Source of the DNA: a virus | Virus record (IMG/VR): IMGVR_UViG_3300021338_000004 | Coordinates: 1 to 64,000 of that record | Length of the DNA: 64,000 nucleotides | Direction: 5' to 3' (one strand) | Shown: one piece after another, positions 1-64,000 of the stretch | How positions within the stretch are numbered: position 1 is the first letter of the stretch | Layout of the letters: every line of letters begins with the position of its first letter | The notes under the pieces: generated by a model | Told to the model about the DNA's origin: nothing | What the model saw: the letters and a program-made list of their open reading frames with translations, nothing else | Database searches by the model: none | Position numbers and translations under genes: made by a program

Positions 1-2
1 TG

Positions 3-185
3 GGCGACAGTAATGGCCTGCCTCTGGAAAAGCCGACGCTGCAGGAAATGGTTGATGCAAATGCGTATATGGCAAAGCTAAACGACATCGACACTGAGGA
101 AGGCTCAGCCACCCCTCATGCATCCTTTCCAATGTTTGATGAGGATTCGATCGTTAAAGCCTTTCTGGCAATGCACGCAAATTAA
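3..185 (+). CDS. C-terminal fragment of an unknown protein
   Basis: An open frame runs in from the left edge and ends at TAA 183-185, giving about 60 residues (starting GDSNGLPLEKP, ending AFLAMHAN). The fragment is acidic and has no motif I recognise. It is followed 11 bases later by the next plus-strand gene, which has a good ribosome site, so the two are probably co-transcribed. The start lies outside the window. Confidence 0.6.
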   Translation, partial: GDSNGLPLEKPTLQEMVDANAYMAKLNDIDTEEGSATPHASFPMFDEDSIVKAFLAMHAN

Positions 186-196
186 AAGGGGCCGGC

Positions 197-550
197 ATGC
201 GACACGAAAAGCCCTATTTTTGTCCGCTAATGAAGGTGTACTTTCTGAAAATCCAGTCAGGCGAGCAAAGCTGCGAGATACGCCCCGTTCGCCGTGGCTG
301 GAACCAGAATAACATTTACCCAGGAAGAGAAATTACATTCTCCAATGGGTATGGAAAAAATGGCCGGGTCACCAAAAGGATCCGCAAGACCGAAAAAACA
401 AAATGCTTGAGCTCTATTGGTATTGAGCAATGGCACATCGATGCTGTACTGAAGATATATGGCTCCTCAAGCGATACAGAATGGCTTGTGGCACATATTG
501 ACGACCAGCAGCACCAACTTCAGACGGGAGTGAATCCAAACCATGGATGA
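197..550 (+). CDS. Small ASCH/PUA-like domain protein (putative)
   Basis: 117 residues. The start follows AGGGG five bases upstream. Residues 12-60 read MKVYFLKIQSGEQSCEIRPV, then a basic stretch and a GREITFSNGYG segment. This resembles the ASCH/PUA-like pattern 'aliphatic-x-x-I-x-x-G-E-K/Q-x-x-E-I-R' followed by a Gly-rich beta turn. Proteins of this fold bind RNA or modified nucleotides and are common on phages. The family assignment is an inference from the short motif. The gene overlaps the next one by 8 bases, suggesting translational coupling. Confidence 0.6.
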   Translation: MRHEKPYFCPLMKVYFLKIQSGEQSCEIRPVRRGWNQNNIYPGREITFSNGYGKNGRVTKRIRKTEKTKCLSSIGIEQWHIDAVLKIYGSSSDTEWLVAHIDDQQHQLQTGVNPNHG

Positions 551-935
551 CATCATCAATCGACACCCGGTAAACAAGCAATCAGCTATAGTTACCAGTC
601 AAGGGGAGTGCTATACCCCAAACAAGAAGATTCAGACATCTGATTCAGACACCCCTCTGAAGACTGCGCCATTGCCTCAAAAGCCTGGGCGCAATTTTCT
701 GGATTTGACGGGTGTGCGTCGCGGACGACTAACTGTCATAGGCTTATCGGCTGATCAAAATAACCGGTGGGTGGCTCGCTGTGATTGCGGCACGTATACA
801 CTAAGAACCGCTCGCGCCATTAAGAATCCTGCCAACACTCAGGATCGATGTGAGCACTGTCGCCACCTTGCATTCCTTAAGCGGGAAGAATTTTACCGGC
901 GCACAGGCAAGAACAGGGATATCAAAGATTTCTGA
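543..935 (+). CDS. Zinc-ribbon phage protein of unknown function
   Basis: 130 residues. The N-terminal 45 residues are low-complexity and Ser/Thr/Pro-rich. The C-terminal half has a compact domain: GRLTVIGLSADQNNRW, then C-x-C-G, then CEHC. Two Cys pairs (CDC and CEHC, about 20 residues apart) suggest a zinc ribbon of a type common in small phage proteins that sometimes accompany HNH or AP2-like modules. No catalytic HNH residues are visible. The start overlaps the preceding gene. Function unknown. Confidence 0.65.
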   Translation: MDDIINRHPVNKQSAIVTSQGECYTPNKKIQTSDSDTPLKTAPLPQKPGRNFLDLTGVRRGRLTVIGLSADQNNRWVARCDCGTYTLRTARAIKNPANTQDRCEHCRHLAFLKREEFYRRTGKNRDIKDF

Positions 936-1048
936 TCAGAACCGCCCTGATTTCCATTGTTTTACAAACTGCAGGAATTAGGGTTTAATTTGACGTTAAA
1001 TGTCGGTAGTTATTGATAAAAACAACTCTAAGATCAGTTTCGACCAGG

Positions 1049-1206
1049 CAAAAGAAAAGGCCGCCGAGGCGACCTTTTCGAAATGATTGCTTCATCTTCG
1101 CTAACAACTTAGATGAAGCGGCGACTGAAAGTTTTACCAGAACTTTCGGTCAAGACAGTAAGACTCAACCATGCGCTCCAATCGACATGAATAGAATATG
1201 ACTGCT
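1049..1206 (-). ncRNA. Antisense copy-number control RNA opposite the repA leader
   Basis: A minus-strand promoter (TTGCAA, 17-base spacer, TAGAAT; 1241 to 1213) points into this stretch. About 150 bases later there is a proper intrinsic terminator on the same strand: stem 1054-1079 (12 pairs, one mismatch, 2-base loop) followed by CTTTTCTTTT. Between them lie two stem-loops, at 1123-1151 (11-base arms, one G-U, 7-base loop TTACCAG on the plus strand) and 1089-1119 (9-base arms). Promoter, loops and terminator in the right order opposite a rep leader are the hallmark of CopA/Inc-type RNAs. The exact ends are estimates. Confidence 0.72.
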
Positions 1207-1212
1207 TAGGCA

Positions 1213-1241
1213 ATTCTATTCAGCGTCAGCGCTATTTGCAA
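1213..1241 (-). promoter_or_regulatory. Sigma-70-type promoter for the antisense RNA
   Basis: On the minus strand: -35 TTGCAA (1241-1236), 17-base spacer, -10 TAGAAT (1218-1213). Both hexamers match consensus at four or more of six positions and the spacing is ideal. Predicted start is near 1206. Confidence 0.65.
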
Positions 1242-1268
1242 CTTTTTGAATAGTAAAAGTGCTAGAAA

Positions 1269-2228
1269 ATGGATAGTTTGCCAACAGAAAACCGCGTACA
1301 GGTTCGGGATTTCGACCCATCTATACACGATTTAAACCAGATAACCTTGTACCAGGGGCGCAAGCCGTATGCGTACAAGGGCCTCCATCTCAAGACTTCC
1401 AATCGTCGCTACAATGACGACCAGGAAGGCTATCTTGCAGCCTTTGCCAGTCATGTTATAGCCCACAGATCAGAGCAAGCCGGCTATGATATCCCTGCTC
1501 AGCAGCAAGACCTTATCAACGCGGTCACTGAGTACTGGGACAATCCCGACATCTGCCCGGAACTGGCATACCACCTGAAGCGAAACAAGAATGGGCGCTA
1601 CCGACTGAAGCGCAGTGAACTTCGCTTCATGCAATGCAAGATCATGATGCTGCTAATCGCCCATACAGATTTCGGAACATGGCAAGTCGGCACACCGATG
1701 TACAAGTATGACAATGGCTTCATACATACCAGCGTGCGAGATTTGGCCGAGGTGGCGCTGGAAGTCACAGACCTTGGTGATATCACCAGCTCGTTTAAAG
1801 AGGCATGGCGTGACCTGTCACGCTCAGGATTCCTGACGCAAATACGAAATAGCGTTTTGGATGAATCGGGCCACTTCTGGAGCAGGCCTGCTACAAAGGT
1901 GGTTACACGCCGCCTGGTACTCCAACTGACTATGTCAGAAGCCAAGTTATGCGAATTAGAAGCATGGTCCACGGCTCGCATACGCGCACAGAGAGCTTCA
2001 TGGAAGAAATCCCACAGTCGCCAGGCTGATGCGCAGAAGCAGCGTCAATCAGGCTTCTGGCGCATGCTGATGCGCGACAAGGGCCATGCCCGCGACACGC
2101 TGAAGCTCATAGGTTCAGAACTCAAGAAACTATCATCCAGTCTTAAGTCCAGGATCCCGGACAAACCCCCGTCTTGGTATAGATCGATCATCGATCAGCA
2201 TCACCCGTGGAGAAAGCAGCCGGCATAG
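1269..2228 (+). CDS. repA: Replication initiator, IncFII RepA-like (putative)
   Basis: 319 residues, close to the roughly 285-residue plasmid RepA of the IncFII group. The middle part reads as a winged-helix pattern: HTSVRDLAEVALEV, then SSFKEAWRDLSRSGFLTQ. It is followed by a segment with Thr/Arg-rich strands and a long basic helix (LTMSEAKLCELEAWSTARI, then RAQRASWKKSH). The order and spacing resemble R1/R100 RepA, where 'ITRATRALTFLAELGLI' is followed by 'ALDVSEEAVAAARRS'. The upstream antisense RNA and downstream DnaA-box-like sequences support the role, which would be to bind the origin and start replication. This is pattern recognition, not an alignment. It could also belong to another winged-helix Rep family. 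Confidence 0.62.
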   Translation: MDSLPTENRVQVRDFDPSIHDLNQITLYQGRKPYAYKGLHLKTSNRRYNDDQEGYLAAFASHVIAHRSEQAGYDIPAQQQDLINAVTEYWDNPDICPELAYHLKRNKNGRYRLKRSELRFMQCKIMMLLIAHTDFGTWQVGTPMYKYDNGFIHTSVRDLAEVALEVTDLGDITSSFKEAWRDLSRSGFLTQIRNSVLDESGHFWSRPATKVVTRRLVLQLTMSEAKLCELEAWSTARIRAQRASWKKSHSRQADAQKQRQSGFWRMLMRDKGHARDTLKLIGSELKKLSSSLKSRIPDKPPSWYRSIIDQHHPWRKQPA

Positions 2229-2742
2229 CGCCGGACGTCTTCCTTTTGCCTAAAGACGCCGATCGCGTTCCACTTTTTACATTTTCTTAGCCTGCCTTCG
2301 CAAAAAAACCAGCGCACCGCCCCCCCTTCCTGCGCCCTCCCCTCCCTAAATCAATGTTCCAGCCTCTAGGATCGGCCCTAAAAAATTTCCCATGGGAAAA
2401 AACGCCCTTAAAAAACACTTCGAATAAATTAAGTCGATGGTTTTTTGAATATGTAATCCGCCTTGATTAAAAGTCAGCAGTACCTAAGAGAAGTCACCCA
2501 TACCCCAAAGAAGTCATTCGGCTTTCATTTAAGGCAGACCTCACAGTAATACTCTGGGGATACATCAGTTACACATCAGTAATTCATCTGTCACGCCGTT
2601 GGGTATGCGCGGCAAAAAAGCGAAGTATCCACAGATTTAGTGGATAAGCCTGTGGAACACGGCTATAACAATGCAATCTACATAGGAACGATGGGCGTTT
2701 ATATTTCCGCTAATAGATTGTTAACAGGTAAATGTGAGGGAA
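2229..2742. other. Probable repA-associated origin region
   Basis: Gene-free stretch between repA and the end of the minus-strand head operon. It contains near-matches to the DnaA box at 2625-2633 (GTATCCACA) and, inverted, at 2639-2647 (TTATCCACT on the minus strand). AT-rich runs lie around 2380-2470 and 2690-2735, with short repeats AAGAAGTCA near 2490-2515 and ACATCAGT near 2563-2580. One ParB-type palindrome is at 2386-2399. In IncFII plasmids the origin lies downstream of repA with a DnaA box, so this is the likely oriR. No gene seen. Confidence 0.5.
2386..2399. promoter_or_regulatory. Dispersed palindrome TTTCCCATGGGAAA, copy 1 (perfect)
   Basis: Perfect 14-bp palindrome in the repA-downstream origin region. 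Candidate KorB/ParB-type binding site. The same sequence recurs at 6193, 26455, 46211 and 52211, with near-copies at 28216 and 43919. Confidence 0.75.
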
Positions 2743-2775
2743 CAATGGTCCATACAGGCGACGTATGGGCCATTG
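2743..2775. terminator. Strong hairpin at the end of the head operon
   Basis: CAATGGTCCATAC (2743-2755), 7-base loop, GTATGGGCCATTG (2763-2775): 13-base arms with one mismatch. It sits 28 bases beyond the stop of the minus-strand protease gene, so it probably ends or stabilises that transcript. There is no clear U-tract on either side, so a simple intrinsic terminator is not certain. Confidence 0.45.
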
Positions 2776-2802
2776 CTTGGGGTGAAGGGGAAGGGTGAAA
2801 GG

Positions 2803-3807
2803 CTATTCGTAATACCCGTACGTGGGTGCTGAAGGGAGGTCATCCACTCCTTCGGAAGGATCAAATTGACTCACCTTGGGCATACCCCCTGGGGTGCTTA
2901 CGATGGGGAGAGTTGTAGCATTAATGCCGACTGCGCTCTCCAACAATTTTTTAAAGCCGATCAAATCATCCGCATTTTCAGGGTTGGCCAGGCTATCCAG
3001 GATATCGTCTGGGATGAATAGCGCGCACTCCTTTGCCATGTCTGCAAGCAAGCCGGAACGACGACTGTCGCGACCCTGTGCAGCGTCAAGCAATGCCTTA
3101 GTTTCCTCAAGCTCAGCCATCACTTCTGCATTAATCAGCATCTGGCCTTCCAGGCCGGTCCGGTAGTGTTCGGCTTCATTCGCGCTGCTGGCATAAAAAG
3201 CCTGCAATGCACCGGTAGCCACGCCTTCGTCCACACCCAGGTCAACCATGCTATCGAGGACCAGCTGGGCGCGTTCAGCCTCACTGTCCTGTGCTGCACT
3301 GTCCAATACGTATGGACGATTAGAGGAGAACAGCGGCTGCCTTACATAGTCAAAGCCCGCCAAATCGCTGATCAACGTATTCCCTCTGTATACGCCGCCA
3401 TCACACGCCCAGGAAAAGCCCCCGATACCGCTTTCGAACAAGCTCAGCGTTTTTCGACCTTCCAGGTTGTCGGCGATCTCCTCAACATGCGTCAAATTGC
3501 CGTCATCATCAATATCAATTGCAGTACATACACATGCAGGAACCGCATCGACCAAGATATGCCCGCCACCAGGCGTTGGAACCATGACCTTTTCGTCCAG
3601 GTGCATTTTGCCGGCATGCTCACGCAGGTAATGCCCGAAATATCCCACCAACTCACGCTTGCGTAGTCTCTCTTGCACAGCGGGGCTCTGAATTACCTTG
3701 CGGACATTATCCACCAGGTAATTGCGTTGTTTGCTGGTGGTGTGTTCTCGCTGCTGATCCAGGATGTTAAATGTGACCTTGAGTGTTTTGAGTGGTTTAG
3801 GCTTCAT
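2803..3807 (-). CDS. Prohead protease/scaffold, T4 gp21-like (S80 family, putative)
   Basis: 334 residues, starting ATG after GGAGGG within the end of the portal gene (11-base overlap). Residues 84-155 contain the His-containing segment GGGHILVDAVPACVCTAIDI, then LTHVEEIADN and an ESGIGGFSWACDGG segment. These resemble the His and the Gly/Ser-rich GxxxxxS elements of the T4 gp21 prohead protease family. The C-terminal half (about 190-334) is helical with an acidic tail, as expected for a fused scaffold portion. In T4-like phages this gene directly follows the portal, as here. It would assemble the prohead and cleave head and internal proteins. Catalytic residues are inferred. Confidence 0.6.
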   Translation of the reverse strand: MKPKPLKTLKVTFNILDQQREHTTSKQRNYLVDNVRKVIQSPAVQERLRKRELVGYFGHYLREHAGKMHLDEKVMVPTPGGGHILVDAVPACVCTAIDIDDDGNLTHVEEIADNLEGRKTLSLFESGIGGFSWACDGGVYRGNTLISDLAGFDYVRQPLFSSNRPYVLDSAAQDSEAERAQLVLDSMVDLGVDEGVATGALQAFYASSANEAEHYRTGLEGQMLINAEVMAELEETKALLDAAQGRDSRRSGLLADMAKECALFIPDDILDSLANPENADDLIGFKKLLESAVGINATTLPIVSTPGGMPKVSQFDPSEGVDDLPSAPTYGYYE

Positions 3808-5491
3808 GTCGACCCTCCATAAGATCGGCCACTGTGTTGTAGATGATGGTTTTAATCTCTTCCCCTGCAGCGCTATCCATCACCTGATCGTCATCGTCCG
3901 TTTCAGGCTTATTGCGATTGAATAGCTGTTTAAAGTCATCCTCCTTCATCTTCAGCATTTCAGTGAAGATGTGGTTTGAAACGTCTGGCACAGAGAAATT
4001 CTTCCATTCGGGATCCAGTATTTGCATGAGCGTAACAACAGACGTTGCAAAGTTGATTCGGCTTTCGCGGGCGCTGGCTTCCTCTTGCTCAATGGCGGTA
4101 TTGAGGGAGTTGAAGAGAATCTTCCAGGGGCGCGTTTCAGGCGTGTAAATCTTGCCGTGCTTGGCGAATACATGGATCTCAATCAGGCGATGCATCGCGT
4201 TTAAGACAGCCTGGCGTATCAGATTTGCCTTAATGGCTGCCACAACAGACATTCGGAAAAAGCCGCCTTCGCCCAATCCGCCTGCCATATCGTCCGTGAA
4301 TCCGAGTAAGGATTTATCCACGCCTAGCGCAGATGCCAACCGGTTAACGTGAAAGTTAACGTCTTCAATTGCCGATACGTCTACAGATGAGTCTTCGGTA
4401 TGAATATCCAGGCGAGCAGATCCCGTAGACATGATCGGAATCATGTGTGTATTGACGGTATTTACGTACCCCTTACTGAGGGCGCGTTTTGCTGCCGCTT
4501 CGGCTTTTCGGCGAATCTGAGAGGCCAATGTGTTGTAGTACTTGGCCATGCTGGTCGGGTCTTCTTTGCCGATATTGACGCCAACAAACCGGTCTTTTTT
4601 GGATGCATTTCGGCGTGCCAGGTTAAGTGCAAGCACCGCCTCAATTAGATCTTTCCAGGGGTCATAGGCCGTTTGTATCAGCGAGGATCCGTAGTTCTGT
4701 GTTTCGATAGGCTCTTCGTTTTCAAAATCGTCACTATCAATATCGAAATCAACTGGGCGCATTCTGACAGGTTCTATATCGGTGCGAACGGTCCAGCGAG
4801 GTATTTTTACCGGGACAAATTTCCAAGGCTGCATCAAGGGCACCATGCCACGATCTCTGGCTTGCTGGTAGCGGCTGGTATATCCCGCCAGCACGCCAGC
4901 ACGCTCATATTCTTTGACGTGGCGGGGATGGGTGTAGAAATCATGCCGGATATTAACAATCCCTTTGCCCTGTTTTACGTATGGGCGAAGGTAGGTAACA
5001 CCGAGCTTTGCGGCTTGGTATCCCCAAGCGGCGGCCTGCGCGTTAAAGATGTCTTTGAATGTGTTTCGGATATCTTCCACTACCGGATTGCTCTCATCGC
5101 CAGTAGATTCGATGAACACAACTTCCCCGGAATCTGTTCGGGCGGACAGGGCGTGCTGAACCAGCATGTTGAGGGCAGAATCTATCGTGGGATCCCGGGA
5201 CATCACCTCTAACGTCAGGTAGCCCTCTATGCGACCTAACGGAAATCCTTCGATCAGTTTTTCTCTATCTTCTTTATCGTCAGGTGTTGCACCGCCTGAC
5301 AGGTCGTTCAGATGCGAAACAATCTTATCTAACGAACTGTCAGGGCCGAACAGGGAGTCGAAGTCGTTCGTTGCGGCCAAGTTTTCGGATGAAAGATCCT
5401 GGTCGTCGGGCGAAAACCCAGGGAACAGGCTTGAGAGCTTATCTATCCAGCCGCGTTTTTTGGTTTTTGCTTTTGATGTGTCTTCGGTCAT
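3797..5491 (-). CDS. Portal protein, T4 gp20-like
   Basis: 564 residues from ATG 5491 (GGGTG upstream); an in-frame GTG at 5500 is the alternative. It forms the dodecameric ring at the capsid vertex for DNA entry and tail attachment. Recognisable stretches are DPTIDSALNMLVQHALSA near residue 80, YLRPYVKQGKGIVNIRHDFY near 170, and the C-terminal pattern GVDKSLLGFTDDMAGGLGEG followed by the long helix with FNSLNTAIEQEEASARESR, typical of large myovirus portals. The acidic C-terminus ends just inside the protease gene. Length (T4 gp20 is 524 residues) and order support the call. Confidence 0.82.
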   Translation of the reverse strand: MTEDTSKAKTKKRGWIDKLSSLFPGFSPDDQDLSSENLAATNDFDSLFGPDSSLDKIVSHLNDLSGGATPDDKEDREKLIEGFPLGRIEGYLTLEVMSRDPTIDSALNMLVQHALSARTDSGEVVFIESTGDESNPVVEDIRNTFKDIFNAQAAAWGYQAAKLGVTYLRPYVKQGKGIVNIRHDFYTHPRHVKEYERAGVLAGYTSRYQQARDRGMVPLMQPWKFVPVKIPRWTVRTDIEPVRMRPVDFDIDSDDFENEEPIETQNYGSSLIQTAYDPWKDLIEAVLALNLARRNASKKDRFVGVNIGKEDPTSMAKYYNTLASQIRRKAEAAAKRALSKGYVNTVNTHMIPIMSTGSARLDIHTEDSSVDVSAIEDVNFHVNRLASALGVDKSLLGFTDDMAGGLGEGGFFRMSVVAAIKANLIRQAVLNAMHRLIEIHVFAKHGKIYTPETRPWKILFNSLNTAIEQEEASARESRINFATSVVTLMQILDPEWKNFSVPDVSNHIFTEMLKMKEDDFKQLFNRNKPETDDDDQVMDSAAGEEIKTIIYNTVADLMEGRHEA

Positions 5492-5587
5492 TGGTCGCAC
5501 CCATAAATTAGGGTTTGACTATATCCGGCAGGGAAGGCGAGGCGCTTCTAAAAAAGTTTTGTGTATGAGTGAGGCGGGCGGAAAGTG

Positions 5588-5663
5588 CCTTGCATGATCA
5601 GGGGGGTGCTCCTGGCTCAGCCATTTGGCTTGGTGCTCCCTGACTAGTCCCGATCATGCAAGG
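5588..5663. other. Structured 76-base element between head-operon genes
   Basis: Perfect 12-base outer arms CCTTGCATGATC (5588-5599) and GATCATGCAAGG (5652-5663). They enclose a second inverted repeat TCAGGG (5598-5603)/CCCTGA (5638-5643), a small hairpin AGCCA-TT-TGGCT, and the direct repeat GGTGCTCC. It lies between the unknown gene 5670-6101 and the portal gene, so it is transcribed in the late mRNA. Possible roles are an mRNA processing or stability element, a small RNA, or a DNA site such as a packaging signal. It is not tRNA-like. Confidence 0.55.
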
Positions 5664-5669
5664 GCTTAA

Positions 5670-6101
5670 TTAATGGCTGAAAATATTGTTCACATCTTTT
5701 TGAATGGCAAGCTCTTCCATGGCTTCATCCACCAGCACGAACTCTATAGAACCATCTGAGGATTCGAGTATGTGTCTCTGATCCATCTGGGCGCCGCGGT
5801 CTAACTGTGCCTCGCTGTATGACCAGGCAGCCAGCAGGTTTAGTTCAACCTGCTCATACTGCATAGATTCAAGCCACTCTGCATCAACATGGTTTTCAAA
5901 CCAATCAAGTTCTGCATCGATAATGGCTTGCTTGAGCGGCCACCAGTAGGGTCCATACGCGCGATAGCGGAGCGGGTCGCGCTTCAGTAGCGTAACCACA
6001 CCATTTAAAAACTTACCCTTAAATTCTTCGATGGTCTGACTTTCGGTTGCTTCCTGCAGAAGCGGACTAAGCTGTTCCGGTGTGGGCTTTATGATACTCA
6101 T
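5670..6101 (-). CDS. Unknown acidic protein upstream of the portal gene
   Basis: 143 residues, rich in Glu, Trp and Leu (LDWFENHVDAEWLESMQYEQ), with no signal peptide or membrane segment. It ends 6 bases before the structured element and shares strand with the portal and protease genes, so it may be a head or packaging accessory protein. A ParB-type palindrome at 6193-6206 lies about 90 bases upstream of its start. I do not recognise the family. Confidence 0.65.
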   Translation of the reverse strand: MSIIKPTPEQLSPLLQEATESQTIEEFKGKFLNGVVTLLKRDPLRYRAYGPYWWPLKQAIIDAELDWFENHVDAEWLESMQYEQVELNLLAAWSYSEAQLDRGAQMDQRHILESSDGSIEFVLVDEAMEELAIQKDVNNIFSH

Positions 6102-6192
6102 GTCTTGAATGCCTCGTATTGATTGCCCGCCAGTCTATGGCGGCTCAATGATCGAGCGCAGCAATAATTGTCTATTGGTGCGCGCTGTAAAA

Positions 6193-6206
6193 TTTCCCAT
6201 GGGAAA
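6193..6206. promoter_or_regulatory. Dispersed palindrome TTTCCCATGGGAAA, copy 2 (perfect)
   Basis: Perfect palindrome, extended to AATTTCCCATGGGAAATT (6191-6208). It lies immediately after the stop of the HigA-like gene and upstream of gene 5670-6101. Confidence 0.75.
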
Positions 6207-6209
6207 TTA

Positions 6210-6536
6210 TTAATCATCGATTTTCCATTCTTTGATTTTCTGGGTTGTGGCGCTGTCTTCGTTCCTGGCCTTTTCTATATCGTATTCCGATTGCCATTTC
6301 ATCCAATCTTCCGCGGTGTATCGGTGGCCCGTTGCCTGCTCCAGTCGTACCGCCATGGAAGGTGTCATGTCTGAAGCGCCACTCACAAGACGGCTTATCG
6401 TTGATGGACTTACACCTAAATCGCTGGCGGCCTTATTTATCCCGAGCCCAGCAGGAATGAGAACGAGGTTCTGGAGGCGCTTGCCTGGGTGCTCTCTCTT
6501 ATATGACAAATTGATCATCTCTTTTTGTGATTTCAT
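6210..6536 (-). CDS. higA: Orphan HigA/VapI-type XRE regulator
   Basis: 108 residues from ATG 6536; an internal ATG at 6518 and an in-frame start at 6572 are alternatives. The helix-turn-helix is clear: REHPGKRLQNLVLIPAGLG, then INKAASDLGVSPSTISRLVS and MAVRLEQATGHRYTAEDWMK. This HPG...W layout is that of HigA-type antitoxins, which repress their own promoter. No HigB toxin gene flanks it, so it is more likely a stand-alone repressor of the divergent promoter region at 6542-6667. Inverted TATTGC repeats sit directly upstream of its start. Confidence 0.75.
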   Translation of the reverse strand: MKSQKEMINLSYKREHPGKRLQNLVLIPAGLGINKAASDLGVSPSTISRLVSGASDMTPSMAVRLEQATGHRYTAEDWMKWQSEYDIEKARNEDSATTQKIKEWKIDD

Positions 6537-6541
6537 ATAGT

Positions 6542-6574
6542 GCAATATATTTAAGTATTGCGTATTGCGCAATA
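6542..6574. promoter_or_regulatory. TATTGC operator cluster between divergent genes
   Basis: GCAATA (6542-6547) and TATTGC (6556-6561) form an inverted repeat with an 8-base spacer. TATTGCGCAATA (6563-6574) is a perfect 12-base palindrome of the same half-site. Four half-sites just upstream of the HigA-like gene suggest its autoregulatory operator, which may also control the plus-strand operon starting at 6668. Confidence 0.6.
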
Positions 6575-6608
6575 GGAAATACCTGTATATATTAAACCTA
6601 CACTACGC

Positions 6609-6622
6609 GGCAGCATGCTGCC
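6609..6622. promoter_or_regulatory. 14-bp palindrome GGCAGCATGCTGCC
   Basis: A perfect palindrome 45 bases upstream of gene 6668-7120 in the divergent control region. It differs from the TATTGC repeats, so it may be the site of another regulator. I did not see a second copy in the window. Confidence 0.35.
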
Positions 6623-6667
6623 AATCGAAAACGTCTGATTGTTGCAGGCAATAAAAGGGATTTAATC

Positions 6668-7120
6668 ATGGCTAATTCAGAATCAATCACATTCGAGGCA
6701 GCGTTGCGCGTCGCATTCTCCGATACATTTCGCGAATGCATGACGGACTTTATTCACCAGTGCGAGATGAACCATATCTCGAAAGGCGGACTCCGCCCAA
6801 GCATCGGCTTGCAGACAGGGATTGGCATTCTGATGTCTGTAAGCCGCTCCCAAGACTTAGCTCTGAAATATCTTGATGCGGTAGGCAATGTTGAGATCGA
6901 CTTGAATGGAGATATTGAGGATCAACTGGATCATCACTTCGATAAACATTTCGAAAGTTGCCCAGATAGTCCTATTGCCCACCTGGAGGATGACTCATAT
7001 CACCATGCTGCAGCTATTGCACGGCTAGTTGAGCATGTTCATGAGTACACCCAGCACACTGAATTGTACAAGGCTGTACAGCGCGATCCCGCGTTTCGCG
7101 TACGAGTGAAGGAGAAATAA
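6668..7120 (+). CDS. Unknown protein, first gene of the accessory operon
   Basis: 150 residues, start ATG with AGGGA upstream. Acidic and His-rich in the C-terminal half (DQLDHHFDKHFESC, DDSYHHAAAIARLVEHVHEY), soluble, no known domain recognised. It is 4 bases from the next gene in an operon that leads toward the AcrVA2 homologue, so it is a candidate early accessory or anti-defence gene by position only. Confidence 0.65.
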   Translation: MANSESITFEAALRVAFSDTFRECMTDFIHQCEMNHISKGGLRPSIGLQTGIGILMSVSRSQDLALKYLDAVGNVEIDLNGDIEDQLDHHFDKHFESCPDSPIAHLEDDSYHHAAAIARLVEHVHEYTQHTELYKAVQRDPAFRVRVKEK

Positions 7121-7124
7121 TACG

Positions 7125-7691
7125 ATGATCACCATTAAGAACGAACGTATTGCAGTCACTGTTTCGAAGGCGGCATTTGATGCCATCCTGAGCACAAAAA
7201 AGGACATCATCCACAAACACAGCAATGGCGATTCCTGCGTTGAAACTGCTCACGACCAGACGCGCGGTCACTTTCTTGATCGAGCAATGCGAGTGATCGG
7301 AAACACCAGCGAACTAAGTCTGATCAAAGATAACGAAGTCTCGGACGAGGAGGTCGAAGTCTTGGCACAGCAGATCGCGATACTGCGCTATTTGGATGAG
7401 CATGGGAAATACAGTGCGGATGAAACAATGATGCGTGGCTTAGGCGGGCACCGGATGTCCCTCGGGATGTCGCTAGACTGGTCGAATGCATTGAAAGCTG
7501 AAGTGTTTCAGAGCGATCTGGACGCCGCCAAACATTCTATTCTCACTATGCGAGAGACGGAGATGCGATACAGATCAGGACAATCAAACGGACACGGGAT
7601 GGTGATTGAAGTGATCGGAAGCCTCCCGGAACAAATTGGACTGTGCAGAGTGCAACGAAACCGCTTGTTAGCTAACGATTGTATTTTCTGA
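7125..7691 (+). CDS. Unknown protein of the accessory operon
   Basis: 188 residues. The start follows GGAGA about ten bases upstream inside the end of the previous gene. The sequence is mixed alpha/beta without signal peptide or membrane segment. The C-terminal part is shorter on hydrophobic residues and ends RNRLLANDCIF. Not recognised. Same strand and spacing as neighbours. Confidence 0.6.
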   Translation: MITIKNERIAVTVSKAAFDAILSTKKDIIHKHSNGDSCVETAHDQTRGHFLDRAMRVIGNTSELSLIKDNEVSDEEVEVLAQQIAILRYLDEHGKYSADETMMRGLGGHRMSLGMSLDWSNALKAEVFQSDLDAAKHSILTMRETEMRYRSGQSNGHGMVIEVIGSLPEQIGLCRVQRNRLLANDCIF

Positions 7692-7749
7692 CCGGACACC
7701 CTAGACCTTGCCCCTAAAAACCAAAATCACGATTAGATAGGTGATAAAT

Positions 7750-8109
7750 ATGAAAAAGATTAGCTTTGAGGACTATGTATCAGACGTGCTCGACCTACAA
7801 GTAGGTTTAATGAGCGAAAAGCAGATTGCTGAGGCTCGCACTGGATACAACAAGTTATTTGCGCCGAAGCCTGTCGTTGCCAAACACAGACTGAGCAACG
7901 TCAAAGTAGCTGAACTGAGAAAGATGATTGAGCACTTCGTAAGTTCACAAAAAATCGCCATAGAGCGCAACAGTGATAAAGACTTAACTATTGTAAAAAC
8001 CTTCATCGCCGAAGCAGAAAAAGCACTGGCAGGTCGTGCAGAAAAAGCAGAGCTTCTGAAGCTAATTGATCTGAATAGCGAAGCAAGCCGCTCACTAGCT
8101 GCACAATAA
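7750..8109 (+). CDS. Small basic helical protein, unknown
   Basis: 119 residues from ATG 7750 (AGGTG seven bases upstream); a GTG at 7741 is less likely. Lys-rich and predicted mostly helical (KVAELRKMIEHFVSSQKIAIE, cut into heptad-like runs), pI likely near 9. No family recognised. Part of the 6.7-8.4 kb operon. Confidence 0.6.
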   Translation: MKKISFEDYVSDVLDLQVGLMSEKQIAEARTGYNKLFAPKPVVAKHRLSNVKVAELRKMIEHFVSSQKIAIERNSDKDLTIVKTFIAEAEKALAGRAEKAELLKLIDLNSEASRSLAAQ

Positions 8110-8121
8110 AAGGAAATGCAC

Positions 8122-8436
8122 ATGAAATTCAGGAAATTTATTGGCGGATGCGCACTAGCAGGAAAGCAAGTAGTCGCATACGACAGCGAATGCAAAGGCC
8201 AATCGATTGTTATCATTGCCGCCGAAACCGTCGGTGGTAATCCCGTTCGTTACCAAACTGAAAACGGCCTCGGCAAAAAAGAATGGCGGACAGTGAGTGA
8301 AAAGCGGCTAACGCTTGATGAATATGATGATTTTATCGACACAGTGAGTGAAAACGCATCCAGCAGCCAAGATGCAGGCACTGTGGTTCGCGCGCTTGTT
8401 GAATTAGGATACCCAAGCGAGTTGTTCCACAACTAA
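8122..8436 (+). CDS. Small unknown protein ending the operon
   Basis: 104 residues from ATG 8122, with AAAGGA seven bases upstream (ATG 8116 lies too close to that site). It begins MKFRKFIGGCALAGKQVVAY and has a KKEWRTVSEKRLTLDEYDDF segment. Beta-rich N-terminus, helical C-terminus. Not recognised. It is followed directly by a terminator, so it closes the operon begun at 6668. Confidence 0.6.
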   Translation: MKFRKFIGGCALAGKQVVAYDSECKGQSIVIIAAETVGGNPVRYQTENGLGKKEWRTVSEKRLTLDEYDDFIDTVSENASSSQDAGTVVRALVELGYPSELFHN

Positions 8437-8437
8437 C

Positions 8438-8468
8438 CAAAAAGGCTCTGGAAATCAGGGCCTTTTTA
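8438..8468 (+). terminator. Intrinsic terminator
   Basis: AAAAAGGCTCTG, GAAA loop region, CAGGGCCTTTTT: a G/C-containing stem with one bulge followed by a T run, 2 bases past the stop of gene 8122-8436. Confidence 0.8.
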
Positions 8469-8522
8469 ATATCCGCTCAGTAATGAGTATCAGGAAGCAC
8501 CACAGACCGAGATTCGATCACT

Positions 8523-9506
8523 ATGACAAAGAATACCTCTCGCCCAGTTAATCATCTCAAAACCGCCAGTGAGATCTACCCCCGTGCGTGGAAACAATGC
8601 GACGAACTTAGAGGCATGCGAGGGCAATCACTCCCTCACTGGCCTGCATGGTGTTTCCTGCCACTGGCGGGCTGGTACTCCGTAGTGTCAGCAGACGCGG
8701 GACTCAACTCTCTGCCACCCTATCTAGCAGAGGATATATCCCGCCTAGCTGCACTCGGTGCCTGGCGTGTAACGCAGGGTATTTATCAATTTGACGAGGA
8801 TCTGCAACAAGCAATTTGCGACACCGGCATTTCAGGCGAGATCCCTGTCGATGTTCTACTGCGCCTACCGGAATGGTCGCTGTATATCGAAACACCGGGG
8901 ATGGAATGGGGTGGATCGGAACTGTACGGTTTCTGGGTGCATCTTGAGCACGACGCCAACACCGAGCGCAAAGAGCTGCGCCTGCTGCTGGATAATGAAG
9001 ATGCGTTGGAACCCGTAATTCTGCATCTGGGGCCGTGGACAGTGACCGAAGCGGTTGATCGGATGGCATCCGAAGCAAAGCGCAACGCTGAGATGCTTGC
9101 CGCCAATATGCCTGATATGGCGCATAGTGAGGACTGGGTGGCCGAACTAGCCACTCACGTCCAGCCGCTATTGGGGATGGTGCTATACCTGTGCAGTGAC
9201 GAACCAGAAGTGGTAGATCGCCGCGTTCCGGGAGCTCTACCGCAACGGCCACAGCCGAAACGCACAAAGAAAGGTTACCGACTGTTCCCGCCGAATGCGC
9301 CACGGCTTTGGAATGTAGGCGATGCATTAGGTGACGTGATTCGTAGTAGCCGCCGAGATGATTCACTTGCCGATAGCGAGCGAAAATCGCCGCGCCCTCA
9401 CCTACGTCGCGCACACTGGCACGGCTACTGGACCGGGCCACGCGAAGGCGAGCGTAAATTCATATACCGCTGGCTACCGCCTACACCAGTGGCCGCAACG
9501 GAGTAA
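8523..9506 (+). CDS. acrVA2: AcrVA2-family anti-CRISPR (Cas12a inhibitor)
   Basis: 327 residues, close to Moraxella AcrVA2 (about 322). Matches I recognise from memory of AcrVA2 are residues 79-92 (GAWRVTQGIYQFDE against GAWRNTLGIYQLDE), the following 'P-x-x-x-L-x-L-P-x-W-x-x-Y-x-x' segment (LLRLPEWSLYIET against FLNLPDWCVYVDI), and the C-terminal RRAHWHGYWTGP at 295-306 (RRGHWHGYWQGT). AcrVA2 lowers Cas12a levels by acting on cas12a mRNA during translation, so this product is predicted to shield the element from type V-A CRISPR immunity. It sits alone between a terminator and two small genes, as a typical accessory cargo gene. Family call firm; activity inferred. Confidence 0.88.
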   Translation: MTKNTSRPVNHLKTASEIYPRAWKQCDELRGMRGQSLPHWPAWCFLPLAGWYSVVSADAGLNSLPPYLAEDISRLAALGAWRVTQGIYQFDEDLQQAICDTGISGEIPVDVLLRLPEWSLYIETPGMEWGGSELYGFWVHLEHDANTERKELRLLLDNEDALEPVILHLGPWTVTEAVDRMASEAKRNAEMLAANMPDMAHSEDWVAELATHVQPLLGMVLYLCSDEPEVVDRRVPGALPQRPQPKRTKKGYRLFPPNAPRLWNVGDALGDVIRSSRRDDSLADSERKSPRPHLRRAHWHGYWTGPREGERKFIYRWLPPTPVAATE

Positions 9507-9569
9507 CAGATGCCCCCAAACGATTCGATGCTGCAGCAAATAAGCCTATTTTAAGAAATGGAGAGCGCT

Positions 9570-10148
9570 ATGAAGCCACCACTGAACAGCTCAAGTCCTG
9601 CGGCAACGATCGCAATCGGTACGCTGACATCTGCAACGGAAATTAATAATAAGGAACCCTCTATGCCTGAAAAATACATTAGCTTTAACTACAACTGGCA
9701 GAGCGCTGACGTTGATATCGATCTCAATCGACACAGTGTACGAGCGCATTTGGCTGCGCTTATTCGCGGCTATGGGTCCAGCACAGAGAGCCTGGTGGTG
9801 GACTTTGTGAACGGCACCTTCCGCTTTATCAGCCAGTACGACAGCGTGCAGGCTGCATGGCAAAGACTCGATAGTCGTCAACAGGGATTTGTGGAGGCGT
9901 TTCGATCTCTAACGACTCAGCCCCACCTAGACGTACGCGCGCCAGATTTTCCGCAGACCTGGTTCAGAAGTGTAGTTGCCGCCAAGTTCCGCCAGCTTAG
10001 GGATCAAGCAGAAATAGACCAGCGGGTTGAGAAGCTACCTATCGAAGCTCAGGCTGCGCTGGCCGAACAGGCTGAACGGTTGATCCGAACAGAGGTTACC
10101 GCCGGCCCAGAAAAGGCTTGGACTATTCGCGTGTACGATGATGAGTAG
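9570..10148 (+). CDS. Unknown protein downstream of the anti-CRISPR gene
   Basis: 192 residues from ATG 9570 (GGAG upstream). A second good start at ATG 9663 (AAGGAA upstream) would give 161 residues and may be the real one, since the extra N-terminus is low-complexity. The body has YISFNYNWQSADVDIDLNRH and a helical C-terminus (LPIEAQAALAEQAERLIRTE). No family recognised. It overlaps the next gene by 11 bases. Adjacency to the AcrVA2 homologue makes it an anti-defence candidate by position. Confidence 0.6.
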   Translation: MKPPLNSSSPAATIAIGTLTSATEINNKEPSMPEKYISFNYNWQSADVDIDLNRHSVRAHLAALIRGYGSSTESLVVDFVNGTFRFISQYDSVQAAWQRLDSRQQGFVEAFRSLTTQPHLDVRAPDFPQTWFRSVVAAKFRQLRDQAEIDQRVEKLPIEAQAALAEQAERLIRTEVTAGPEKAWTIRVYDDE

Positions 10149-10584
10149 CGATCCATTTGACGGCATTGCTGAGAGCGCCAAGATTCGCCGTCAGATGCGC
10201 GAGCTCTGCGACTATCCGACTCGGAGCTACAAGCTAAAGTTCATACGGTGCATGGAATTGGTGCATGCCCACCTGGGTCAATTGGGCTCAATTCTGCGCG
10301 AGAAAGACCGGGAGGTAGCACGCCTGAAAGACCTGCTAGGCCAGCGTGGTGAAGATCCGTATACCCGAGTGTCTGAGCAGCTACCACCACTGGATGTGCC
10401 GATCGTGGTTTGGGATGACTATAACAAGTGCTTCGACGCTATCCAGCTAAACCCCGGTGCTTTCTGGGGAGATAAGGAGGCAGAACTAAGAGCCTACTTG
10501 AGTAAGCACCATTACACCCACTGGCAACGCCTATCCCGACCCACTGATGTCATGAACACCATGACAAACCGGCTGGTGGATTAA
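10138..10584 (+). CDS. Coiled-coil protein with DUF551-like C-terminus
   Basis: 148 residues. The N-terminal half includes a short coiled coil (LGQLGSILREKDREVARLKD, residues 41-60). The C-terminal half has the pattern LPPLDVPIVVWDD...YTHWQRLSRP, which resembles the DUF551 domain of phage proteins (a 'P-x-x-g-x-x-V-l-v' strand and a terminal 'THW-x-x-l'). Function unknown. It ends the plus-strand operon, facing the large minus-strand gene, with a terminator between. Confidence 0.65.
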   Translation: MMSSDPFDGIAESAKIRRQMRELCDYPTRSYKLKFIRCMELVHAHLGQLGSILREKDREVARLKDLLGQRGEDPYTRVSEQLPPLDVPIVVWDDYNKCFDAIQLNPGAFWGDKEAELRAYLSKHHYTHWQRLSRPTDVMNTMTNRLVD

Positions 10585-10597
10585 CATAAGCCAAAAG

Positions 10598-10626
10598 AAA
10601 GGGGGTGCTTATTAATCACCCCCTTT
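10598..10626. terminator. Bidirectional terminator between converging genes
   Basis: AAAGGGGGTG, loop CTTATTAAT, CACCCCCTTT: perfect 10-base arms, with A and T runs on either side. It separates the plus-strand operon from the end of the 2554-residue minus-strand gene. Confidence 0.85.
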
Positions 10627-10637
10627 GTGGTCCTTTT

Positions 10638-13600
10638 TTAACTCAGAAGTTCGTAAAGGCGCTGCAGGTCAACATGCGCCGGCACATACCACCACGCCCC
10701 ACTAAAGCCCTCCTGATCACAACAGAACTGTGCGCCATACTGGCTTTTGAGCAGTTCCTTGTTTCTGAACAGTGTGCCCGACTTTCCATAGTCATCCTGC
10801 AGGAACAGATAACCGAATTTCGACAAGGTTTTACTACGTCGATAACGCCCGCGACCCGCGATGGTTAGTTCTGCGCTGTTATAGCGCACTGCCAGGCCAA
10901 GGCGCTTAAATGCCTCGCTAATATGGCCCGGAACCTCTTTGAAGTCCGGGTCGTTGCGCAAGTCCTCTTCAGTCTGTCGTATGCGTTCTGCTTTGGCTTC
11001 ATTTCTTCGCAGCTCTAGCTCTGCAAATACGCTATCCAGATACTGGCGAGTTACCAGAGAAATGTCCTGATGGTTATCTCCTACGGCATAGAGCATGTTT
11101 TCAATTTCATTCTGAATGTGCCGGCGCTCTTGAATAAAACGAGTGTACAACGCTTCATCACCGGTTGTGCCGTTGTACGTCTGCATTTCTGGCTCTTTGC
11201 TGAACGCATCCCAGTATGCCGCTGCTTTCTCGGTGATCTCAGCTGCAGTGAGCTTTGTCCCGTAGTTGGCGACTTCTTCGCGCCACATGCTGCCAAAGAA
11301 GACCGGCATAACCTTGGTGAGCGTCCAGATAGAAGGGTCGTTGCTGCGGGTCATGTCCAGATACATCAATGCCAGCTCTTTGCGTAGATTCTCATCACTG
11401 GGATCCGGCAATACCAACTGGTTTATATCATGAGCATCACCCTGAGCCGCAATCAGCTTGCCAGCACTATCACGGAACAGATACCCGCCATAAGACGCCA
11501 GCTTTATCTCGCTCTTATGGGTGATCAGTAAATCCTTGTCGTATTCAGCGAGATTCGCGTACTCCATAGGCGTAGACAACATCTGTCGTACCTGGATGTC
11601 TTCATCGCTTAGTTCAACCGGTATTAGGTCTTCCTGCAGCAATGCGATGTCTACGGACTGTTCATTACGCCCATAATGAAAACGCCCAATGACCGCCTCT
11701 ACGGTGATTTTGCGCTCTTCCAGATCAACAGACTTGATGCGCAAAATATTGGAGCTTCCATCTGCATTGCGGCGCTCAAGATACTGGCCTTCATGAACAA
11801 CCGATGCGGTGTTCCCGATGTTACGGGTGATCGCGTTCAATGGGTTGTTGATCAGCGCTTCACTGAATGGCAGTTCATTCTGACGGGCTTTGGCTTCCAG
11901 ATAGCCGCGGCGCTGCTTGATCTTGCTCTCCAGGTTGTCACGGATCTCATCCCACTTGGCATCCAAGGCGCTCAGGGCGCGCTCCGTCGTGCTTAGCGAG
12001 TACTCCGCATCCTCAACCTTCTTCTGCAGTTCTGCATCATCCGGTTCGTCCTTAGCCTTCTGACGAATGCGCTCCAAGCTTGCGCGGCGTCTCTGCTGGC
12101 GCTCAGTCAGGGTGGCGTGTTCAGCATCCTTGTCCGCTTCCAGGCTCTCCAGCTGACGCACAGCATAGCTGAGCTGACTGAATTGGTTGATGGTCGCGTT
12201 ATCCTGCTTACGGCGCTTCTCAGCCTGTTGCTGGGCCAGTTTCTCCAGGCGGCGGGCTTTCGCTGCTTCCGGGTCTGACTCCAGCATGTCGAGGTAGTCA
12301 TCAGCAGCGAAGGCATTCGCGTTGCTGGCTTCTACATCCTTGCCGTTCAGGATGTCGCGCATCCAGTTGGATTTTTGTTTCAGCAGGTTCAGACGGAACT
12401 CATCAAACGAGCCTTTGCCCATGTAGTAATACAGGGAGACACGTTTGGCGGTGTTGCCCTGGCGCACACCGCGACCGTTACGCTGCTGAATACTGGCTGG
12501 AGTCCAGGGCAAGGTCAGATGATGAATCGCGGTGGTGCCCTTCTGTAGGTTTACCCCCACTTCTGCTTTCTTGTTACAGATAACGATCTTGAGGCTACCA
12601 CGGTTGTAGGCGTCGGAGATCTTCTGCAGCTTCTTGCCCTTGGCCGCTTCACCGTTGATGATGCCGATCTCTTTGCGGTCGATCGGCAAGTGATGCACCA
12701 GGAGGCGCGCAATCTTCTCATGCTGGGATTTCTCCTCAGTGAAGATGATCTGCTTACCCCCGGATTCATGTTCAGACAGCAGCTTCTGCATCAGCTTCGC
12801 ATATTTTGGTGTCAGTGGGTGTGATACCTCAGAAAGCTCAATGCTCACGCCCGGCATACGAGAAACGATTGCATCCTCAAACGCTTCCGGCACCACCAGC
12901 GTCATAGGATCCGCCTGGGCATCTAAGGTGTAATCAAACTCAACCGTGGAGTTGACGTTCTTACCCTCTTCCTCATCGTAGATCTTAACCTTGACGGTCT
13001 TCGGCACCTCCGTCAGCAGCTTTTCCAGATTGGCGCGATACTTGGCCGGCACCCGGAAGGTCATCGTGTGGTTATACAGGTCCATGTCGGTGGTTACGCG
13101 GTCCATATCACGGATCACGCTGAACATGGATATCTGTTTTCCTTTCTGCTGACTGCGTGGTTTCGCGGCTTCTTTAGCGAGCTCACGCAGCTGTTCGTAC
13201 AGTTCCTCCTGCTCATCGCTCATGTCTACGAATTCATTGGATTCAGGCGCGTCTGGAAGCTCCAGACCCACGTCATCCGCATTGCGCAGCAGCGTATAGC
13301 GGTGGAACAGGTTGCGTAGACCATCCAGGTTCTGGAAGCCCACCAGGCCATCGGAGTCCACCAGCTCGCCCGATACTTTCTGGCGGGTAACGGTTTCCAC
13401 CTTGCCGAACACGCGCACAAAGTCGTCGGCGGTGTAGACGCCGTAACGTTCGAACTCCTCCACCGGAATTAGCAGGGACAGCATGTTGTAGATCTCCAAC
13501 GGACTATTGGTGATCGGTGTTGCGGTTAGTAGAACAGGGCCGCGACCGGCGTTCTGGTCTCGCAAGTGCGCCATCTTCATGGCCATGTCGCGTGCGCGCT

Positions 13601-16600
13601 GACTGGAGACCGGTGTCGGCAGATAGGCAATACGCTGAGACTCTTTGCCCGCTTCGTAGCTGTTCTTGAAGTGATGAGCTTCATCCACAATCACGGACTG
13701 GAAGTTCATGTCTTCGAAGTATGGGTATTCGCCTTTCTTATTGGTCCCTTCATCGCTGTAGGCCTGTCGTACCTTGTCGGTACGTTTCGCCTCGTTGTAG
13801 GACAGGCGATCACCGCCTTTGCCCATATCTACTTTTTCGCCGGCAATGGCCTCCACCGCATCGCGCTGGCTAATCAGGTCACGCTCAACCCATTTATCTG
13901 CGTATTTCTCTTTGGTGCGGGCGCGCATCGGAATCATGCCGAAGCGCTCCTGAGACATTACGATCTTGGATTTGGAGGTGTGCGGAATCTGGTGCATCTT
14001 GTCATAAATGGTCTGGGCATCATCTTCCACCAGAACATCTTGATACATCAGCTCGCCGGTAAACTTGTTTTTCTTCGGATTGCCCTCTTCATCCAATACA
14101 AGCTCGCGTTCGACGTTGCCATCCTTGCCGGCTTTCGGGCTAAAACCGATAAACAGCACGTCCTCCATGGTGCCAAGGAATGTATTGTGCTCGTGATACC
14201 AGTTACCCAGGACATTGTTTGGAACTACGGTCGCAGTGCGGTTCGCACGCCCCATCTGTTTGTTGTAGGTCGCCAGCGCGATCGCAGAGAAGGTTTTGCC
14301 CAGGCCAACGTCGTCAGCCAGGATGCCGCGCCCCTCTTCCGACATGCGACGGATACCTGCGTTTTGATACCCATGCGGTTTAATGGTGTCCGGGACGCCC
14401 TTCAGCTCCAATGAGTTCTCCTCATAGCTCATTGGAATGTAGCCATTGAACTTCTGGTTGTACTGCGCCTGCAGCTGTTCGGCGTCCTGGTGCTGCTGCA
14501 TGAAGATGGTGAACTCTTCTTCCAGCGCTTTGACCCGGTCTTTGTATTCCTGGATGTATTCCGCCTTGCTTGAAGTGATCGCGTTGCCGTTCAGGTAGCG
14601 ATTCATCTGCTTCAGGAACCCGGTTTCATCCATGTAGCCGTAGAATTCACCGAAAGGTGAGCTGGTATCATTGGTAAGCTCTTTCTCCCAGTATTTTTCG
14701 CCGGTATCGGGATCCTCGCGCTGTACGTCCTTTTCCACACCGTAGCGCAAGTGTCGATATCCCTTCTGCTCAAAAAACTCCAGGATGTATTTTCGATCAA
14801 ACCATTTTTGGTTCAGGCCAAACGAGATGTCTTCCAGGCTGGTGGAATTCACCTTAGCGCTGATCTCATCGATCTGCGCTTGCCATTTGGCTTTCAGGCG
14901 TGGATCGCTTTCCTGGCTCATCGCCTTGGCCAGTGCTGCTGCTTTCGGGAACACCTCTCCGGAACAGAAACGGTTCATCGGCATCATGCGACCGTCTGCG
15001 GTAATGGCTACACCTGGCTCCTCTGCCAAATCGCCCAAGCTCTTCAGTGCACGCGGCCCGCGGTATAGCGCTTGCACATCCTCCAGGGTGATTTCGTCAA
15101 TCCCCTCGCGAATGTACAGATGCTCAATGATCGATTGCAGCAGTGTATCGTCGTACTGCTGCTGGTCGCTGGCGGACTCTCCGGACAATAGAGCAGAAAA
15201 ATTACCGTCCTGGTCGATCGAATTCCGGAATACCCCCAGGTAGCGGGCGCTGTCGCCCTCTAGCTGCAGGTGGCGATTCTTCTTTGGGTCGCCATAGCGG
15301 TTGTATTCCGCTGCAACGAGCTCCTGCAAGGCAACCAGATCACCGGTATCCGCGTCACCTGTGCGCTCCTGGTTCTGGTATCGGTTGATCAGCGTGCCAA
15401 TCAATGCGCCGCGAAAAACCTGCTCTTGAGCGGATGGCGCTTGTTCAGCTGCGAGCGCGATTGCAGCCTTCTGCTGATCGGTGAAAAGGTCCGGCCAGCT
15501 ATCGCTTGCGGCTTTGGCCTGCTGATAGGTTAGGTTTAGCGTGGATTGATTATGTGACAACAGGCCTTTCAGTTGTTCAATGCTGTCAGCGCCGTAGGTT
15601 TTGACATCAATGCCGGTCGGATTGTCCAGGCCGTGATCCACTTCCTGCCAGTCGCCACCACTCATAATGTATTCGCGGTCGTTCATGTAGCGGCGATCGC
15701 CTTCCGCGTAGTAGCGGATGACCGGTTCTGCCGTGTCCAGCAGCGCCCAATCAATGCGGCTATCAAATTTACGTGCCAGCGCCTGTTTAAGGCCGGCTTC
15801 GGTGATCTCGTTGTTGATCACACGGTCCTGGTCGCGAAACTTGTTCGGATCTTTCGGGACGAACGTACCCTGGATGAATGGTCGCCCTTCCGGTGATTTG
15901 AACCATTCGCCTTGGATAAACGTGTCCCAAACCACATTGGCTGCTTTCAGGGTGTCGATTGACATATCCTGAATGCGTGCGATCGCATCGCGGGAATGCT
16001 TGCGCAGAATGATGACATCGGTAACGACATCAGTGCCTTGGCGACCAAACGTTTTAGATGGCAGCTTATGCGCGCCCAGGAATTCCGCCACCTTGCTTAG
16101 CTGGGTGCGCCAGCGCTCCCACTTCGCACCACGCCCGCTGACGATATTGATGGGCACTACCAGCGCAATCAAGCCGCCAGGGCGGACCTTATCCACCACA
16201 CGGCGTACAAAGTAGCGCTCAATCAGCTTCTCTTTCTTGTACAGCGGATCGTCATGGGCGGATGCGCCGCGGGCATCGCCAAACGGCACGTTGCCGATAA
16301 TGGCGTCAAAGGTGTCGTCTTGCGCATCGACCGCCAGCTTCTCAAAGCTCTGGTTAAGGATCTGATCTTCTGGATGAAGAATGCGGTTCACGCCTGCGGA
16401 CAGAGGATCGATCTCCGTGCCGGTGATGCGTACGCCGTCATTTTTGGTGGCACTGAACACGCCGGATCCGGTGGCCGGCTCCAGGACATTGCCGTTCTCA
16501 AAGCCGTTGGCTTTCAGCATATCCCACACACCTTCAGCAACGTGCGTTGGTGTGAAGTATTCATACTGGCTGTTAACGGTTAAGCCGCCGCGACCGGAGT

Positions 16601-18302
16601 ACTGAACCAGGGTTTTTCGATCTTCCAGTGTCAGTGAATCCGCATTCCAGTCGCTTGCTTTGATTCGCTCCACGATGGCCGCTGCTTGCGCGTTCAGGTG
16701 TTCGCGAGTCTTTACGCCACTTGCCTTGAGGCCGAACTCTATCGCCTCGTCAGCGGCTTCTGAGTCGCCCTGTGCCTGCAACTCGATCCCTGTGAATTCC
16801 TGGAGCGCTTGATCAATCTTGGCTTTGCTGGCGGGCAACCGAATGCCAGTTAGCTTAGTAAAGCCTCGTTTTAAGTGGGTATTGACCCCTTTAGGGTGCG
16901 CCAGCAGTGTCTGCAGCACGGTAAAGTCCCGTGCGGTGACCGCATCCACCAGCTGTTTAACGAGGCCTGTAGGCTCATCGACTGGCACGCCCTGTGGATA
17001 AATAATCGATTCTGCTTCAGCAGTCAGCTTTTCGATATCGACCGGCGGCGCAACTGCCTCCAGGAATGCCGCCTCCAGTTCATCTACGCTGGTGGCCGCC
17101 ATGATCTTCTGAATGGCAGGGCTTTCTTCGCCGGCACTGTCCAGAATGTCAGTGAGCTCAACATGCAGTTCCTGCATGGCTTCCGGGCTAATGCCTGACA
17201 GAAAATGGGAAAACGCATGCTGGTCAATGGCCGTTTCATCGCTCGCACTATCCAGCAGGGATACTTTGCCCGCACCGTCGCCATCCAGATAAAACTCTAC
17301 TTTGTCATCGCCTTGCTTGGATACCACGACATTGGTGCCCGCACCGTCATGCGTGTACTTGGATATTGTTTCCAGCATTTTGCGCAGCGCGTTATAACCG
17401 TCATGGTCATGCGTAGCCACTTTCAGCACCAGGTCGCGTACTTTTCCGGCACCATCCATCACGAACTGCAACGGGATTTCTACCTTGTGCTCTTTCGCGC
17501 GATGTTTGTTGCCGAACAGCAGGTAACGAAAGTCTTCGACCTTCATCGTGCTGATGGGCCCAAGGAAACGATCGTCGTCATAATGCGCCAGATAGGCGTC
17601 ACGCGCGGCCTGCTGGTTAGGGAAGCCGATGAACACCTTGTCTTCGTCAAAGTAGGCAGAGCATGCACAATGGTGTGGATGCTCATGGCAGTCAGGACAG
17701 GTGTCGTCTTTCCACGCTTTTACCTTCTCAATCGCATGCTGTTTGACGATGTACACATGCTTTGCACTGCGATCGGGGCCGATGTAGCAATCCACACCCT
17801 CGCCATCTTCGCCGATGGTGCCGCGGATATAGCCGTAATCGTTACGCATGGTAATAGACCAAGCATGACCGTCTGGGTCTTTGCCTTCACGCTTGGAGCC
17901 GGCCTTATTTTCGATGGATATCGGCATGCCCTGGAATTGATATCGATCCTGCAGACGGAAGTCTGTTTTTTTCTTCAGGTGAAGGTCGTTCATGGCGCTG
18001 TCTAGCAGCGGCTGATTGTTCAGGTCTTCCGGGTATTCCTGATGCTCGCCTTCCAGGATCTCTACGTCAAAGTCAGCGGATTTTTTGAGTGTGTAGTGAA
18101 GCGACATTGGCTCCATGTCTGGGTGTCGCGCGATGCGCCCCAGTGGGCTCATGCCGTTGCGGGTTAACTCATCTTCCAGGAAGGTCTTGGATAACTCATC
18201 ACCGTCCAAATGGACCGTACCACGACGGTCCCATGGTGCATCAATGGTGGCCGTCACAAATCCACCACCGTCATTAGTGGAGACTTTGAACTTATATGTC
18301 AT
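10638..18302 (-). CDS. DarB-like polyvalent antirestriction protein (InPase-like/N6-methylase/SNF2 helicase)
   Basis: 2554 residues, similar in size and plan to phage P1 DarB. Domains from the N-terminus: (1) an inorganic-pyrophosphatase-like domain, about residues 105-265 (DGHAW, YGYIRGT, DGEGVDCYIGP), with an inserted Cys/His knuckle CPDCHEHPHHCAC; (2) an N6-adenine methylase, motif I EPATGSGVFS near 609 and motif IV GNVPFG near 671 (an NPPY variant); (3) an SNF2-type helicase, Walker A ADDVGLGKT near 1330, DEAH near 1540, and motif VI HLTLPWTPASIQQRNGRGVR near 1930; (4) a long helical C-terminus. Such proteins ride in the virion, enter with the DNA and block type I restriction. The gene ends the cargo operon. 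Confidence 0.9.
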   Translation of the reverse strand: MTYKFKVSTNDGGGFVTATIDAPWDRRGTVHLDGDELSKTFLEDELTRNGMSPLGRIARHPDMEPMSLHYTLKKSADFDVEILEGEHQEYPEDLNNQPLLDSAMNDLHLKKKTDFRLQDRYQFQGMPISIENKAGSKREGKDPDGHAWSITMRNDYGYIRGTIGEDGEGVDCYIGPDRSAKHVYIVKQHAIEKVKAWKDDTCPDCHEHPHHCACSAYFDEDKVFIGFPNQQAARDAYLAHYDDDRFLGPISTMKVEDFRYLLFGNKHRAKEHKVEIPLQFVMDGAGKVRDLVLKVATHDHDGYNALRKMLETISKYTHDGAGTNVVVSKQGDDKVEFYLDGDGAGKVSLLDSASDETAIDQHAFSHFLSGISPEAMQELHVELTDILDSAGEESPAIQKIMAATSVDELEAAFLEAVAPPVDIEKLTAEAESIIYPQGVPVDEPTGLVKQLVDAVTARDFTVLQTLLAHPKGVNTHLKRGFTKLTGIRLPASKAKIDQALQEFTGIELQAQGDSEAADEAIEFGLKASGVKTREHLNAQAAAIVERIKASDWNADSLTLEDRKTLVQYSGRGGLTVNSQYEYFTPTHVAEGVWDMLKANGFENGNVLEPATGSGVFSATKNDGVRITGTEIDPLSAGVNRILHPEDQILNQSFEKLAVDAQDDTFDAIIGNVPFGDARGASAHDDPLYKKEKLIERYFVRRVVDKVRPGGLIALVVPINIVSGRGAKWERWRTQLSKVAEFLGAHKLPSKTFGRQGTDVVTDVIILRKHSRDAIARIQDMSIDTLKAANVVWDTFIQGEWFKSPEGRPFIQGTFVPKDPNKFRDQDRVINNEITEAGLKQALARKFDSRIDWALLDTAEPVIRYYAEGDRRYMNDREYIMSGGDWQEVDHGLDNPTGIDVKTYGADSIEQLKGLLSHNQSTLNLTYQQAKAASDSWPDLFTDQQKAAIALAAEQAPSAQEQVFRGALIGTLINRYQNQERTGDADTGDLVALQELVAAEYNRYGDPKKNRHLQLEGDSARYLGVFRNSIDQDGNFSALLSGESASDQQQYDDTLLQSIIEHLYIREGIDEITLEDVQALYRGPRALKSLGDLAEEPGVAITADGRMMPMNRFCSGEVFPKAAALAKAMSQESDPRLKAKWQAQIDEISAKVNSTSLEDISFGLNQKWFDRKYILEFFEQKGYRHLRYGVEKDVQREDPDTGEKYWEKELTNDTSSPFGEFYGYMDETGFLKQMNRYLNGNAITSSKAEYIQEYKDRVKALEEEFTIFMQQHQDAEQLQAQYNQKFNGYIPMSYEENSLELKGVPDTIKPHGYQNAGIRRMSEEGRGILADDVGLGKTFSAIALATYNKQMGRANRTATVVPNNVLGNWYHEHNTFLGTMEDVLFIGFSPKAGKDGNVERELVLDEEGNPKKNKFTGELMYQDVLVEDDAQTIYDKMHQIPHTSKSKIVMSQERFGMIPMRARTKEKYADKWVERDLISQRDAVEAIAGEKVDMGKGGDRLSYNEAKRTDKVRQAYSDEGTNKKGEYPYFEDMNFQSVIVDEAHHFKNSYEAGKESQRIAYLPTPVSSQRARDMAMKMAHLRDQNAGRGPVLLTATPITNSPLEIYNMLSLLIPVEEFERYGVYTADDFVRVFGKVETVTRQKVSGELVDSDGLVGFQNLDGLRNLFHRYTLLRNADDVGLELPDAPESNEFVDMSDEQEELYEQLRELAKEAAKPRSQQKGKQISMFSVIRDMDRVTTDMDLYNHTMTFRVPAKYRANLEKLLTEVPKTVKVKIYDEEEGKNVNSTVEFDYTLDAQADPMTLVVPEAFEDAIVSRMPGVSIELSEVSHPLTPKYAKLMQKLLSEHESGGKQIIFTEEKSQHEKIARLLVHHLPIDRKEIGIINGEAAKGKKLQKISDAYNRGSLKIVICNKKAEVGVNLQKGTTAIHHLTLPWTPASIQQRNGRGVRQGNTAKRVSLYYYMGKGSFDEFRLNLLKQKSNWMRDILNGKDVEASNANAFAADDYLDMLESDPEAAKARRLEKLAQQQAEKRRKQDNATINQFSQLSYAVRQLESLEADKDAEHATLTERQQRRRASLERIRQKAKDEPDDAELQKKVEDAEYSLSTTERALSALDAKWDEIRDNLESKIKQRRGYLEAKARQNELPFSEALINNPLNAITRNIGNTASVVHEGQYLERRNADGSSNILRIKSVDLEERKITVEAVIGRFHYGRNEQSVDIALLQEDLIPVELSDEDIQVRQMLSTPMEYANLAEYDKDLLITHKSEIKLASYGGYLFRDSAGKLIAAQGDAHDINQLVLPDPSDENLRKELALMYLDMTRSNDPSIWTLTKVMPVFFGSMWREEVANYGTKLTAAEITEKAAAYWDAFSKEPEMQTYNGTTGDEALYTRFIQERRHIQNEIENMLYAVGDNHQDISLVTRQYLDSVFAELELRRNEAKAERIRQTEEDLRNDPDFKEVPGHISEAFKRLGLAVRYNSAELTIAGRGRYRRSKTLSKFGYLFLQDDYGKSGTLFRNKELLKSQYGAQFCCDQEGFSGAWWYVPAHVDLQRLYELLS

Positions 18303-18317
18303 GGTGAAGTTTCCTTG

Positions 18318-20069
18318 CTACTTCAGCCTGGGCAGCTCCTGTCCTTCGCGATACCACTCAGGGGCGCGTTGATGTAGGACTAGCATCTGTATCTGCTCGG
18401 CGGTTGATTGGATACCCTGCTCATTCAGCAATGACAGGTAGATGTAGGTTTTTGCCTGCACCTCTGTCTGGAAGTAGAAAAGATTTCGACCACCTTTTTC
18501 CACACCAAAAAAATGTTTGGCTGGAGTACCGTTGCGCTTTGCGATTTGTAGCGGGTAGATACTGTAGTCGTGTAGCTGCTGACGCTGAGCTTCAGCGTCT
18601 GTCCATGCCAGGGATGAAAGATGCTTGCGCGTAGCTTTGAGAAAGGTGTAGCCGCGAAGCTGTTCGCCGAACGTGCGCTGCTGGCGCTCGCGCTCAAGGC
18701 CTGACATTCCAGTCAGTAGACCGATCATCATATCGAACATTTCACGGTCGGCATTAAAGAGAGCGTACATTCGTTCCGGGTCGGTCAGCTGCTGCATCCC
18801 CATGGAGATGACCTCGGTGTAACCGCCGTCGTACACCTTGCCAACATAAGGGTCGAAGAACTTATCGCGAATGGCCTGCTCTGATGGTCGGTAGCGGCGA
18901 TTGTCCGTGATGTCCTGAAGCGGCTCAGGCTCGCCCGTCGTGCCCCTGGTTTTTACAAAGTCGTTGGATAACGCTTTGATTGCGGGGTCTGCTTCCAAAA
19001 GGTGTGACAATTCATGCCAAAGCACGGTTTTATCGAAGTCGCCATCAACCATGATCTCTGAACGACCGATATACGCATGCGCGCGCTCACTGCCATCTGA
19101 GCTGATTGTGACTTTATCCAAGCGGCCTTGGGTAAGCTGATAATACTCTGCTAGGTCACGACGTAACTGAGGTGCTTGATATCCCTGCCGGCGCAAACGG
19201 TTCATGGCTGTTGGAGATATCTGTTGCATAGATGCCCAGGCTTCGGCCTCTTCCTGGGATACCGGGGACTCCTGGATAAGTGCATCGTACAGTGGACGCA
19301 TCATCTTAACGCACAGAAAACGACGTTTGCGCGTCAGGTCTTTGATCTTTTGCCGGTCTTCGCTACTCAGAACAATCTGCTCATCAGTCCACTGGGAATA
19401 TACCGGGTCGATGTATTGATCATATAGATCTTCGATGTGCTGCTTCTGGTTGGAAAACTCTTGCTTGAGCGCTGAAAGCTTTGCCTTTCGGATATCAGGA
19501 GATAGATTCTGATCTTTAGCGATCGACTGAGATTCAGCCACCAGGGCCGTTAGCTGATCTTCTTTTTCATCAATTCCATGTTCGGACTTTAAGTGCTCAA
19601 GTGTCTTTAGGAACTCTGATTCATCGCGCTGTGCAGCATCTTTGATGGACTTGATGGTTGAGGTGGCATCCTGGATGCCATCGCTCAATAGTTTGGCTTC
19701 GTGATCATCCAGGAAGCGGGTGGTCTGGTTGCCGGCCGCAGTCACACCCAGACGCTTTACCGCCCCTGCTTCATCACTCAACAAAAAGCTTGTGGCAAGA
19801 CTGTGCAGGCTGAATCCCGATTCACGCTCAACCGCGCTATAGCGCTCCATCGGGTAATAACGCTGAAGGTCCGCTTTTAGGTCTGTTATTTCACGATGAG
19901 CGCTGGCCTTGTCCGTGATGGTGGCGCGGGGATTTAACAAAACATCAGCCGCCCGGGTGATGCGGGCGACCTGCTCTTCTTTACTCTGGCCCAGTATCCG
20001 AAAGAAGACGGCTTCTAAGCCGTCCATGGTGGTGACGGAATGCAGGGCTTTCAGCAATTCTTTATTCAT
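18318..20069 (-). CDS. Zincin metallopeptidase polyvalent protein
   Basis: 583 residues. A zincin motif HELSH sits near residue 354 within KTVLWHELSHLLE, like the MPTase domains found in polyvalent proteins of phages and conjugative elements. The N-terminal third is helical with a coiled coil. The gene is 15 bases upstream of the DarB-like gene and 2 bases downstream of gene 20072-20380, so it belongs to the same cargo operon. Likely packaged and injected, cleaving either virion or host-defence proteins. The substrate is unknown. Confidence 0.75.
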   Translation of the reverse strand: MNKELLKALHSVTTMDGLEAVFFRILGQSKEEQVARITRAADVLLNPRATITDKASAHREITDLKADLQRYYPMERYSAVERESGFSLHSLATSFLLSDEAGAVKRLGVTAAGNQTTRFLDDHEAKLLSDGIQDATSTIKSIKDAAQRDESEFLKTLEHLKSEHGIDEKEDQLTALVAESQSIAKDQNLSPDIRKAKLSALKQEFSNQKQHIEDLYDQYIDPVYSQWTDEQIVLSSEDRQKIKDLTRKRRFLCVKMMRPLYDALIQESPVSQEEAEAWASMQQISPTAMNRLRRQGYQAPQLRRDLAEYYQLTQGRLDKVTISSDGSERAHAYIGRSEIMVDGDFDKTVLWHELSHLLEADPAIKALSNDFVKTRGTTGEPEPLQDITDNRRYRPSEQAIRDKFFDPYVGKVYDGGYTEVISMGMQQLTDPERMYALFNADREMFDMMIGLLTGMSGLERERQQRTFGEQLRGYTFLKATRKHLSSLAWTDAEAQRQQLHDYSIYPLQIAKRNGTPAKHFFGVEKGGRNLFYFQTEVQAKTYIYLSLLNEQGIQSTAEQIQMLVLHQRAPEWYREGQELPRLK

Positions 20070-20071
20070 GC

Positions 20072-20376
20072 TTACGCCAGGCGCTGTTTCACGTATTTAG
20101 CCACCGGCTCTTTTACATCGTCCAGAGGTGCGCCCGACTCAACAATGCCGCGAACCTGTTTGATGAAAGGAATCGGCTCCAGTGAGCTGAACTTTCCTTC
20201 AATCAACTGCTGCAGCAGTGAGGCCGATGTATCTGCTACCGCTCCCAGTATCTTCTGGCGTACATCCCGTACTCGGCGTGCTAGGTTTAGCTTTTCCCGG
20301 CCACCGATGCCACCACTCATGATCTTTGTGCGCAAATCGCGCAGCTCTTTGGCCAATGCCAATTTCTCCCGACCGT

Positions 20377-20380
<4 letters not shown>
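20072..20380 (-). CDS. Small protein with tandem GREKL...LR repeat
   Basis: 102 residues. Two tandem copies of one helical unit are visible: GREKLALAKELRDLRTKI (about 3-20) and GREKLNLARRVRDVRQKI (about 27-44), followed by a second helical part ending VAKYVKQRLA. Its ATG overlaps the stop of the DarA-like gene (ATGA), so translation is coupled. Repeated 'R-x-x-L' helices like these occur as linkers in large polyvalent proteins. Here they form a separate small protein, perhaps a head-targeting or partner subunit. Function unknown. Confidence 0.7.
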
Positions 20381-22970
<2,590 letters not shown>

Positions 22971-22974
<4 letters not shown>

Positions 22975-23558
22975 GCGTGCGCCTCCAAAAGTGTGTTTTT
23001 CTGCGCCTGCAGCTCAGCGAGTTGAGTGCGTAGGTCGGTGTTGAGCGTACGTGCATTGGCTGCCGCATTTTGTGCCGCGGTCAGGCTTTCGCGCAGCGCT
23101 TCCAGATTTTGGTTTTGCTCTTGAATGCCGGCGTTCAACATGGCAATACGTGCTTTGGTTGATGTTCTGGCAATGGTGGCTGTTGTGGTATCGACTTGGG
23201 CGCGCTTGAGGCGGCCTTTTAGGGTCTTCTGGAAGATCTTGGCGTTGCCCTTAACCTTCTCAGATATCTCTGCAATGGCGCGCTTGAGGTCATTCACAGC
23301 GGTGACAGGAATGACTTTGTTGTTCAGTCGAACCTGGAAGATTGCACCATCGGCTTTGGCCTGCAGCGCAATGCGCTGACCATCTGTGAAAAACAGCTCG
23401 GCTTTTTTAGTTGGCACACCCTGCTGTCGTGTTTGCTTGTTGTTAGCTGATACGCGAACAACCGGCAGGTCATTACGCTTAAATTCGGACAAGACGCTTT
23501 TCAGGCCTTGCTCGTTGAAGTGCTCATAATCAAATGAGAGATAGGAAGAACGTGCCAC
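22971..23558 (-). CDS. Coiled-coil partner of the DarA-like protein
   Basis: 195 residues from GTG 23558 (GGAG seven bases upstream); the frame is open further upstream but without a good site. N-terminal beta-rich domain (about 1-95) starting VARSSYLSFDYEHFNEQGLK, then coiled coils, the last (about 140-195) with regular heptads and Ala/Gln/Leu-rich. It overlaps the DarA-like gene by ATGA. P1 likewise has small genes (hdf, ulx) next to darA. I infer a head-incorporation or accessory role but cannot assign a family. Confidence 0.65.
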
Positions 23559-23632
23559 GGGCAATCTCCAATATAGGCATATTGCACCGAGTATAAGAAG
23601 CGGCGTCCGTGACACGCATCGATAGAAAGTTT

Positions 23633-24250
23633 TTACGCGCCCTTCAGGGCTTCCGGCCATTCCGCCTGCCAGTTGGCCGCAATGTCTTGTAGCTGTTCAA
23701 ACCAATCATCAGGAAGCTGATCGCTATCTGATAGCGATTTCAGATCATCAATCTTGTCTTCAGCCGCATGAAAGTCGCCCATGATGATGCTGGTGTATTC
23801 GGCGCTTCTACGAACCTTTTTGTTGACGCGATTTACCAGCTCTTCAAGTGAGATATTGCGGCGCTCTGACATGCCTTTAAGCGTGGTTACTTCCGCTGAT
23901 GCATCCTTCATATAGGCCTCTGCCTCCGATCTTTGCTGAGGCCAGGTCTCAATCATGTTTTGGGTATATCCGCGTTTAAGAATCGCCAGAGCACGCTCGG
24001 CAGTCGTGGAAATTTCGCCAAGCACACGGGCTACCTCAACATGAAATGAGCGAACCGGGGTCCAGGTTGAATCGCCATCAAACAAGTGAGCGGTTGGGTT
24101 TTCGGGAATGAGGCGATCGTCCACTTCGTAAACTTCATAGCCCGGGGCTTTTAGCATGGACTCACGAGGCTTGATGCGGCTAACCAGTTTCACTTGACTG
24201 GATGCTGAGTCGACTACTACAAATGAGAATGACTTTTCTGATGCCATCAT
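23633..24250 (-). CDS. Tail fibre assembly chaperone (Tfa-like)
   Basis: 205 residues. The C-terminal half matches the pattern of Mu/P2-type fibre chaperones: 'MIETWPQQRSEAEAYMKD' followed by 'GMSERRNISLEELVNRV', the repeated 'W-P-x-Q-x-x-E-A' and 'R-x-x-x-x-x-E-L-V-x-R-V' elements of DUF4376-like domains. The N-terminal part has IPENPTAHLFDGDSTWTPV, a typical fibre-binding segment. Its start overlaps the fibre gene stop (ATGA), as usual for fibre/chaperone pairs. Confidence 0.75.
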   Translation of the reverse strand: MMASEKSFSFVVVDSASSQVKLVSRIKPRESMLKAPGYEVYEVDDRLIPENPTAHLFDGDSTWTPVRSFHVEVARVLGEISTTAERALAILKRGYTQNMIETWPQQRSEAEAYMKDASAEVTTLKGMSERRNISLEELVNRVNKKVRRSAEYTSIIMGDFHAAEDKIDDLKSLSDSDQLPDDWFEQLQDIAANWQAEWPEALKGA

Positions 24251-25350
24251 TTCACCTTAATAACTTTGTAGATGTGTAAGTTGTAGCGCCATAGCAGAAC
24301 TGACCACCCGGATGGTGCATCCGTATTTTTGTAGACGGATATGTAGTCATCACCGACACCCAGGCCTGCGCATAACTGTTGCTGCTGCTGATATGACGCC
24401 CCGGCAGTCTGGATGAGATCCCAATCGATGCAGACAAGATGGGTTTCGACGTTTCTCAGCTGGGAACGCGCCAGGCTACCCGCCATAACCAAAAACACGC
24501 CGTTGCCATCATCGGGTGTTAATACGTCATGAAACACTTGTCCTGCTATGCCATCATCCGTATCCGCGGCTTTTTCGCCATCAAACAGGATTTCTCCGTA
24601 TGTTTGGCTAAGCAATTCACTTGGCGCCATTCCTCGCCACAAATCCGCATCCAGCCCGGTTCCTTCGCCCTCGTTTTTTTTGGCGGCAGTGCCCAACTCG
24701 CTCTTCAATACGTACTGATCATGTGGGTCATCAGCGTTTTTGTGTGCAAGCAATGCCTGCCCATTGAGCGCGGCGGCCTCCTGAGCGGGGACGACTTCTT
24801 CTTCGTATAGCTGACGTACTTTGTCATCCAGCATCAGGCGCGTAACACCAATGGACGAGTCTATGGTGATGCTTACGCGGCCTGAATCGCCACTAATAAT
24901 ATGCGCGCGGACAGCGACATCGCTGGGGGAGCCGGATGACATAGGCATGACCGGCATCGGTGCATAGTTGCTGATGGCGTATACCGTTCCGTCGGATAGC
25001 AACCACTCCACTTCAGTCACGATGAATCCACCAGCCGGCGTTTGCCCTGCTGTTTTGGTTAGGTCCAGATGGGATTCCAGCTCTGTGACGTTATCAGTAA
25101 TACCTGCGCCACGGGTGATTTGAAATGTGCCGCCAGTGACTGGGCTAGCCAGGTTATCTGGCACCTCAATCGTATATTCGACCGGATCGCCTGGTACTTC
25201 TGTGACAGTCCATTCGCCGGATCCTACGCGACATACATCAAACTCTATTGTGGCCTCGCCACGCATGACTTCAGCAAGCCGCGTTTGCCCTTCAGGCGTT
25301 AAGTAGGTTCCGTGTTGGGTTTTGCTGGTGAACGTTCTCACGCATGGCAC
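24247..25350 (-). CDS. Tail fibre protein
   Basis: 367 residues. The N-terminus has the signature of baseplate-attached fibres of the P2/Mu group: TPEGQTRLAEVMRGEATIEF, VTEVEWLLSDGTVYAISNY and a VRAHIISGDSGRVSITIDSS strand, followed by a 'HKNADDPHDQYV' segment typical of trimeric fibres. The C-terminal 130 residues form a receptor-binding tip of unknown type. It is much shorter than most fibres, consistent with the second, much larger fibre at 47106-50318. It overlaps the tail protein I gene by 13 bases. Confidence 0.85.
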   Translation of the reverse strand: MPCVRTFTSKTQHGTYLTPEGQTRLAEVMRGEATIEFDVCRVGSGEWTVTEVPGDPVEYTIEVPDNLASPVTGGTFQITRGAGITDNVTELESHLDLTKTAGQTPAGGFIVTEVEWLLSDGTVYAISNYAPMPVMPMSSGSPSDVAVRAHIISGDSGRVSITIDSSIGVTRLMLDDKVRQLYEEEVVPAQEAAALNGQALLAHKNADDPHDQYVLKSELGTAAKKNEGEGTGLDADLWRGMAPSELLSQTYGEILFDGEKAADTDDGIAGQVFHDVLTPDDGNGVFLVMAGSLARSQLRNVETHLVCIDWDLIQTAGASYQQQQQLCAGLGVGDDYISVYKNTDAPSGWSVLLWRYNLHIYKVIKVK

Positions 25351-26081
25351 TCCAAAAGTGTTTGGTAGATGGTGGCGGTCGCCGCGACGCCTACTTCAAT
25401 ATTTAATTCTGGACGGGTAATTCCGATGCTTGCTGTGCTGGTGATAACCGTCATGGCCGTGGCCGTAATTGAAACACCGTCGCGAAAATCACTTTCCGCG
25501 TTAAACGCTACGCCGTCGTAGACCACGCGCGCGGGGCGGACCTTCTCTATTTCACGAAAGGCAACCGTAGCCAGATCGACCATGCTAATGCCCAGTGAAT
25601 GGGCTTTAATCGCATCCACACCCAGGCGTCCGCGCGAAGTCAAAAAATGCGCATTTTCATCAAGGTTAGGCTTGAGCTGTTTGGTAACGAAATGGGCGTG
25701 CGAATAAGGTTTATCTAGCGGACACCAGACCGGCAGCCATTCGACATTCAGTCCTTTGAAGTAGGTTTTCAGGACATCCCGAATGAGCAGGTCGGTTTCT
25801 TTTCGGTGAATGCCGCGGCGACGCCACATAACGGATAGGCGCTTAGTGCTGTCGTCCAGCGGAAACAGAATGTCGAAGAAGTCGCCATATTCTGACAGTC
25901 GCTCTTCAAGTGCCTCCATGCTGGAGTTGAATAACGACCGATCCTCTCGCATCTGTTCAACCTTGCTGAACAGCGGGAGATGGTACTCTTCTAACGCCCG
26001 AGCAAACGCCACCCAGCGAGCAGACTGCTGCTTTCCGGGAGTTAGGCGGTTTACTAGCCAGTCGGCATGGTCGGGTTGCAT
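25338..26081 (-). CDS. Tail protein I (P2 gpI-like baseplate protein)
   Basis: 247 residues from ATG 26081 (AGGA six bases upstream); an in-frame ATG at 26132 lacks a ribosome site. The pattern LPLFSKVEQMREDRSLFNSS...LLIRDVLKTYFKG, with a conserved RPARVVYDGVAF, fits the gpI family that links baseplate and fibres. In P2-type gene order gpW-gpJ-gpI-fibre are contiguous. Here gpJ (28609-30012) is separated from gpI by the parAB operon. Confidence 0.7.
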   Translation of the reverse strand: MQPDHADWLVNRLTPGKQQSARWVAFARALEEYHLPLFSKVEQMREDRSLFNSSMEALEERLSEYGDFFDILFPLDDSTKRLSVMWRRRGIHRKETDLLIRDVLKTYFKGLNVEWLPVWCPLDKPYSHAHFVTKQLKPNLDENAHFLTSRGRLGVDAIKAHSLGISMVDLATVAFREIEKVRPARVVYDGVAFNAESDFRDGVSITATAMTVITSTASIGITRPELNIEVGVAATATIYQTLLECHA

Positions 26082-26175
26082 GGGAAGTCCTGAGACGCAA
26101 TGGGAATGCGGCTCAGGATACGAGGAAGGCAAAAAGGCTCGCTACAAACTTTATTTTTTAACCGGTTTGCGTGGC

Positions 26176-26439
26176 CTATGGTGCGTTCTCATCATCTGGG
26201 CCGCATAGCGAGCTATCGGCACAGTAATAATGCCCGTCATCGCCTATGTAATACTGTGCGCCTTGCTTGTATAAGCTCGCACCACACTCTCCGCACTGCT
26301 TTTTGTTGCAGCGATCACACAGGTGCACGCTCTGCCCTCGATCGTCACAAGTGCTCCAAATATTTGCCGGTGCCTCTTCAGTGCCGCGAATCATGCAGCC
26401 GCAGCCGTCGCAGATTGCGTTGTCATCATTGTCGTACAT
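26176..26439 (-). CDS. Small zinc-ribbon protein next to parAB
   Basis: 87 residues with ten Cys. CDGCGC, then CDRCNKKQCGECG and a final YYCADSSLC form two or more zinc-binding clusters. GGAG lies five bases before the ATG, and a perfect ParB-type palindrome (26455-26468) sits 16 bases upstream, so its expression is probably controlled by the partition protein. Function unknown; possibly a regulatory or host-takeover factor. Confidence 0.7.
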   Translation of the reverse strand: MYDNDDNAICDGCGCMIRGTEEAPANIWSTCDDRGQSVHLCDRCNKKQCGECGASLYKQGAQYYIGDDGHYYCADSSLCGPDDENAP

Positions 26440-26454
26440 GAATGCTCCAGAAAA

Positions 26455-26468
26455 TTTCCCATGGGAAA
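26455..26468. promoter_or_regulatory. Dispersed palindrome TTTCCCATGGGAAA, copy 3 (perfect), beside parB
   Basis: Perfect palindrome in the gap between the parB stop (26500) and the zinc-ribbon gene start. Position next to parB is where a centromere (parS) is expected. Confidence 0.8.
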
Positions 26469-26499
26469 GTTATCGATACGCACAACCAATAATTCACTG

Positions 26500-27558
26500 T
26501 CAGCGATGCTGCACGAACAGTGACCATGCCTCTTCAAAGCTTTTCGGGCGCGTATCTTCACAATAATCTGAAAAAGCCTGGATTACAGAGTCCAGAGTGT
26601 AGTGCAGAGTATCAATACCTTTCAGCTGATGCATTGGCCGCTTTCTAAGCTCTTTCGCCAGTTCGGATACCGATGGTCGATCATCGCCAGGCTCAACGCC
26701 CGGCAGTACCTGCTGATCTTCATTGAATGGCTGGCGTGCCGGTGGCGCATCATCATTACCCTCTGCGCCTTCAGTATCACCCTTGTAATATTTGTCATCG
26801 GAAAAGAGCGACCCGCCATTGCGAAATTCTTTTACCTTCTTACGCGCTTCTGAAATTGTTTCGCGCAATGGGGTTTCCAGTGTGCCGTCTTGTGCACTCT
26901 TGGATATTTCCTGAGCTGCCGCTGGGTCTTCCTTGTGCAGTTGAATTAAATTATTCAGGGCATTAACGTCGGCTACCCCCTTTTGACTCGCCAGCTCTTG
27001 GACTACGTCAGGGGCCCTCAGAATTGAGAGGCGTTTGGACAGCCATGCAGGTGATCGACCTAGCTGCGTGGCAACATCCTGCTTATTTCGCCCCAACGCC
27101 TTGAAACCTTCCACCAGCGACTGCAAAGCCTCTGCCAATTCAATAGGGGGGAGTTCTTCGCGTTGCTCATTCTCCACAATTTGTGCGGCAAGCTTGCTTA
27201 AACGGTCTTCTGGCCTCTCTACAATCGCGCGAACGTTGCGACCGATGCTGGAGCAGGCCCGCCAACGCCGTTCCCCTTCGGAAATGATGTAGATGCCGTT
27301 AACGGGTGGGCTAACTACGATGGGCTGGCGCTGCTTATTTGCTCGAATGGATGCCGCCAGTTCGCTGATAGATTCTTCCGTGAACGTCTTTCGGGGCTGA
27401 TCAGGGTCGGGCTGACAAACATCGGGGGCGAGTTCGAGAACGCGATTCTCATCTACCAGCGCCTCATTCGCGCCAGTGGAGAGCATGCCCATCAGGTTTG
27501 AGTCAGCACCGGGCGCACTTCCCAACCCGCTCAGGTTGATGCCCTTGCCCTGTTTCAT
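26500..27558 (-). CDS. parB: ParB partition protein, KorB-like
   Basis: 352 residues. ParB/Srx nuclease-like N-terminal domain: FTEESISELAASIRANKQRQ (about 60-79) and ISEGERRWRACSSIG. HTH: KQDVATQLGRSPAWLSKRLS (about 150-170). The following DVNALNNLIQLHKEDPAAAQ segment resembles the KorB core that reads the operator. The C-terminal 100 residues are acidic then dimerisation-like. It binds the centromere, bridges DNA and stimulates ParA. The start overlaps the parA stop (ATGA). The KorB resemblance suggests a double role as centromere binder and transcriptional repressor, consistent with dispersed TTTCCCATGGGAAA sites. Confidence 0.9.
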   Translation of the reverse strand: MKQGKGINLSGLGSAPGADSNLMGMLSTGANEALVDENRVLELAPDVCQPDPDQPRKTFTEESISELAASIRANKQRQPIVVSPPVNGIYIISEGERRWRACSSIGRNVRAIVERPEDRLSKLAAQIVENEQREELPPIELAEALQSLVEGFKALGRNKQDVATQLGRSPAWLSKRLSILRAPDVVQELASQKGVADVNALNNLIQLHKEDPAAAQEISKSAQDGTLETPLRETISEARKKVKEFRNGGSLFSDDKYYKGDTEGAEGNDDAPPARQPFNEDQQVLPGVEPGDDRPSVSELAKELRKRPMHQLKGIDTLHYTLDSVIQAFSDYCEDTRPKSFEEAWSLFVQHR

Positions 27559-28472
27559 ACCATGATCTCCATGATCTCCTGCGTAAATCCTTGCACTTGT
27601 TCGGCAGCCTTCCCGCGCTTATTTAGCTCTATGACTGAGCAACCCATTCCCTGTGAGTCCTCATAGTCCATGAAGCGGGTAATCATGTTTTTCATGATTG
27701 GGATATCGAAAGCGCTACCCAGTTCCTTTGCGGCGTTGGCGCTATCTTTCTGTCGATTTTCTTGTGGGTGCTGCCGGCTAAGAAACATGAATGCATTTAC
27801 CGGTGCGCCTTCGCTGCGGCGCTTTTGGATAAACTCCAACAGGTGAAAACTTCCCCATGCATCAACCGACCCCGTCCCGAACGGCACCAAAATTAATCCC
27901 GGGTTATCAGGGTTGGACGCGGCAAGGATACCGCTGATGGTGATGTCTCGCGCTACAGCAGCACCATCGATAAACACAAAGTCATTATCCTTTGCGAGTT
28001 TTTCAGCGATAAGATGCACATCGTTATGCGGGTGATGTATCACTTCGGGCTGAACGCTCTCTTCTCCACCAGCTCGACGCCAGCACAAAGCGGACGCCTG
28101 TGGGTCGGTATCAAGGATTACGACCGAATAGCCCAAAAGCTGTACGACACGCGCCACATTGACGCATGATGTGGTTTTACCGGCTCCGCCTTTAGGGTTC
28201 AGCCAAGCTATGATTTTTCCCATGGGTAATTTCCTGCCTTTACCTTTTTTGTAACGTGACATGTCACGCTTCATGAATTCTGGACCTTCGTAGTACATCA
28301 ACGTCCGTATGTGTGCGGAAACCGTGCCGGATACAGGGTTCCCCTTTACATATCCTCTATGCGTTTCCGGGCTAATGCCGAGGCGTTCAGACCACTGCGG
28401 GACCGTCAGCCCAAGCATTTGGCGGGCGTCTTTGTACTCTTGCGTGCTTAAAAGGGTCTTTTTTGTACTCAT
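27555..28472 (-). CDS. parA: ParA partition ATPase, type Ia with N-terminal HTH
   Basis: 305 residues from ATG 28472; an upstream in-frame ATG at 28508 lies inside the operator and is less likely. N-terminal HTH (about 14-60: YKDARQMLGLTVPQWSERLG), then deviant Walker A KGGAGKTT at 94-101, Walker A' VVILDTDPQASAL and Walker B DNDFVFIDG. This layout is that of P1/F-type ParA proteins that both segregate plasmid copies and repress their own promoter. Inverted repeats suited to autorepression lie at 28487-28542. Confidence 0.92.
   Translation of the reverse strand: MSTKKTLLSTQEYKDARQMLGLTVPQWSERLGISPETHRGYVKGNPVSGTVSAHIRTLMYYEGPEFMKRDMSRYKKGKGRKLPMGKIIAWLNPKGGAGKTTSCVNVARVVQLLGYSVVILDTDPQASALCWRRAGGEESVQPEVIHHPHNDVHLIAEKLAKDNDFVFIDGAAVARDITISGILAASNPDNPGLILVPFGTGSVDAWGSFHLLEFIQKRRSEGAPVNAFMFLSRQHPQENRQKDSANAAKELGSAFDIPIMKNMITRFMDYEDSQGMGCSVIELNKRGKAAEQVQGFTQEIMEIMV
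28216..28229. promoter_or_regulatory. Near-copy of the dispersed palindrome (one change)
   Basis: TTTCCCATGGGTAA inside parA, one base different from the palindrome. It may be a weaker ParB site or coincidental, as it is in coding sequence. Confidence 0.45.
28255..28268. promoter_or_regulatory. Palindrome CGTGACATGTCACG inside parA
   Basis: Perfect 14-bp palindrome. Its 12-bp core GTGACATGTCAC recurs exactly at 52008-52019, outside coding sequence, so the pair may be sites for one DNA-binding protein. Confidence 0.45.
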
Positions 28473-28486
28473 ACATAGCGCCAAAG

Positions 28487-28542
28487 GGGTATATATTACC
28501 CTTTTCATTAAATCGATTTTTATAATAGGGTTATATTTACCC
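28487..28542. promoter_or_regulatory. parA operator/promoter with two GGGT...ACCC repeats
   Basis: GGGTATATATTACCC (28487-28501) and GGGTTATATTTACCC (28528-28542) are inverted repeats of one pattern, with centres 41 bases (about four helical turns) apart. The AT-rich stretch between them probably holds the -10/-35 elements. Likely operator for the HTH of ParA. Confidence 0.7.
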
Positions 28543-28562
28543 TTTTACAAGAAAGATATAAA

Positions 28563-28584
28563 AAAAGGGGCTATTGCCCCTTTT
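28563..28584 (-). terminator. Intrinsic terminator of the main virion operon
   Basis: AAAAGGGGC, loop TATT, GCCCCTTTT, followed on the minus strand by a T-rich run. It lies 25 bases beyond the baseplate J gene stop and insulates the parA promoter from late transcription. Confidence 0.8.
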
Positions 28585-28608
28585 GTCTTTTTGCTTGTTG
28601 CGCTTGGC

Positions 28609-30012
28609 TTAGTAGCTCAGTGACAATGCGCTCCGCGTTTCTGCCTCATTCATAAACACCATCTGTCGAAGGTTTTGTGGCTCTGCCGTACCATCAATAG
28701 AGATAGGCAACGAAGCCCCGGGCTCAAAAATATTTAGGGCCATCAGTATTCCATACACATCCTGAATCAAGATGGCGCTTTTGTGCTGTTTGTCACGACT
28801 ATCCTTTCCATAGTGACGCCCCAAGGCGTCCATAATCTTTTCTGTAGCATCGCTGATCCCAATGTCACGCCTGAGCTTGCCGTTAATAGCGATTGTGCAC
28901 GGCTGCTCATCTGGGGGAAGCCAAGCGAACTTGGTGTTCACATCCTTTACGCCCGTTCGAAGCGTCCCCAGAACAGTAGCGTCCAAGCCTTCCATACCCG
29001 GCGCATACGCCGACACAAAGATCGTGTTGATATTCTTTGCATCAACCACGCCGGTCATCTGTTCCTGCTCTTGCTCACCCCAAACCGCCAGCCAAAGAAT
29101 TGCGGGATGCTTTCGACGGATAAAAAATTTAAAATCCCTTTCCCATACCTGGTCTTCGTCATACAGAAAATAGTAAAGCGCATTGCGGCGCAGCGTCTCC
29201 GTATCTTCAACGGGTTGCCCTCCGGTGATGCTGGTGGCGGTTTCCAGCTCCAGCCCTTCGGCTGACTGATCCAGTATTGCGAGCGGCTGGTTAGGCAGCA
29301 GCGTCGTATCCCCGTCTGTCAGGCTAAGCTCAACTTTTACCTGGGAGTGAAGCGCCGGGATCTTGCCGTAAATACCGTTACCAAAACGGATACCAAGCTG
29401 ATCGGTAAATCGGTAGTGCTCGTCATACACCCGGCTTTCTTCGTTGGTGTTCACAAAGCGCCGTGCCGCCGTCCATTCAGACATCTCCCCCTGCTCACCA
29501 TCGCTGACAAAGACGCGCATTTCAGATACTGAGGCGCTGTACTCCTGCTCCAAAAGGAATTCAAGGAATGGCTTGGTCTCAGTTACCGTAAATGTCACGG
29601 TTTTCTTGCTGATCTGGACCAGATCAACCACTACCGTTTCGCCTGGTGGCACCGTAACGCTGTCGATCGGCATATAGATACGCTGATCGTCTGAAATAAG
29701 CGGCGTCCAAGACAGCAGCGACCGCACGACGCCAGATGCATTCCGCACCCTGAGCTTGCCTGTAGCCGGTGTGGCTTTGCGCTGGATATACAGTCGATCT
29801 TCAGCACCTGCCAGGATAGACGATCGATCCAACGCCGTAGACATGCGGGATTCTTGCCGTTCCCGCTCTACGTTCTGCAGCAATGCCTCAGTGTTAAGGT
29901 TTAAGAAGCGATTTACGCCATCCAAAAACTGCGACCCGACCAAGTCGCGCAGCTCTGGATCCGCTCCAGCGATCTCATTAAACAGGCGATAGCCTTGTAG
30001 CTTATGGTTCAT
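28609..30012 (-). CDS. Baseplate wedge protein J (gpJ/gp6-like)
   Basis: 467 residues. The central part has the J-family features ETLRRNALYYFLYDEDQVWE, HPAILWLAVWGE and the strand-rich insert ahead of them; the C-terminus has PISIDGTAEPQNLRQMVFMN. It forms the inner baseplate wedge. It is encoded directly after the gp25-like protein (20 bases apart), the standard W-J order. It is the last gene of the main virion operon before the terminator and parAB. Confidence 0.82.
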   Translation of the reverse strand: MNHKLQGYRLFNEIAGADPELRDLVGSQFLDGVNRFLNLNTEALLQNVERERQESRMSTALDRSSILAGAEDRLYIQRKATPATGKLRVRNASGVVRSLLSWTPLISDDQRIYMPIDSVTVPPGETVVVDLVQISKKTVTFTVTETKPFLEFLLEQEYSASVSEMRVFVSDGEQGEMSEWTAARRFVNTNEESRVYDEHYRFTDQLGIRFGNGIYGKIPALHSQVKVELSLTDGDTTLLPNQPLAILDQSAEGLELETATSITGGQPVEDTETLRRNALYYFLYDEDQVWERDFKFFIRRKHPAILWLAVWGEQEQEQMTGVVDAKNINTIFVSAYAPGMEGLDATVLGTLRTGVKDVNTKFAWLPPDEQPCTIAINGKLRRDIGISDATEKIMDALGRHYGKDSRDKQHKSAILIQDVYGILMALNIFEPGASLPISIDGTAEPQNLRQMVFMNEAETRSALSLSY

Positions 30013-30032
30013 GCAAAATCTCTCCTGATTCG

Positions 30033-30383
30033 CTACGCCGCCAACCGGTAGTTGTCGTTACGGTATGTGCCGTAGTTATGGTGCAAAACGATCTTCCAGC
30101 GATCGAACTCAACGACCTCGATGCGTATGCTATAAATCTGCACCCCTACGACATCCTGGGTTAGTTTTTCTACGATCGACATTTCGAGCATCACGGCCAC
30201 ATCTTCACTGTTATCAGGCTCGAATCGAAATGCGCCCAGGTTGTGCCCCCATGCAGGATAATCAGCAATAGACCCTTGAGGCGTATCAAACCACTCAGTG
30301 ATGTTGTTGTTTTGGGCAGCGCCGTCGATATGGCTTTGAACACCACCCGCGGAAAGGGTGATCAGGTAATCAAGTTCCTTCAT
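30033..30383 (-). CDS. Baseplate wedge protein, gp25/gpW-like
   Basis: 116 residues. The layout 'ITEWFDTPQGSIADYPAWGHNLGAF' is the family signature (I-x-x-W/L-x-T-x-x-G-x-R/I-x-x-x-P-x-x-G-x-x-L), followed by an amphipathic helix and two strands (VVGVQIYSIRIEVVEFDRWK). It overlaps the upstream tape-measure-like gene by one base and precedes gpJ, as in P2 and T4-type baseplates. Confidence 0.8.
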   Translation of the reverse strand: MKELDYLITLSAGGVQSHIDGAAQNNNITEWFDTPQGSIADYPAWGHNLGAFRFEPDNSEDVAVMLEMSIVEKLTQDVVGVQIYSIRIEVVEFDRWKIVLHHNYGTYRNDNYRLAA

Positions 30384-32491
30384 TAGCGTACATCCCGACT
30401 CATGAGCTCCAGGTTCATATCACTGAAGTGCATAGATGGAGAGCTGGCTCCGGTATTTTGTGGCGTGGGTGCAGCCGCTCGCGGTGCGGCCCTATAGTGA
30501 CGGACACCGCCACCAGATCCCGCCGTTTGAACGATCAGGGGCGACCGCCTCAATTCGGCGGCTATGGCTACGCCAATCTTTTTGGCATCAATCGGTTCCT
30601 GCTTGGCAACCACGACCCGCTCGATTGAATGGGATTCAATGCTTTCGGTATTAGGCATGAGATCGGGCAAGACATTAATAGATGCTTCGCCGCTGGCAGC
30701 TGCTGCAGCACCGGTCGCAGATTGCATGGTGTATGTTTTCCCTGGCGCAATCGTGGCGCGCCTGGCTGCTTTCTTTCGCTCATCGGCCAGTGCATGCACC
30801 TCTGCCACCTCGCGGCGATCTGCTTTTTCCTGATAGCGTTCGGCATCTGATTTTGGTGATACGGCGGGATCTGGTGGCGCTGAAGTCTGTTTTTCATCAG
30901 ATCCTAACCAGCCGCTGAGTGCTTCACCCAGGGTCTCTCCCAGCTTCTCCCCACCGAAGGCACCAAGGGCACCACCAATGATTGTCCCTATGACTGGCAT
31001 AACAGCGGTGCCGACTGCCGCCCCAGCTAGTGCACCCCCCAGTGCGCCGCCGCCCGTGCTGGCTACCTGTGCGGCCTTCTGTGTGCCGCTGAGGCTGTCA
31101 TCATCCTTGACCTCCATAAACTTGCTCGCCCCGGCCACAATTGCCGTGAGCGGCGCAGCAGCACGCGCCAACGCGCCTTTGGCGACAGCACCGATACTGC
31201 TTTTCCCTGCTCCGCTTGCGGTAGCCGCGGCAGTTGTCGTTGCTGCAACCTTGCCTGCAGGTTTTACTGCATCGACTACACCGGCCTTTCGTCGGAATAA
31301 ATCACGCAGTCGACGGCGCTTCCCGCGGCGGCGCTCCGGGACATCTACATCCCCACCATCAGCACCACCCAGCAGATCTCCCAGGCCGGCACCTCCTGCT
31401 AACGTGTCCAGAAGGCCTTTCTGCTCCGGCTTGTAGCCGTTGTCCTCTATCGCGTCGATGACTTCTTTATGCTGAGTGGAACGGACTTCTACCTGATCTT
31501 CCTGGAGATCAGCTGTCCGCTGGTGGGTTTCCAGTATCTCCGTCTGGATATGACCGGTCTGCTTCTCATCGTTTCCGGGCGATGAAAAGAGCCGCTTTAG
31601 ACGCCCGAACAGGCCGCCCTTGCCGTTTTTCTCTCGCGCCCGCTGTGCACGCTCCTCTTTACTGAGAAAACGCCCGGTTTCTGGATCCCGCGTTGCGTCA
31701 GTAACCGGCTGCGCATCGTCATCCGCGTTACCAAAAACAAGATGGCCAAGCTTAGAATCGGCCACCTCTTCGCCGGCTTCTTTGATCTCTTTTACGGCCT
31801 CCCAGATGCCGCCACCCACAACAGCGGATCCGGCAGCGTCAGAGGCATCAGCGCCCGCCAAATCGTCCGCCTTATCCCGTTCAGTGAAGCCCTTGATGCC
31901 TTCAAACACACCCGACAACTTGCCTAAAAAGCCTCTCTGCTCTTCTTTTTGGCGGCGATCGGCTAACGCCTCTTCAGACTGTGAGCGACCTTCAGTGCTG
32001 GGAATGGGATCAGCCGAAGGAGCTGGTGATGCAGGAACGGACTGGGCAGCTGGATCCGCTTGCGTGGATTGATCGTCTACCTTTTTAGGCCTGGCTACCT
32101 GGCTGCCGACCTCTTCTGCCGGCTTGCCGGCTTCAGTAAGGGGGCGGGATGCCTGCCCTGAAAGGGGTTTCCTATGGCTGCGAGCATCACTTACCGCCTC
32201 ATTTGGTGGGACAACATGGACAGCATCACGTACAGATACACTGACATCTACTGCAACGGGATCCGGGCTGGTGCGCTCAGATATCGACGGCTGCTTTACT
32301 GCCGGCTGTGCGCCTGCCTCTCCCTTACCCCACCAACGATGACCCACCAGATCCGGCAGTACCGACGTGTTTTTGTCGATCTGCTCCAGGAGCTCAAGCG
32401 CCTGATCAGATTCTGTTGTACCGGTTAGCTCCTGGTTGGCGCTCTGCATGGGCGACCAGTCATCAATGGTGACCTGTCGTTCGTCAGTCAT
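30383..32491 (-). CDS. Tape-measure-like tail protein
   Basis: 702 residues. The N-terminal half is low-complexity, Pro/Ser/Asp-rich and charged. The middle is coiled and very basic (ERRRGKRRRLRDLFRRKAG). Then a Gly/Ala-rich hydrophobic region (about 435-530: GGGALGGALAGAAVGTAVMP, TIIGGALGAFGGEKLG) resembles membrane segments of tape measure proteins. The position directly after the tail chaperone genes and before the gp25-like gene is where the tape measure gene lies. It is short for a tape measure; if correct the tail would be about 100 nm. It could instead be a baseplate hub component. Confidence 0.6.
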   Translation of the reverse strand: MTDERQVTIDDWSPMQSANQELTGTTESDQALELLEQIDKNTSVLPDLVGHRWWGKGEAGAQPAVKQPSISERTSPDPVAVDVSVSVRDAVHVVPPNEAVSDARSHRKPLSGQASRPLTEAGKPAEEVGSQVARPKKVDDQSTQADPAAQSVPASPAPSADPIPSTEGRSQSEEALADRRQKEEQRGFLGKLSGVFEGIKGFTERDKADDLAGADASDAAGSAVVGGGIWEAVKEIKEAGEEVADSKLGHLVFGNADDDAQPVTDATRDPETGRFLSKEERAQRAREKNGKGGLFGRLKRLFSSPGNDEKQTGHIQTEILETHQRTADLQEDQVEVRSTQHKEVIDAIEDNGYKPEQKGLLDTLAGGAGLGDLLGGADGGDVDVPERRRGKRRRLRDLFRRKAGVVDAVKPAGKVAATTTAAATASGAGKSSIGAVAKGALARAAAPLTAIVAGASKFMEVKDDDSLSGTQKAAQVASTGGGALGGALAGAAVGTAVMPVIGTIIGGALGAFGGEKLGETLGEALSGWLGSDEKQTSAPPDPAVSPKSDAERYQEKADRREVAEVHALADERKKAARRATIAPGKTYTMQSATGAAAAASGEASINVLPDLMPNTESIESHSIERVVVAKQEPIDAKKIGVAIAAELRRSPLIVQTAGSGGGVRHYRAAPRAAAPTPQNTGASSPSMHFSDMNLELMSRDVR

Positions 32492-32503
32492 AGGCTACCT
32501 GCA

Positions 32504-32735
32504 TTACTTGGTTTTCTTTGAAAGCGCCCGATTGAGGCTAAGAACGTAGCTGCGCGGGCTGGATAGCACGCTGTCCAGCGGCTGCCGTCCACGCTCTGTC
32601 AGACATAGGTTGCTGATTACGATATCCCAATCGCGCTTACTAAATCCGCGGAATAAACTCGACACACCGAAAGGGAAGGTGCAGCCGTGTTGACGCATCC
32701 CCCTTCCCGCTAGGGCAGATATGTGGCGGGCTTTT
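32504..32735 (-). CDS. Shifted-frame extension of the tail chaperone (frameshift product)
   Basis: A reading frame in the -2/+1 phase relative to the upstream chaperone gene is open from about 32735 to TAA at 32504. It contains a well-formed 45-residue segment (FSKRDWDIVISNLCLTERGR, then PLDSVLSSPRSYVLSLNRAL). No good independent start exists: the only ATG (32698) overlaps a run of five G. The run AAGGGGGAT in the overlap is a plausible slip site, comparable to the -2 frameshift of Mu. This matches the G/GT pattern just upstream of tape measure genes; it ends 12 bases before that gene. Confidence 0.6.
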
Positions 32736-33422
32736 CAGGGAAAACTTGCCATTATTCAGAGCCAGCGGGACACCATGCATCATCTCTGACTCACAGCTAT
32801 CAACCAGCGCTTTAAGTTTTTTAAACTGGCTCTCCGGCATGCCCATAACCCACTCGGTGCGATCGCTTTCTTCACGCTTGGCATCCGCTGCTTGGGCGTT
32901 GGGCAATATCAGGCGAAAGATCACCTCATGTACCCGTATTTTGGCATTCTCCGCGCGATACTCGGGGCTATCCTCTGCATACTCATCACGTTTAAGCCTC
33001 ATGAGCTGCAGTGCTTCGGCATCTTCCCCGTTCAAACAGTGGATCTGGATCGTTTTGCCGTTAAATTCCCGTTCGCGGTACGACGCGCCTTGAATTGACC
33101 GGTATTCGGCTGCGATATCACGCATATCAAATGTGTGGTGATGCTCTTTTTGGCAGTGAGGACACTGATACGGCACGCTGGCATACGTATCGGCCTGTGT
33201 ATGCATGGCATACCAAAATACTGCCGTATAGCGATCCGCGACCGTCCAAGTTGATGCATCAGAGTAGTACTCTGGTAACTGAATCGTGTTGAGAAAGGCC
33301 GTAATTAGCGTTTCTTCATGCTCTGGCATCACTTCGCTAAAGCCGATGCATTGCGCGACACTGACCTCCTGCAGGTGGAGTTTTTTGTCGGGCTGGCTGG
33401 GTTGCTGAAGAACCGGAATCAT
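32640..33422 (-). CDS. Tail assembly chaperone with zinc knuckle
   Basis: 260 residues from ATG 33422, which overlaps the stop of the membrane-protein gene (ATGA). CPHC at 87-90 followed by EHHH suggests a zinc site. Segments LPEYYSDASTWTVADRYTAV and MRLKRDEYAEDSPEYRAENA resemble T4 gp26-type baseplate/assembly proteins. It precedes the tape-measure-like gene and ends with a short basic tail in a region with a second open frame, as expected of the shorter product (G/E-like) of a frameshifted pair. Confidence 0.65.
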   Translation of the reverse strand: MIPVLQQPSQPDKKLHLQEVSVAQCIGFSEVMPEHEETLITAFLNTIQLPEYYSDASTWTVADRYTAVFWYAMHTQADTYASVPYQCPHCQKEHHHTFDMRDIAAEYRSIQGASYREREFNGKTIQIHCLNGEDAEALQLMRLKRDEYAEDSPEYRAENAKIRVHEVIFRLILPNAQAADAKREESDRTEWVMGMPESQFKKLKALVDSCESEMMHGVPLALNNGKFSLKSPPHICPSGKGDASTRLHLPFRCVEFIPRI

Positions 33423-33622
33423 GATGATGGCCACCCTTGACGGAAGGTGGCGACCGCCAGCACGAAAAAGGCAGCGCTCATGCATGTCATCGCGTCATCC
33501 ACACTGCCTCCCAGGAGGCGCACAGTGGCCCATACAAGAAACAGCACAGCAACACATACAAATCCCCAGAAAAAGGATATAAGCCACCAGATAAACGTGC
33601 CTAAGCGCCTGAGCATTGGCAT
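33419..33622 (-). CDS. Small two-segment membrane protein in the tail operon
   Basis: 67 residues: a basic start (MPMLRRL), then hydrophobic segments at about 9-36 (TFIWWLISFFWGFVCVAVLF) and 44-60. The stop overlaps the next gene's ATG. A membrane protein between tail genes is unusual. It could be a second holin or an antiholin, or a superinfection factor. Function unknown. Confidence 0.6.
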   Translation of the reverse strand: MPMLRRLGTFIWWLISFFWGFVCVAVLFLVWATVRLLGGSVDDAMTCMSAAFFVLAVATFRQGWPSS

Positions 33623-33699
33623 GGAAGAGTTCTCACATTGAAGTCATTATCGTGTGAGAGTGTATGCAGCCGGACAGAGCCCGGCAGCAACACATTTTT

Positions 33700-34215
33700 T
33701 TAGGAACGGAATTGAATGAAGGTAACAGGGAATTCTAAGAACCCCTGCTCTGAACGACTTTCGCTGATATCGCCCATTTGAGTGATGAAGACGCCCCATT
33801 CCCGGGGGGACTCCTCTCTGAAGCTGCCTTCGCTTGGCGCCAGTTCGCGCAGCTGGTGGCGCGACCATTTGCGCACATAACCTTTTTCCGGGTGCAGTGG
33901 CGGATTAATGGTCCCGTCCGGGTTGATTACCTTACCTGCCCACGCGGATGCCCAGTTATAGATGCGCTGATCAGCGTGGTCCCGCATCGTCATGGAGATT
34001 GCAACCGGCTCTGCACTAACAGGGAACTGCAGCGCCTGGATCCCCGCTTTCAAGGCGTCGGTCGTGATTTCGATCGGCCCGTAGGACACGTCTTTCACGA
34101 ACAGGTCAAAATCTGCGGGCTCTTCTTCGATTTCTATCCGGTATGCCCAGCTGCGCTGAAACTCAGTGTTAACAGCTTTTCGCATCGCCAGGCGCTGCAG
34201 ATTAAAATCACCCAT
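33700..34215 (-). CDS. Tail tube-like protein (gp19 fold, putative)
   Basis: 171 residues. The start MGDFNLQRLAMRKAVNTEF, a strand-rich middle (VSYGPIEITTDALKAG, EPVAISMTMRDHADQ), and an acidic/hydrophobic end (GFLEFPVTFIQFRS) fit the beta-barrel tail-tube family that also includes tube initiators. Position between sheath and tape-measure genes supports it. It may be a baseplate-proximal tube paralogue of 34806-35297. Confidence 0.5.
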   Translation of the reverse strand: MGDFNLQRLAMRKAVNTEFQRSWAYRIEIEEEPADFDLFVKDVSYGPIEITTDALKAGIQALQFPVSAEPVAISMTMRDHADQRIYNWASAWAGKVINPDGTINPPLHPEKGYVRKWSRHQLRELAPSEGSFREESPREWGVFITQMGDISESRSEQGFLEFPVTFIQFRS

Positions 34216-34257
34216 GCTTACACCCTCTCAAGGCGAGTTGCCGTTACGGTAACGGCT

Positions 34258-34809
34258 TTAAAACACCATCATGGGCATGAATACCCGCTGATTTTCCATC
34301 TCTTCCTCCAGTTCACGTAAGCGCGCCTCCAGTGAGGCCGTGTCCTTAAGGTGATCGACGGGCAATTGACTCGCCAGACTGGTATGGCGGATCCGCTCGG
34401 TGTTCGGAATGGCAATCAATGCTTCCAGGTAGTTACCAATCAAACGAACAGCGTTGTTCGGTAACTCGCCACTGGCTTTATCGATGCCAGCCAGGTTGAC
34501 CAGATAGTTCACCGTGAATGGCGCCAAGCTTAGCCGATCTGTCCTTACCTTGAGCTTGCCTTCGACGTTTAAAACCTCTAAGGAATCGCCGCCATCCTCT
34601 TCGGCGGACATCAGTTCAAGCCAGTCGGCAGGCCAGTCGATGCCGTCTTTATTGTCCTGAGCTGTTAGCGTGATGGTTTTAATGCAGCCGGCTTTGTCCT
34701 GATACGTCTGTAACGCCAGATCCAGCAGCGCATCAAGCTTGGGCGGCTCATCATGCAATAGCGTGATAAACCGCCCTTTTACGCTCTCCAGTAATGCGTG
34801 CGGTGTCAT
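34258..34809 (-). CDS. Unknown tail-operon protein
   Basis: 183 residues with a short coiled C-terminus (SLEARLRELEEEMENQRVFM). It lies between two tube-like genes and overlaps the upstream one by 4 bases (ATGA), so a tail or neck role is likely (for example tail completion). No motif recognised. Confidence 0.6.
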   Translation of the reverse strand: MTPHALLESVKGRFITLLHDEPPKLDALLDLALQTYQDKAGCIKTITLTAQDNKDGIDWPADWLELMSAEEDGGDSLEVLNVEGKLKVRTDRLSLAPFTVNYLVNLAGIDKASGELPNNAVRLIGNYLEALIAIPNTERIRHTSLASQLPVDHLKDTASLEARLRELEEEMENQRVFMPMMVF

Positions 34810-35297
34810 TTAAGCCACTCAAACCAGTTGTGGTGAATCTGCAGCGGGATGCGCAGGGCTGTGGTCTGGCCTTCCACATCCAAATCCCCCGGTTCGGCTT
34901 GCACCGTGCACATCTGAAGCTCCCAGCCATCACCTTTCTGGCCTTCACCCACCAGCTCGACCTTAACGTTGATGTATTGGCGATCTTCAACAATGCTGCG
35001 AATGGCTTTCAGCGCACGTCCGCTTTTTACTTCAACGATGTTGGCTGAAATATCGCCGTCGCGTTTCAGGTTGCCGTACTGCTGGAAGGCCATACCAAAT
35101 GGCCCAAAGTCTTCTACGTTATCGCCGCGACTGATGGCGGGAGTCTGCGCAGTACGAATCAGAACCCACAGATCCTCATAACCTTCAAACGTAACCTTGA
35201 AGTCGCTTTGAACCGCGCGCTCCCCCAGTGCCACGTTGGCGGTATGCGCTTGCTTCAGCAGATTGATATCCGCCTTTACGCCTGGGATGCTAGGCAT
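34806..35297 (-). CDS. Tail tube protein (putative)
   Basis: 163 residues. Strand-rich with conserved-looking FGPFGMAFQQYGNLKRDGDI and EGQTTALRIPLQIHHNWFEW. Size and gene position (behind sheath) suit the T4 gp19-like tube. The match is by fold-like pattern only, so the exact role (tube, tube initiator) is uncertain. Confidence 0.55.
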   Translation of the reverse strand: MPSIPGVKADINLLKQAHTANVALGERAVQSDFKVTFEGYEDLWVLIRTAQTPAISRGDNVEDFGPFGMAFQQYGNLKRDGDISANIVEVKSGRALKAIRSIVEDRQYINVKVELVGEGQKGDGWELQMCTVQAEPGDLDVEGQTTALRIPLQIHHNWFEWLK

Positions 35298-35309
35298 GAT
35301 TAATCTCCC

Positions 35310-35945
35310 TTAACCAAACATCCGGGGCACATCTGAGCGATTCAGCATAGCCTCGGACTGAATGGTGATGTTTAACAAAGATGATGACAGGTAGCCGTCC
35401 TGGTAACGCGGCGCATCCAGTGGATCAGAGATATTCTCAATGACGCACGGACCATAAACGGCATTACGGCCAATATTGACGTACACGGAACTGGGGATGC
35501 GCCCCATTGCTCCGTTTGAGCCCACCGGGCTGATTGCCCGGACTTCAGGGGATATAAACTGATACAGCGCTTGAATGGCGTCATCCACTTCGCGTTTGCC
35601 ATCCACCAGCGCATAAAGCAGCAGTGAGATGTTGAACGCCAGAGGCTGGTTGCCCTCCCATACCTGGCGCGATGCCAGCGTGGTGATCGATGTCATACCA
35701 CGGGTGCCTTCAACCAGCTCACCGGATTGTAAAATACCCCCGGTCTTCTGGAATTGAGACCCTACAGAGTCGGACTCAAACGGACTATTCCAGTTGGCCT
35801 GGAGCTCGCGGCTTGTGCCTTCCCCAATGATGCCGACAACGCAGGTGTTACCCTGCTTAATCCAGCACTTCTGGTAGGGGCTGACTTTAGGGTCATTAAC
35901 CCCCAGCACCTGCATGCCGCGTTGCTGCCAAACCAGCGCTGCCAT
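35310..35945 (-). CDS. Unknown virion protein near the sheath gene
   Basis: 211 residues, strand-rich, with IPSSVYVNIGRNAVYGPCVI and a C-terminus LNITIQSEAMLNRSDVPRMF. Its layout suggests a beta-barrel structural protein of tube/terminator type. It sits 12 bases upstream of the tube-like gene and 3 bases downstream of the EF-hand gene. Not recognised. Confidence 0.6.
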   Translation of the reverse strand: MAALVWQQRGMQVLGVNDPKVSPYQKCWIKQGNTCVVGIIGEGTSRELQANWNSPFESDSVGSQFQKTGGILQSGELVEGTRGMTSITTLASRQVWEGNQPLAFNISLLLYALVDGKREVDDAIQALYQFISPEVRAISPVGSNGAMGRIPSSVYVNIGRNAVYGPCVIENISDPLDAPRYQDGYLSSSLLNITIQSEAMLNRSDVPRMFG

Positions 35946-35948
35946 TGC

Positions 35949-36629
35949 TTACATGCCCCGCTTCTTGCGCACACCCATGGATTTGGCGCGTTTGCGACGG
36001 GCGGATGCTGAATGAGCTTTTTTGCGGGCCTTTTTAAGTGCTGCTTTTTGTGCCGCTGAAAGCTTTGGCTTGCGCAGCGTTTTACGCACCAGTGTTACCA
36101 CACCGTTGCGCACGACACGGATTTTGGCGCCATCCAGAATGGCGGATGCTTTCAGCGCAAAACGGGAAATAATCTCGTCATCGGCGCGCTCGCTGTCTTC
36201 GATACGTTTGCTCAGATAATTTGCCAGCTTTTCGCCTGCTTCTGAGTCTTCGTCATCGATAAACTGCTTCACATTCGCCTTATTGCCGCCCAGTTCCACC
36301 AATGCATCGGCAGTTGTGGCCAGAATGGCGTTATAGGCCTCTTCTTCTTCATCAGTGATCTCGCCATCACCATCCGCGTCAGCAAGGCCTGCCACCAGAC
36401 CGTTCAGCATGTTCCAGGAATAATCGTCGCCACCGATAAACTCCAGCGCCGCGGCCATACCCAGTGCGCGCTCCTGTTTGCTGCCATAGTCGTCTTCGGC
36501 GCTATCAAACAACGCTTCATCCATGGTGATTTCATCAGCAGAGACGCTTTTGTTTCCGGCGTCAGGGAATGGATTGCTTGCGGCGCTATCCAGCACCAAA
36601 GAACCACCAGTACCAAAAATATCTGTCAC
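35949..36629 (-). CDS. EF-hand protein with basic C-terminus
   Basis: 226 residues. Residues 84-95 are a canonical EF-hand calcium loop, DADGDGEITDEE, with D1, D3, D5, G6, I8 and E12 all in place. The C-terminal 45 residues are Lys/Arg/Ala-rich (AALKKARKKAHSASARRKRA), as in DNA-binding or head proteins. It lies between the sheath and tube genes. A calcium-controlled head/tail component is one reading. Partner unknown. Confidence 0.7.
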   Translation of the reverse strand: MTDIFGTGGSLVLDSAASNPFPDAGNKSVSADEITMDEALFDSAEDDYGSKQERALGMAAALEFIGGDDYSWNMLNGLVAGLADADGDGEITDEEEEAYNAILATTADALVELGGNKANVKQFIDDEDSEAGEKLANYLSKRIEDSERADDEIISRFALKASAILDGAKIRVVRNGVVTLVRKTLRKPKLSAAQKAALKKARKKAHSASARRKRAKSMGVRKKRGM

Positions 36630-36640
36630 GGTTTCTTACC

Positions 36641-38191
36641 TCACTTCATAAGGATTGGTTGCAGGGCGAAGCGACGGCCAACACCGGTTGGTGCAAAGGC
36701 CACCTGCACTTCCCACAGGTCCAGTTCGCGTTGTTTCAAAATAATGCGGTACGGCGATGTCCCGTCGCGCTCAGGATCCCGCGGTTCAACCAGGGCTTCT
36801 GCTTCAACGCGCTTTTCACAGACCTCTTTGCCGAGGCGCTGCAGCAACTCAATGGTCAGGCCGTCGGGCTCAAATTTGGCGATCGACGCAACCTGGATAA
36901 AGTCACGCAGGATATCCAGCATGATTGCGACAACGTGCTCAAATCGCAGATAGTTCTCCTGTCCCCAGCACGTCAGCACGTCACCGATAACTTTGCCCTT
37001 GTCAGCGGGATTCATGCGGATTTCATAGCGCTGGTTGCCCGACAATTGACCGGTCGTATGCAGTGGCTCAATACCGCGGCGATTGATGCGGCCGCGCTTC
37101 TCGCCAGCACGCGCGTAATGCGCGCCTTTGACATCGGCACGCCCGGTTGGTGTTGCGTTACAGATAGCCTTGGATGCCACCAGCGCACCCGAGCCGCCCC
37201 ATACGGACTTGCCGCCATACCATTCATCAGTGGCTTTGTATGGGTAATGGATGTAATCACCCATGTAGTCACTCAGGTTCAGACTTTCAATCCAGGGCTT
37301 CGCATTCTCTTCCGTCATCCACGGCGGTGCATCGAAGCGGTATTGCGCCAGCCGTACGGCTGCGATAGACGACATATGGGCGATTACAACCGGGTCATAA
37401 CACCCTGCCGCCATCATCTCGTCAAAGTCATAGTCGTCTGACTTCAGCAGATCCCATGCGTCTTTGTAGTCCTGGGTGGTTGGAATGCCGCCATTCGTGC
37501 CGCCAACGAACGCTTCGGATACCGCCTTCACATCCGCGACAAAGTCGATTTCATCTGCAATGTTTGCGCGAAATGCAGAGTTGCGGTCCTCCAGCACTGA
37601 TGGAAGGTAGGCCGTTAATCCGCTGTCGTCCCGATCATCGGGGTCTATGCCTACGCGGTAACTTTCGTTATCCATCGCACGCCATTCGCCGGCAATCAGT
37701 TCTTCAAAATGCAGGGTGAAACGCTGTGTTGCGGCATCAATGTCGCCGATAACAACGCGGCGCTTGCCGGAAGGATCGCCGTCTACGGGATACAGCTGCA
37801 GCCAATACCCTGGTGCAACATCAGTATCAGCACCAAACGCATGCGCCGATGTTGAAGCTGCACCCCCGGCATCTGCCAGGCTGATACTTGGGTATTTCGC
37901 ATCACTGGCCTTGACGACAACAACCCAGGCTCCGTAGCACTGATCCAGCGCATCTTTAAGATGCCGAAGGCCTTCTGCGCGGGTGCCCATGCGCATGGGC
38001 ATTGGCTTACCGAGCTTATCTTCCCAGTTCTCGCTGGTGACATAGAGCGGCGTACCCACCCTGCCTTTTGTTGCTTCCAGAACAGTGGCCGCCACCGTAT
38101 CCGTTGTGCCGCCGATCTTGTAGTTGTTGTCGATCGGCTGCAGAACGGTAGTCCCTGGCGCATTGGTCAGGGTTCTATTGATCATTACCAT
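36641..38191 (-). CDS. Tail sheath protein
   Basis: 516 residues. The C-terminal domain fits contractile sheath proteins: FIQVASIAKFEPDGLTIELL, then KQRELDLWEVQVAFAPTGVG and a final short strand. The N-terminal part opens with a strand-rich domain (APGTTVLQPIDNNYKIGGTT). Size is close to P2 (396) plus insertions, and to T4-like (659) minus some. Located between tube genes and the capsid gene, on the same operon. Confidence 0.8.
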   Translation of the reverse strand: MVMINRTLTNAPGTTVLQPIDNNYKIGGTTDTVAATVLEATKGRVGTPLYVTSENWEDKLGKPMPMRMGTRAEGLRHLKDALDQCYGAWVVVVKASDAKYPSISLADAGGAASTSAHAFGADTDVAPGYWLQLYPVDGDPSGKRRVVIGDIDAATQRFTLHFEELIAGEWRAMDNESYRVGIDPDDRDDSGLTAYLPSVLEDRNSAFRANIADEIDFVADVKAVSEAFVGGTNGGIPTTQDYKDAWDLLKSDDYDFDEMMAAGCYDPVVIAHMSSIAAVRLAQYRFDAPPWMTEENAKPWIESLNLSDYMGDYIHYPYKATDEWYGGKSVWGGSGALVASKAICNATPTGRADVKGAHYARAGEKRGRINRRGIEPLHTTGQLSGNQRYEIRMNPADKGKVIGDVLTCWGQENYLRFEHVVAIMLDILRDFIQVASIAKFEPDGLTIELLQRLGKEVCEKRVEAEALVEPRDPERDGTSPYRIILKQRELDLWEVQVAFAPTGVGRRFALQPILMK

Positions 38192-38235
38192 GTTTTACCT
38201 CTTCGCCTTCTGGCGCGATGGGCAATCGATACAGA

Positions 38236-38595
38236 TTATTTCTTTGGAGCTGCGCTGCGCTTCGCAGAGGGCTTTTTGGTGCTGCCCGCGTCTGCATCTT
38301 TATCTGCGCCCTTGGCCGCATTCAGGGATGCCTGATGCTCTTCATCGGTGATCACAATCAACCATGGGCGCTTTGCCAAAAACGGTGCTCGGCGAAACGC
38401 TTCCTCTTCGTCAGCAGGGATATTGAATGGACCGGCCACATCGTGTCCGTCTACAGTGATTTCGCCGTATTTGCTGATCAGATCCAGCGGATTGGAGCTG
38501 TTGTTTTTCAGCCACAGCACAGTAGTGGATGATGTGTTATTCGATGCCTGAGTGTCTGAGGCGTTCGTGTCTTGCGGGTTATTCTCGTTTTCCAT
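38236..38595 (-). CDS. Small structural protein with acidic/Asn-rich ends
   Basis: 119 residues. Low-complexity N-terminus (PQDTNASDTQASNNTSSTT), a small beta core (LWLKNNSSNPLDLISKYGEI), and a Lys/Ala-rich tail. Placed between the capsid and sheath genes, it may be a head decoration or completion protein. A 26-base hairpin lies just upstream of its start. Confidence 0.6.
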   Translation of the reverse strand: MENENNPQDTNASDTQASNNTSSTTVLWLKNNSSNPLDLISKYGEITVDGHDVAGPFNIPADEEEAFRRAPFLAKRPWLIVITDEEHQASLNAAKGADKDADAGSTKKPSAKRSAAPKK

Positions 38596-38625
38596 GACGG
38601 CTTACCTTGTAGAGATAAAGGGGGA

Positions 38626-38651
38626 TGCATGGCGATCACTGTCGCCATGCA
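38626..38651. other. Perfect hairpin downstream of the capsid gene
   Basis: TGCATGGCGA (38626-38635), 6-base loop, TCGCCATGCA (38642-38651). It lies between the capsid stop and the next gene start, with no U-tract. It probably protects or partly terminates the mRNA so the capsid message is more abundant. Confidence 0.6.
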
Positions 38652-38669
38652 AAGAGAGCGGCTTGCCCG

Positions 38670-40244
38670 TTAGTCAACAATGCGCAACCAGGTAAACCAG
38701 GAACGCCCGTTTTTCGGGTGAAGATCACGGTACGCCAGGTCATACAGGGTGTTTTTGTGCTTCAGATCGGCCTGGATGCTGTGCGGGAAGTTGATCATGG
38801 TGATAGCATCACCGGCCACGAAGCCGGCATCACCGTGGCTTGCGCCTTTTGCGTAACAGAAAACGCCCCATGGATCATCCATGTATGGGTCTTCTTTGAA
38901 GACATAGCCGAATGCGGTGCCGACCAGGTGCGGCTGTGCGATGTGACGGTATCCAGGCACTGTTTTCACAAAAGGATGTCCCAGCGAGCGCAGCAGGGCA
39001 GCGGCTTTACCACCACATACCATGCCGACCATGCCTGATTTACGTGTTGCCAGCATCAGCTTCTGACTGATTTCCTGGAACTTCACGTTCAGGCTCTGAT
39101 AATGCTCGCGGTAATTCAGACCGCTCGGAATGCCACGGCTCCACTCTGTCTCGCCCTTGGCAAAGAAGTACATGGCCATAAGGCGATTGCGATCGCGCTC
39201 TGATGCCAGGACATTGCGAGATGCGCTCAGGTTCATCTGGCCCAAATTCATACCAAACTCTCGGCCCATGCTGAACTGCGCCTGGATTGTGGAGCTACAG
39301 CCCAGAGCAGATTCATGCGGGCGCAGAGTCCAGGACTCCATGCGGTGCTCGATACCCGGGATCAGCGACGGGTCGCTTTCAATATTGATGTCGAAACCAA
39401 AGTGCACGTCCAAGCCGGATGCGACACCGGTCGAAAAGTCCGTTGTGATACCGCCGTCTTCGTAGGCAACCGTGCCGGTCAGTACGACTGTGTCACCATC
39501 ACCATTTACATAACGGCCAAAAATACCGCCTTTACCGTCATCCGAGCCGACCAGTTCGCGGTCGACATACACCATGACCATATTCGGCTTAAATGGCATT
39601 TTCTTGCCCAGATCAGTGGTGCTGGACAGGGTGAACTGCTTTTTGGTGCCATCACCCGTGCCCACCAGGCGGCGCTGGTCCATGGTGCCGTACTGCTTAT
39701 TGAAGGTTTCGTCGATGACATCGCCTTTTTTCATGTCACCGAAGTCGGAATTGGCGTGGCGTGTCAGCGCAAACAGTTCGCTTTTGTCATAGTTACCCGG
39801 AATGGTGGTGACCATGTCGTTCGTAACCATCATCAGCGCTGTTGGCACAATCAGCGCGACGCGGTGGTCGCGTAGCTCAACACCTTCGCTGGTGGACAAC
39901 GGCGCACCTGCGGAGTCGAGGATTTTACCGAGCTTATTGTCGTCCTGTGGCGCCAGCTGGCTGCGCAGCTGTGAATGCATAGAGGACATCAACTCGCTCG
40001 ATGGCAGCTGGCCGTCATGTGCATCACGGTAGCTTTCCAGCGCGTTGATTGTGCCCAGGAGCAGAGATGGGCCTTTGTCGCCCGCGCCATCAAAAATGGT
40101 CTCTTTGCATTTGCTCTGCACGATGCCAGGCCATTCAGCGCGCGGCGCGCCATCTACAAGACCCAGCGTCTGCGCGTACATTGCCTGGGCGCTTTCCTGC
40201 AGAAATGCTGTGCGGTCCAGGTATTTAGAGATATCGGTTGTCAT
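38670..40244 (-). CDS. Major capsid protein (T4 gp23-like, putative)
   Basis: 524 residues, near T4 gp23 (521). Segments PALMMVTNDMVTTIPGNYDK, HFGFDINIESDPSLIPGIEH, RNRLMAMYFFAKGETEW and MVCGGKAAALLRSLGHPF, with a conserved ending, fit large HK97-fold capsid proteins of myoviruses. It has its own 127-base upstream gap, where strong late transcription would start, and a hairpin follows. Cleavage by the prohead protease is plausible but no site is proven. Confidence 0.78.
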   Translation of the reverse strand: MTTDISKYLDRTAFLQESAQAMYAQTLGLVDGAPRAEWPGIVQSKCKETIFDGAGDKGPSLLLGTINALESYRDAHDGQLPSSELMSSMHSQLRSQLAPQDDNKLGKILDSAGAPLSTSEGVELRDHRVALIVPTALMMVTNDMVTTIPGNYDKSELFALTRHANSDFGDMKKGDVIDETFNKQYGTMDQRRLVGTGDGTKKQFTLSSTTDLGKKMPFKPNMVMVYVDRELVGSDDGKGGIFGRYVNGDGDTVVLTGTVAYEDGGITTDFSTGVASGLDVHFGFDINIESDPSLIPGIEHRMESWTLRPHESALGCSSTIQAQFSMGREFGMNLGQMNLSASRNVLASERDRNRLMAMYFFAKGETEWSRGIPSGLNYREHYQSLNVKFQEISQKLMLATRKSGMVGMVCGGKAAALLRSLGHPFVKTVPGYRHIAQPHLVGTAFGYVFKEDPYMDDPWGVFCYAKGASHGDAGFVAGDAITMINFPHSIQADLKHKNTLYDLAYRDLHPKNGRSWFTWLRIVD

Positions 40245-40371
40245 TGATTATCGCTCCAATCAATCGTACATATACCCAGCAACACGCTGGAATTAGAGCG
40301 AATCTAACAACCCCCGAAAAAGGGAACATCAACACAAAATTATTTAGTGCATCACGCACCAACGTGCGCGA
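40245..40371. promoter_or_regulatory. Upstream region of the capsid gene
   Basis: 127-base gap. It holds an inverted repeat CCAGC-AACAC-GCTGG near 40275-40290 and a GGAGCG ribosome site ahead of the capsid ATG on the minus strand. A late promoter is likely but no clear sigma-70 hexamers stand out. Confidence 0.4.
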
Positions 40372-41037
40372 TCAGGGGCGCTCGGAAATGCGTCTGCGAG
40401 CACGCTCCAGGATGTCGCCCTTAACGTGCAACTCCAGATCGCCACCCACTTCAAACAACATGTTCCCCACACTGGAAAAGTACGCTGCACCTTCAGAGTG
40501 CAGCACAATGTGACCGCCTTTCGTGATTTCGACAGCCGTGCCTGAAGCATCCTGTGTTACGCGATACACCCCATTAGGCTCTACTTCGACCGTAACGCCA
40601 TACACGGAAAATACGCGCGACGCATGGTATCCGGTCCCATCAGGACTAGGCTGGCGACCCGTGCGCTTATGCTGAAGCCTTTTAGGTCCGCGCCAGGCCT
40701 CGTCGGGAAAGTTTGGTATGCCTTCAGGGCAATAATGAACAGATCCTGTAATACGCGGGCGTCGCGTATCAGGCTGGCCGTGACTGGTGTACGGAAAATC
40801 CACCCATACAATGTCGTCCACTTGGGCGGGCATAAAATCCCCGTCCCCAGGGCGGTGCCCAACCGGCAGTTTATACGTGGCCCAGGACAATTCCTCTTCG
40901 GGTACATTGTCCTGAAGCCCCAGCAGCCGAACCAAGACACGCATGTTGTTGTCAGGATCCCGGTCACTAACCACAATCGCCTCATACTCCGGGCGATTCA
41001 GTACCGGTGCCGGATTTTCAGTGGTCATATCACTCAT
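40372..41037 (-). CDS. Baseplate spike/OB-fold protein (gpV/gp5-like)
   Basis: 221 residues. The N-terminal OB fold is recognisable: AIVVSDRDPDNNMRVLVRLL, YKLPVGHRPGDGDFMPAQVD and the YTSHGQPDTRRPRITGS loop. A strand-rich C-terminal part (VTVEVEPNGVYRVTQDASGT, GGHIVLHSEGAAYFSSVGNM) is the start of a beta-helix spike. It pierces the outer membrane on contraction. No lysozyme domain is present, unlike T4 gp5. It overlaps the hub gene by 8 bases. Confidence 0.82.
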   Translation of the reverse strand: MSDMTTENPAPVLNRPEYEAIVVSDRDPDNNMRVLVRLLGLQDNVPEEELSWATYKLPVGHRPGDGDFMPAQVDDIVWVDFPYTSHGQPDTRRPRITGSVHYCPEGIPNFPDEAWRGPKRLQHKRTGRQPSPDGTGYHASRVFSVYGVTVEVEPNGVYRVTQDASGTAVEITKGGHIVLHSEGAAYFSSVGNMLFEVGGDLELHVKGDILERARRRISERP

Positions 41038-42016
41038 GAGGCAATACTCCAGTTATGCGGCATGTGTATTTCTGGATGCTTTCATAGTGCGCAATCGCAC
41101 CAATCACGACCTTGATCGGCAGGCTTTCATCCAACGGGTTTTCCAGATCATTACGATTCCACACCAGGTCGATAGCGTCACCGCCCACCAGCCCACCATT
41201 CCCCTGCATTTGCATGTCCAGGACGGGATTGGCTGCCAGTGATAAGTTGTCGAGTGACGTTTGCGTCTGTACGCCGCTATATGCCAACGGGGCTGAGTCA
41301 ACGTGCACGCGCGACCGGATCAGGCCTTTTTCGATATGCCAACCGATGTAATTGCGATCAACCATATCTTCCAAGAGGTATTCAGCATTTTCCTGTCGGT
41401 AGCTGGCGATCTGATTCTCTTTGCTGGTGTCGTTATGGTGGTACTTGTACGGTGCAATGGTATTCAGCATATCGGACAGCCTGCGTGCCACCACCACACC
41501 GCGTCGGTAGTAGATCTGGCAGCCGGTTTCTTGCGCGATCTGCCTGACAACGCGCGAGGGCCGCACACTGGACGGTATGTGATAGCTCTCCAATAACGCA
41601 AAGCTATCAATGTCCAATGTACACCCGGGGAACAGCTCCCCCAGGACGTACTGCATTGATCGGCGGACAAAGTGGCGCGTCTGTATTGCGCGCTTCTTCA
41701 GTCGATATACCGGCGTAGCAATGCAGTTGAAGGTGATCTGGTCGTGCTCATCAATGGGCATCGTCAGAATGGTAAAGGTCTCTGTGAAGTTCATCTTGTC
41801 TCGGCGATACGGGTCCGCCAACACGACCTCAAGCTCATCATCCGGGCTTAAATTCATGTCATCACGCAGCAGGCGCTCTGTGTCTGACATCTTCAAAATG
41901 AACTTTGGACCTGAAATATCGAACATCTCGATATAGGTCGCTTCTTTCATCCACGACCGGTCGAGCGGCACGCCTTTGTGCCGTATTTCCTGCACCAATA
42001 GATGCTCTTGCGTCAT
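41030..42016 (-). CDS. Baseplate hub protein (gpD/gp27-like)
   Basis: 328 residues. The segment YIEMFDISGPKFILKMSDTE near the start and RLLRDDMNLSPDDELEVVLA, with SVRPSRVVRQIAQETGCQIY (about 145-165), are typical of hub proteins that hold the spike. Its position next to the spike gene and its ATGA coupling to the upstream gene support this. Confidence 0.72.
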   Translation of the reverse strand: MTQEHLLVQEIRHKGVPLDRSWMKEATYIEMFDISGPKFILKMSDTERLLRDDMNLSPDDELEVVLADPYRRDKMNFTETFTILTMPIDEHDQITFNCIATPVYRLKKRAIQTRHFVRRSMQYVLGELFPGCTLDIDSFALLESYHIPSSVRPSRVVRQIAQETGCQIYYRRGVVVARRLSDMLNTIAPYKYHHNDTSKENQIASYRQENAEYLLEDMVDRNYIGWHIEKGLIRSRVHVDSAPLAYSGVQTQTSLDNLSLAANPVLDMQMQGNGGLVGGDAIDLVWNRNDLENPLDESLPIKVVIGAIAHYESIQKYTCRITGVLPHE

Positions 42017-42714
42017 GCTATCGTCCCTATTGTTAATTCGATGCGGGGAATAGGAGGTACATCTACTTCATGGCCGCTAAGCACTGGCGCCAGGACTTCA
42101 TGCACAAGCTCCACCGCAAATAGTCGCCCTTCATCCAGCTCAACACTGATATCGTCCGCCTGAAACTGCTTGGGCGTATCGAATACCACGGGGAGATGGA
42201 ACTCCTGGCCCTGTATGCGGTACGCGATCACGGTAGATGTGTGCTTGGATAAGTAGAAATGCCAGGCCAGCAGCAGGCGCTCAAGGTCTGCTGAGCTGGA
42301 TGCACCGATCATGATGCGGTAACGAAGCTTTACCTCTGACAGGGTCAGATCGTATTTGGAGAGATTGTCGGGCGACAACCAGGAGAATTCCGGTTGATGA
42401 TGCAGCGCGGTGTCTTGCCCGTCCGCGGTCCCCATGCCAATTTCCCGGTAGTAGTACACCATCGGCCACGCGAAGCTATTAAGCTCTTTGTCCGCTATAC
42501 GGCGCATACCGGATTTGCGTGTCACTTTGCGCGCCAGCTCGCTGGGAGACTTTGACAGCCCTCTGGCGATTTGATCCATTGGCGCGCGCTTCAAGAACAG
42601 CTGAAAATCACGGCTACCCTTATCCTTATCGATGCTCTCAATGGCAGCTGCAAGGTGTCGACCGATTGCATGATCAACCGCGTCCAACTCAGAAATATCA
42701 ACAGTGTCCATCAA
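42013..42714 (-). CDS. Unknown baseplate-operon protein A
   Basis: 233 residues, coupled by ATGA to both neighbours in the hub/wedge gene run. Mixed alpha/beta with DDISVELDEGRLFAVELVHE at the C-terminal end and a strand ending PRIELTIGTIA. Possibly a baseplate wedge or hub accessory protein. No family recognised. Confidence 0.62.
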   Translation of the reverse strand: MMDTVDISELDAVDHAIGRHLAAAIESIDKDKGSRDFQLFLKRAPMDQIARGLSKSPSELARKVTRKSGMRRIADKELNSFAWPMVYYYREIGMGTADGQDTALHHQPEFSWLSPDNLSKYDLTLSEVKLRYRIMIGASSSADLERLLLAWHFYLSKHTSTVIAYRIQGQEFHLPVVFDTPKQFQADDISVELDEGRLFAVELVHEVLAPVLSGHEVDVPPIPRIELTIGTIA

Positions 42715-43271
42715 TACAGTATTCCTGCAGGTCTATCGGCTTTCGCCTCCTGGTGTGGCTCAACATCTACCACCGGCAGATCCGGCGCATTGGTTAGCAA
42801 TGCTGGATCCATCGTGAACGGCACCAGCAAGTGCCGTTTGCCACCTGCAGCGCCTTTGCCGATACCTTCTGAACGCAGCAGGTACAGCAACGTAATGCGG
42901 ATATCGTCATCTGGCATCACCTCTTCCAGCCAGATAACGCTCTGCTGGGGAATGTCTGACTCCTGGATAAGAAAGACCACCGGCTCGTCAGGCAAGCTGT
43001 CGCTGTCTGTCCCGTCCATGAGTATTTGTACACCCGTGCCATCAGAAGGCAGCTCGATTGCCTTTGAGGCTATGGGTTCGGCGTATATCAACGGGCGTTC
43101 CTGTGCTTCAAAACTGCCTACAACATCATCCTGCCCGGTCTCTATTGGTGCAGCCTCTGAGGCTTTGAAGATCAGCACGTCAAACGCTTCAGGATGAGCA
43201 CTGATCATTTTATTCAGATCAGCAGCAACAGCATCGCTGACTGCCCGTCGATTAATGGGGGCCAGTGTCAT
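42711..43271 (-). CDS. Unknown baseplate-operon protein B
   Basis: 186 residues, ATGA-coupled at both ends. Acidic with a PxEVVFLI-like stretch (DEPVVFLIQESDIPQQSVIW) and a hydrophobic end (DLPVVDVEPHQEAKADRPAG). Probably structural by position. Not recognised. Confidence 0.6.
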   Translation of the reverse strand: MTLAPINRRAVSDAVAADLNKMISAHPEAFDVLIFKASEAAPIETGQDDVVGSFEAQERPLIYAEPIASKAIELPSDGTGVQILMDGTDSDSLPDEPVVFLIQESDIPQQSVIWLEEVMPDDDIRITLLYLLRSEGIGKGAAGGKRHLLVPFTMDPALLTNAPDLPVVDVEPHQEAKADRPAGILY

Positions 43272-44449
43272 AAATCCTCCGCCAAGGCTTTCACCTGACT
43301 AATGGGCATGCCATTCATGCCAGAAAATACTTTGTAGGCTTGCTCTGGGCTGGATCCGTATAGTTTTGCGCGGTCCAGTTCGGCTCTCAGTGCAACTTTA
43401 AGGGCGTCTTTTGATTTTGAAGGCTTGGATGCAGCTTTCTTGACGGCATCAATCGCCTTTTGACGACCGGCTTTCTCTTTCGCTAAGCGTTGCTTCAGGT
43501 TGCGGACCTGTGCCTGAAGCGAGGCAACCATTTTTTTGTCTTTGAGTGATTCCGAGAATCCTTTCTGCGCATTCTGGATCCGCTTCAACGCCCGTTCAGC
43601 GGCGTCTCGGTCAACGTCTTTAGGGCGCGCGCGGCTCAGTGCCTTGTGTTCATCCTGTTTCAGAAATGCACCGCTGGCTGTGCCGCCATAGCTGATCTGA
43701 GCGGCTTGTTTCTCCATGGCCTGGCCTAGAGTCGCTTGCACTGTTGGCGACTTGAGCGCTGAAAGCGTCTTAATAACGTGCTTACAGCAGCAGCCGGTTA
43801 GGTTGGGGTTGCGAATCTTAGGGAAGTCTTTTTCATACGGAGTCAACGCAAAGTTACCCACGGTTGCGATGTAGCGATACCAGAACTGGTGGCGACCACA
43901 GGGGCAATCAAACGAAACTTTCCCACGGGAAATTAAGTCTCTTGCAGCGCTGTAGTAGTTTGATGCGCTGGTCAAGGCGCTCATCCAGCCTTCCAGGCGG
44001 ACGCGAACCTGGTAATGGCTCTGCTCACTTCCAGGACTTGCCGCCACCAGGAATGTGAGCGTGCCCGCCCCTACCTTATAAAGGCGGGCATAACTGATTT
44101 CCTTAGCCCGTGCTATATCGGCCTTGTCAGACGACGCCACCAGCTGATCGATCAACGCACCACGACTTGACCCGTATTTCTTTGCTGTGTGGCGGCGGGA
44201 TTGATCAAAGCCGCGCATATCGTCCGCTGTAAACGGCGTTCCATCGGCTTTTCGACCGATTAGAACTTCCATCTGCGGCGGTACATCACCGGTTCTGATA
44301 GCCTCCCTGATCTGTGCAGGGCTTAACGTGCGCTGGGCGTATTGCCGTTCCTGAATGTTGTCTCGACGCTGCGCATTCAGCCACGCATCCGCTTTACGCC
44401 AATCTGCAGACTTCCACTCTCGGAACACTCGCTTATTTGATGCCATCAC
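43268..44449 (-). CDS. SWIM-like zinc protein in the tail operon
   Basis: 393 residues. CPCGRH near residue 183 and CCCKH near 221 form a Cys-x-Cys...Cys-x-His pattern like a SWIM zinc finger, which usually binds DNA or protein. The N-terminal part is basic (FREWKSADWRKADAWLNAQR) and the C-terminal part is a basic coiled coil (KQRLAKEKAGRQKAIDAVKK). It sits among baseplate genes, where similar proteins occur in several myoviruses. Possible roles are baseplate assembly or DNA-binding during packaging. A near-copy of the palindrome is inside it. Confidence 0.6.
   Translation of the reverse strand: MMASNKRVFREWKSADWRKADAWLNAQRRDNIQERQYAQRTLSPAQIREAIRTGDVPPQMEVLIGRKADGTPFTADDMRGFDQSRRHTAKKYGSSRGALIDQLVASSDKADIARAKEISYARLYKVGAGTLTFLVAASPGSEQSHYQVRVRLEGWMSALTSASNYYSAARDLISRGKVSFDCPCGRHQFWYRYIATVGNFALTPYEKDFPKIRNPNLTGCCCKHVIKTLSALKSPTVQATLGQAMEKQAAQISYGGTASGAFLKQDEHKALSRARPKDVDRDAAERALKRIQNAQKGFSESLKDKKMVASLQAQVRNLKQRLAKEKAGRQKAIDAVKKAASKPSKSKDALKVALRAELDRAKLYGSSPEQAYKVFSGMNGMPISQVKALAEDL
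43919..43932. promoter_or_regulatory. Near-copy of the dispersed palindrome (TTTCCCACGGGAAA)
   Basis: One central base differs from the perfect palindrome. It lies in coding sequence of gene 43268-44449. Confidence 0.45.
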
Positions 44450-44753
44450 TCACTTCCATGTAGTGCCGGATCCGCGAACGTATCCAAGAGGCGGGCGGTA
44501 GTGGCACCTTGGAGCCGATGCGCATTTGTCCTCTGAGGTCATCAAGGCCGGCACTTATTGCGACAACGCGCTTGGGGGATGCAGTCCCGTAGTAACGATA
44601 GGCAACAAGATCAGGCCTGTGTGCTTCATCAGCTGAGATTTCCCATGAATCCCACTGATCGCGCTCAGGCGATGTGCGCAGCTCCATGTAAAAGTCCCGG
44701 CGAACCAGTGCATCTTTTATGTTTGCGGGATCCAGACGCGGTATAGGCTCCAT
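44433..44753 (-). CDS. Baseplate wedge protein with LysM/gpX-like fold (gp53-like)
   Basis: 106 residues. The stretch WEISADEAHRPDLVAYRYYG followed by RVVAISAGLDDLRGQMRIGS and VPLPPASWIRSRI resembles the LysM-like pattern of T4 gp53 and P2 gpX ('D-x-x-x-R-x-Y-G...G-x-x-i-x-l-P'). Such proteins join baseplate wedges to the hub. It overlaps the next gene by 17 bases. Confidence 0.65.
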   Translation of the reverse strand: MEPIPRLDPANIKDALVRRDFYMELRTSPERDQWDSWEISADEAHRPDLVAYRYYGTASPKRVVAISAGLDDLRGQMRIGSKVPLPPASWIRSRIRHYMEVSDGIK

Positions 44754-45388
44754 TAACCCTCTCCATTCAGGCGTTTGGCGAGCTGCTGATCTACACCAAT
44801 GGTGATTGCATACAGCGATGGCGGGATTGCAGGCTCTGAACGTATTCCAATGGCGTCCATGAATTCACCTATGTATCGATCACTCATCTGGTGCATCACA
44901 GGTCCGGCCAGAATACTAAGCAATATGCAGCGCTGTTCGGAGCTGAACGCACTGTGATCCATCCGGTAACGATTGCGCCCTTTCTCATCTTGCTCAACGT
45001 CCAGGGTTTCATCACTGAACCAGGAGGATTGCAACGACCCCGCCAGGATAATGCGCCCTCGCTGACTGCCTTTTTTCTCGCCCATATTGGTCAGCGAGGT
45101 GTAATGATCCAGTGCGACATTCAGAAAGGTACGGCCCTCTTCGGCGTAAACTTCATCAAATCCGAGGCAGAAACCGTATTCCTGGAATGTCTGGGTGCGG
45201 TCTTCGATCAAAATATCGAAGCCATCGGCAGCAGCCTTCTTTAGATCGTCTATCAGGCGTGGCTTCCACGACATAAACATGCCTGAAATAGGTTCTGCTT
45301 TTGCCACTGTGAGCATATCGCCATCGTATACGGCATAGGCCTTCATGCGACGGGATCCACCCAAGCTAACAACCAGTAGTTTTTTCAT
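44753..45388 (-). CDS. Unknown protein, possible RNase H-like fold
   Basis: 211 residues from ATG 45388 (AGGCGGG upstream); ATG 45403 is an alternative. It starts MKKLLVVSLGGSRRMKAYAV, a strand-turn-strand beginning similar to RuvC/RNase H-like nucleases, with acidic residues in ILIEDRTQTFQEYG and NVALDHYTSLTNMG. This may be a packaging-related nuclease, but the catalytic set is not proven. It overlaps the upstream small gene by 23 bases. Confidence 0.55.
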   Translation of the reverse strand: MKKLLVVSLGGSRRMKAYAVYDGDMLTVAKAEPISGMFMSWKPRLIDDLKKAAADGFDILIEDRTQTFQEYGFCLGFDEVYAEEGRTFLNVALDHYTSLTNMGEKKGSQRGRIILAGSLQSSWFSDETLDVEQDEKGRNRYRMDHSAFSSEQRCILLSILAGPVMHQMSDRYIGEFMDAIGIRSEPAIPPSLYAITIGVDQQLAKRLNGEG

Positions 45389-45596
45389 CGAATCCCGCCT
45401 CATAAATCGTCACCACTGCTTTTTTCCCATGCTCCTTATGGAATGCATCAGCCTGTTTTATCAGCGCTTCCCGAACGGTTTTGCGCTGCCTGACGGGCAC
45501 CTGGCTTTCATCCAGTCTCAGAAGCAGTAGTTGGTCATCGTAGTGCTCTACCCAAAGGGCACGGTAAATGATTTCTCTGCCATCAATGAGCGGCAT
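45366..45596 (-). CDS. Small unknown protein
   Basis: 76 residues, GGAG seven bases before its ATG. Has a basic helix (RQRKTVREALIKQADAFHKE) and a beta hairpin. First gene of this minus-strand stretch after the intergenic region 45597-45919. Not recognised. Confidence 0.6.
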   Translation of the reverse strand: MPLIDGREIIYRALWVEHYDDQLLLLRLDESQVPVRQRKTVREALIKQADAFHKEHGKKAVVTIYEAGFDEKTTGC

Positions 45597-45689
45597 GCTC
45601 TGCTCCCTGCGTTAATTTGGTTTCATCCAGGCACAAGGGTGCACACGAACCAAAGGGCATGCATCAACACGTTTTTTTTGTCTGATATT

Positions 45690-45912
45690 TTTTTTTTGAT
45701 GTTTGCTGGTGGAGAGATATGTAGATTCGCAATCGTTCTTGCTTGGGTGCGCCGGCTGAAATGCTGAAGATCATGAAAGGCGCGCATCAATCAGTAATGC
45801 TGGTTGGCTTCACATACCCTGCTGCGAGTACTCAAAACCTACTTCAGGTTCAGGTTTAATCCCGCTCTGTTACACGACGTTCTTACCGGCCCCAAGGGCC
45901 GGTTTTTTTTGC
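45690..45912 (+). ncRNA. Candidate plus-strand small RNA ending in an intrinsic terminator
   Basis: The gap 45597-45919 has no gene, and both flanking genes are on the minus strand. A perfect plus-strand terminator (ACCGGCCCC-AA-GGGCCGGT followed by eight T, 45886-45912) sits at its right end. A weak promoter-like pair (TTGATG 45696-45701, 16-base spacer, TATGTA 45718-45723) would start a transcript near 45730, about 180 bases long, containing a hairpin AACCT-ACTTC-AGGTT near 45837. The transcript would be antisense to nothing visible. The start is weakly supported. Confidence 0.42.
45886..45912 (+). terminator. Orphan plus-strand terminator
   Basis: Perfect GC-rich stem ACCGGCCCC/GGGCCGGT with a 2-base loop and a T run after it on the plus strand only. 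No plus-strand gene precedes it, so it probably ends a non-coding transcript. Confidence 0.8.
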
Positions 45913-45919
45913 CTAAATA

Positions 45920-46318
45920 TCACGCTTTGATGAAGTCTTGCGGCCCTAAGTGGGTAACCGCGGCAGTATAGATGGGCTCAGCCCCAAAGCAGACATCGTT
46001 AAGCATGTCGCTAAATATCTGTATTGTTGCTTCTTTGGATATCGGGATTTCATGCCGGAACTGACATAGCACGTCATGAACCAAGCTAGCATCGTGTGTG
46101 ATTCGCTTGCCTTCATGCATGCGCCCGTCAGGCGTGCCAATCACAAACAGACCCAGGACATCATACTTCGGCGAACATCCGTCCCATGCATAACCGGTTC
46201 TAATTGTTATTTTCCCATGGGAAATTGAGCACCACTCATTGTGATGCTCAATACCCTCAAGCAACGGGTGCTTAAAGGTTTCTGGCTCCTTCAGTTTGTA
46301 TAAATAAACCTTCCCCAT
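45920..46318 (-). CDS. DUF1353-family phage protein
   Basis: 132 residues. The pattern GYAWDGCSP...GLFVIGTPDGR...HDASLVHDVLCQF is the DUF1353 signature. These are small phage virion or host-interaction proteins whose biochemical role is unknown. The start overlaps the upstream stop (TGATG). A perfect dispersed palindrome is inside its coding sequence. Confidence 0.8.
   Translation of the reverse strand: MGKVYLYKLKEPETFKHPLLEGIEHHNEWCSISHGKITIRTGYAWDGCSPKYDVLGLFVIGTPDGRMHEGKRITHDASLVHDVLCQFRHEIPISKEATIQIFSDMLNDVCFGAEPIYTAAVTHLGPQDFIKA
46211..46224. promoter_or_regulatory. Dispersed palindrome TTTCCCATGGGAAA, copy 4 (perfect)
   Basis: Perfect palindrome in the DUF1353 gene, kept despite coding constraints, which argues for selection on the DNA site. 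Confidence 0.7.
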
Positions 46319-47106
46319 CAGCCATCACCCAGCTCGTTCAGAATCATGGTGCGTGCATTTTCAAGCGTGTAGCTGCGGTTTACCTTGCCGATACCCTCGC
46401 CCTCAACAAACGCCTCCAGCTTATCAATATCTGGAATGACCTTGATCACCTCGATATCCAGATCCATGCGTTCAGCCGGTGGCGTTTCGAGCATAGATAG
46501 AGCCAGCTCTCGCCAGTCATCCGCCGTTTGTGCGTTATCGATACTGAGATTTAGTGGTACACCACGGAGAAGAGAGTCATGCAGCACCGGTGTAAAGAGA
46601 CCTTCCTGCAGATAGAGACCAATCCCTTTGATAAACGCCGGGTGCTTGATGTAGATATCACCGGACAGCTGATCGTCTTTTATCTGCTGCACTTTGATAT
46701 GGGTGCTGGCGCGTTCGTAGATGCTGTCCAACACCGCCTCTGGTATCTGCGCGCGGAACTCCCGTGATGTAAACAGCGTTTTATACTGCACAGGCTCAGG
46801 CGGCGGTGGGTCTAGCAAATCACGCAGGGGTGTTAACAGAGCGCGGTTTACAACGATCATCTCTGTGCCGCTCTGTAGCTCAGCCGCAGCGGCATCGATT
46901 ACTGATTGAAGCGTTGCTTCGGGTTCTTCGCCTTCGGCCACCGGTGTGGGCAGATCGAAGACCGGCACATCAGGTTCCGCTGCTGTGTAGATGCCGTAGA
47001 TCTGATCGTTAACAGTTATCGTGCCCGGATTAGGTTGTGCCAGTTGCAGCGGGTGTTCTTCAGGAAGCGCTGAGATCAGCGCGAGTGTGTAGAGATCAGC
47101 GCGCAT
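46318..47106 (-). CDS. Unknown tail-operon protein behind the large fibre
   Basis: 262 residues with a helical core, a Pro-rich stretch (LLDPPPPEPV near residue 97) and an acidic C-terminal helix. It shares one base with the fibre stop (TAATG) and overlaps the DUF1353 gene start, so it is co-translated with both. Perhaps a fibre chaperone or fibre-linked protein. Not recognised. Confidence 0.62.
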   Translation of the reverse strand: MRADLYTLALISALPEEHPLQLAQPNPGTITVNDQIYGIYTAAEPDVPVFDLPTPVAEGEEPEATLQSVIDAAAAELQSGTEMIVVNRALLTPLRDLLDPPPPEPVQYKTLFTSREFRAQIPEAVLDSIYERASTHIKVQQIKDDQLSGDIYIKHPAFIKGIGLYLQEGLFTPVLHDSLLRGVPLNLSIDNAQTADDWRELALSMLETPPAERMDLDIEVIKVIPDIDKLEAFVEGEGIGKVNRSYTLENARTMILNELGDG

Positions 47107-50100
47107 TACACGGCCTCCTTGAGTAGTTCTCTGACGGATGCACCGCCAATATTGTATAGAGCAGATCCATCGACTCGATAGATTGCAAAATTTGCATTTT
47201 CAGCAATGAAGTCGCCCTTAATATCTGAGTTAAAGGCGCTATCCAAGTTGTTATAGGCCGTGCTGGACCCAGCTTTTAGAGCGCCAGAAATACGCTCAAC
47301 ATCGTAAACTTCACCGCGATACGTTTGTCCGACCGTTAGAACATTGCTCTGACGAACATAGGCCATACCATCGACGGTAGCGTCCAATTGCGCGACTCCG
47401 TTTACAACATCAACATTTTTCAAAGCCCAGCCGATAGCACCCTCAGAGAAGTCTGCGTTTGAAAGGCGCTCTGGGCTCAACCACTCCCGCACATGATCGC
47501 CCTGGTAGACAAACTTCGGATATGCGTCAGCAGGAGGGTTTTCGATAGCTCCGGCGTTGGGAGCTTCCCGAACATCAAGAATGCTCAGTGTTAGCCGCTT
47601 TCCTGTAGCCATGTTCCCCGTTCGTTGGGCAAATACACGAATAGGCCCATCAGTAGCCGTAAATACGAACTCTGCGGTGTCTCCCGAATCAATCCCGGTT
47701 TTTGCCGCCAATGTTTGTAATGACGCCGCATCCCACGCCTTCGCATACCAGCTTTCACCACCACTGGTTTCTGCGCCAATACGTACCGCATATGTTTTGC
47801 CAGGCTCAGTAGGTACAACTACATAGATGTATGCCCAACTGTCAGCGGTTGCGGTTAACGTGTTTTCAGACACAACGCCATTACCTGCTGCCGCAAACGG
47901 CAGCCCCGCTGCAATATTCGCCCCAGAATCCGCCAGTGCGTCATACAGAATGCCGGTTTCCGAATCCATGAGGTACAGGCGGGAGTTTGTTAAGGGTGCA
48001 TCTAAGTCAATCCACGCCTCATACAGCCTGTACCCTTTTCCATAAGGGACGCTGGTTGTACCCGACGGCCAGCTACCACCAATGCTATCGAGCGTTATCT
48101 CAACCGCCTCGCGGTTATTTGAGTCATCCCTACGTTCATTATCTATGCGCGCGACATAGCCTGACTCAGTAGATTGAACGGCAATTTCCACTAATCCCGT
48201 GAAATCTAAACCCGCTATGTCATGCACGGTGTGATTGCCACCACCAACATATAGCCTCAACGAGTTTTTCCATAAAATTAGGCGATCACCACCGAGCGAA
48301 GAATTCGCCGATATATGCATACCTAGATAGGCAATATCGATGTCGGCAGGAATAGAGAGCTTGCTTGTAATTTCAATACTAGTTGCTGTCCACGGCTCAA
48401 CACGCCCCTTCATGCTTACGCCATCAAAGTACGGTATTGGACGAACCTTGCCCGCTCTGTTCTTCAGTAGCGCCTCAATGCGGCGACGCAATTTGTAGAG
48501 TGGAGAGGCTGGGATAGCACGCCGGACGCCGACCGAAATTGTGCCCACGAATTTAGATCCTGCCTCAGTTTGCAATGTTACATTCACCTTCCCATCAACT
48601 GGGGTGACTATCCGCTCAAACTCAAGCGAGGCCGCCGCTCCAAACCACGGTTCGCCCCCAGCCAGTTGATAATCGACTTTGATCCTTCCGGTAGATCCCG
48701 GCGTGGCCCTCATTGCTATTCTGTAATGCTCACCGACAAACGATGAAAACCCCAACAGAACGCTGGCCCAGTCAGCTTCGCTTCCATCCCACGTTGTGAT
48801 TGAATTTTGGGTTACTAATTCATCAACCCCGATAAGATCACCGTCATCTACCCGATAGCGGCGTACTGCATCAAGCGGCATGTTATGAACACGCCCCCAG
48901 CCTGGGGCGCGGCGAATCGAAAAACGAACACCAGATTGAGCACGACCAAACTCACGAAACACAGCTGTAGTTCCAGCGGCATCAATCACGTGCAATCCGT
49001 TTGAAAGACGCGGTCCCCAGCCAGATATTTCATAGAATCGCAGAGATGAATCGTCGCTCAGCCCCGAAATGTTGAGCAGGTATGTCGCCCCGGCATTCAT
49101 CCCCACTGCCAGCGTTACGTTTTGATCAAGCGGAAGATCTGATATGCCAGTGTGTAATTCTGCACCAAGCTCACCACCCGGCGCTTCGTTCTCAATCACA
49201 CTATCGCGGCGTTTGAACGTATAACGACGAACAACTGTCTTACCGTCATTAACTTGCACCAGCGGCATCGGCCCTTTCCAGTGACCACCCGTTGAATCCG
49301 GGTGTCGGGCAACGATAAACCCGCTCAAATCGCCGTTAAAATCGGTCAGCCCTCGAAATACCTCAACGCCATCAACTTCAACAACAGCTTGGTCGCCATC
49401 TATGTACATTTCATATCTGCGGCGGAGGCCATCGCTGATGGGAATAGTTTCGACATACAACGAGCCATGACCAACCAGCAGATTGCCGTTTTGCTCTGCC
49501 AGATAAAAGCGGTTTCCCGAGTGACGCCCTGCCATAAATCGCGCGCCTGTGCTCACCTCTGTTGTCGAGTCTTCAACAATCAAACGCGGCTTAGCAATCG
49601 CGGGCAGCGGCTCAACTTCAGCATACATGCCCTCACCGTCGAAGTGAGTAATATCAACTTCGGCTGGTGGCTCATCTTCGTCAACAATTTCCGGCACCGG
49701 GCTGCCAACACGCCAAATACCCGGGTTGGTCGGACTTAGATCGAACTCGTGATAGCTTTCTTCCCCTGTGTCCAGGTTTTTTATATTGATCGCCGGCAAG
49801 AACCCTTCGAAATATTGCCAGACTGGTGCGCCCTGCAAATCAGGGAATGGCATATCAACAACGCCGCCCACCATAAGCTGAGATATCGATAGATTGGGTT
49901 CACCATCAACAAAGGACGCTTCCCCTCTATCAATGCGAACCCCAAAAGCCTCGCTTTGGGAGATCAGGTCAATACGGTGCAGCGCATTATCATGCCACTT
50001 GCCCTGCTGAAGGGGGATTCTCAGTTTTGGCTTAAGCTCGTACCAAACAACCAACTCATCACTCACGGTGACGTGCAAGCCGTCAGGATCCGTGCTGGCC

Positions 50101-50318
50101 AATAGCATCTGAAGGTGCGTCTTTTGGGTGGATACCCAAAGCGTGATTTTAAAATTAGTCGCATCAAAACGCGGCAGCTTTACTGCCAACTGGTCATTCT
50201 TATGCGGTACAAATGGCTGCACATACGCGAATCGGCTCGGCCAAGCGCGCTGGTGTTTTGCAAGATGCGACGCACCAAACATCGGCGCTATATGTCCCAG
50301 CTTTTGCTGGATGATCAT
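47106..50318 (-). CDS. Large tail fibre/adhesin with LamG-like domains
   Basis: 1070 residues, strand-rich. At least three jelly-roll-like (LamG/concanavalin-type) units are suggested by recurring patterns such as RFDATNFKITLWVST (about 50), RRRYEMYIDGDQAVVEVDGV (about 300) and LVEIAVQSTESGYVARIDNE (about 710), each a 'W/Y-x-x-x-I-D-G/N' strand pair. Such proteins bind host surface sugars and set host range. Together with the smaller fibre at 24247-25350 it gives the virion two adhesin types. Domain boundaries are estimates. Confidence 0.7.
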   Translation of the reverse strand: MIIQQKLGHIAPMFGASHLAKHQRAWPSRFAYVQPFVPHKNDQLAVKLPRFDATNFKITLWVSTQKTHLQMLLASTDPDGLHVTVSDELVVWYELKPKLRIPLQQGKWHDNALHRIDLISQSEAFGVRIDRGEASFVDGEPNLSISQLMVGGVVDMPFPDLQGAPVWQYFEGFLPAINIKNLDTGEESYHEFDLSPTNPGIWRVGSPVPEIVDEDEPPAEVDITHFDGEGMYAEVEPLPAIAKPRLIVEDSTTEVSTGARFMAGRHSGNRFYLAEQNGNLLVGHGSLYVETIPISDGLRRRYEMYIDGDQAVVEVDGVEVFRGLTDFNGDLSGFIVARHPDSTGGHWKGPMPLVQVNDGKTVVRRYTFKRRDSVIENEAPGGELGAELHTGISDLPLDQNVTLAVGMNAGATYLLNISGLSDDSSLRFYEISGWGPRLSNGLHVIDAAGTTAVFREFGRAQSGVRFSIRRAPGWGRVHNMPLDAVRRYRVDDGDLIGVDELVTQNSITTWDGSEADWASVLLGFSSFVGEHYRIAMRATPGSTGRIKVDYQLAGGEPWFGAAASLEFERIVTPVDGKVNVTLQTEAGSKFVGTISVGVRRAIPASPLYKLRRRIEALLKNRAGKVRPIPYFDGVSMKGRVEPWTATSIEITSKLSIPADIDIAYLGMHISANSSLGGDRLILWKNSLRLYVGGGNHTVHDIAGLDFTGLVEIAVQSTESGYVARIDNERRDDSNNREAVEITLDSIGGSWPSGTTSVPYGKGYRLYEAWIDLDAPLTNSRLYLMDSETGILYDALADSGANIAAGLPFAAAGNGVVSENTLTATADSWAYIYVVVPTEPGKTYAVRIGAETSGGESWYAKAWDAASLQTLAAKTGIDSGDTAEFVFTATDGPIRVFAQRTGNMATGKRLTLSILDVREAPNAGAIENPPADAYPKFVYQGDHVREWLSPERLSNADFSEGAIGWALKNVDVVNGVAQLDATVDGMAYVRQSNVLTVGQTYRGEVYDVERISGALKAGSSTAYNNLDSAFNSDIKGDFIAENANFAIYRVDGSALYNIGGASVRELLKEAV

Positions 50319-50629
50319 GTCCGAATTACCCCCAGCTGAACAACGGCATCAGCCTCACTGGTTTCTGAAAACGGCCCAAGCTCAACTTTATGTATTTTGC
50401 TACGGACCACCCCCTCAAACCCTTCGAATGGAAGATGCTCTCTTGGGTAAAGGAGAAATCCAATATCGTCTGACCCTGGCGGGGAATCTTCACCAGATAT
50501 GTGAATGCGGACAGTCATGGTCTCGGACTGATTCTGAATGGAAACAGAACTGTGCGATGTGCTGTTGGCATGTACCTCCCAGTGGTCTGGGTATGATTTT
50601 TCGGTCACGGTATTCGTTGTGGGCATCAC
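50315..50629 (-). CDS. Small beta-rich protein preceding the fibre gene
   Basis: 104 residues, strand-rich (TMTVRIHISGEDSPPGSDDI), ATGA-coupled to the fibre gene. The frame opens with MMPTTNTVTEKSYPDHWEVH. Possibly a fibre-cap or baseplate-linker protein. Not recognised. It is the first gene of the main minus-strand virion operon. Confidence 0.6.
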   Translation of the reverse strand: MMPTTNTVTEKSYPDHWEVHANSTSHSSVSIQNQSETMTVRIHISGEDSPPGSDDIGFLLYPREHLPFEGFEGVVRSKIHKVELGPFSETSEADAVVQLGVIRT

Positions 50630-50797
50630 GTTCCCCTGTATGAGCTATGTCAGGATGATAAGCAGGGGATGCCATTGCCGAATCAAAAATTAAATATTGT
50701 TACGACTCATGTTGCCGTTCGATAGATTGCCTTTTCCTACTTCACTATTTGGTCATTTGCCGCTGGGCCCTCCTGGCGGTATTTTTTTACCCACCTC

Positions 50798-50831
50798 AAT
50801 TCGTTATAAAACATATCTTTTATAACGAATT
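50798..50831. other. 34-bp dif/lox-like recombination site
   Basis: AATTCGTTATAAAA (50798-50811), 6-base spacer CATATC, TTTTATAACGAATT (50818-50831): perfect 14-base arms around a 6-base core. Arm and spacer sizes are those of tyrosine recombinase crossover sites (dif has a 6-base core). It lies 109 bases upstream of the recombinase gene start. A second, looser pair of GTTATAAAA half-sites (50884-50892 and 50909-50917) sits nearer the gene. Confidence 0.8.
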
Positions 50832-50883
50832 CAGCAAAATCAGCACTTTCAGGCCAAGCCACTAGACAATATTTTTTTATTTA

Positions 50884-50917
50884 GTTATAAAATATTTAAA
50901 TAATACGATTTTATAAC
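50884..50917. promoter_or_regulatory. Second GTTATAAAA half-site pair before the recombinase gene
   Basis: GTTATAAAA and TTTTATAAC are separated by 16 bases and share the half-site of the 34-bp site. The stretch is AT-rich, suits an accessory binding site or the recombinase promoter, and would allow autoregulation. Confidence 0.6.
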
Positions 50918-50939
50918 CAATAAGGGGTTTGGCGCTGAC

Positions 50940-51554
50940 ATGGCAGGAAAACAAGCAAAGATCCTCTCTAAGCAGCAGCAGCGACTCGCGTTAGCGTATT
51001 TAGATGGCACACGATGGCCTGAACGCAACCGGGTCATGTTTTTGCTCAGCGTGAAGGCGGGATTGCGATCGAAAGAGATCGCGGCATTGTCAATGTGGAA
51101 CGTTGCTGACTGGGAGTACCAGGTGCTCGATTTTATCGAAATCACCGACAAGGACTCCAAAGGAAAAAAAGGCGGCCGAAAAATTCCGCTGAACCAGCAG
51201 CTCAAAGAGGAGCTTCAGATACTGATCGATCAGGTCAGGACGCTTCCCAACGGGTCTGATCCAAGCATGCCGATTATCCGAAGCGAAAGAGCTGGCCGCA
51301 CAGAAAAAACTTCACCACAGGTAATAACCAACTGGTTTAAGCGTCTGTATGGGCCAGCAGGGTTAAATTTTGCCGGCTGCTCCTCGCATAGTGGCCGTCG
51401 TACGTTTGGCACCATGGCTGCTCGCAACATCTCAGCTGCAGGAGGCTCTTTAAAGGATGTGAAGTATTTAATGGGACACAGCAGCATACAGACAACACAA
51501 ACCTACATTGACGAAACCGAAGAAGCGAAACGAAACGTCGTTAATATGATTTAA
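50940..51554 (+). CDS. Compact tyrosine recombinase (multimer resolvase)
   Basis: 204 residues, essentially the catalytic domain only. Catalytic set: Arg43 (GLRSKEI), a Lys in the KGKKGGRK turn (75-81), His150 and Arg153 (HSGRRTFG), His180 (LMGHSS) and Tyr189 (TTQTYID). It lacks the usual N-terminal core-binding domain (full-length XerC/Cre are 300 or more), like some compact resolvases of plasmids and phage-plasmids. Adjacent 34-bp inverted-repeat sites make resolution of plasmid multimers the likely role, with chromosomal integration less likely. Confidence 0.88.
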   Translation: MAGKQAKILSKQQQRLALAYLDGTRWPERNRVMFLLSVKAGLRSKEIAALSMWNVADWEYQVLDFIEITDKDSKGKKGGRKIPLNQQLKEELQILIDQVRTLPNGSDPSMPIIRSERAGRTEKTSPQVITNWFKRLYGPAGLNFAGCSSHSGRRTFGTMAARNISAAGGSLKDVKYLMGHSSIQTTQTYIDETEEAKRNVVNMI

Positions 51555-51566
51555 GGAACGCAACTT

Positions 51567-52001
51567 ATGCTATCTACCCCGCAAATAGACTCATTCCTGG
51601 CGCAGTTCAACGAAAGTCCGTTGGCGTTATCACTGGATCATTACCTGGTAGACCGCGCCAAGGAATGGAACGGACAAGCAAACGCCCTTGCAGGCATCGT
51701 CAATCCCGCATCGCTGCTTTACAAATTAGAGGACCGCTTTGGCTTTGATCCTAATAGTCCTGAGTGGAATTCAGAATGGAACTCCCACCATAAGCAGCTG
51801 GCTTTCATTAAAGCTTTCAAATGCTTACAGCGGGAATCAGTAATTGAGATTGTCAGCTTAACCAAAACCAAACTTACATTAGGATTCATTCACAACAGCG
51901 CCGGAGCCCCGTTTAAGCTCGTTTTTTCGGGAAAAACAGCGTGCCATGCCGAACGATTACTACTACCGGCCCGCTGGCTAAAGTCCAATGAATGGATTTA
52001 A
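51567..52001 (+). CDS. Unknown protein behind the recombinase
   Basis: 144 residues, AAGGAACG ribosome site 12 bases after the recombinase stop. Mixed helix and strand, with WNGQANALAGIVNPASLLYK and the C-terminus FSGKTACHAERLLLPARWLK. No family recognised. Probably co-transcribed with the recombinase. Confidence 0.6.
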   Translation: MLSTPQIDSFLAQFNESPLALSLDHYLVDRAKEWNGQANALAGIVNPASLLYKLEDRFGFDPNSPEWNSEWNSHHKQLAFIKAFKCLQRESVIEIVSLTKTKLTLGFIHNSAGAPFKLVFSGKTACHAERLLLPARWLKSNEWI

Positions 52002-52005
52002 GAAA

Positions 52006-52021
52006 TTGTGACATGTCACAA
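52006..52021. promoter_or_regulatory. Palindrome TTGTGACATGTCACAA
   Basis: Perfect 16-bp palindrome just upstream of the small membrane-protein gene. The core GTGACATGTCAC also occurs in parA (28256-28267). Likely a regulator binding site. Confidence 0.55.
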
Positions 52022-52036
52022 CGCAAAGGAATGGAC

Positions 52037-52207
52037 ATGAATATATTTAACTACTCACTGCGCTACCTGGAGCGCTACCTGGCGCGCAAGCTGGTACGCT
52101 GGCTGGTAAAGCAAGCACTAGATCGCCCCCTACTCACATTGTCAGCCGTTGGATTGTTAGCAATCGCCTATGCTGCCCACCAGCTATTCCCGGACCTTTT
52201 TGCATAG
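52037..52207 (+). CDS. Small single-span membrane protein
   Basis: 56 residues from ATG 52037 (AGGA six bases upstream). A basic amphipathic helix (LRYLERYLARKLVRWLVKQA) is followed by a hydrophobic segment (about 33-50, LTLSAVGLLAIAYAAHQLF). No family recognised. It is controlled by the palindrome 52006-52021 in front and a ParB-type palindrome behind. Confidence 0.6.
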   Translation: MNIFNYSLRYLERYLARKLVRWLVKQALDRPLLTLSAVGLLAIAYAAHQLFPDLFA

Positions 52208-52210
52208 CAA

Positions 52211-52224
52211 TTTCCCATGGGAAA
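52211..52224. promoter_or_regulatory. Dispersed palindrome TTTCCCATGGGAAA, copy 5 (perfect)
   Basis: Perfect palindrome 4 bases past the stop of the membrane-protein gene, in intergenic DNA. Confidence 0.75.
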
Positions 52225-52332
52225 GCATGCTTGAGCAGTGTTCCTGTTAGACCAATGATAGAGCCGGAAAATATCCGGCCATCGTTCCTATTTTATATTC
52301 ATTGATAACAGCAACCCATCAGCGCCCCATCC

Positions 52333-52378
52333 AAATAAAACCCTCTCCATAGGAGATCTAATTGAGAGGGTTTTATTT
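52333..52378. terminator. Bidirectional terminator between converging genes
   Basis: AAATAAAACCCTCTC and GAGAGGGTTTTATTT form perfect 15-base arms around a 16-base loop. It separates the plus-strand recombinase operon from the terminase operon. Confidence 0.85.
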
Positions 52379-52379
52379 C

Positions 52380-54122
52380 CTACGCCAAAGCATGACGATA
52401 CATATCATCAAGCCGTTTCACTTCCATTAGAGCAATCTGCGCCCGCACATGGTCACCACCATCCAAGCATTTGGCAGCCCAATCCTGTAGGTTTTGACGT
52501 ACCTCTGGATAATCCTCTAGTGTGCACTCGACGATCTCACTATCTGCGATCGCCTGCAGATCTCCAGGCGGCTCTGCTTCCATTGGCTCATCTGACAAGC
52601 CAAGCATGGTAAGCGCGTCATCCAAGTGGCGTTCTGCTTCTTCATTATCGGCATCAGAGCCACACGGTATGTAATTAGCCAGGAACGCAAAGGCGTATGT
52701 ATCGAAGATATCGGGCGATGCAATGCCCTGCGATCGCATCCGTTGCTTACTCATCATGAGCCATTGCCCACGGTCACTGAAGCCGTATGGAAGCTGTGTG
52801 AACTGAGTAATAGTTTTTGATCGCAGCGTGTCGTCTTTGGGATCCTGGTAGATAGACATACGCCCTGAGTCCAATGCGAAGCGGATTGCGACACAGGCCA
52901 TATCTTTTTTCTTGGGGAAGCGCCTTAGCATCGCCCGGGAATGAGGAGGAACCCCCCAGTGAATTCGCTGCACATTAAGTCCTGCGCGCTCACACTCTTG
53001 GGCCGTCGTCAGACCTAGTCCATCTGAGTCAATTGCGACAGTAACATTCGGGTATTCCTGCGAAGCAGCAATGATGCGGCGCGCAAAATCGACCGGGTTA
53101 CTACCTTTCGGTTGCACTTCTACTTTGACAGGCTCAACGTGGCGGTCATTAAACCCCGTACCCGATACTTTAAAAACGCTCATAACGGAGCTGTCACGCT
53201 CTTCCCCACTCGCCACATCGGCAGTTATGACCCACCCCCACTCTTCTTTGTGCCGCACAGAGATCTTAAAACCTGCATCAACCACGTTACGGCTTAACAG
53301 CATTCCGTCCAGGCTGTCAGGACAGACTCCCAGCACGCGGATCTGATATTCCGGGCTATCCCTTCCACCATATTCAAACCGCTTATCACGAATGAACTTC
53401 ATGGTTACAAACGGAGATTCCTCGGAATTCAGCGTTATTGCCGTGTATTTGCCTTTGGGGTTCGCCTCTGTTTTCGCCAATCGCAGCTGACTATCTGCGA
53501 AGTGCCCATTTGGGCGTGTAAACTGGCTCAACAGAAGGATCTTGTTATTATCTTCCGTAAGTGCGCCACTCAGCGTACTAAAAACCTTATCATCCGCACC
53601 AGACGCCTCGTCAACGACCACAAGATAATCCGCACGGTGGTTACCCGCCAAACCGTCCTCATTCCCCTTGGCACAGGTTTTTCCGAAGATCTGCCAGACG
53701 CCTTTAAAGCCACGAGCATAGAACGACTTGGCAGTAACCAGAAAGTATTGCTCAAGCCAGCGGTGTCTTTTGCAGATATCGGCCCACACGCGCTTGATGT
53801 ACGCAAAAACAACGTTAATTACCTGGTCGATACTGTTCGCAGTCAGCATAACCAGGCTGATCGGATGGCATATTAGGAAATGCAGGCACAGCGCTGCTGT
53901 TAGATGAGACTTTCCCGTACCATGCCCGGAAGCAACCGATACTGCGGCTCCTATTGGCTTCAGCGCAAAGATAACATCTGCCTGTTGCCAGCTTGGTTCC
54001 ATACCGCACACATCAACAACAAAGGCGTACGGATCGTTCATATAGGATGCCGCAAAGTCTAAATATCGCGGATCCTCCAGTATGGTGCGTTTACGTTTCT
54101 TGGCCATCATTTTCCTCGGCAT
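52380..54122 (-). CDS. Terminase large subunit
   Basis: 580 residues. Walker A GHGTGKSH at 66-73, Walker B DYLVVVDEAS at 165-174, coupling motif in LLLSQFTRP, and nuclease-domain acidic residue in VITADVASGEERDSS (about 295-305). It packages DNA into the prohead and cuts it. A later ATG at 54107 gives a slightly shorter form. The start overlaps the terminase small subunit gene by 32 bases. Confidence 0.9.
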   Translation of the reverse strand: MPRKMMAKKRKRTILEDPRYLDFAASYMNDPYAFVVDVCGMEPSWQQADVIFALKPIGAAVSVASGHGTGKSHLTAALCLHFLICHPISLVMLTANSIDQVINVVFAYIKRVWADICKRHRWLEQYFLVTAKSFYARGFKGVWQIFGKTCAKGNEDGLAGNHRADYLVVVDEASGADDKVFSTLSGALTEDNNKILLLSQFTRPNGHFADSQLRLAKTEANPKGKYTAITLNSEESPFVTMKFIRDKRFEYGGRDSPEYQIRVLGVCPDSLDGMLLSRNVVDAGFKISVRHKEEWGWVITADVASGEERDSSVMSVFKVSGTGFNDRHVEPVKVEVQPKGSNPVDFARRIIAASQEYPNVTVAIDSDGLGLTTAQECERAGLNVQRIHWGVPPHSRAMLRRFPKKKDMACVAIRFALDSGRMSIYQDPKDDTLRSKTITQFTQLPYGFSDRGQWLMMSKQRMRSQGIASPDIFDTYAFAFLANYIPCGSDADNEEAERHLDDALTMLGLSDEPMEAEPPGDLQAIADSEIVECTLEDYPEVRQNLQDWAAKCLDGGDHVRAQIALMEVKRLDDMYRHALA

Positions 54123-55455
54123 CCAGCGCCTCTAGCTCTTTGCGACGCTTCGCGAGGGCCTCTTCCTTTTTCGCAGCGTACTGCTGCTCCAATTCTTGAG
54201 CGCGCGCCTTAACCTGCTCTGGCGTAACACCACCATCGCCCATGTCGTCCTCGTTCTCGTCCTGGAATTCGGCCACAACCTCTTTTTCCAGCACAGGCGG
54301 TAGTTGCATAACCCCGGCCTTCATCAATCTGTAGGCGGCCTCTAGGGCTGTCAGCCCCTTATCCTCTTTCTCACTCAGCACTTCCTGCAGCAATTCGGCT
54401 TGATTGAGATAGGTCAGCGTATTCGCATGAATCAGGCGGGCATGTTTTAGCTTCAGGTTGGATAGGTTGGTGGTGAACCGGTGAACCAGCTGATTAAAGT
54501 CCGGCATCTGCTTAACGAATTGGATCCCGTCGTTGCCAGTGCCAACGCCCACCTCTATGCGCGCATCGTCATACATTTCCACTGGCACACTGCCGCCGTC
54601 GGCATGCTGTTTGAGCTGGTCGTACTCCATTTGACGCTGCAGAGTACGCATAAGCTGGCGACTAACTACCCGTATTTCACCTTCCAGGCTATGGGTATCT
54701 ACATCGTCTAACGCCTGACGTTCATCTTCGCTCTCAAACTGGGAATAAATGCCGTGTTTAGATGCATTCTGATTGCGTGCCGGTGCGCCTTCTGATTTTC
54801 CGCCGTGCAACTTGCAGCGACCGGTGCCGAAATGATGGGTTCCCCAGCCGGCGGGCATCTGGCAATAGCCACCACTGCGCGTAGTCGCATTGCAACAGCC
54901 GTCTCTCGGTCCTGGCGGTTCACCGTCATCACCCCCGTCACCACTCTCTTTCTTGCCTTCCAAGCCAAAGACGTTCATCAGGTTGCGACCGAAGGATGAA
55001 GGGCCGTCAGACGCATCTTCCGAGCTGCGATTTTTCGCATTTCCAGCGGCACCGTTGCGGGCACCGTCATGGGGTTGTTTCACAGATTCGATGGGAATGA
55101 CGTTGTTTGAAGTGCGCGCGCGACCCTCTATATCACGCTCTTCACTCTTATCATTTCCCTTATTATTCAGAGGCTTATCTTCTTTACTACCAATCGCCTT
55201 ACTGCGATTTTTCGCATTCCCTGCACTGCGACTTTTCGCACGCGCATTTTTCGCACTTTTCGCAGAAGGCTTACTCGCATTTTCCAGCCAGGCTTTGGCC
55301 GCTTTTCGGGTGATATATCGCTTTGCGGAACCATAAGAAACACCGGCCTGATTGCACCAGTCTTCAGCAGAAATCTGTGTTGCGTCATATGCCTTGGCAT
55401 ACGCTTCCAACAGACCTTTCCATTTGGCGGGATAATTGTCGTATGGGGCAGACAT
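54091..55455 (-). CDS. Terminase small subunit-like DNA-recognition protein
   Basis: 454 residues, long for a small subunit. N-terminal HTH (about 20-55: AKAYDATQISAEDWCNQAGV, SYGSAKRYITRKA), then a disordered basic stretch. Then a Cys/His cluster CNATTRSGGYC, HHFGTGRCKLHGG and NASKHGIYS, a signature of phage small terminases. C-terminal helical/coiled region. It recognises the packaging site. Overlaps the large subunit gene by 32 bases. Confidence 0.75.
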   Translation of the reverse strand: MSAPYDNYPAKWKGLLEAYAKAYDATQISAEDWCNQAGVSYGSAKRYITRKAAKAWLENASKPSAKSAKNARAKSRSAGNAKNRSKAIGSKEDKPLNNKGNDKSEERDIEGRARTSNNVIPIESVKQPHDGARNGAAGNAKNRSSEDASDGPSSFGRNLMNVFGLEGKKESGDGGDDGEPPGPRDGCCNATTRSGGYCQMPAGWGTHHFGTGRCKLHGGKSEGAPARNQNASKHGIYSQFESEDERQALDDVDTHSLEGEIRVVSRQLMRTLQRQMEYDQLKQHADGGSVPVEMYDDARIEVGVGTGNDGIQFVKQMPDFNQLVHRFTTNLSNLKLKHARLIHANTLTYLNQAELLQEVLSEKEDKGLTALEAAYRLMKAGVMQLPPVLEKEVVAEFQDENEDDMGDGGVTPEQVKARAQELEQQYAAKKEEALAKRRKELEALDAEENDGQET

Positions 55456-55536
55456 GGAGCTTTATCGCCCTCCCTTATGACACACAACAACCTGGTACTG
55501 CATATAGTCGCTCTCCAGCAAAAAAGAGACGACGAC

Positions 55537-55560
55537 ACCGGGAAGCATCGCCGTCCCGGT
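55537..55560. terminator. Hairpin between lysis and terminase genes
   Basis: ACCGGGA, 10-base loop, TCCCGGT, with a T run twelve bases further on the minus strand. Weak terminator or mRNA end. Confidence 0.35.
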
Positions 55561-55562
55561 CC

Positions 55563-56108
55563 TTACGTGCTTGCAGAATCTGCTTCCAGCACACCTGCAA
55601 ATCGACTTGCCGTTTGAAGTTTTGCCAGGAGCTCATCATTTCTTTTGGTCAGATCAGCGTTGGCTCTCTCCAGGTGCTCATTGTGTCCTTTCAGTTTCTG
55701 GAGATCTTCTTTCAGGGCCCTGTTGGATTTACGCATGGCGCTAAGCTCATCTGTAAGACGACTCACCTCCTGATCGAAATGGGCACGATCCTCTTCGGCT
55801 TGGCGTTCATACTCTTCCACCAGCCTTGTGCACTGGTCTCTCAATAGCTCATTACTGGCTTGCGCTTCCTTGCGCACGGTTTCCATCATGGTGCTCTGTA
55901 TTTTCACCAGCGTTTCAGCGGCCTTAACATGAGCATCCTCTGCCTGGGCATGTTTTAAGCCAGCATCAGCGGCGTTCACTTTACGACCACCCCAATAAGC
56001 CCAAAAGCCAGTAGCACCCACCACTGCCGAGACAAGCGACGCCACGCCTAAAATTAATTCAGGCTTAGTGCTCCACAGCAGAGGAAGAGTTGTCACCGGA
56101 TCGGACAT
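55563..56108 (-). CDS. Membrane-anchored coiled-coil protein in the lysis module
   Basis: 181 residues from ATG 56108. One hydrophobic segment (about 20-38: GVASLVSAVVGATGFWAYW) and then an almost unbroken coiled coil (about 40-165). It lies next to the spanin and endolysin genes and overlaps the Rz1-like gene by 44 bases. Similar small membrane coiled-coil proteins (DUF2730-like) are found near Mu/P2 lysis genes. Exact role unknown. Confidence 0.65.
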   Translation of the reverse strand: MSDPVTTLPLLWSTKPELILGVASLVSAVVGATGFWAYWGGRKVNAADAGLKHAQAEDAHVKAAETLVKIQSTMMETVRKEAQASNELLRDQCTRLVEEYERQAEEDRAHFDQEVSRLTDELSAMRKSNRALKEDLQKLKGHNEHLERANADLTKRNDELLAKLQTASRFAGVLEADSAST

Positions 56109-56373
56109 CTTGGCTATTCCCCCATTCCCGGATGCTGCGCTTGTCGATGTTGCAGGCTTTGAGCGCGGCTTCCAGTCGATCCACTCTCTCCAGCAACGCG
56201 CCATTCGTCAGCCCTTGGAGCTGAGGTATTGGCGTTTCCAGCGTGTACCGTTCGGGCACCAGCACTTTCCGCATCTCCGTTTTGGGGATGTGAACCGTTT
56301 TCACCGGTCCCGAGCTGCATCCGGTACACAAAATCAGGCAAAGGCTGATCAGCCCAAATGCGGTATTCGTCAT
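56065..56373 (-). CDS. Rz1: Outer-membrane spanin lipoprotein (Rz1-like)
   Basis: 102 residues. Signal peptide with a lipobox ending at Cys19 (LILCTGC), then a Pro-containing region typical of o-spanins. Most of the gene lies inside the Rz-like gene in another frame, the classical embedded Rz/Rz1 arrangement, and it extends beyond it by 49 bases. With Rz it fuses the membranes at lysis. Confidence 0.75.
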   Translation of the reverse strand: MTNTAFGLISLCLILCTGCSSGPVKTVHIPKTEMRKVLVPERYTLETPIPQLQGLTNGALLERVDRLEAALKACNIDKRSIREWGNSQDVRSGDNSSSAVEH

Positions 56374-56677
56374 CAGTGTCTTTCTCCTGTCTAAGACGGT
56401 TCAGCCGATCCTGAAGCTGCGCATTATTTTTTTGATGGTTAGCTTCCCGTTGAGCATTGATACGGCGCTCATTAGCCTGCTGCACCAGCAGCCGGTTTAT
56501 TTCATGCGCCTGCTCATTCAGAGTGTTCAGACTCCAGTCCCGTACTAACTCCAGCTGTGCTTTATCTGCCTGCAGCTGACTGACTTCCCCTTCCAGGTTT
56601 CCTTTGGCCACAACTTGCCAGCCAAAAACAGCGGACAGGATGGCAAGCCCGCCAGCCACCATGCGAAATCTAGTCAT
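56114..56677 (-). CDS. Rz: Inner-membrane spanin (Rz-like)
   Basis: 187 residues from ATG 56677, overlapping the endolysin stop (ATGA). N-terminal membrane anchor (about 5-22: MVAGGLAILSAVFGWQVVA), then a long periplasmic coiled coil and the ADQPLPDFVYRMQ segment of i-spanins. The last third is low-complexity, because that DNA also encodes Rz1. Confidence 0.78.
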   Translation of the reverse strand: MTRFRMVAGGLAILSAVFGWQVVAKGNLEGEVSQLQADKAQLELVRDWSLNTLNEQAHEINRLLVQQANERRINAQREANHQKNNAQLQDRLNRLRQEKDTDDEYRIWADQPLPDFVYRMQLGTGENGSHPQNGDAESAGARTVHAGNANTSAPRADEWRVAGESGSTGSRAQSLQHRQAQHPGMGE

Positions 56678-57258
56678 ACCCTCACCTTCATGCGCAGAAA
56701 GAAGCGCCAAATACGCCTAACGTATGTCAGCGTTTCTTTTGAGTGATGACCGGTAACTGCAGGCAGACACTTTGATATGCCGTCGTAGGTCCGTTTCCCA
56801 CCGCATAGCTTTTGTGCCTTGAGAAGATTGCCGAAACCGGCGTTATACGATGCCATTGCAAGGCTGTGACGGTCCTTTTCAGGTCGCGGGCTGCTCCAGC
56901 CTTTGCGAAGACGCGCCATGTAGTACGCGGAAGCCTGGATGTTATGGTGCTCACTGAACACCGACACCCCAGCAAACCCCATAGCAGTACTCACATCAGC
57001 CCATGTCCCCGGCATAAACTGCCCCAATCCTTTGGCTCCTACCGGCGACACCGCATATGGCTTTAACAGGCTTTCCTGGTAGAGCTGTGCTTTCAGCAAT
57101 CGCCAGTCAAGACCAGGTAACCACATGCGCGCAGCATCTTTGATTTGAGCGTCGTAACGATCAGGAAAGTGCGTTGCTGACAAGGTAGGCGACACCCAGA
57201 AAACGCAGCCCGTAATAAAGAGCCAGATCCGAATATTTGCCTTTAGTTTTCGCATCAT
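56674..57258 (-). CDS. Endolysin, lytic transglycosylase (SLT family)
   Basis: 194 residues. N-terminal signal or anchor segment (about 10-28), then the SLT domain with catalytic Glu62 (AQLYQES), GAKGLGQFMPGTW at 74-86 and ASYNAGFGN near 140. It cleaves the peptidoglycan backbone without hydrolysis. The signal segment suggests a SAR-type or sec-exported endolysin. It overlaps the holin candidate by 98 bases. Confidence 0.85.
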   Translation of the reverse strand: MMRKLKANIRIWLFITGCVFWVSPTLSATHFPDRYDAQIKDAARMWLPGLDWRLLKAQLYQESLLKPYAVSPVGAKGLGQFMPGTWADVSTAMGFAGVSVFSEHHNIQASAYYMARLRKGWSSPRPEKDRHSLAMASYNAGFGNLLKAQKLCGGKRTYDGISKCLPAVTGHHSKETLTYVRRIWRFFLRMKVRV

Positions 57259-57412
57259 TAACCCACTCCTTAAATGAGACGCCCGCCAGGCGATCGAAAT
57301 AGCGCAGCACCTGCGTTGAGATAACCAGGGCCACCAGCAGCAAAGCCATCTTCAGCAACGAGCCGAAGATGAACACATCGTTCATAAAGTCCGACGAGAT
57401 CGGTCCATCCAT
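57161..57412 (-). CDS. Holin candidate
   Basis: 83 residues with one clear hydrophobic segment (about 12-35: IFGSLLKMALLLVALVIST) and a second near the C-terminus (GLRFLGVAYLVSNAL). It is first in the lysis operon, immediately upstream of the endolysin. No family match recognised, so the call rests on size, topology and position. Confidence 0.6.
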   Translation of the reverse strand: MDGPISSDFMNDVFIFGSLLKMALLLVALVISTQVLRYFDRLAGVSFKEWVNDAKTKGKYSDLALYYGLRFLGVAYLVSNALS

Positions 57413-57701
57413 AAGAATTCACCTCAAATTGAGTTAGGACGACTGCACCATGCAGCCGCTCGACGACATCTCACCAGTTCCAGGTGACTAACTCATCTAA
57501 AGAAAAATTTGTAGGACCATTGTTCCTATATAAAAAACTCAAATAATTTGTTCATTGCACAAATTTTATGTATTTTAAATAGGCAACTTGATGGAAAAAG
57601 GAGTGGGTTTCAGCGAATGACGAGCCGCCACGCTAACACGCGGCGAATAACGAGACTCACAACAAAAAAATATTGTGTAAGTAGGAAGTAAGGAGAAAGA
57701 C
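57413..57701. promoter_or_regulatory. Divergent control region for lysis and CsrA operons
   Basis: 289 bases without a gene. It contains an operator-like TTTGTTCATTGCACAA (57547-57562) that recurs upstream of the HTH gene 62128-62367, an inverted repeat TAGGA...TCCTA near 57513-57529 and TATATA near 57528. GGA triplets in GGAAGTAAGGAGAAAGAC just ahead of the CsrA-fusion ATG could bind CsrA itself. Confidence 0.6.
57547..57562. promoter_or_regulatory. Shared operator, copy 1
   Basis: TTTGTTCATTGCACAA. It matches the site at 62069-62084 (minus strand) at 14 of 16 positions. Confidence 0.55.
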
Positions 57702-58223
57702 ATGTTGATTTTGACCCGCCGAGTTGGCGAAACACTGATGGTTGGCGATGAGGTATCCGTCACCGTGCTTGGCGTTAAAGGAAACCAGGTTCGAATCGGG
57801 GTTAATGCCCCCAAAGATGTGCCCGTGCACCGGGAAGAGATCTATCGCCGGATTCAGGATGGTTGCAACCAGCCACTATCCGGCACAAAGCCAAAGGGCG
57901 GCTTTAAAAAGGGAGATTATGTTTCGCTTCAAGGAACACCTATCTCCACTCCCATTCTGGATGTTGAAAAAGGCGTAGACGGTACGCTCACTCTTGGGGA
58001 CGGCTCAACCGCGAAAGCCAGTCAATGCACCCTGCTCTGGCGACCATTCAAGATGGGCGATATGTCAGTAACGCAGCCCGGCAACCAGCGCCACGCAATC
58101 GCTAACCAACGCGACATTGATAGCGGCAATAAATTCGATCAGGGATTGGGCTCATTCCCGCTTGTGCATGAAAACACGTCATGGCGTGGAAGCCCTAAAT
58201 GGCAAAGCACGGCGTGTCGCTGA
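57702..58223 (+). CDS. csrA: CsrA-domain fusion protein
   Basis: 173 residues against about 61 for normal CsrA. Residues 1-55 are a complete CsrA domain: [50 protein letters not shown]. The remaining 118 residues hold a small beta domain ([35 protein letters not shown]) and a low-complexity tail. CsrA binds GGA motifs in mRNA leaders and changes translation or decay, so this would be a phage regulator of host or phage messages. AGGAG eight bases upstream. The extension is the unusual part. Confidence 0.88.
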
Positions 58224-58249
58224 AACGCGGCACTGCCTGGGTGAAATGA

Positions 58250-58276
58250 AAACGGCGGGGATTGCGGCCCCGCCGT
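58250..58276. other. GC-rich hairpin after the CsrA-fusion gene
   Basis: ACGGCGGGG, 7-base loop, CCCCGCCGT, in the gap before the 51-residue gene. No U run, so probably an mRNA structure and not a simple terminator. Confidence 0.5.
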
Positions 58277-58305
58277 AAAGACACAACCAAAATAAGGGAT
58301 CGGAT

Positions 58306-58461
58306 ATGTCTCTGAAACTGGATTCTAGCACACTGCGGGAACTCCCCGTAGCGATGATCAAAGAGATCTCTCGCAACCCGCAGTATCGCCGCTTGCTTGA
58401 AAAGCATGCTGAAAGCCACCCCGCAATCGCGGAACACCTTCTACGCACAATCGCCGCCTAG
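58306..58461 (+). CDS. Small helical protein (51 residues)
   Basis: ATG 58306 with AAGGGA upstream, stop TAG 58459-58461. The sequence (MSLKLDSSTLRELPVAMIKE, ISRNPQYRRLLEKHAESHPA, IAEHLLRTIAA) is amphipathic, with two helices. Bracketed by GC-rich hairpins at 58250-58276 and 58470-58503. Unknown function. Good ribosome site and codon composition make it likely real. Confidence 0.6.
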   Translation: MSLKLDSSTLRELPVAMIKEISRNPQYRRLLEKHAESHPAIAEHLLRTIAA

Positions 58462-58469
58462 AAGGGACC

Positions 58470-58503
58470 GCCCCGGTGTTGAATTGGCAGTCACACCGGG
58501 GCG
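58470..58503. other. GC-rich hairpin after the 51-residue gene
   Basis: CGCCCCGGTGT, loop, ACACCGGGGCG: perfect 11-base arms around a 12-13-base loop, with no U run. Confidence 0.55.
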
Positions 58504-58530
58504 AGAACCACCCGGAAGAAAGGACTTTCT

Positions 58531-58620
58531 ATGCAATCCCGACTGATTCTAACCAGAAATCATAACAGTCCGTTCTATCCGAAAACACCTAAAAGCCCAC
58601 TTTGTCGCTGTGGTTTTTAG
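58531..58620 (+). CDS. Possible 29-residue peptide
   Basis: ATG 58531 with AAGGA eight bases upstream, ending TAG 58618-58620: MQSRLILTRNHNSPFYPKTP followed by a Cys-containing tail. Too short to be certain; could be a leader peptide for the next gene. Confidence 0.35.
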   Translation: MQSRLILTRNHNSPFYPKTPKSPLCRCGF

Positions 58621-58649
58621 ATTTTTCACACTTAATCAAAGGACTGGCT

Positions 58650-59588
58650 ATGTCTACTACTCAAATTGAGGGCAAGCAATACCCTGCCCGCCCAACCATC
58701 TTTGATCCTCATGTTGAGAAATCAGCATGGGAAAGTATCGCGCCTCGCTTAGCTGAATGGATGGGCACCACTGAAACCCAAGCTGTTGATCGCGCACTCA
58801 GACAGCGCGTCACATTTTCCTTGAATGAAGACGCATACGAAATTGCAAAAGGCCTTGAAAAGGGCGGTTGGGACACTGACAGAGACCTTCTCGACATATT
58901 AGAAGGTATGGACACTTGGTCAGCCGTACGGCGCGCCGAAGAAGCCTGGATAGAACAAAACAATATCTCCTCCTCTTGCCGACTCCACCAGCTGGTAGAA
59001 ATACATCGATTTTCCGCTAAATGTGGTCGCGTCATCGGAGAAATTACCGATATTCACCCGAAGACAGGCAAAGTAGATGTATTCCTACCCCAACGAGGTT
59101 TTGTGCGAAAGGGCTCAGGCACCCATAGCACCCTTATCAACATAGAGGACATCACCTGCATTCCTCTGTCTTGCTTTGATCACCTTGAAGCACCGGTCAT
59201 GAACGGCGAACGACGCTACCAGCTTCGCCCCCGGGACTTCATCTTGGTTAAGCCTCCAGGCTTCCCCCCCCGCCTTGAAATAGTGAAAACGGTACGCAAT
59301 GCACAAGTCTACTTCGCCCAGATGCGAGACGACGCATACTCTAAGTCCCTGTATACCTTCGTGATCGATCACGCTCATGAGCAGCATTGCACGTTACTCG
59401 CTCGCCCAATTCTTGAAGGCGACGCCTTCGAGCAGCTGGAAAACGGTAGCTGGTCGGATGTGGATTGCAGCCTATACAGCGACCGCAAGTTAGAAGAACT
59501 GCGGGCCGCTAACGGCTTCACAACGCGCTTAAAAGACGCCAGCACGCGAGGCGACTTCCACATTGCCCAGCAGCTATCGGTAGAGTGA
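58650..59588 (+). CDS. Unknown 312-residue protein of the early operon
   Basis: ATG 58650 after AAAGGA. Helical N-terminal half (about 20-110), then a beta-rich half with CGRVIGEITDIHPKTGKVDV and RDFILVKPPGFPPRLEIVKT. No membrane segment. Not recognised. Its stop overlaps the alternative GTG of the next gene, indicating coupling. Confidence 0.65.
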   Translation: MSTTQIEGKQYPARPTIFDPHVEKSAWESIAPRLAEWMGTTETQAVDRALRQRVTFSLNEDAYEIAKGLEKGGWDTDRDLLDILEGMDTWSAVRRAEEAWIEQNNISSSCRLHQLVEIHRFSAKCGRVIGEITDIHPKTGKVDVFLPQRGFVRKGSGTHSTLINIEDITCIPLSCFDHLEAPVMNGERRYQLRPRDFILVKPPGFPPRLEIVKTVRNAQVYFAQMRDDAYSKSLYTFVIDHAHEQHCTLLARPILEGDAFEQLENGSWSDVDCSLYSDRKLEELRAANGFTTRLKDASTRGDFHIAQQLSVE

Positions 59589-59599
59589 GGACTCTAGGA

Positions 59600-60079
59600 A
59601 TGAAACGACAATCCCCAAGCACAGCGGCGATGGTACGCCGCGTTAAAGAATTCCTGAAAGGCCGCTCAGATGCATCTCAGCTGTCGTACGACAAAATCAT
59701 GACTGAGACCAAAGCAACTCGCTATGCGGTCACTAAAGCCAAGCGAGACATGGGCCTGCTTGCATCTCAGCTAAAAATCAAAAAAGAGGCTCAAGCCAAT
59801 GGGAAGCTTCCTGACGACCGAATGAAAGAGCTGAGAAAAGTCGCGCTGTATCAGCGACGCAATTACACCAGCGCAGAAAAGACCGCTCACATTGTCGCTG
59901 AACAATATGGACTGACTCATTCCGGTGAAATCAAAAAGCTGACATCGTACATACAAACTCAATATTCACCGCATGACAAAATCGGCATGTCTACCATGGC
60001 GCTGCGCGTCCCGTTTTCTGAGTTCGGAAAGCTCGTTTCCATTGGTGAAGAGAAGCTTTTACTGGGAGGCACAGCATGA
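59600..60079 (+). CDS. Basic helical protein, possible DNA-binding
   Basis: 159 residues from ATG 59600; a GTG at 59585 is an alternative. Basic N-terminal half (MKRQSPSTAAMVRRVKEFLK) with an HTH-like stretch (SYDKIMTETKATRYAVTKAK, about 30-50), suggesting DNA or RNA binding. ATGA-coupled to the next gene. Family not recognised. Confidence 0.6.
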   Translation: MKRQSPSTAAMVRRVKEFLKGRSDASQLSYDKIMTETKATRYAVTKAKRDMGLLASQLKIKKEAQANGKLPDDRMKELRKVALYQRRNYTSAEKTAHIVAEQYGLTHSGEIKKLTSYIQTQYSPHDKIGMSTMALRVPFSEFGKLVSIGEEKLLLGGTA

Positions 60080-60519
60080 CATCTACCACCGACCTTGATC
60101 CACGCATGGCGGCCCGTGCCATCCTGGAACGAAACGCCACGTTAGAGCAGATCGAATCCTACATTAACTGGAAAAAGCGCTGCCATGCTGGCGATGTATG
60201 TGAAGGAGTCATGCACCTGCTGTTAGGCGTAGTCCGGCTTCAGAAGCAACAAATACAAGCACTCGAAGAAAAGCAGCTATCTCAGCTTTTGGAAATCGAA
60301 GACCTTAAAACCAGCAAGCTCTGCACTGATGGGATCCCAACGTTCTATCTCTCTGCAGAACACGCACCGGTCACGCACCGCCTGAGTGAAAACGATATCC
60401 CCATCTGGTGCAAATCTGCCGATGATGGAATGAAAGCGATCGATCTGATTCAAGAGCTGATTACTCAGAGTGAGAACCTGCAAGCCAATTCACCAGAACT
60501 GGAGGCATACAATGTGTAA
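60076..60519 (+). CDS. Unknown protein with coiled coil
   Basis: 147 residues. A coiled coil lies at about 60-80 (QKQQIQALEEKQLSQLLEIE). Coupled to both neighbours by overlaps. No family recognised. Confidence 0.6.
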   Translation: MTSTTDLDPRMAARAILERNATLEQIESYINWKKRCHAGDVCEGVMHLLLGVVRLQKQQIQALEEKQLSQLLEIEDLKTSKLCTDGIPTFYLSAEHAPVTHRLSENDIPIWCKSADDGMKAIDLIQELITQSENLQANSPELEAYNV

Positions 60520-61492
60520 CCCCCCCAAGAAATGCCCGTTTTGCGCTGTCCTTCCGTCTTTTTTCGGGGAAAACGTTGCGTGCACCACTGAAGATTGCCC
60601 GTTGTGTGAAATTTCTTTCACATTGGAGGAGTGGAACACTCGGCGCACTCTGGAGGGCGAGCTTGCTGAAACGCTGCAGGAACACAAACGTTTGCATGCA
60701 GAACTGTCGGACGCACTGGAGTACGGCGCGGATTCGCCGTCACTATGCGACCTAGTAACAGATGTCCGCAAGCTGTTCGTTGAGCATTTTCAGCTGCAGG
60801 AACACCTAAAACGCTTTGATATCTTCGTTGAAGTCGGCAAAGAAATCCTTCGTCAGGATAACCGCTACACCGACCAACCGATGTTCCAGGTGCGTCAGCG
60901 AAAGCGCGTTTGGGGCTTTGATCCCAACAACCATGATCCAGAAAAAGTGATCTGGCTGAATGCAGAGAATGACTACAGCGAGGCTGATACCAAAGAGACA
61001 TACCGCCTGAACCAATTGCATGATGACGGTGAAGACACCCATCCCTGGCTTAGAACCGGTTACGAGGATTACATGAAGGTGGTAACCACTTGCTTCACGG
61101 AGAAAGGCTGCAAAGCTCATATGGAGATCAACGGGCATAACCTCAAACAGCCTGAGATCTATGCAGAAGGCAGTTTCCGCAACGTCGAATACCAAGCGTT
61201 ACGTAATGCCATGATAGATATTGCACGTAATACACCAGCTACTCGTATTGGCTCTTTTCGGCATTTAACAGACTTGACAGCATTCGCTAACGAAATATTT
61301 CAGATCAGCCGGGAAGATTGCAGCGCTGACGCCAGCACGATTCAAAGGCTTGGCATCAAACATGGCCTACTGAAAGAATCTGAACGAACTTCCTCTTATG
61401 GAGCTCACTGCGCATGCAAAGACGCCACTATTTCTTTTCCGACTACTTGTGATCTCATCACATACACTCAGGAGGTGCCACATGGCGAATAA
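60512..61492 (+). CDS. Protein with Lar-like zinc ribbon
   Basis: 326 residues from ATG 60512 (GGAGG upstream, overlapping the previous stop). The first 40 residues match the Lar restriction-alleviation ribbon: KKCPFC...VACTTEDCPLC...FTLEEWNTRR (CxxC, CxxxxCxxC, terminal W-N-x-R). A coiled stretch (ELAETLQEHKRLHAELSDAL) and a long unknown domain follow. Rac-prophage Lar modulates EcoKI. Here the ribbon heads a much longer protein, so antirestriction is a hypothesis. Confidence 0.65.
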   Translation: MCNPPKKCPFCAVLPSFFGENVACTTEDCPLCEISFTLEEWNTRRTLEGELAETLQEHKRLHAELSDALEYGADSPSLCDLVTDVRKLFVEHFQLQEHLKRFDIFVEVGKEILRQDNRYTDQPMFQVRQRKRVWGFDPNNHDPEKVIWLNAENDYSEADTKETYRLNQLHDDGEDTHPWLRTGYEDYMKVVTTCFTEKGCKAHMEINGHNLKQPEIYAEGSFRNVEYQALRNAMIDIARNTPATRIGSFRHLTDLTAFANEIFQISREDCSADASTIQRLGIKHGLLKESERTSSYGAHCACKDATISFPTTCDLITYTQEVPHGE

Positions 61493-62066
61493 AGCAAGTG
61501 TAGCCTGGGTGGGCACAGATTATGAAGGCTGCGGCATCGTTGTTTTTCACCATCATGGGCTCGCTGCTCGCCGCCTTGCAGCAGAAGCCAAAGGGGAAGA
61601 CTTTGACAGCATAGAGCTTCGTCGTGCTCCTGAGTTTGATCAATACGCCAACCAAGGCTATGTCCCACAAATGGACCTTATTCGGGCAGGCTGGTGGTTT
61701 GAGTGCGCACACTGTGCAGCTCGCATTGATGAGGAGCACACACCTCTTCATCAAATCGTTCAGGAAGAGGAGGCGTTGTTTTGCAGTAAAGCATGTAAAG
61801 CCGCCCGAGACCAAGGGATACAAGACGTAAACGACCGATTTGAAGCGTTCAAGGAAAAGGTTCAAGCCCTACGCCCCGATCTGACATTCACAAGCTTTCG
61901 CGGTGGCTGGCCCATGACTAACATGAGTGCAGCATTTTCATTCCCAGGGATGCAGCACAACGCTTCTGTACATGAAGACAAAGGCCAGCTCACCTGGTGG
62001 ATATCAGGCGAAGATCAGGACGCCTGGGATCAATATGAAGCATCACGAACCGCGAGCAATGAATAA
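61482..62066 (+). CDS. Zinc-finger protein of the early operon
   Basis: 194 residues from ATG 61482 (AGGAGG upstream). CAHC near 75 and FCSKAC near 109 form a treble-clef/FCS-like zinc site. The rest is mixed alpha/beta, ending with DKGQLTWWISGEDQDAWDQY. Unknown function, possibly protein-protein contact. It overlaps the previous gene by 11 bases. Confidence 0.6.
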   Translation: MANKASVAWVGTDYEGCGIVVFHHHGLAARRLAAEAKGEDFDSIELRRAPEFDQYANQGYVPQMDLIRAGWWFECAHCAARIDEEHTPLHQIVQEEEALFCSKACKAARDQGIQDVNDRFEAFKEKVQALRPDLTFTSFRGGWPMTNMSAAFSFPGMQHNASVHEDKGQLTWWISGEDQDAWDQYEASRTASNE

Positions 62067-62068
62067 AT

Positions 62069-62084
62069 CTGTTCAATGAACAAA
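62069..62084. promoter_or_regulatory. Shared operator, copy 2
   Basis: CTGTTCAATGAACAAA on the plus strand, core TGTTCA-A-TGAACA. It lies 44 bases upstream of the HTH gene. Same sequence family as the site at 57547-57562. Confidence 0.55.
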
Positions 62085-62127
62085 AACGCGCTACACTAAT
62101 GGGACTGCAACAAAGAAGCGTAAGGCT

Positions 62128-62367
62128 ATGACGAATAACGAAAAACTGATCATTATTCAGCGCAAACTGGGATTGCGAGCAGAGAATATTGCAACAGCGA
62201 CACTCTCCTCAGTTCAAACCGTTTACGGCTGGCGCCAACCAGTGGATTCTGATCGTCACCGCGGCATGAGAGATCAGCCGTACAAGCTGCTGACTGACTG
62301 GCTAATCCAGGAAGGAAAAGCCAGCTCTATCGATGAAATAAACGCTTTGCTTCAGGACGCCGCATAA
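62128..62367 (+). CDS. Small HTH regulator
   Basis: 79 residues. The stretch RKLGLRAENIATATLSSVQT followed by VYGWRQPVDSDRHRGMRDQP reads as an XRE/Cro-like HTH whose recognition helix ends in a Trp. A palindromic operator lies upstream of its own start, and a similar one lies in the lysis/csrA divergent region, so it is a good candidate for a Cro- or repressor-type switch protein. Confidence 0.6.
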   Translation: MTNNEKLIIIQRKLGLRAENIATATLSSVQTVYGWRQPVDSDRHRGMRDQPYKLLTDWLIQEGKASSIDEINALLQDAA

Positions 62368-62371
62368 AGAT

Positions 62372-62402
62372 AAGGGGCGGATGTATTATTCCGCCCCTTT
62401 TG
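62372..62402. terminator. Bidirectional terminator
   Basis: AAGGGGCGGA, loop, TTCCGCCCCTT, then a T run. It ends the plus-strand early operon and overlaps the last bases of the minus-strand nuclease-like gene. Confidence 0.8.
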
Positions 62403-62919
62403 ACCATCCCCGGACTGTTAAAGCCCGTACCAGCAAATCCAACCCGCTACCATCTTTAGCCATCTTGGTATCAAGTCGTATCACCAGCCATCCAAGTATT
62501 GCAGCTTCACCATACTTCTTACAATCTTCACCGAAGCCTGATGGCGTTAGGTGTCGACTTTTCTGCTGGACCTTTTCGCCGCTTTCATTCGTTCGCGTCC
62601 GCCCATGGGTAAAGACCCCTCCTTCAAGTTCCACCGCAACGTTGTAATCAGGCCAGGCAAAGTCAAATCTCCAACGACGTGTTGGGTGAAACCTGAGTTC
62701 GTTATCCCCCCAAAGCGGCTCCGGCAAACCTTCACTTAAACAAAGCAGGTAAAAATCATGCTCCAGACCACTTGAGCGCCCTTTCCCGGGCTTTTTTGAA
62801 TTACTGCCAGTCTTTCCACTGCCAACAGCTTTAGATGCTGTAGCGGCTCTGTAAGCCTTCAGAATCTTTTTGGATCCTGTGGTGTTCAGTCGCTCCAGAT
62901 CGTTAACGGACAGTCTCAC
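62386..62919 (-). CDS. PD-(D/E)XK-like nuclease (putative)
   Basis: 177 residues. RRWRFDFAWPDYNVAVELEGG (D...E-x-x) is the core of a restriction-like nuclease fold, followed by the KKYGEAAILGWLVIRLDTKM helix/strand pair. Related phage proteins act in DNA processing or exchange. N-terminal basic helix. The stop lies inside the terminator. It is 1 base from the upstream regulator gene. Confidence 0.65.
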   Translation of the reverse strand: MRLSVNDLERLNTTGSKKILKAYRAATASKAVGSGKTGSNSKKPGKGRSSGLEHDFYLLCLSEGLPEPLWGDNELRFHPTRRWRFDFAWPDYNVAVELEGGVFTHGRTRTNESGEKVQQKSRHLTPSGFGEDCKKYGEAAILGWLVIRLDTKMAKDGSGLDLLVRALTVRGWSKGAE

Positions 62920-62920
62920 G

Positions 62921-63427
62921 CTAAAGCTTCAGCGGTTTTACCTCAAACCCTGCCAGCTCCAACCAGGAACGCCATGTCGGGTACGCAATACTCCTGGATT
63001 CGCCTTCAATCGCTATGTAGTAGCGTACCGCCCTTGCTGACATGCCGATTTTGCGTGCGATCGCTTCTCCGCTAGCTCGATCGCCATGGTCATTTTCCAT
63101 CACCTGGCGCAATCCTTTGGCCATGTAGATAGTAGGTGATCGCCAGCGCTTATACTGGAGTTCTTCTGGTAACGCCCAGACCTTATCCCGACGTTCTTCG
63201 ACGCTCTCTCGGTCAACATCCCAGCGTATTGATGACAATGTGCTGAAGCATGCGTTCGGTACGTCCTCCTGCTTTGTTGAGTGAACATACACCCAGCCCT
63301 TTCTAGGCGTACGCATTCGACAGAGCTCAAAGTAATGCGTTTCAGCCTCAACGGGATCATCAGTTTCAAGGCGCTCATGGCGCTCATGGCTATCTTCACC
63401 TTGCCAGTACACACGGTAGGCTTTCAT
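62921..63427 (-). CDS. Protein with C-terminal HTH
   Basis: 168 residues. The N-terminal 90 residues are a mixed alpha/beta domain (MKAYRVYWQGEDSHERHERL). The C-terminal part has an HTH-like stretch ASGEAIARKIGMSARAVRYY followed by WRSWLELAGFEV. Possibly a regulator or replication accessory acting on the neighbouring origin. Family unknown. Confidence 0.6.
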   Translation of the reverse strand: MKAYRVYWQGEDSHERHERLETDDPVEAETHYFELCRMRTPRKGWVYVHSTKQEDVPNACFSTLSSIRWDVDRESVEERRDKVWALPEELQYKRWRSPTIYMAKGLRQVMENDHGDRASGEAIARKIGMSARAVRYYIAIEGESRSIAYPTWRSWLELAGFEVKPLKL

Positions 63428-63800
63428 ACGTGTCCTCTTCTGTTTACCTGGAACAGTGTTCCAAGAATTTTTATCCAGCCACGGCGGTTGTGATTATTAT
63501 TAATACAATGGTTAAAAGGATAGATATAAAAGAGATTATAAGATGGTTAAGAGGAAAAGTCGTATCTCTGTTTTTCGATGAATGTTCCCTAAATATCAGG
63601 CTTTCAAGCCATTGAAATAGGTCTATTTCTGTTTTTATGATAGGTCCACTTCTGTTAATTGGTAGGCCCATTTGCGAAAAGCCATAGGTCTATTTCTGTT
63701 TTTAGATAGGTCCACTTCTGTAACCCAAACCAAAAACAACAGCTTATCCACGTATTAGGCACATGTTGCCCACCAGCTATCCACAGGAAACGGGCATAAA
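63428..63800. other. Iteron-type origin of replication
   Basis: Gene-free region. Five iterons (63617-63721) at 22-23 base spacing, an AT-rich stretch to their left (about 63490-63550), and DnaA-box-like sequences to their right at 63744-63752 (TTATCCACG) and 63777-63785 (CTATCCACA). Together this is the standard architecture of an iteron-controlled oriV. Confidence 0.75.
63617..63721 (+). repeat. Five 16-bp iterons at a 22-bp period
   Basis: Copies ATAGGT(C)(T/C)A(T/C)TTCTGT at 63617, 63640, a degenerate copy at 63662, then 63684 and 63706. Two sequence variants (TCTATTTCTGT and TCCACTTCTGT) alternate. Spacing of 23, 22, 22 and 22 bases keeps the copies on the same DNA face. Confidence 0.85.
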
Positions 63801-63802
63801 AA

Positions 63803-63820
63803 AGGCGGTAAATACCGCCT
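63803..63820 (-). terminator. Terminator of the right-edge gene
   Basis: AGGCGGTA-AA-TACCGCCT, followed on the minus strand by a T run. It is about 77 bases past the stop of the partial minus-strand gene. Confidence 0.75.
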
Positions 63821-63896
63821 CAATTTTATGAATCATCCAACCTACTGATGGCCAGCTATAACTGTATAGCTTCACCCTAAGCAAGCCCGCCTCTGC

Positions 63897-63998
63897 TCAA
63901 TCAACATCGCCCGTTAATTCAAAGAACTCCTTCAATGTCATTTGATGAAGGGCCGGTATGTTCTGCACACACAACCCCAGCATATCTGCACCTGGATT
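63897..63998 (-). CDS. C-terminal end of an unknown protein at the right edge
   Basis: A minus-strand frame enters from the right edge and ends at TGA 63899-63897, giving 33 residues (NPGADMLGLCVQNIPALHQM, then TLKEFFELTGDVD). A terminator follows. Being next to iterons it could be a replication or copy-control protein, but the fragment is too short to tell. Confidence 0.5.
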   Translation of the reverse strand, partial: NPGADMLGLCVQNIPALHQMTLKEFFELTGDVD

Positions 63999-64000
63999 AG

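Follow-up and report, generated by a model that had tools for sequence, protein, structure and literature searches.

The window, as we call the whole 64,000-nt stretch of viral DNA analysed here, contains a gene for a tyrosine recombinase of only 204 residues that is closely preceded by inverted repeats, and the question it raises is what so small an enzyme acts upon and what it does for the element that carries it. Reading function from sequence, we consider it likely that gene and repeats make up a self-contained multimer-resolution module of a circular P1-like phage-plasmid, equipped with an accessory site that the recombinase itself would bind. Its probable task would be to take apart copies of the element that have become joined.

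The putative core recombination site lies at positions 50798 to 50831 (centre 50814.5) and reads AATTCGTTATAAAA / CATATC / TTTTATAACGAATT, that is, two 14-bp half-sites inverted around a 6-bp spacer. As the preliminary description had stated, this 14-6-14 inverted repeat is perfect; it is also the only one of its kind in the whole record, and 20 order-1 Markov shuffles contained none. The exact half-site string AATTCGTTATAAAA occurs twice in the record, once on each strand. A second pair of half-sites nearer the gene, likewise described before, is indeed present at 50880 to 50921 (centre 50900.5; TTTAGTTATA ... TATAACCAAT). Its arms are inverted copies of the core half-site, identical to it at 11 of 12 positions, and matches to the 12-mer at 11 or more positions occur at four places in the 77,175-bp record, which are precisely the core and accessory half-sites. 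The distance from GTTATA to TATAAC, however, is 22 nt in the accessory pair versus 12 nt in the core, an excess of one helical turn. Because its arms stand this one turn too far apart, the pair is not a crossover site and could not be upheld as a second site of the lox or dif type. What had been overlooked is that it is a conserved element with fixed helical phasing, its centre lying 86 bp from that of the core. This distance is set by the length of the linker (50832 to 50879; like the two site parts, annotated without strand) and is 76, 86 or 96–98 bp in relatives. Both repeats fall within ~145 nt 5′ of the recombinase start codon, with the accessory pair, a probable operator, adjoining the start. 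Immediately outside the core we note a terminator-like hairpin (50758 to 50790, plus strand), which is a consensus match only.

The recombinase gene itself spans 50940 to 51554 on the plus strand. Its product matches Pfam Phage_integrase (1.4e-16) and phrog_216 (1.8e-35), is labelled an integrase by the PHROG families, and carries the residues R43, K74, H150, R153, H180 and Y189. Matches to XerD, XerA and Cre begin at the catalytic domains of these proteins, and an AlphaFold (AF2) model (pLDDT 94, pTM 0.90) comprises the catalytic fold only, which aligns with the corresponding portions of XerA, Cre and the Tn1549 integrase. Since profile and structure matches both start at the Xer/Cre catalytic domain, the core-binding domain is absent, which agrees with the initial account of a 204-residue protein retaining its catalytic residues. 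The best NCBIfam Xer match scored 47.6 bits against a cut-off of 335, so the Xer family cut-off was not reached. The compact form, by contrast, is not the oddity it had been taken for: none of 159 relatives lacks R43, R153, H180 or Y189 and a single one lacks H150, and because Arg I lies near residue 43 in most, the missing core-binding domain is a family trait. A compact, catalytic-only recombinase, gp143 of phage phiCbK, was reported in 2012 by Gill et al., who proposed that it resolves multimers, possibly with an accessory protein (PMC3556154). By its sequence, the window protein is a member of this phiCbK-type family; what appears to be new is thus not the compact enzyme, already known from gp143, but its site.

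The replicon that carries the module can be recognised from its ends and its genes. The first 30 bases of the record are repeated at its end, and owing to this overlap we take it to be a closed circle of ~77.1 kb. It encodes head, tail and anti-restriction proteins of P1 type (PmgB, PmgC, PmgG, a DarB-like protein and the sheath), a PacB-like terminase large subunit (52380 to 54122, minus strand) that shares 42.7% identity with P1 PacB and ~58% with PacB of P1-like plasmids of Vibrio and Alteromonas, and, in the position of P1 pacA, a terminase small subunit-like gene (54091 to 55455, minus strand). The TrfA replication initiator is 52% identical to TrfA on Vibrio plasmids; a search for TrfA in four other phage records gave no match, but as it gave none in the control genomes either, this negative carries no weight. 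Together, the P1-type proteins, the PacB-type terminase and TrfA mark the record as a P1-like phage-plasmid; a terminase search of the viral contigs returned no close phage relatives. From the 3′ end of the large-terminase gene (52380) to the end of the core (50831) the distance is 1.55 kb, compared to 1.58 kb between the end of pacB (93206) and the start of lox (94784) in P1. Judged by this arrangement, recombinase and site occupy the place of Cre/lox in P1. The phage-plasmid also has a PAPS-reductase-family gene (L003:6183-7379; record ~64.2–65.4 kb) and an exonuclease VIII and RecT recombination pair (L003:13886-15950; record ~71.9–73.9 kb).

P1-like phage-plasmids of Vibrio, Photobacterium and Alteromonas possess a different compact tyrosine recombinase downstream of PacB, 196 to 213 aa in length and ~24% identical to that of the window (L171:9551-10192, L172:9637-10227, L173:6517-7107). 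In p0908 and pAMBAS45, the compact recombinase is preceded by a palindrome, AATTGCTAAAA-GCACG-TTTTAGCAATA; pAMBAS45 additionally shows a half-site in reverse orientation close to the recombinase start. It seems that the place beside pac has received a new recombinase more than once.

Homologues of the window protein occur in 62 phage records, mostly of lytic Caulobacter and Brevundimonas phages, in 395 PLSDB plasmid records, in at least 517 confirmed segments of contigs from bacterial genomes and at 63 IMG/VR loci. A search without preset geometry, admitting two inverted pairs of one 10-mer with gaps of 0 to 40 and centres up to 160 bp apart, was run over the 300 nt preceding each of 153 genes. 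It yielded 40 matches, mostly with a core gap of 12, a second gap of 21 to 23 and a centre distance of 76, 86 or 96, as against 4 irregular matches in shuffled sequences. With the geometry fixed, 46 of 152 homologous upstream regions passed, corresponding to 29 non-redundant loci, compared to 9/152 when these regions were read on the opposite strand and 3/760 among other segments of the same loci. Related pairs of gene and site, which the preliminary description had proposed to look for in other phage-plasmids, are present on many bacterial plasmids and genome contigs. Although distances from 60 to 112 were permitted, the centres in passing loci were all at 76, 85.5–87.5 or 95.5–98; from B-DNA geometry, such ~10-bp steps (76/86/96) would keep both parts of the site on one side of the DNA helix. 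Inverted repeats anchored by ACT were also tallied in 98 further loci, where gap 12 is the commonest (12 loci, with no more than 3 at any other gap).

The half-site consensus is ~ACTSATTATAwAA, with strong variation between loci (ACTCCCGTTA, ACTCACCATA, ACTGATAATA). While loci differ, the four copies inside one locus drift together, as expected if a single protein recognises every copy. Conservation does not extend to the 6-bp spacer, which is GATATA, GATACA or GATAGA in near-identical Piscirickettsia loci whose arms are fixed. On balance, we lean towards a widespread system of plasmids and phage-plasmids in which a catalytic-only recombinase would build its own topological filter from a core and a phased, wider accessory pair (76, 86 or ~96 bp away), with neither a helper nor a core-binding domain. 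The two-part site was undetected in about two-thirds of the homologues, including the whole lytic phiCbK-like clade, for which no site was detected within 700 nt upstream of the gene; related loci scoring below the threshold suggest some under-detection. Several homologues reside on long contigs that may be chromosomal, a setting in which a role in multimer resolution is less obvious. A scan of all viral contigs with the consensus-core pattern gave one match, probably due to chance, in a 372-kb phage where no recombinase lies close by, and the exact half-site of the window had no match in all viral contigs. We found no description of the two-part site in the literature searched; subscription journals were largely outside this search, which leaves priority uncertain.

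Several further loci have repeats reminiscent of the core. On pABTJ2 (L158), a 111-kb plasmid of Acinetobacter baumannii, the gene of a distant compact recombinase is preceded by a repeat resembling the core (upstream of 2411; AAAAAATATAATAAAA-TGTATC-TTTTATTACATTTTTT, centre 98.5 nt upstream), and a third half-site lies close to the start codon. Among IMG/VR loci, the closest relative that the window protein retrieved, on an 82-kb contig, shows a gap-12 core-like repeat at L004:4532-4565 (ACTCAGGACA/ACTCAGTACA), ~450 nt upstream, with a 109-aa ORF before the recombinase and no accessory pair detected. Perfect gap-12 repeats (ACTGGCGATG, ACTGAGCGCA) precede the compact recombinases of two phage contigs of 112 and 91 kb (L100 and L110), again with the accessory pair undetected; the one in L100 has a high G+C content and may represent a terminator. 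L049, finally, combines a core that is an unusually long perfect palindrome with a second, partial recombinase gene (2170-2589; Phage_integrase, 140 aa) divergent from the compact one.

Close relatives in different backgrounds provide the borders of the module. In the majority of informative comparisons, homology stops 14 to 20 nt outside the core centre, the core half-length being 16 (27 nt in one comparison); the opposite border, for most of these pairs, lies just past the recombinase stop codon. Core, linker, accessory site and gene (~735 bp) hence form a conserved unit, which could reflect selection on a functional whole or exchange at the core. A second core near each gene, as in site-flanked cassettes, was not found. 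L027 and L039 have an insert of ~2 kb outside the core but no second core at its far end, and we make no claim of cassette exchange at the core.

Among the plasmid neighbours are ParA/ParB (L010) and ParB/RepB (L161). Toxin-antitoxin pairs lie directly outside the core in L007, L009, L010 and L011, all plasmids of Piscirickettsia salmonis, and in L019 (HigBA), one chlamydial MAG being among the records in which such genes adjoin the core. All of these neighbours serve maintenance. These pairs are of different kinds (YoeB/YefM, HicAB, PIN/AbrB, HigBA) and point away from the core, while the recombinase side is related. They resemble the toxin-antitoxin genes found beside res sites in Tn3 transposons (PMC7157771). 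There was no conserved partner gene: no family recurred in more than two members among 104 neighbours of two-site loci.

How might these parts work together? The 204-aa protein would bind both half-sites of the 34-bp core, likely as dimers, then cleave and exchange strands across the 6-bp spacer, converting replicon multimers to monomers. The accessory pair, 86 bp away on the same helical face, is predicted to be bound by the same protein, where it would most likely wrap or synapse the DNA and so act as a topological filter, such that productive synapsis would require two sites in direct repeat on a single supercoiled molecule. Since the pair sits just ahead of the start codon, binding there probably also represses the recombinase and limits its expression; no sigma-70 promoter match was found near the gene, and this predicted autoregulation is accordingly drawn from position. 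Given the proximity to pac and terminase, duplication of the site might further allow incoming, terminally redundant DNA to be circularised, as with Cre/lox in P1. Resolution, proposed from the outset as the task of a stand-alone system, is still the best reading, favoured by a single-copy site, a circular P1-like replicon, a lox-equivalent position and the recurrence of the module on plasmids; the resolution step itself is deduced from this setting. Speaking against it is the loss of homology between close relatives just where the core ends on its outer side, a pattern also expected of an attachment site.

That observation leads to the alternative of an integrase with its attP, by which the element would integrate in the host chromosome at a matching attB. 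The PHROG label points the same way, and near-identical modules in unrelated outer flanks, with homology mostly ending ~14–20 nt from the core centre, do have an att-like boundary. We nevertheless consider integration unlikely, as the record is a closed circle with a TrfA replication gene of its own. Moreover, an integrated element would be flanked by two att copies, whereas three whole host genomes (8.3, 2.7 and 4.0 Mb) hold one core copy each at up to 3 mismatches, and the ~2-kb inserts in L027 and L039 have no second core at their far ends. Chromosomal integration, which the preliminary description had named as evidence against resolution, was thus not seen in these genomes. Quite unlikely, too, is that the repeats serve solely as an operator, for the recombinase or another regulator, with recombination taking place elsewhere or not at all. 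They do lie within ~145 nt of the start codon, the second adjoining it, and comparable res and irs sites contain promoters and regulate expression (PMC7157771). Against this, the 13/14-6-13/14 architecture of the core is that of a tyrosine-recombinase crossover site, and the spacer varies between loci and even among near-identical Piscirickettsia copies while the arms are kept; operators need no such spacer.

We regard an inversion switch of the FimB/FimE type, flipping the segment between the repeats or another one, as very improbable. FimB/FimE-type invertases are also ~200 aa in length, and a related Acinetobacter protein matches NCBIfam DNA-invertase models. Those enzymes, however, use two equivalent inverted crossover sites, while here the second pair differs in gap from the first by one turn in every locus and the two consequently do not form an equivalent crossover pair; nor is there a second core in the record or, at up to 3 mismatches, in the three host genomes. 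The likeness of the layout to irs and rst of Tn3-family transposons, and the toxin-antitoxin genes at the core in Piscirickettsia plasmids and the chlamydial MAG, as in Tn3 elements, would fit a role in resolving cointegrates of a replicative transposon (Tn3/TnpI type) instead of replicon multimers. This we hold to be the most improbable reading of all, as no Tn3 transposase appeared among the annotated neighbours, among the best 25 Pfam families of the 104 neighbouring proteins or in the window neighbourhood examined.

If multimer resolution is the function, the module bears on a wider problem. Plasmid-borne tyrosine recombinases are numerous, and a survey in 2012 could not tell which of them resolve multimers (PMC3414803). 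The target site of the compact phiCbK-type enzymes was previously unknown; the phased site now gives one large branch of them a directly testable target, and its two-part form lets the module be recognised in genomes with no information beyond the sequence. The system also provides a 200-residue recombinase that would owe its selectivity to the site it carries, and it raises the question of how an enzyme without a DNA clamp forms a synapse.

Among known systems, the gp143-type proteins of phiCbK-like phages (phrog_216) are homologous to the window protein at 33–36% identity and likewise consist of a catalytic core of ~200 aa. These phages are lytic, with no target site reported and none detected upstream of their genes here; the window protein, unlike them, falls in the branch of plasmids, genomes and phage-plasmids with a two-part site. 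Cre/lox of P1 shares the P1-like phage-plasmid setting and a 34-bp palindromic site ~1.6 kb beyond a pacB-type gene. The catalytic fold of Cre matches that of the window protein, but sequence identity is ~18%, Cre has an N-terminal clamp that the window protein lacks, and lox is a 13-8-13 site with no accessory element, as opposed to a 14-6-14 core with a phased accessory pair. XerCD/dif and single-Xer systems have in common with the window the 6-bp spacer and an Xer-like catalytic domain. In contrast with XerCD/dif, the window system is element-encoded, with a single protein, no core-binding domain and an accessory site built of the same half-site.

Two transposon systems come nearer in layout. 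TnpS+TnpT/rst of the Tn4651 group also has two inverted-repeat pairs, with recombination at one of them (PMC7157771). It requires a helper protein and has divergent genes, whereas in the window all four half-sites share one motif and there is no conserved partner gene. TnpI of Tn4430 and Tn5401 is a full-length enzyme. Its site, irs, similarly combines a core inverted repeat with extra recombinase motifs upstream of the tyrosine resolvase gene (PMC7157771), accessory binding being what we predict here. The accessory motifs of irs are direct repeats (DR1, DR2), while those of the window are inverted, and TnpI/irs belongs to a Tn3 transposon, whereas no TnpA lies beside the window gene or is listed in the neighbourhood scans. 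Lacking a transposon and a helper, and having its accessory motifs inverted, the window system is a member of neither. As its accessory element is conserved and helically phased, TnpI/irs is a closer working model for it than Cre/lox or XerCD/dif.
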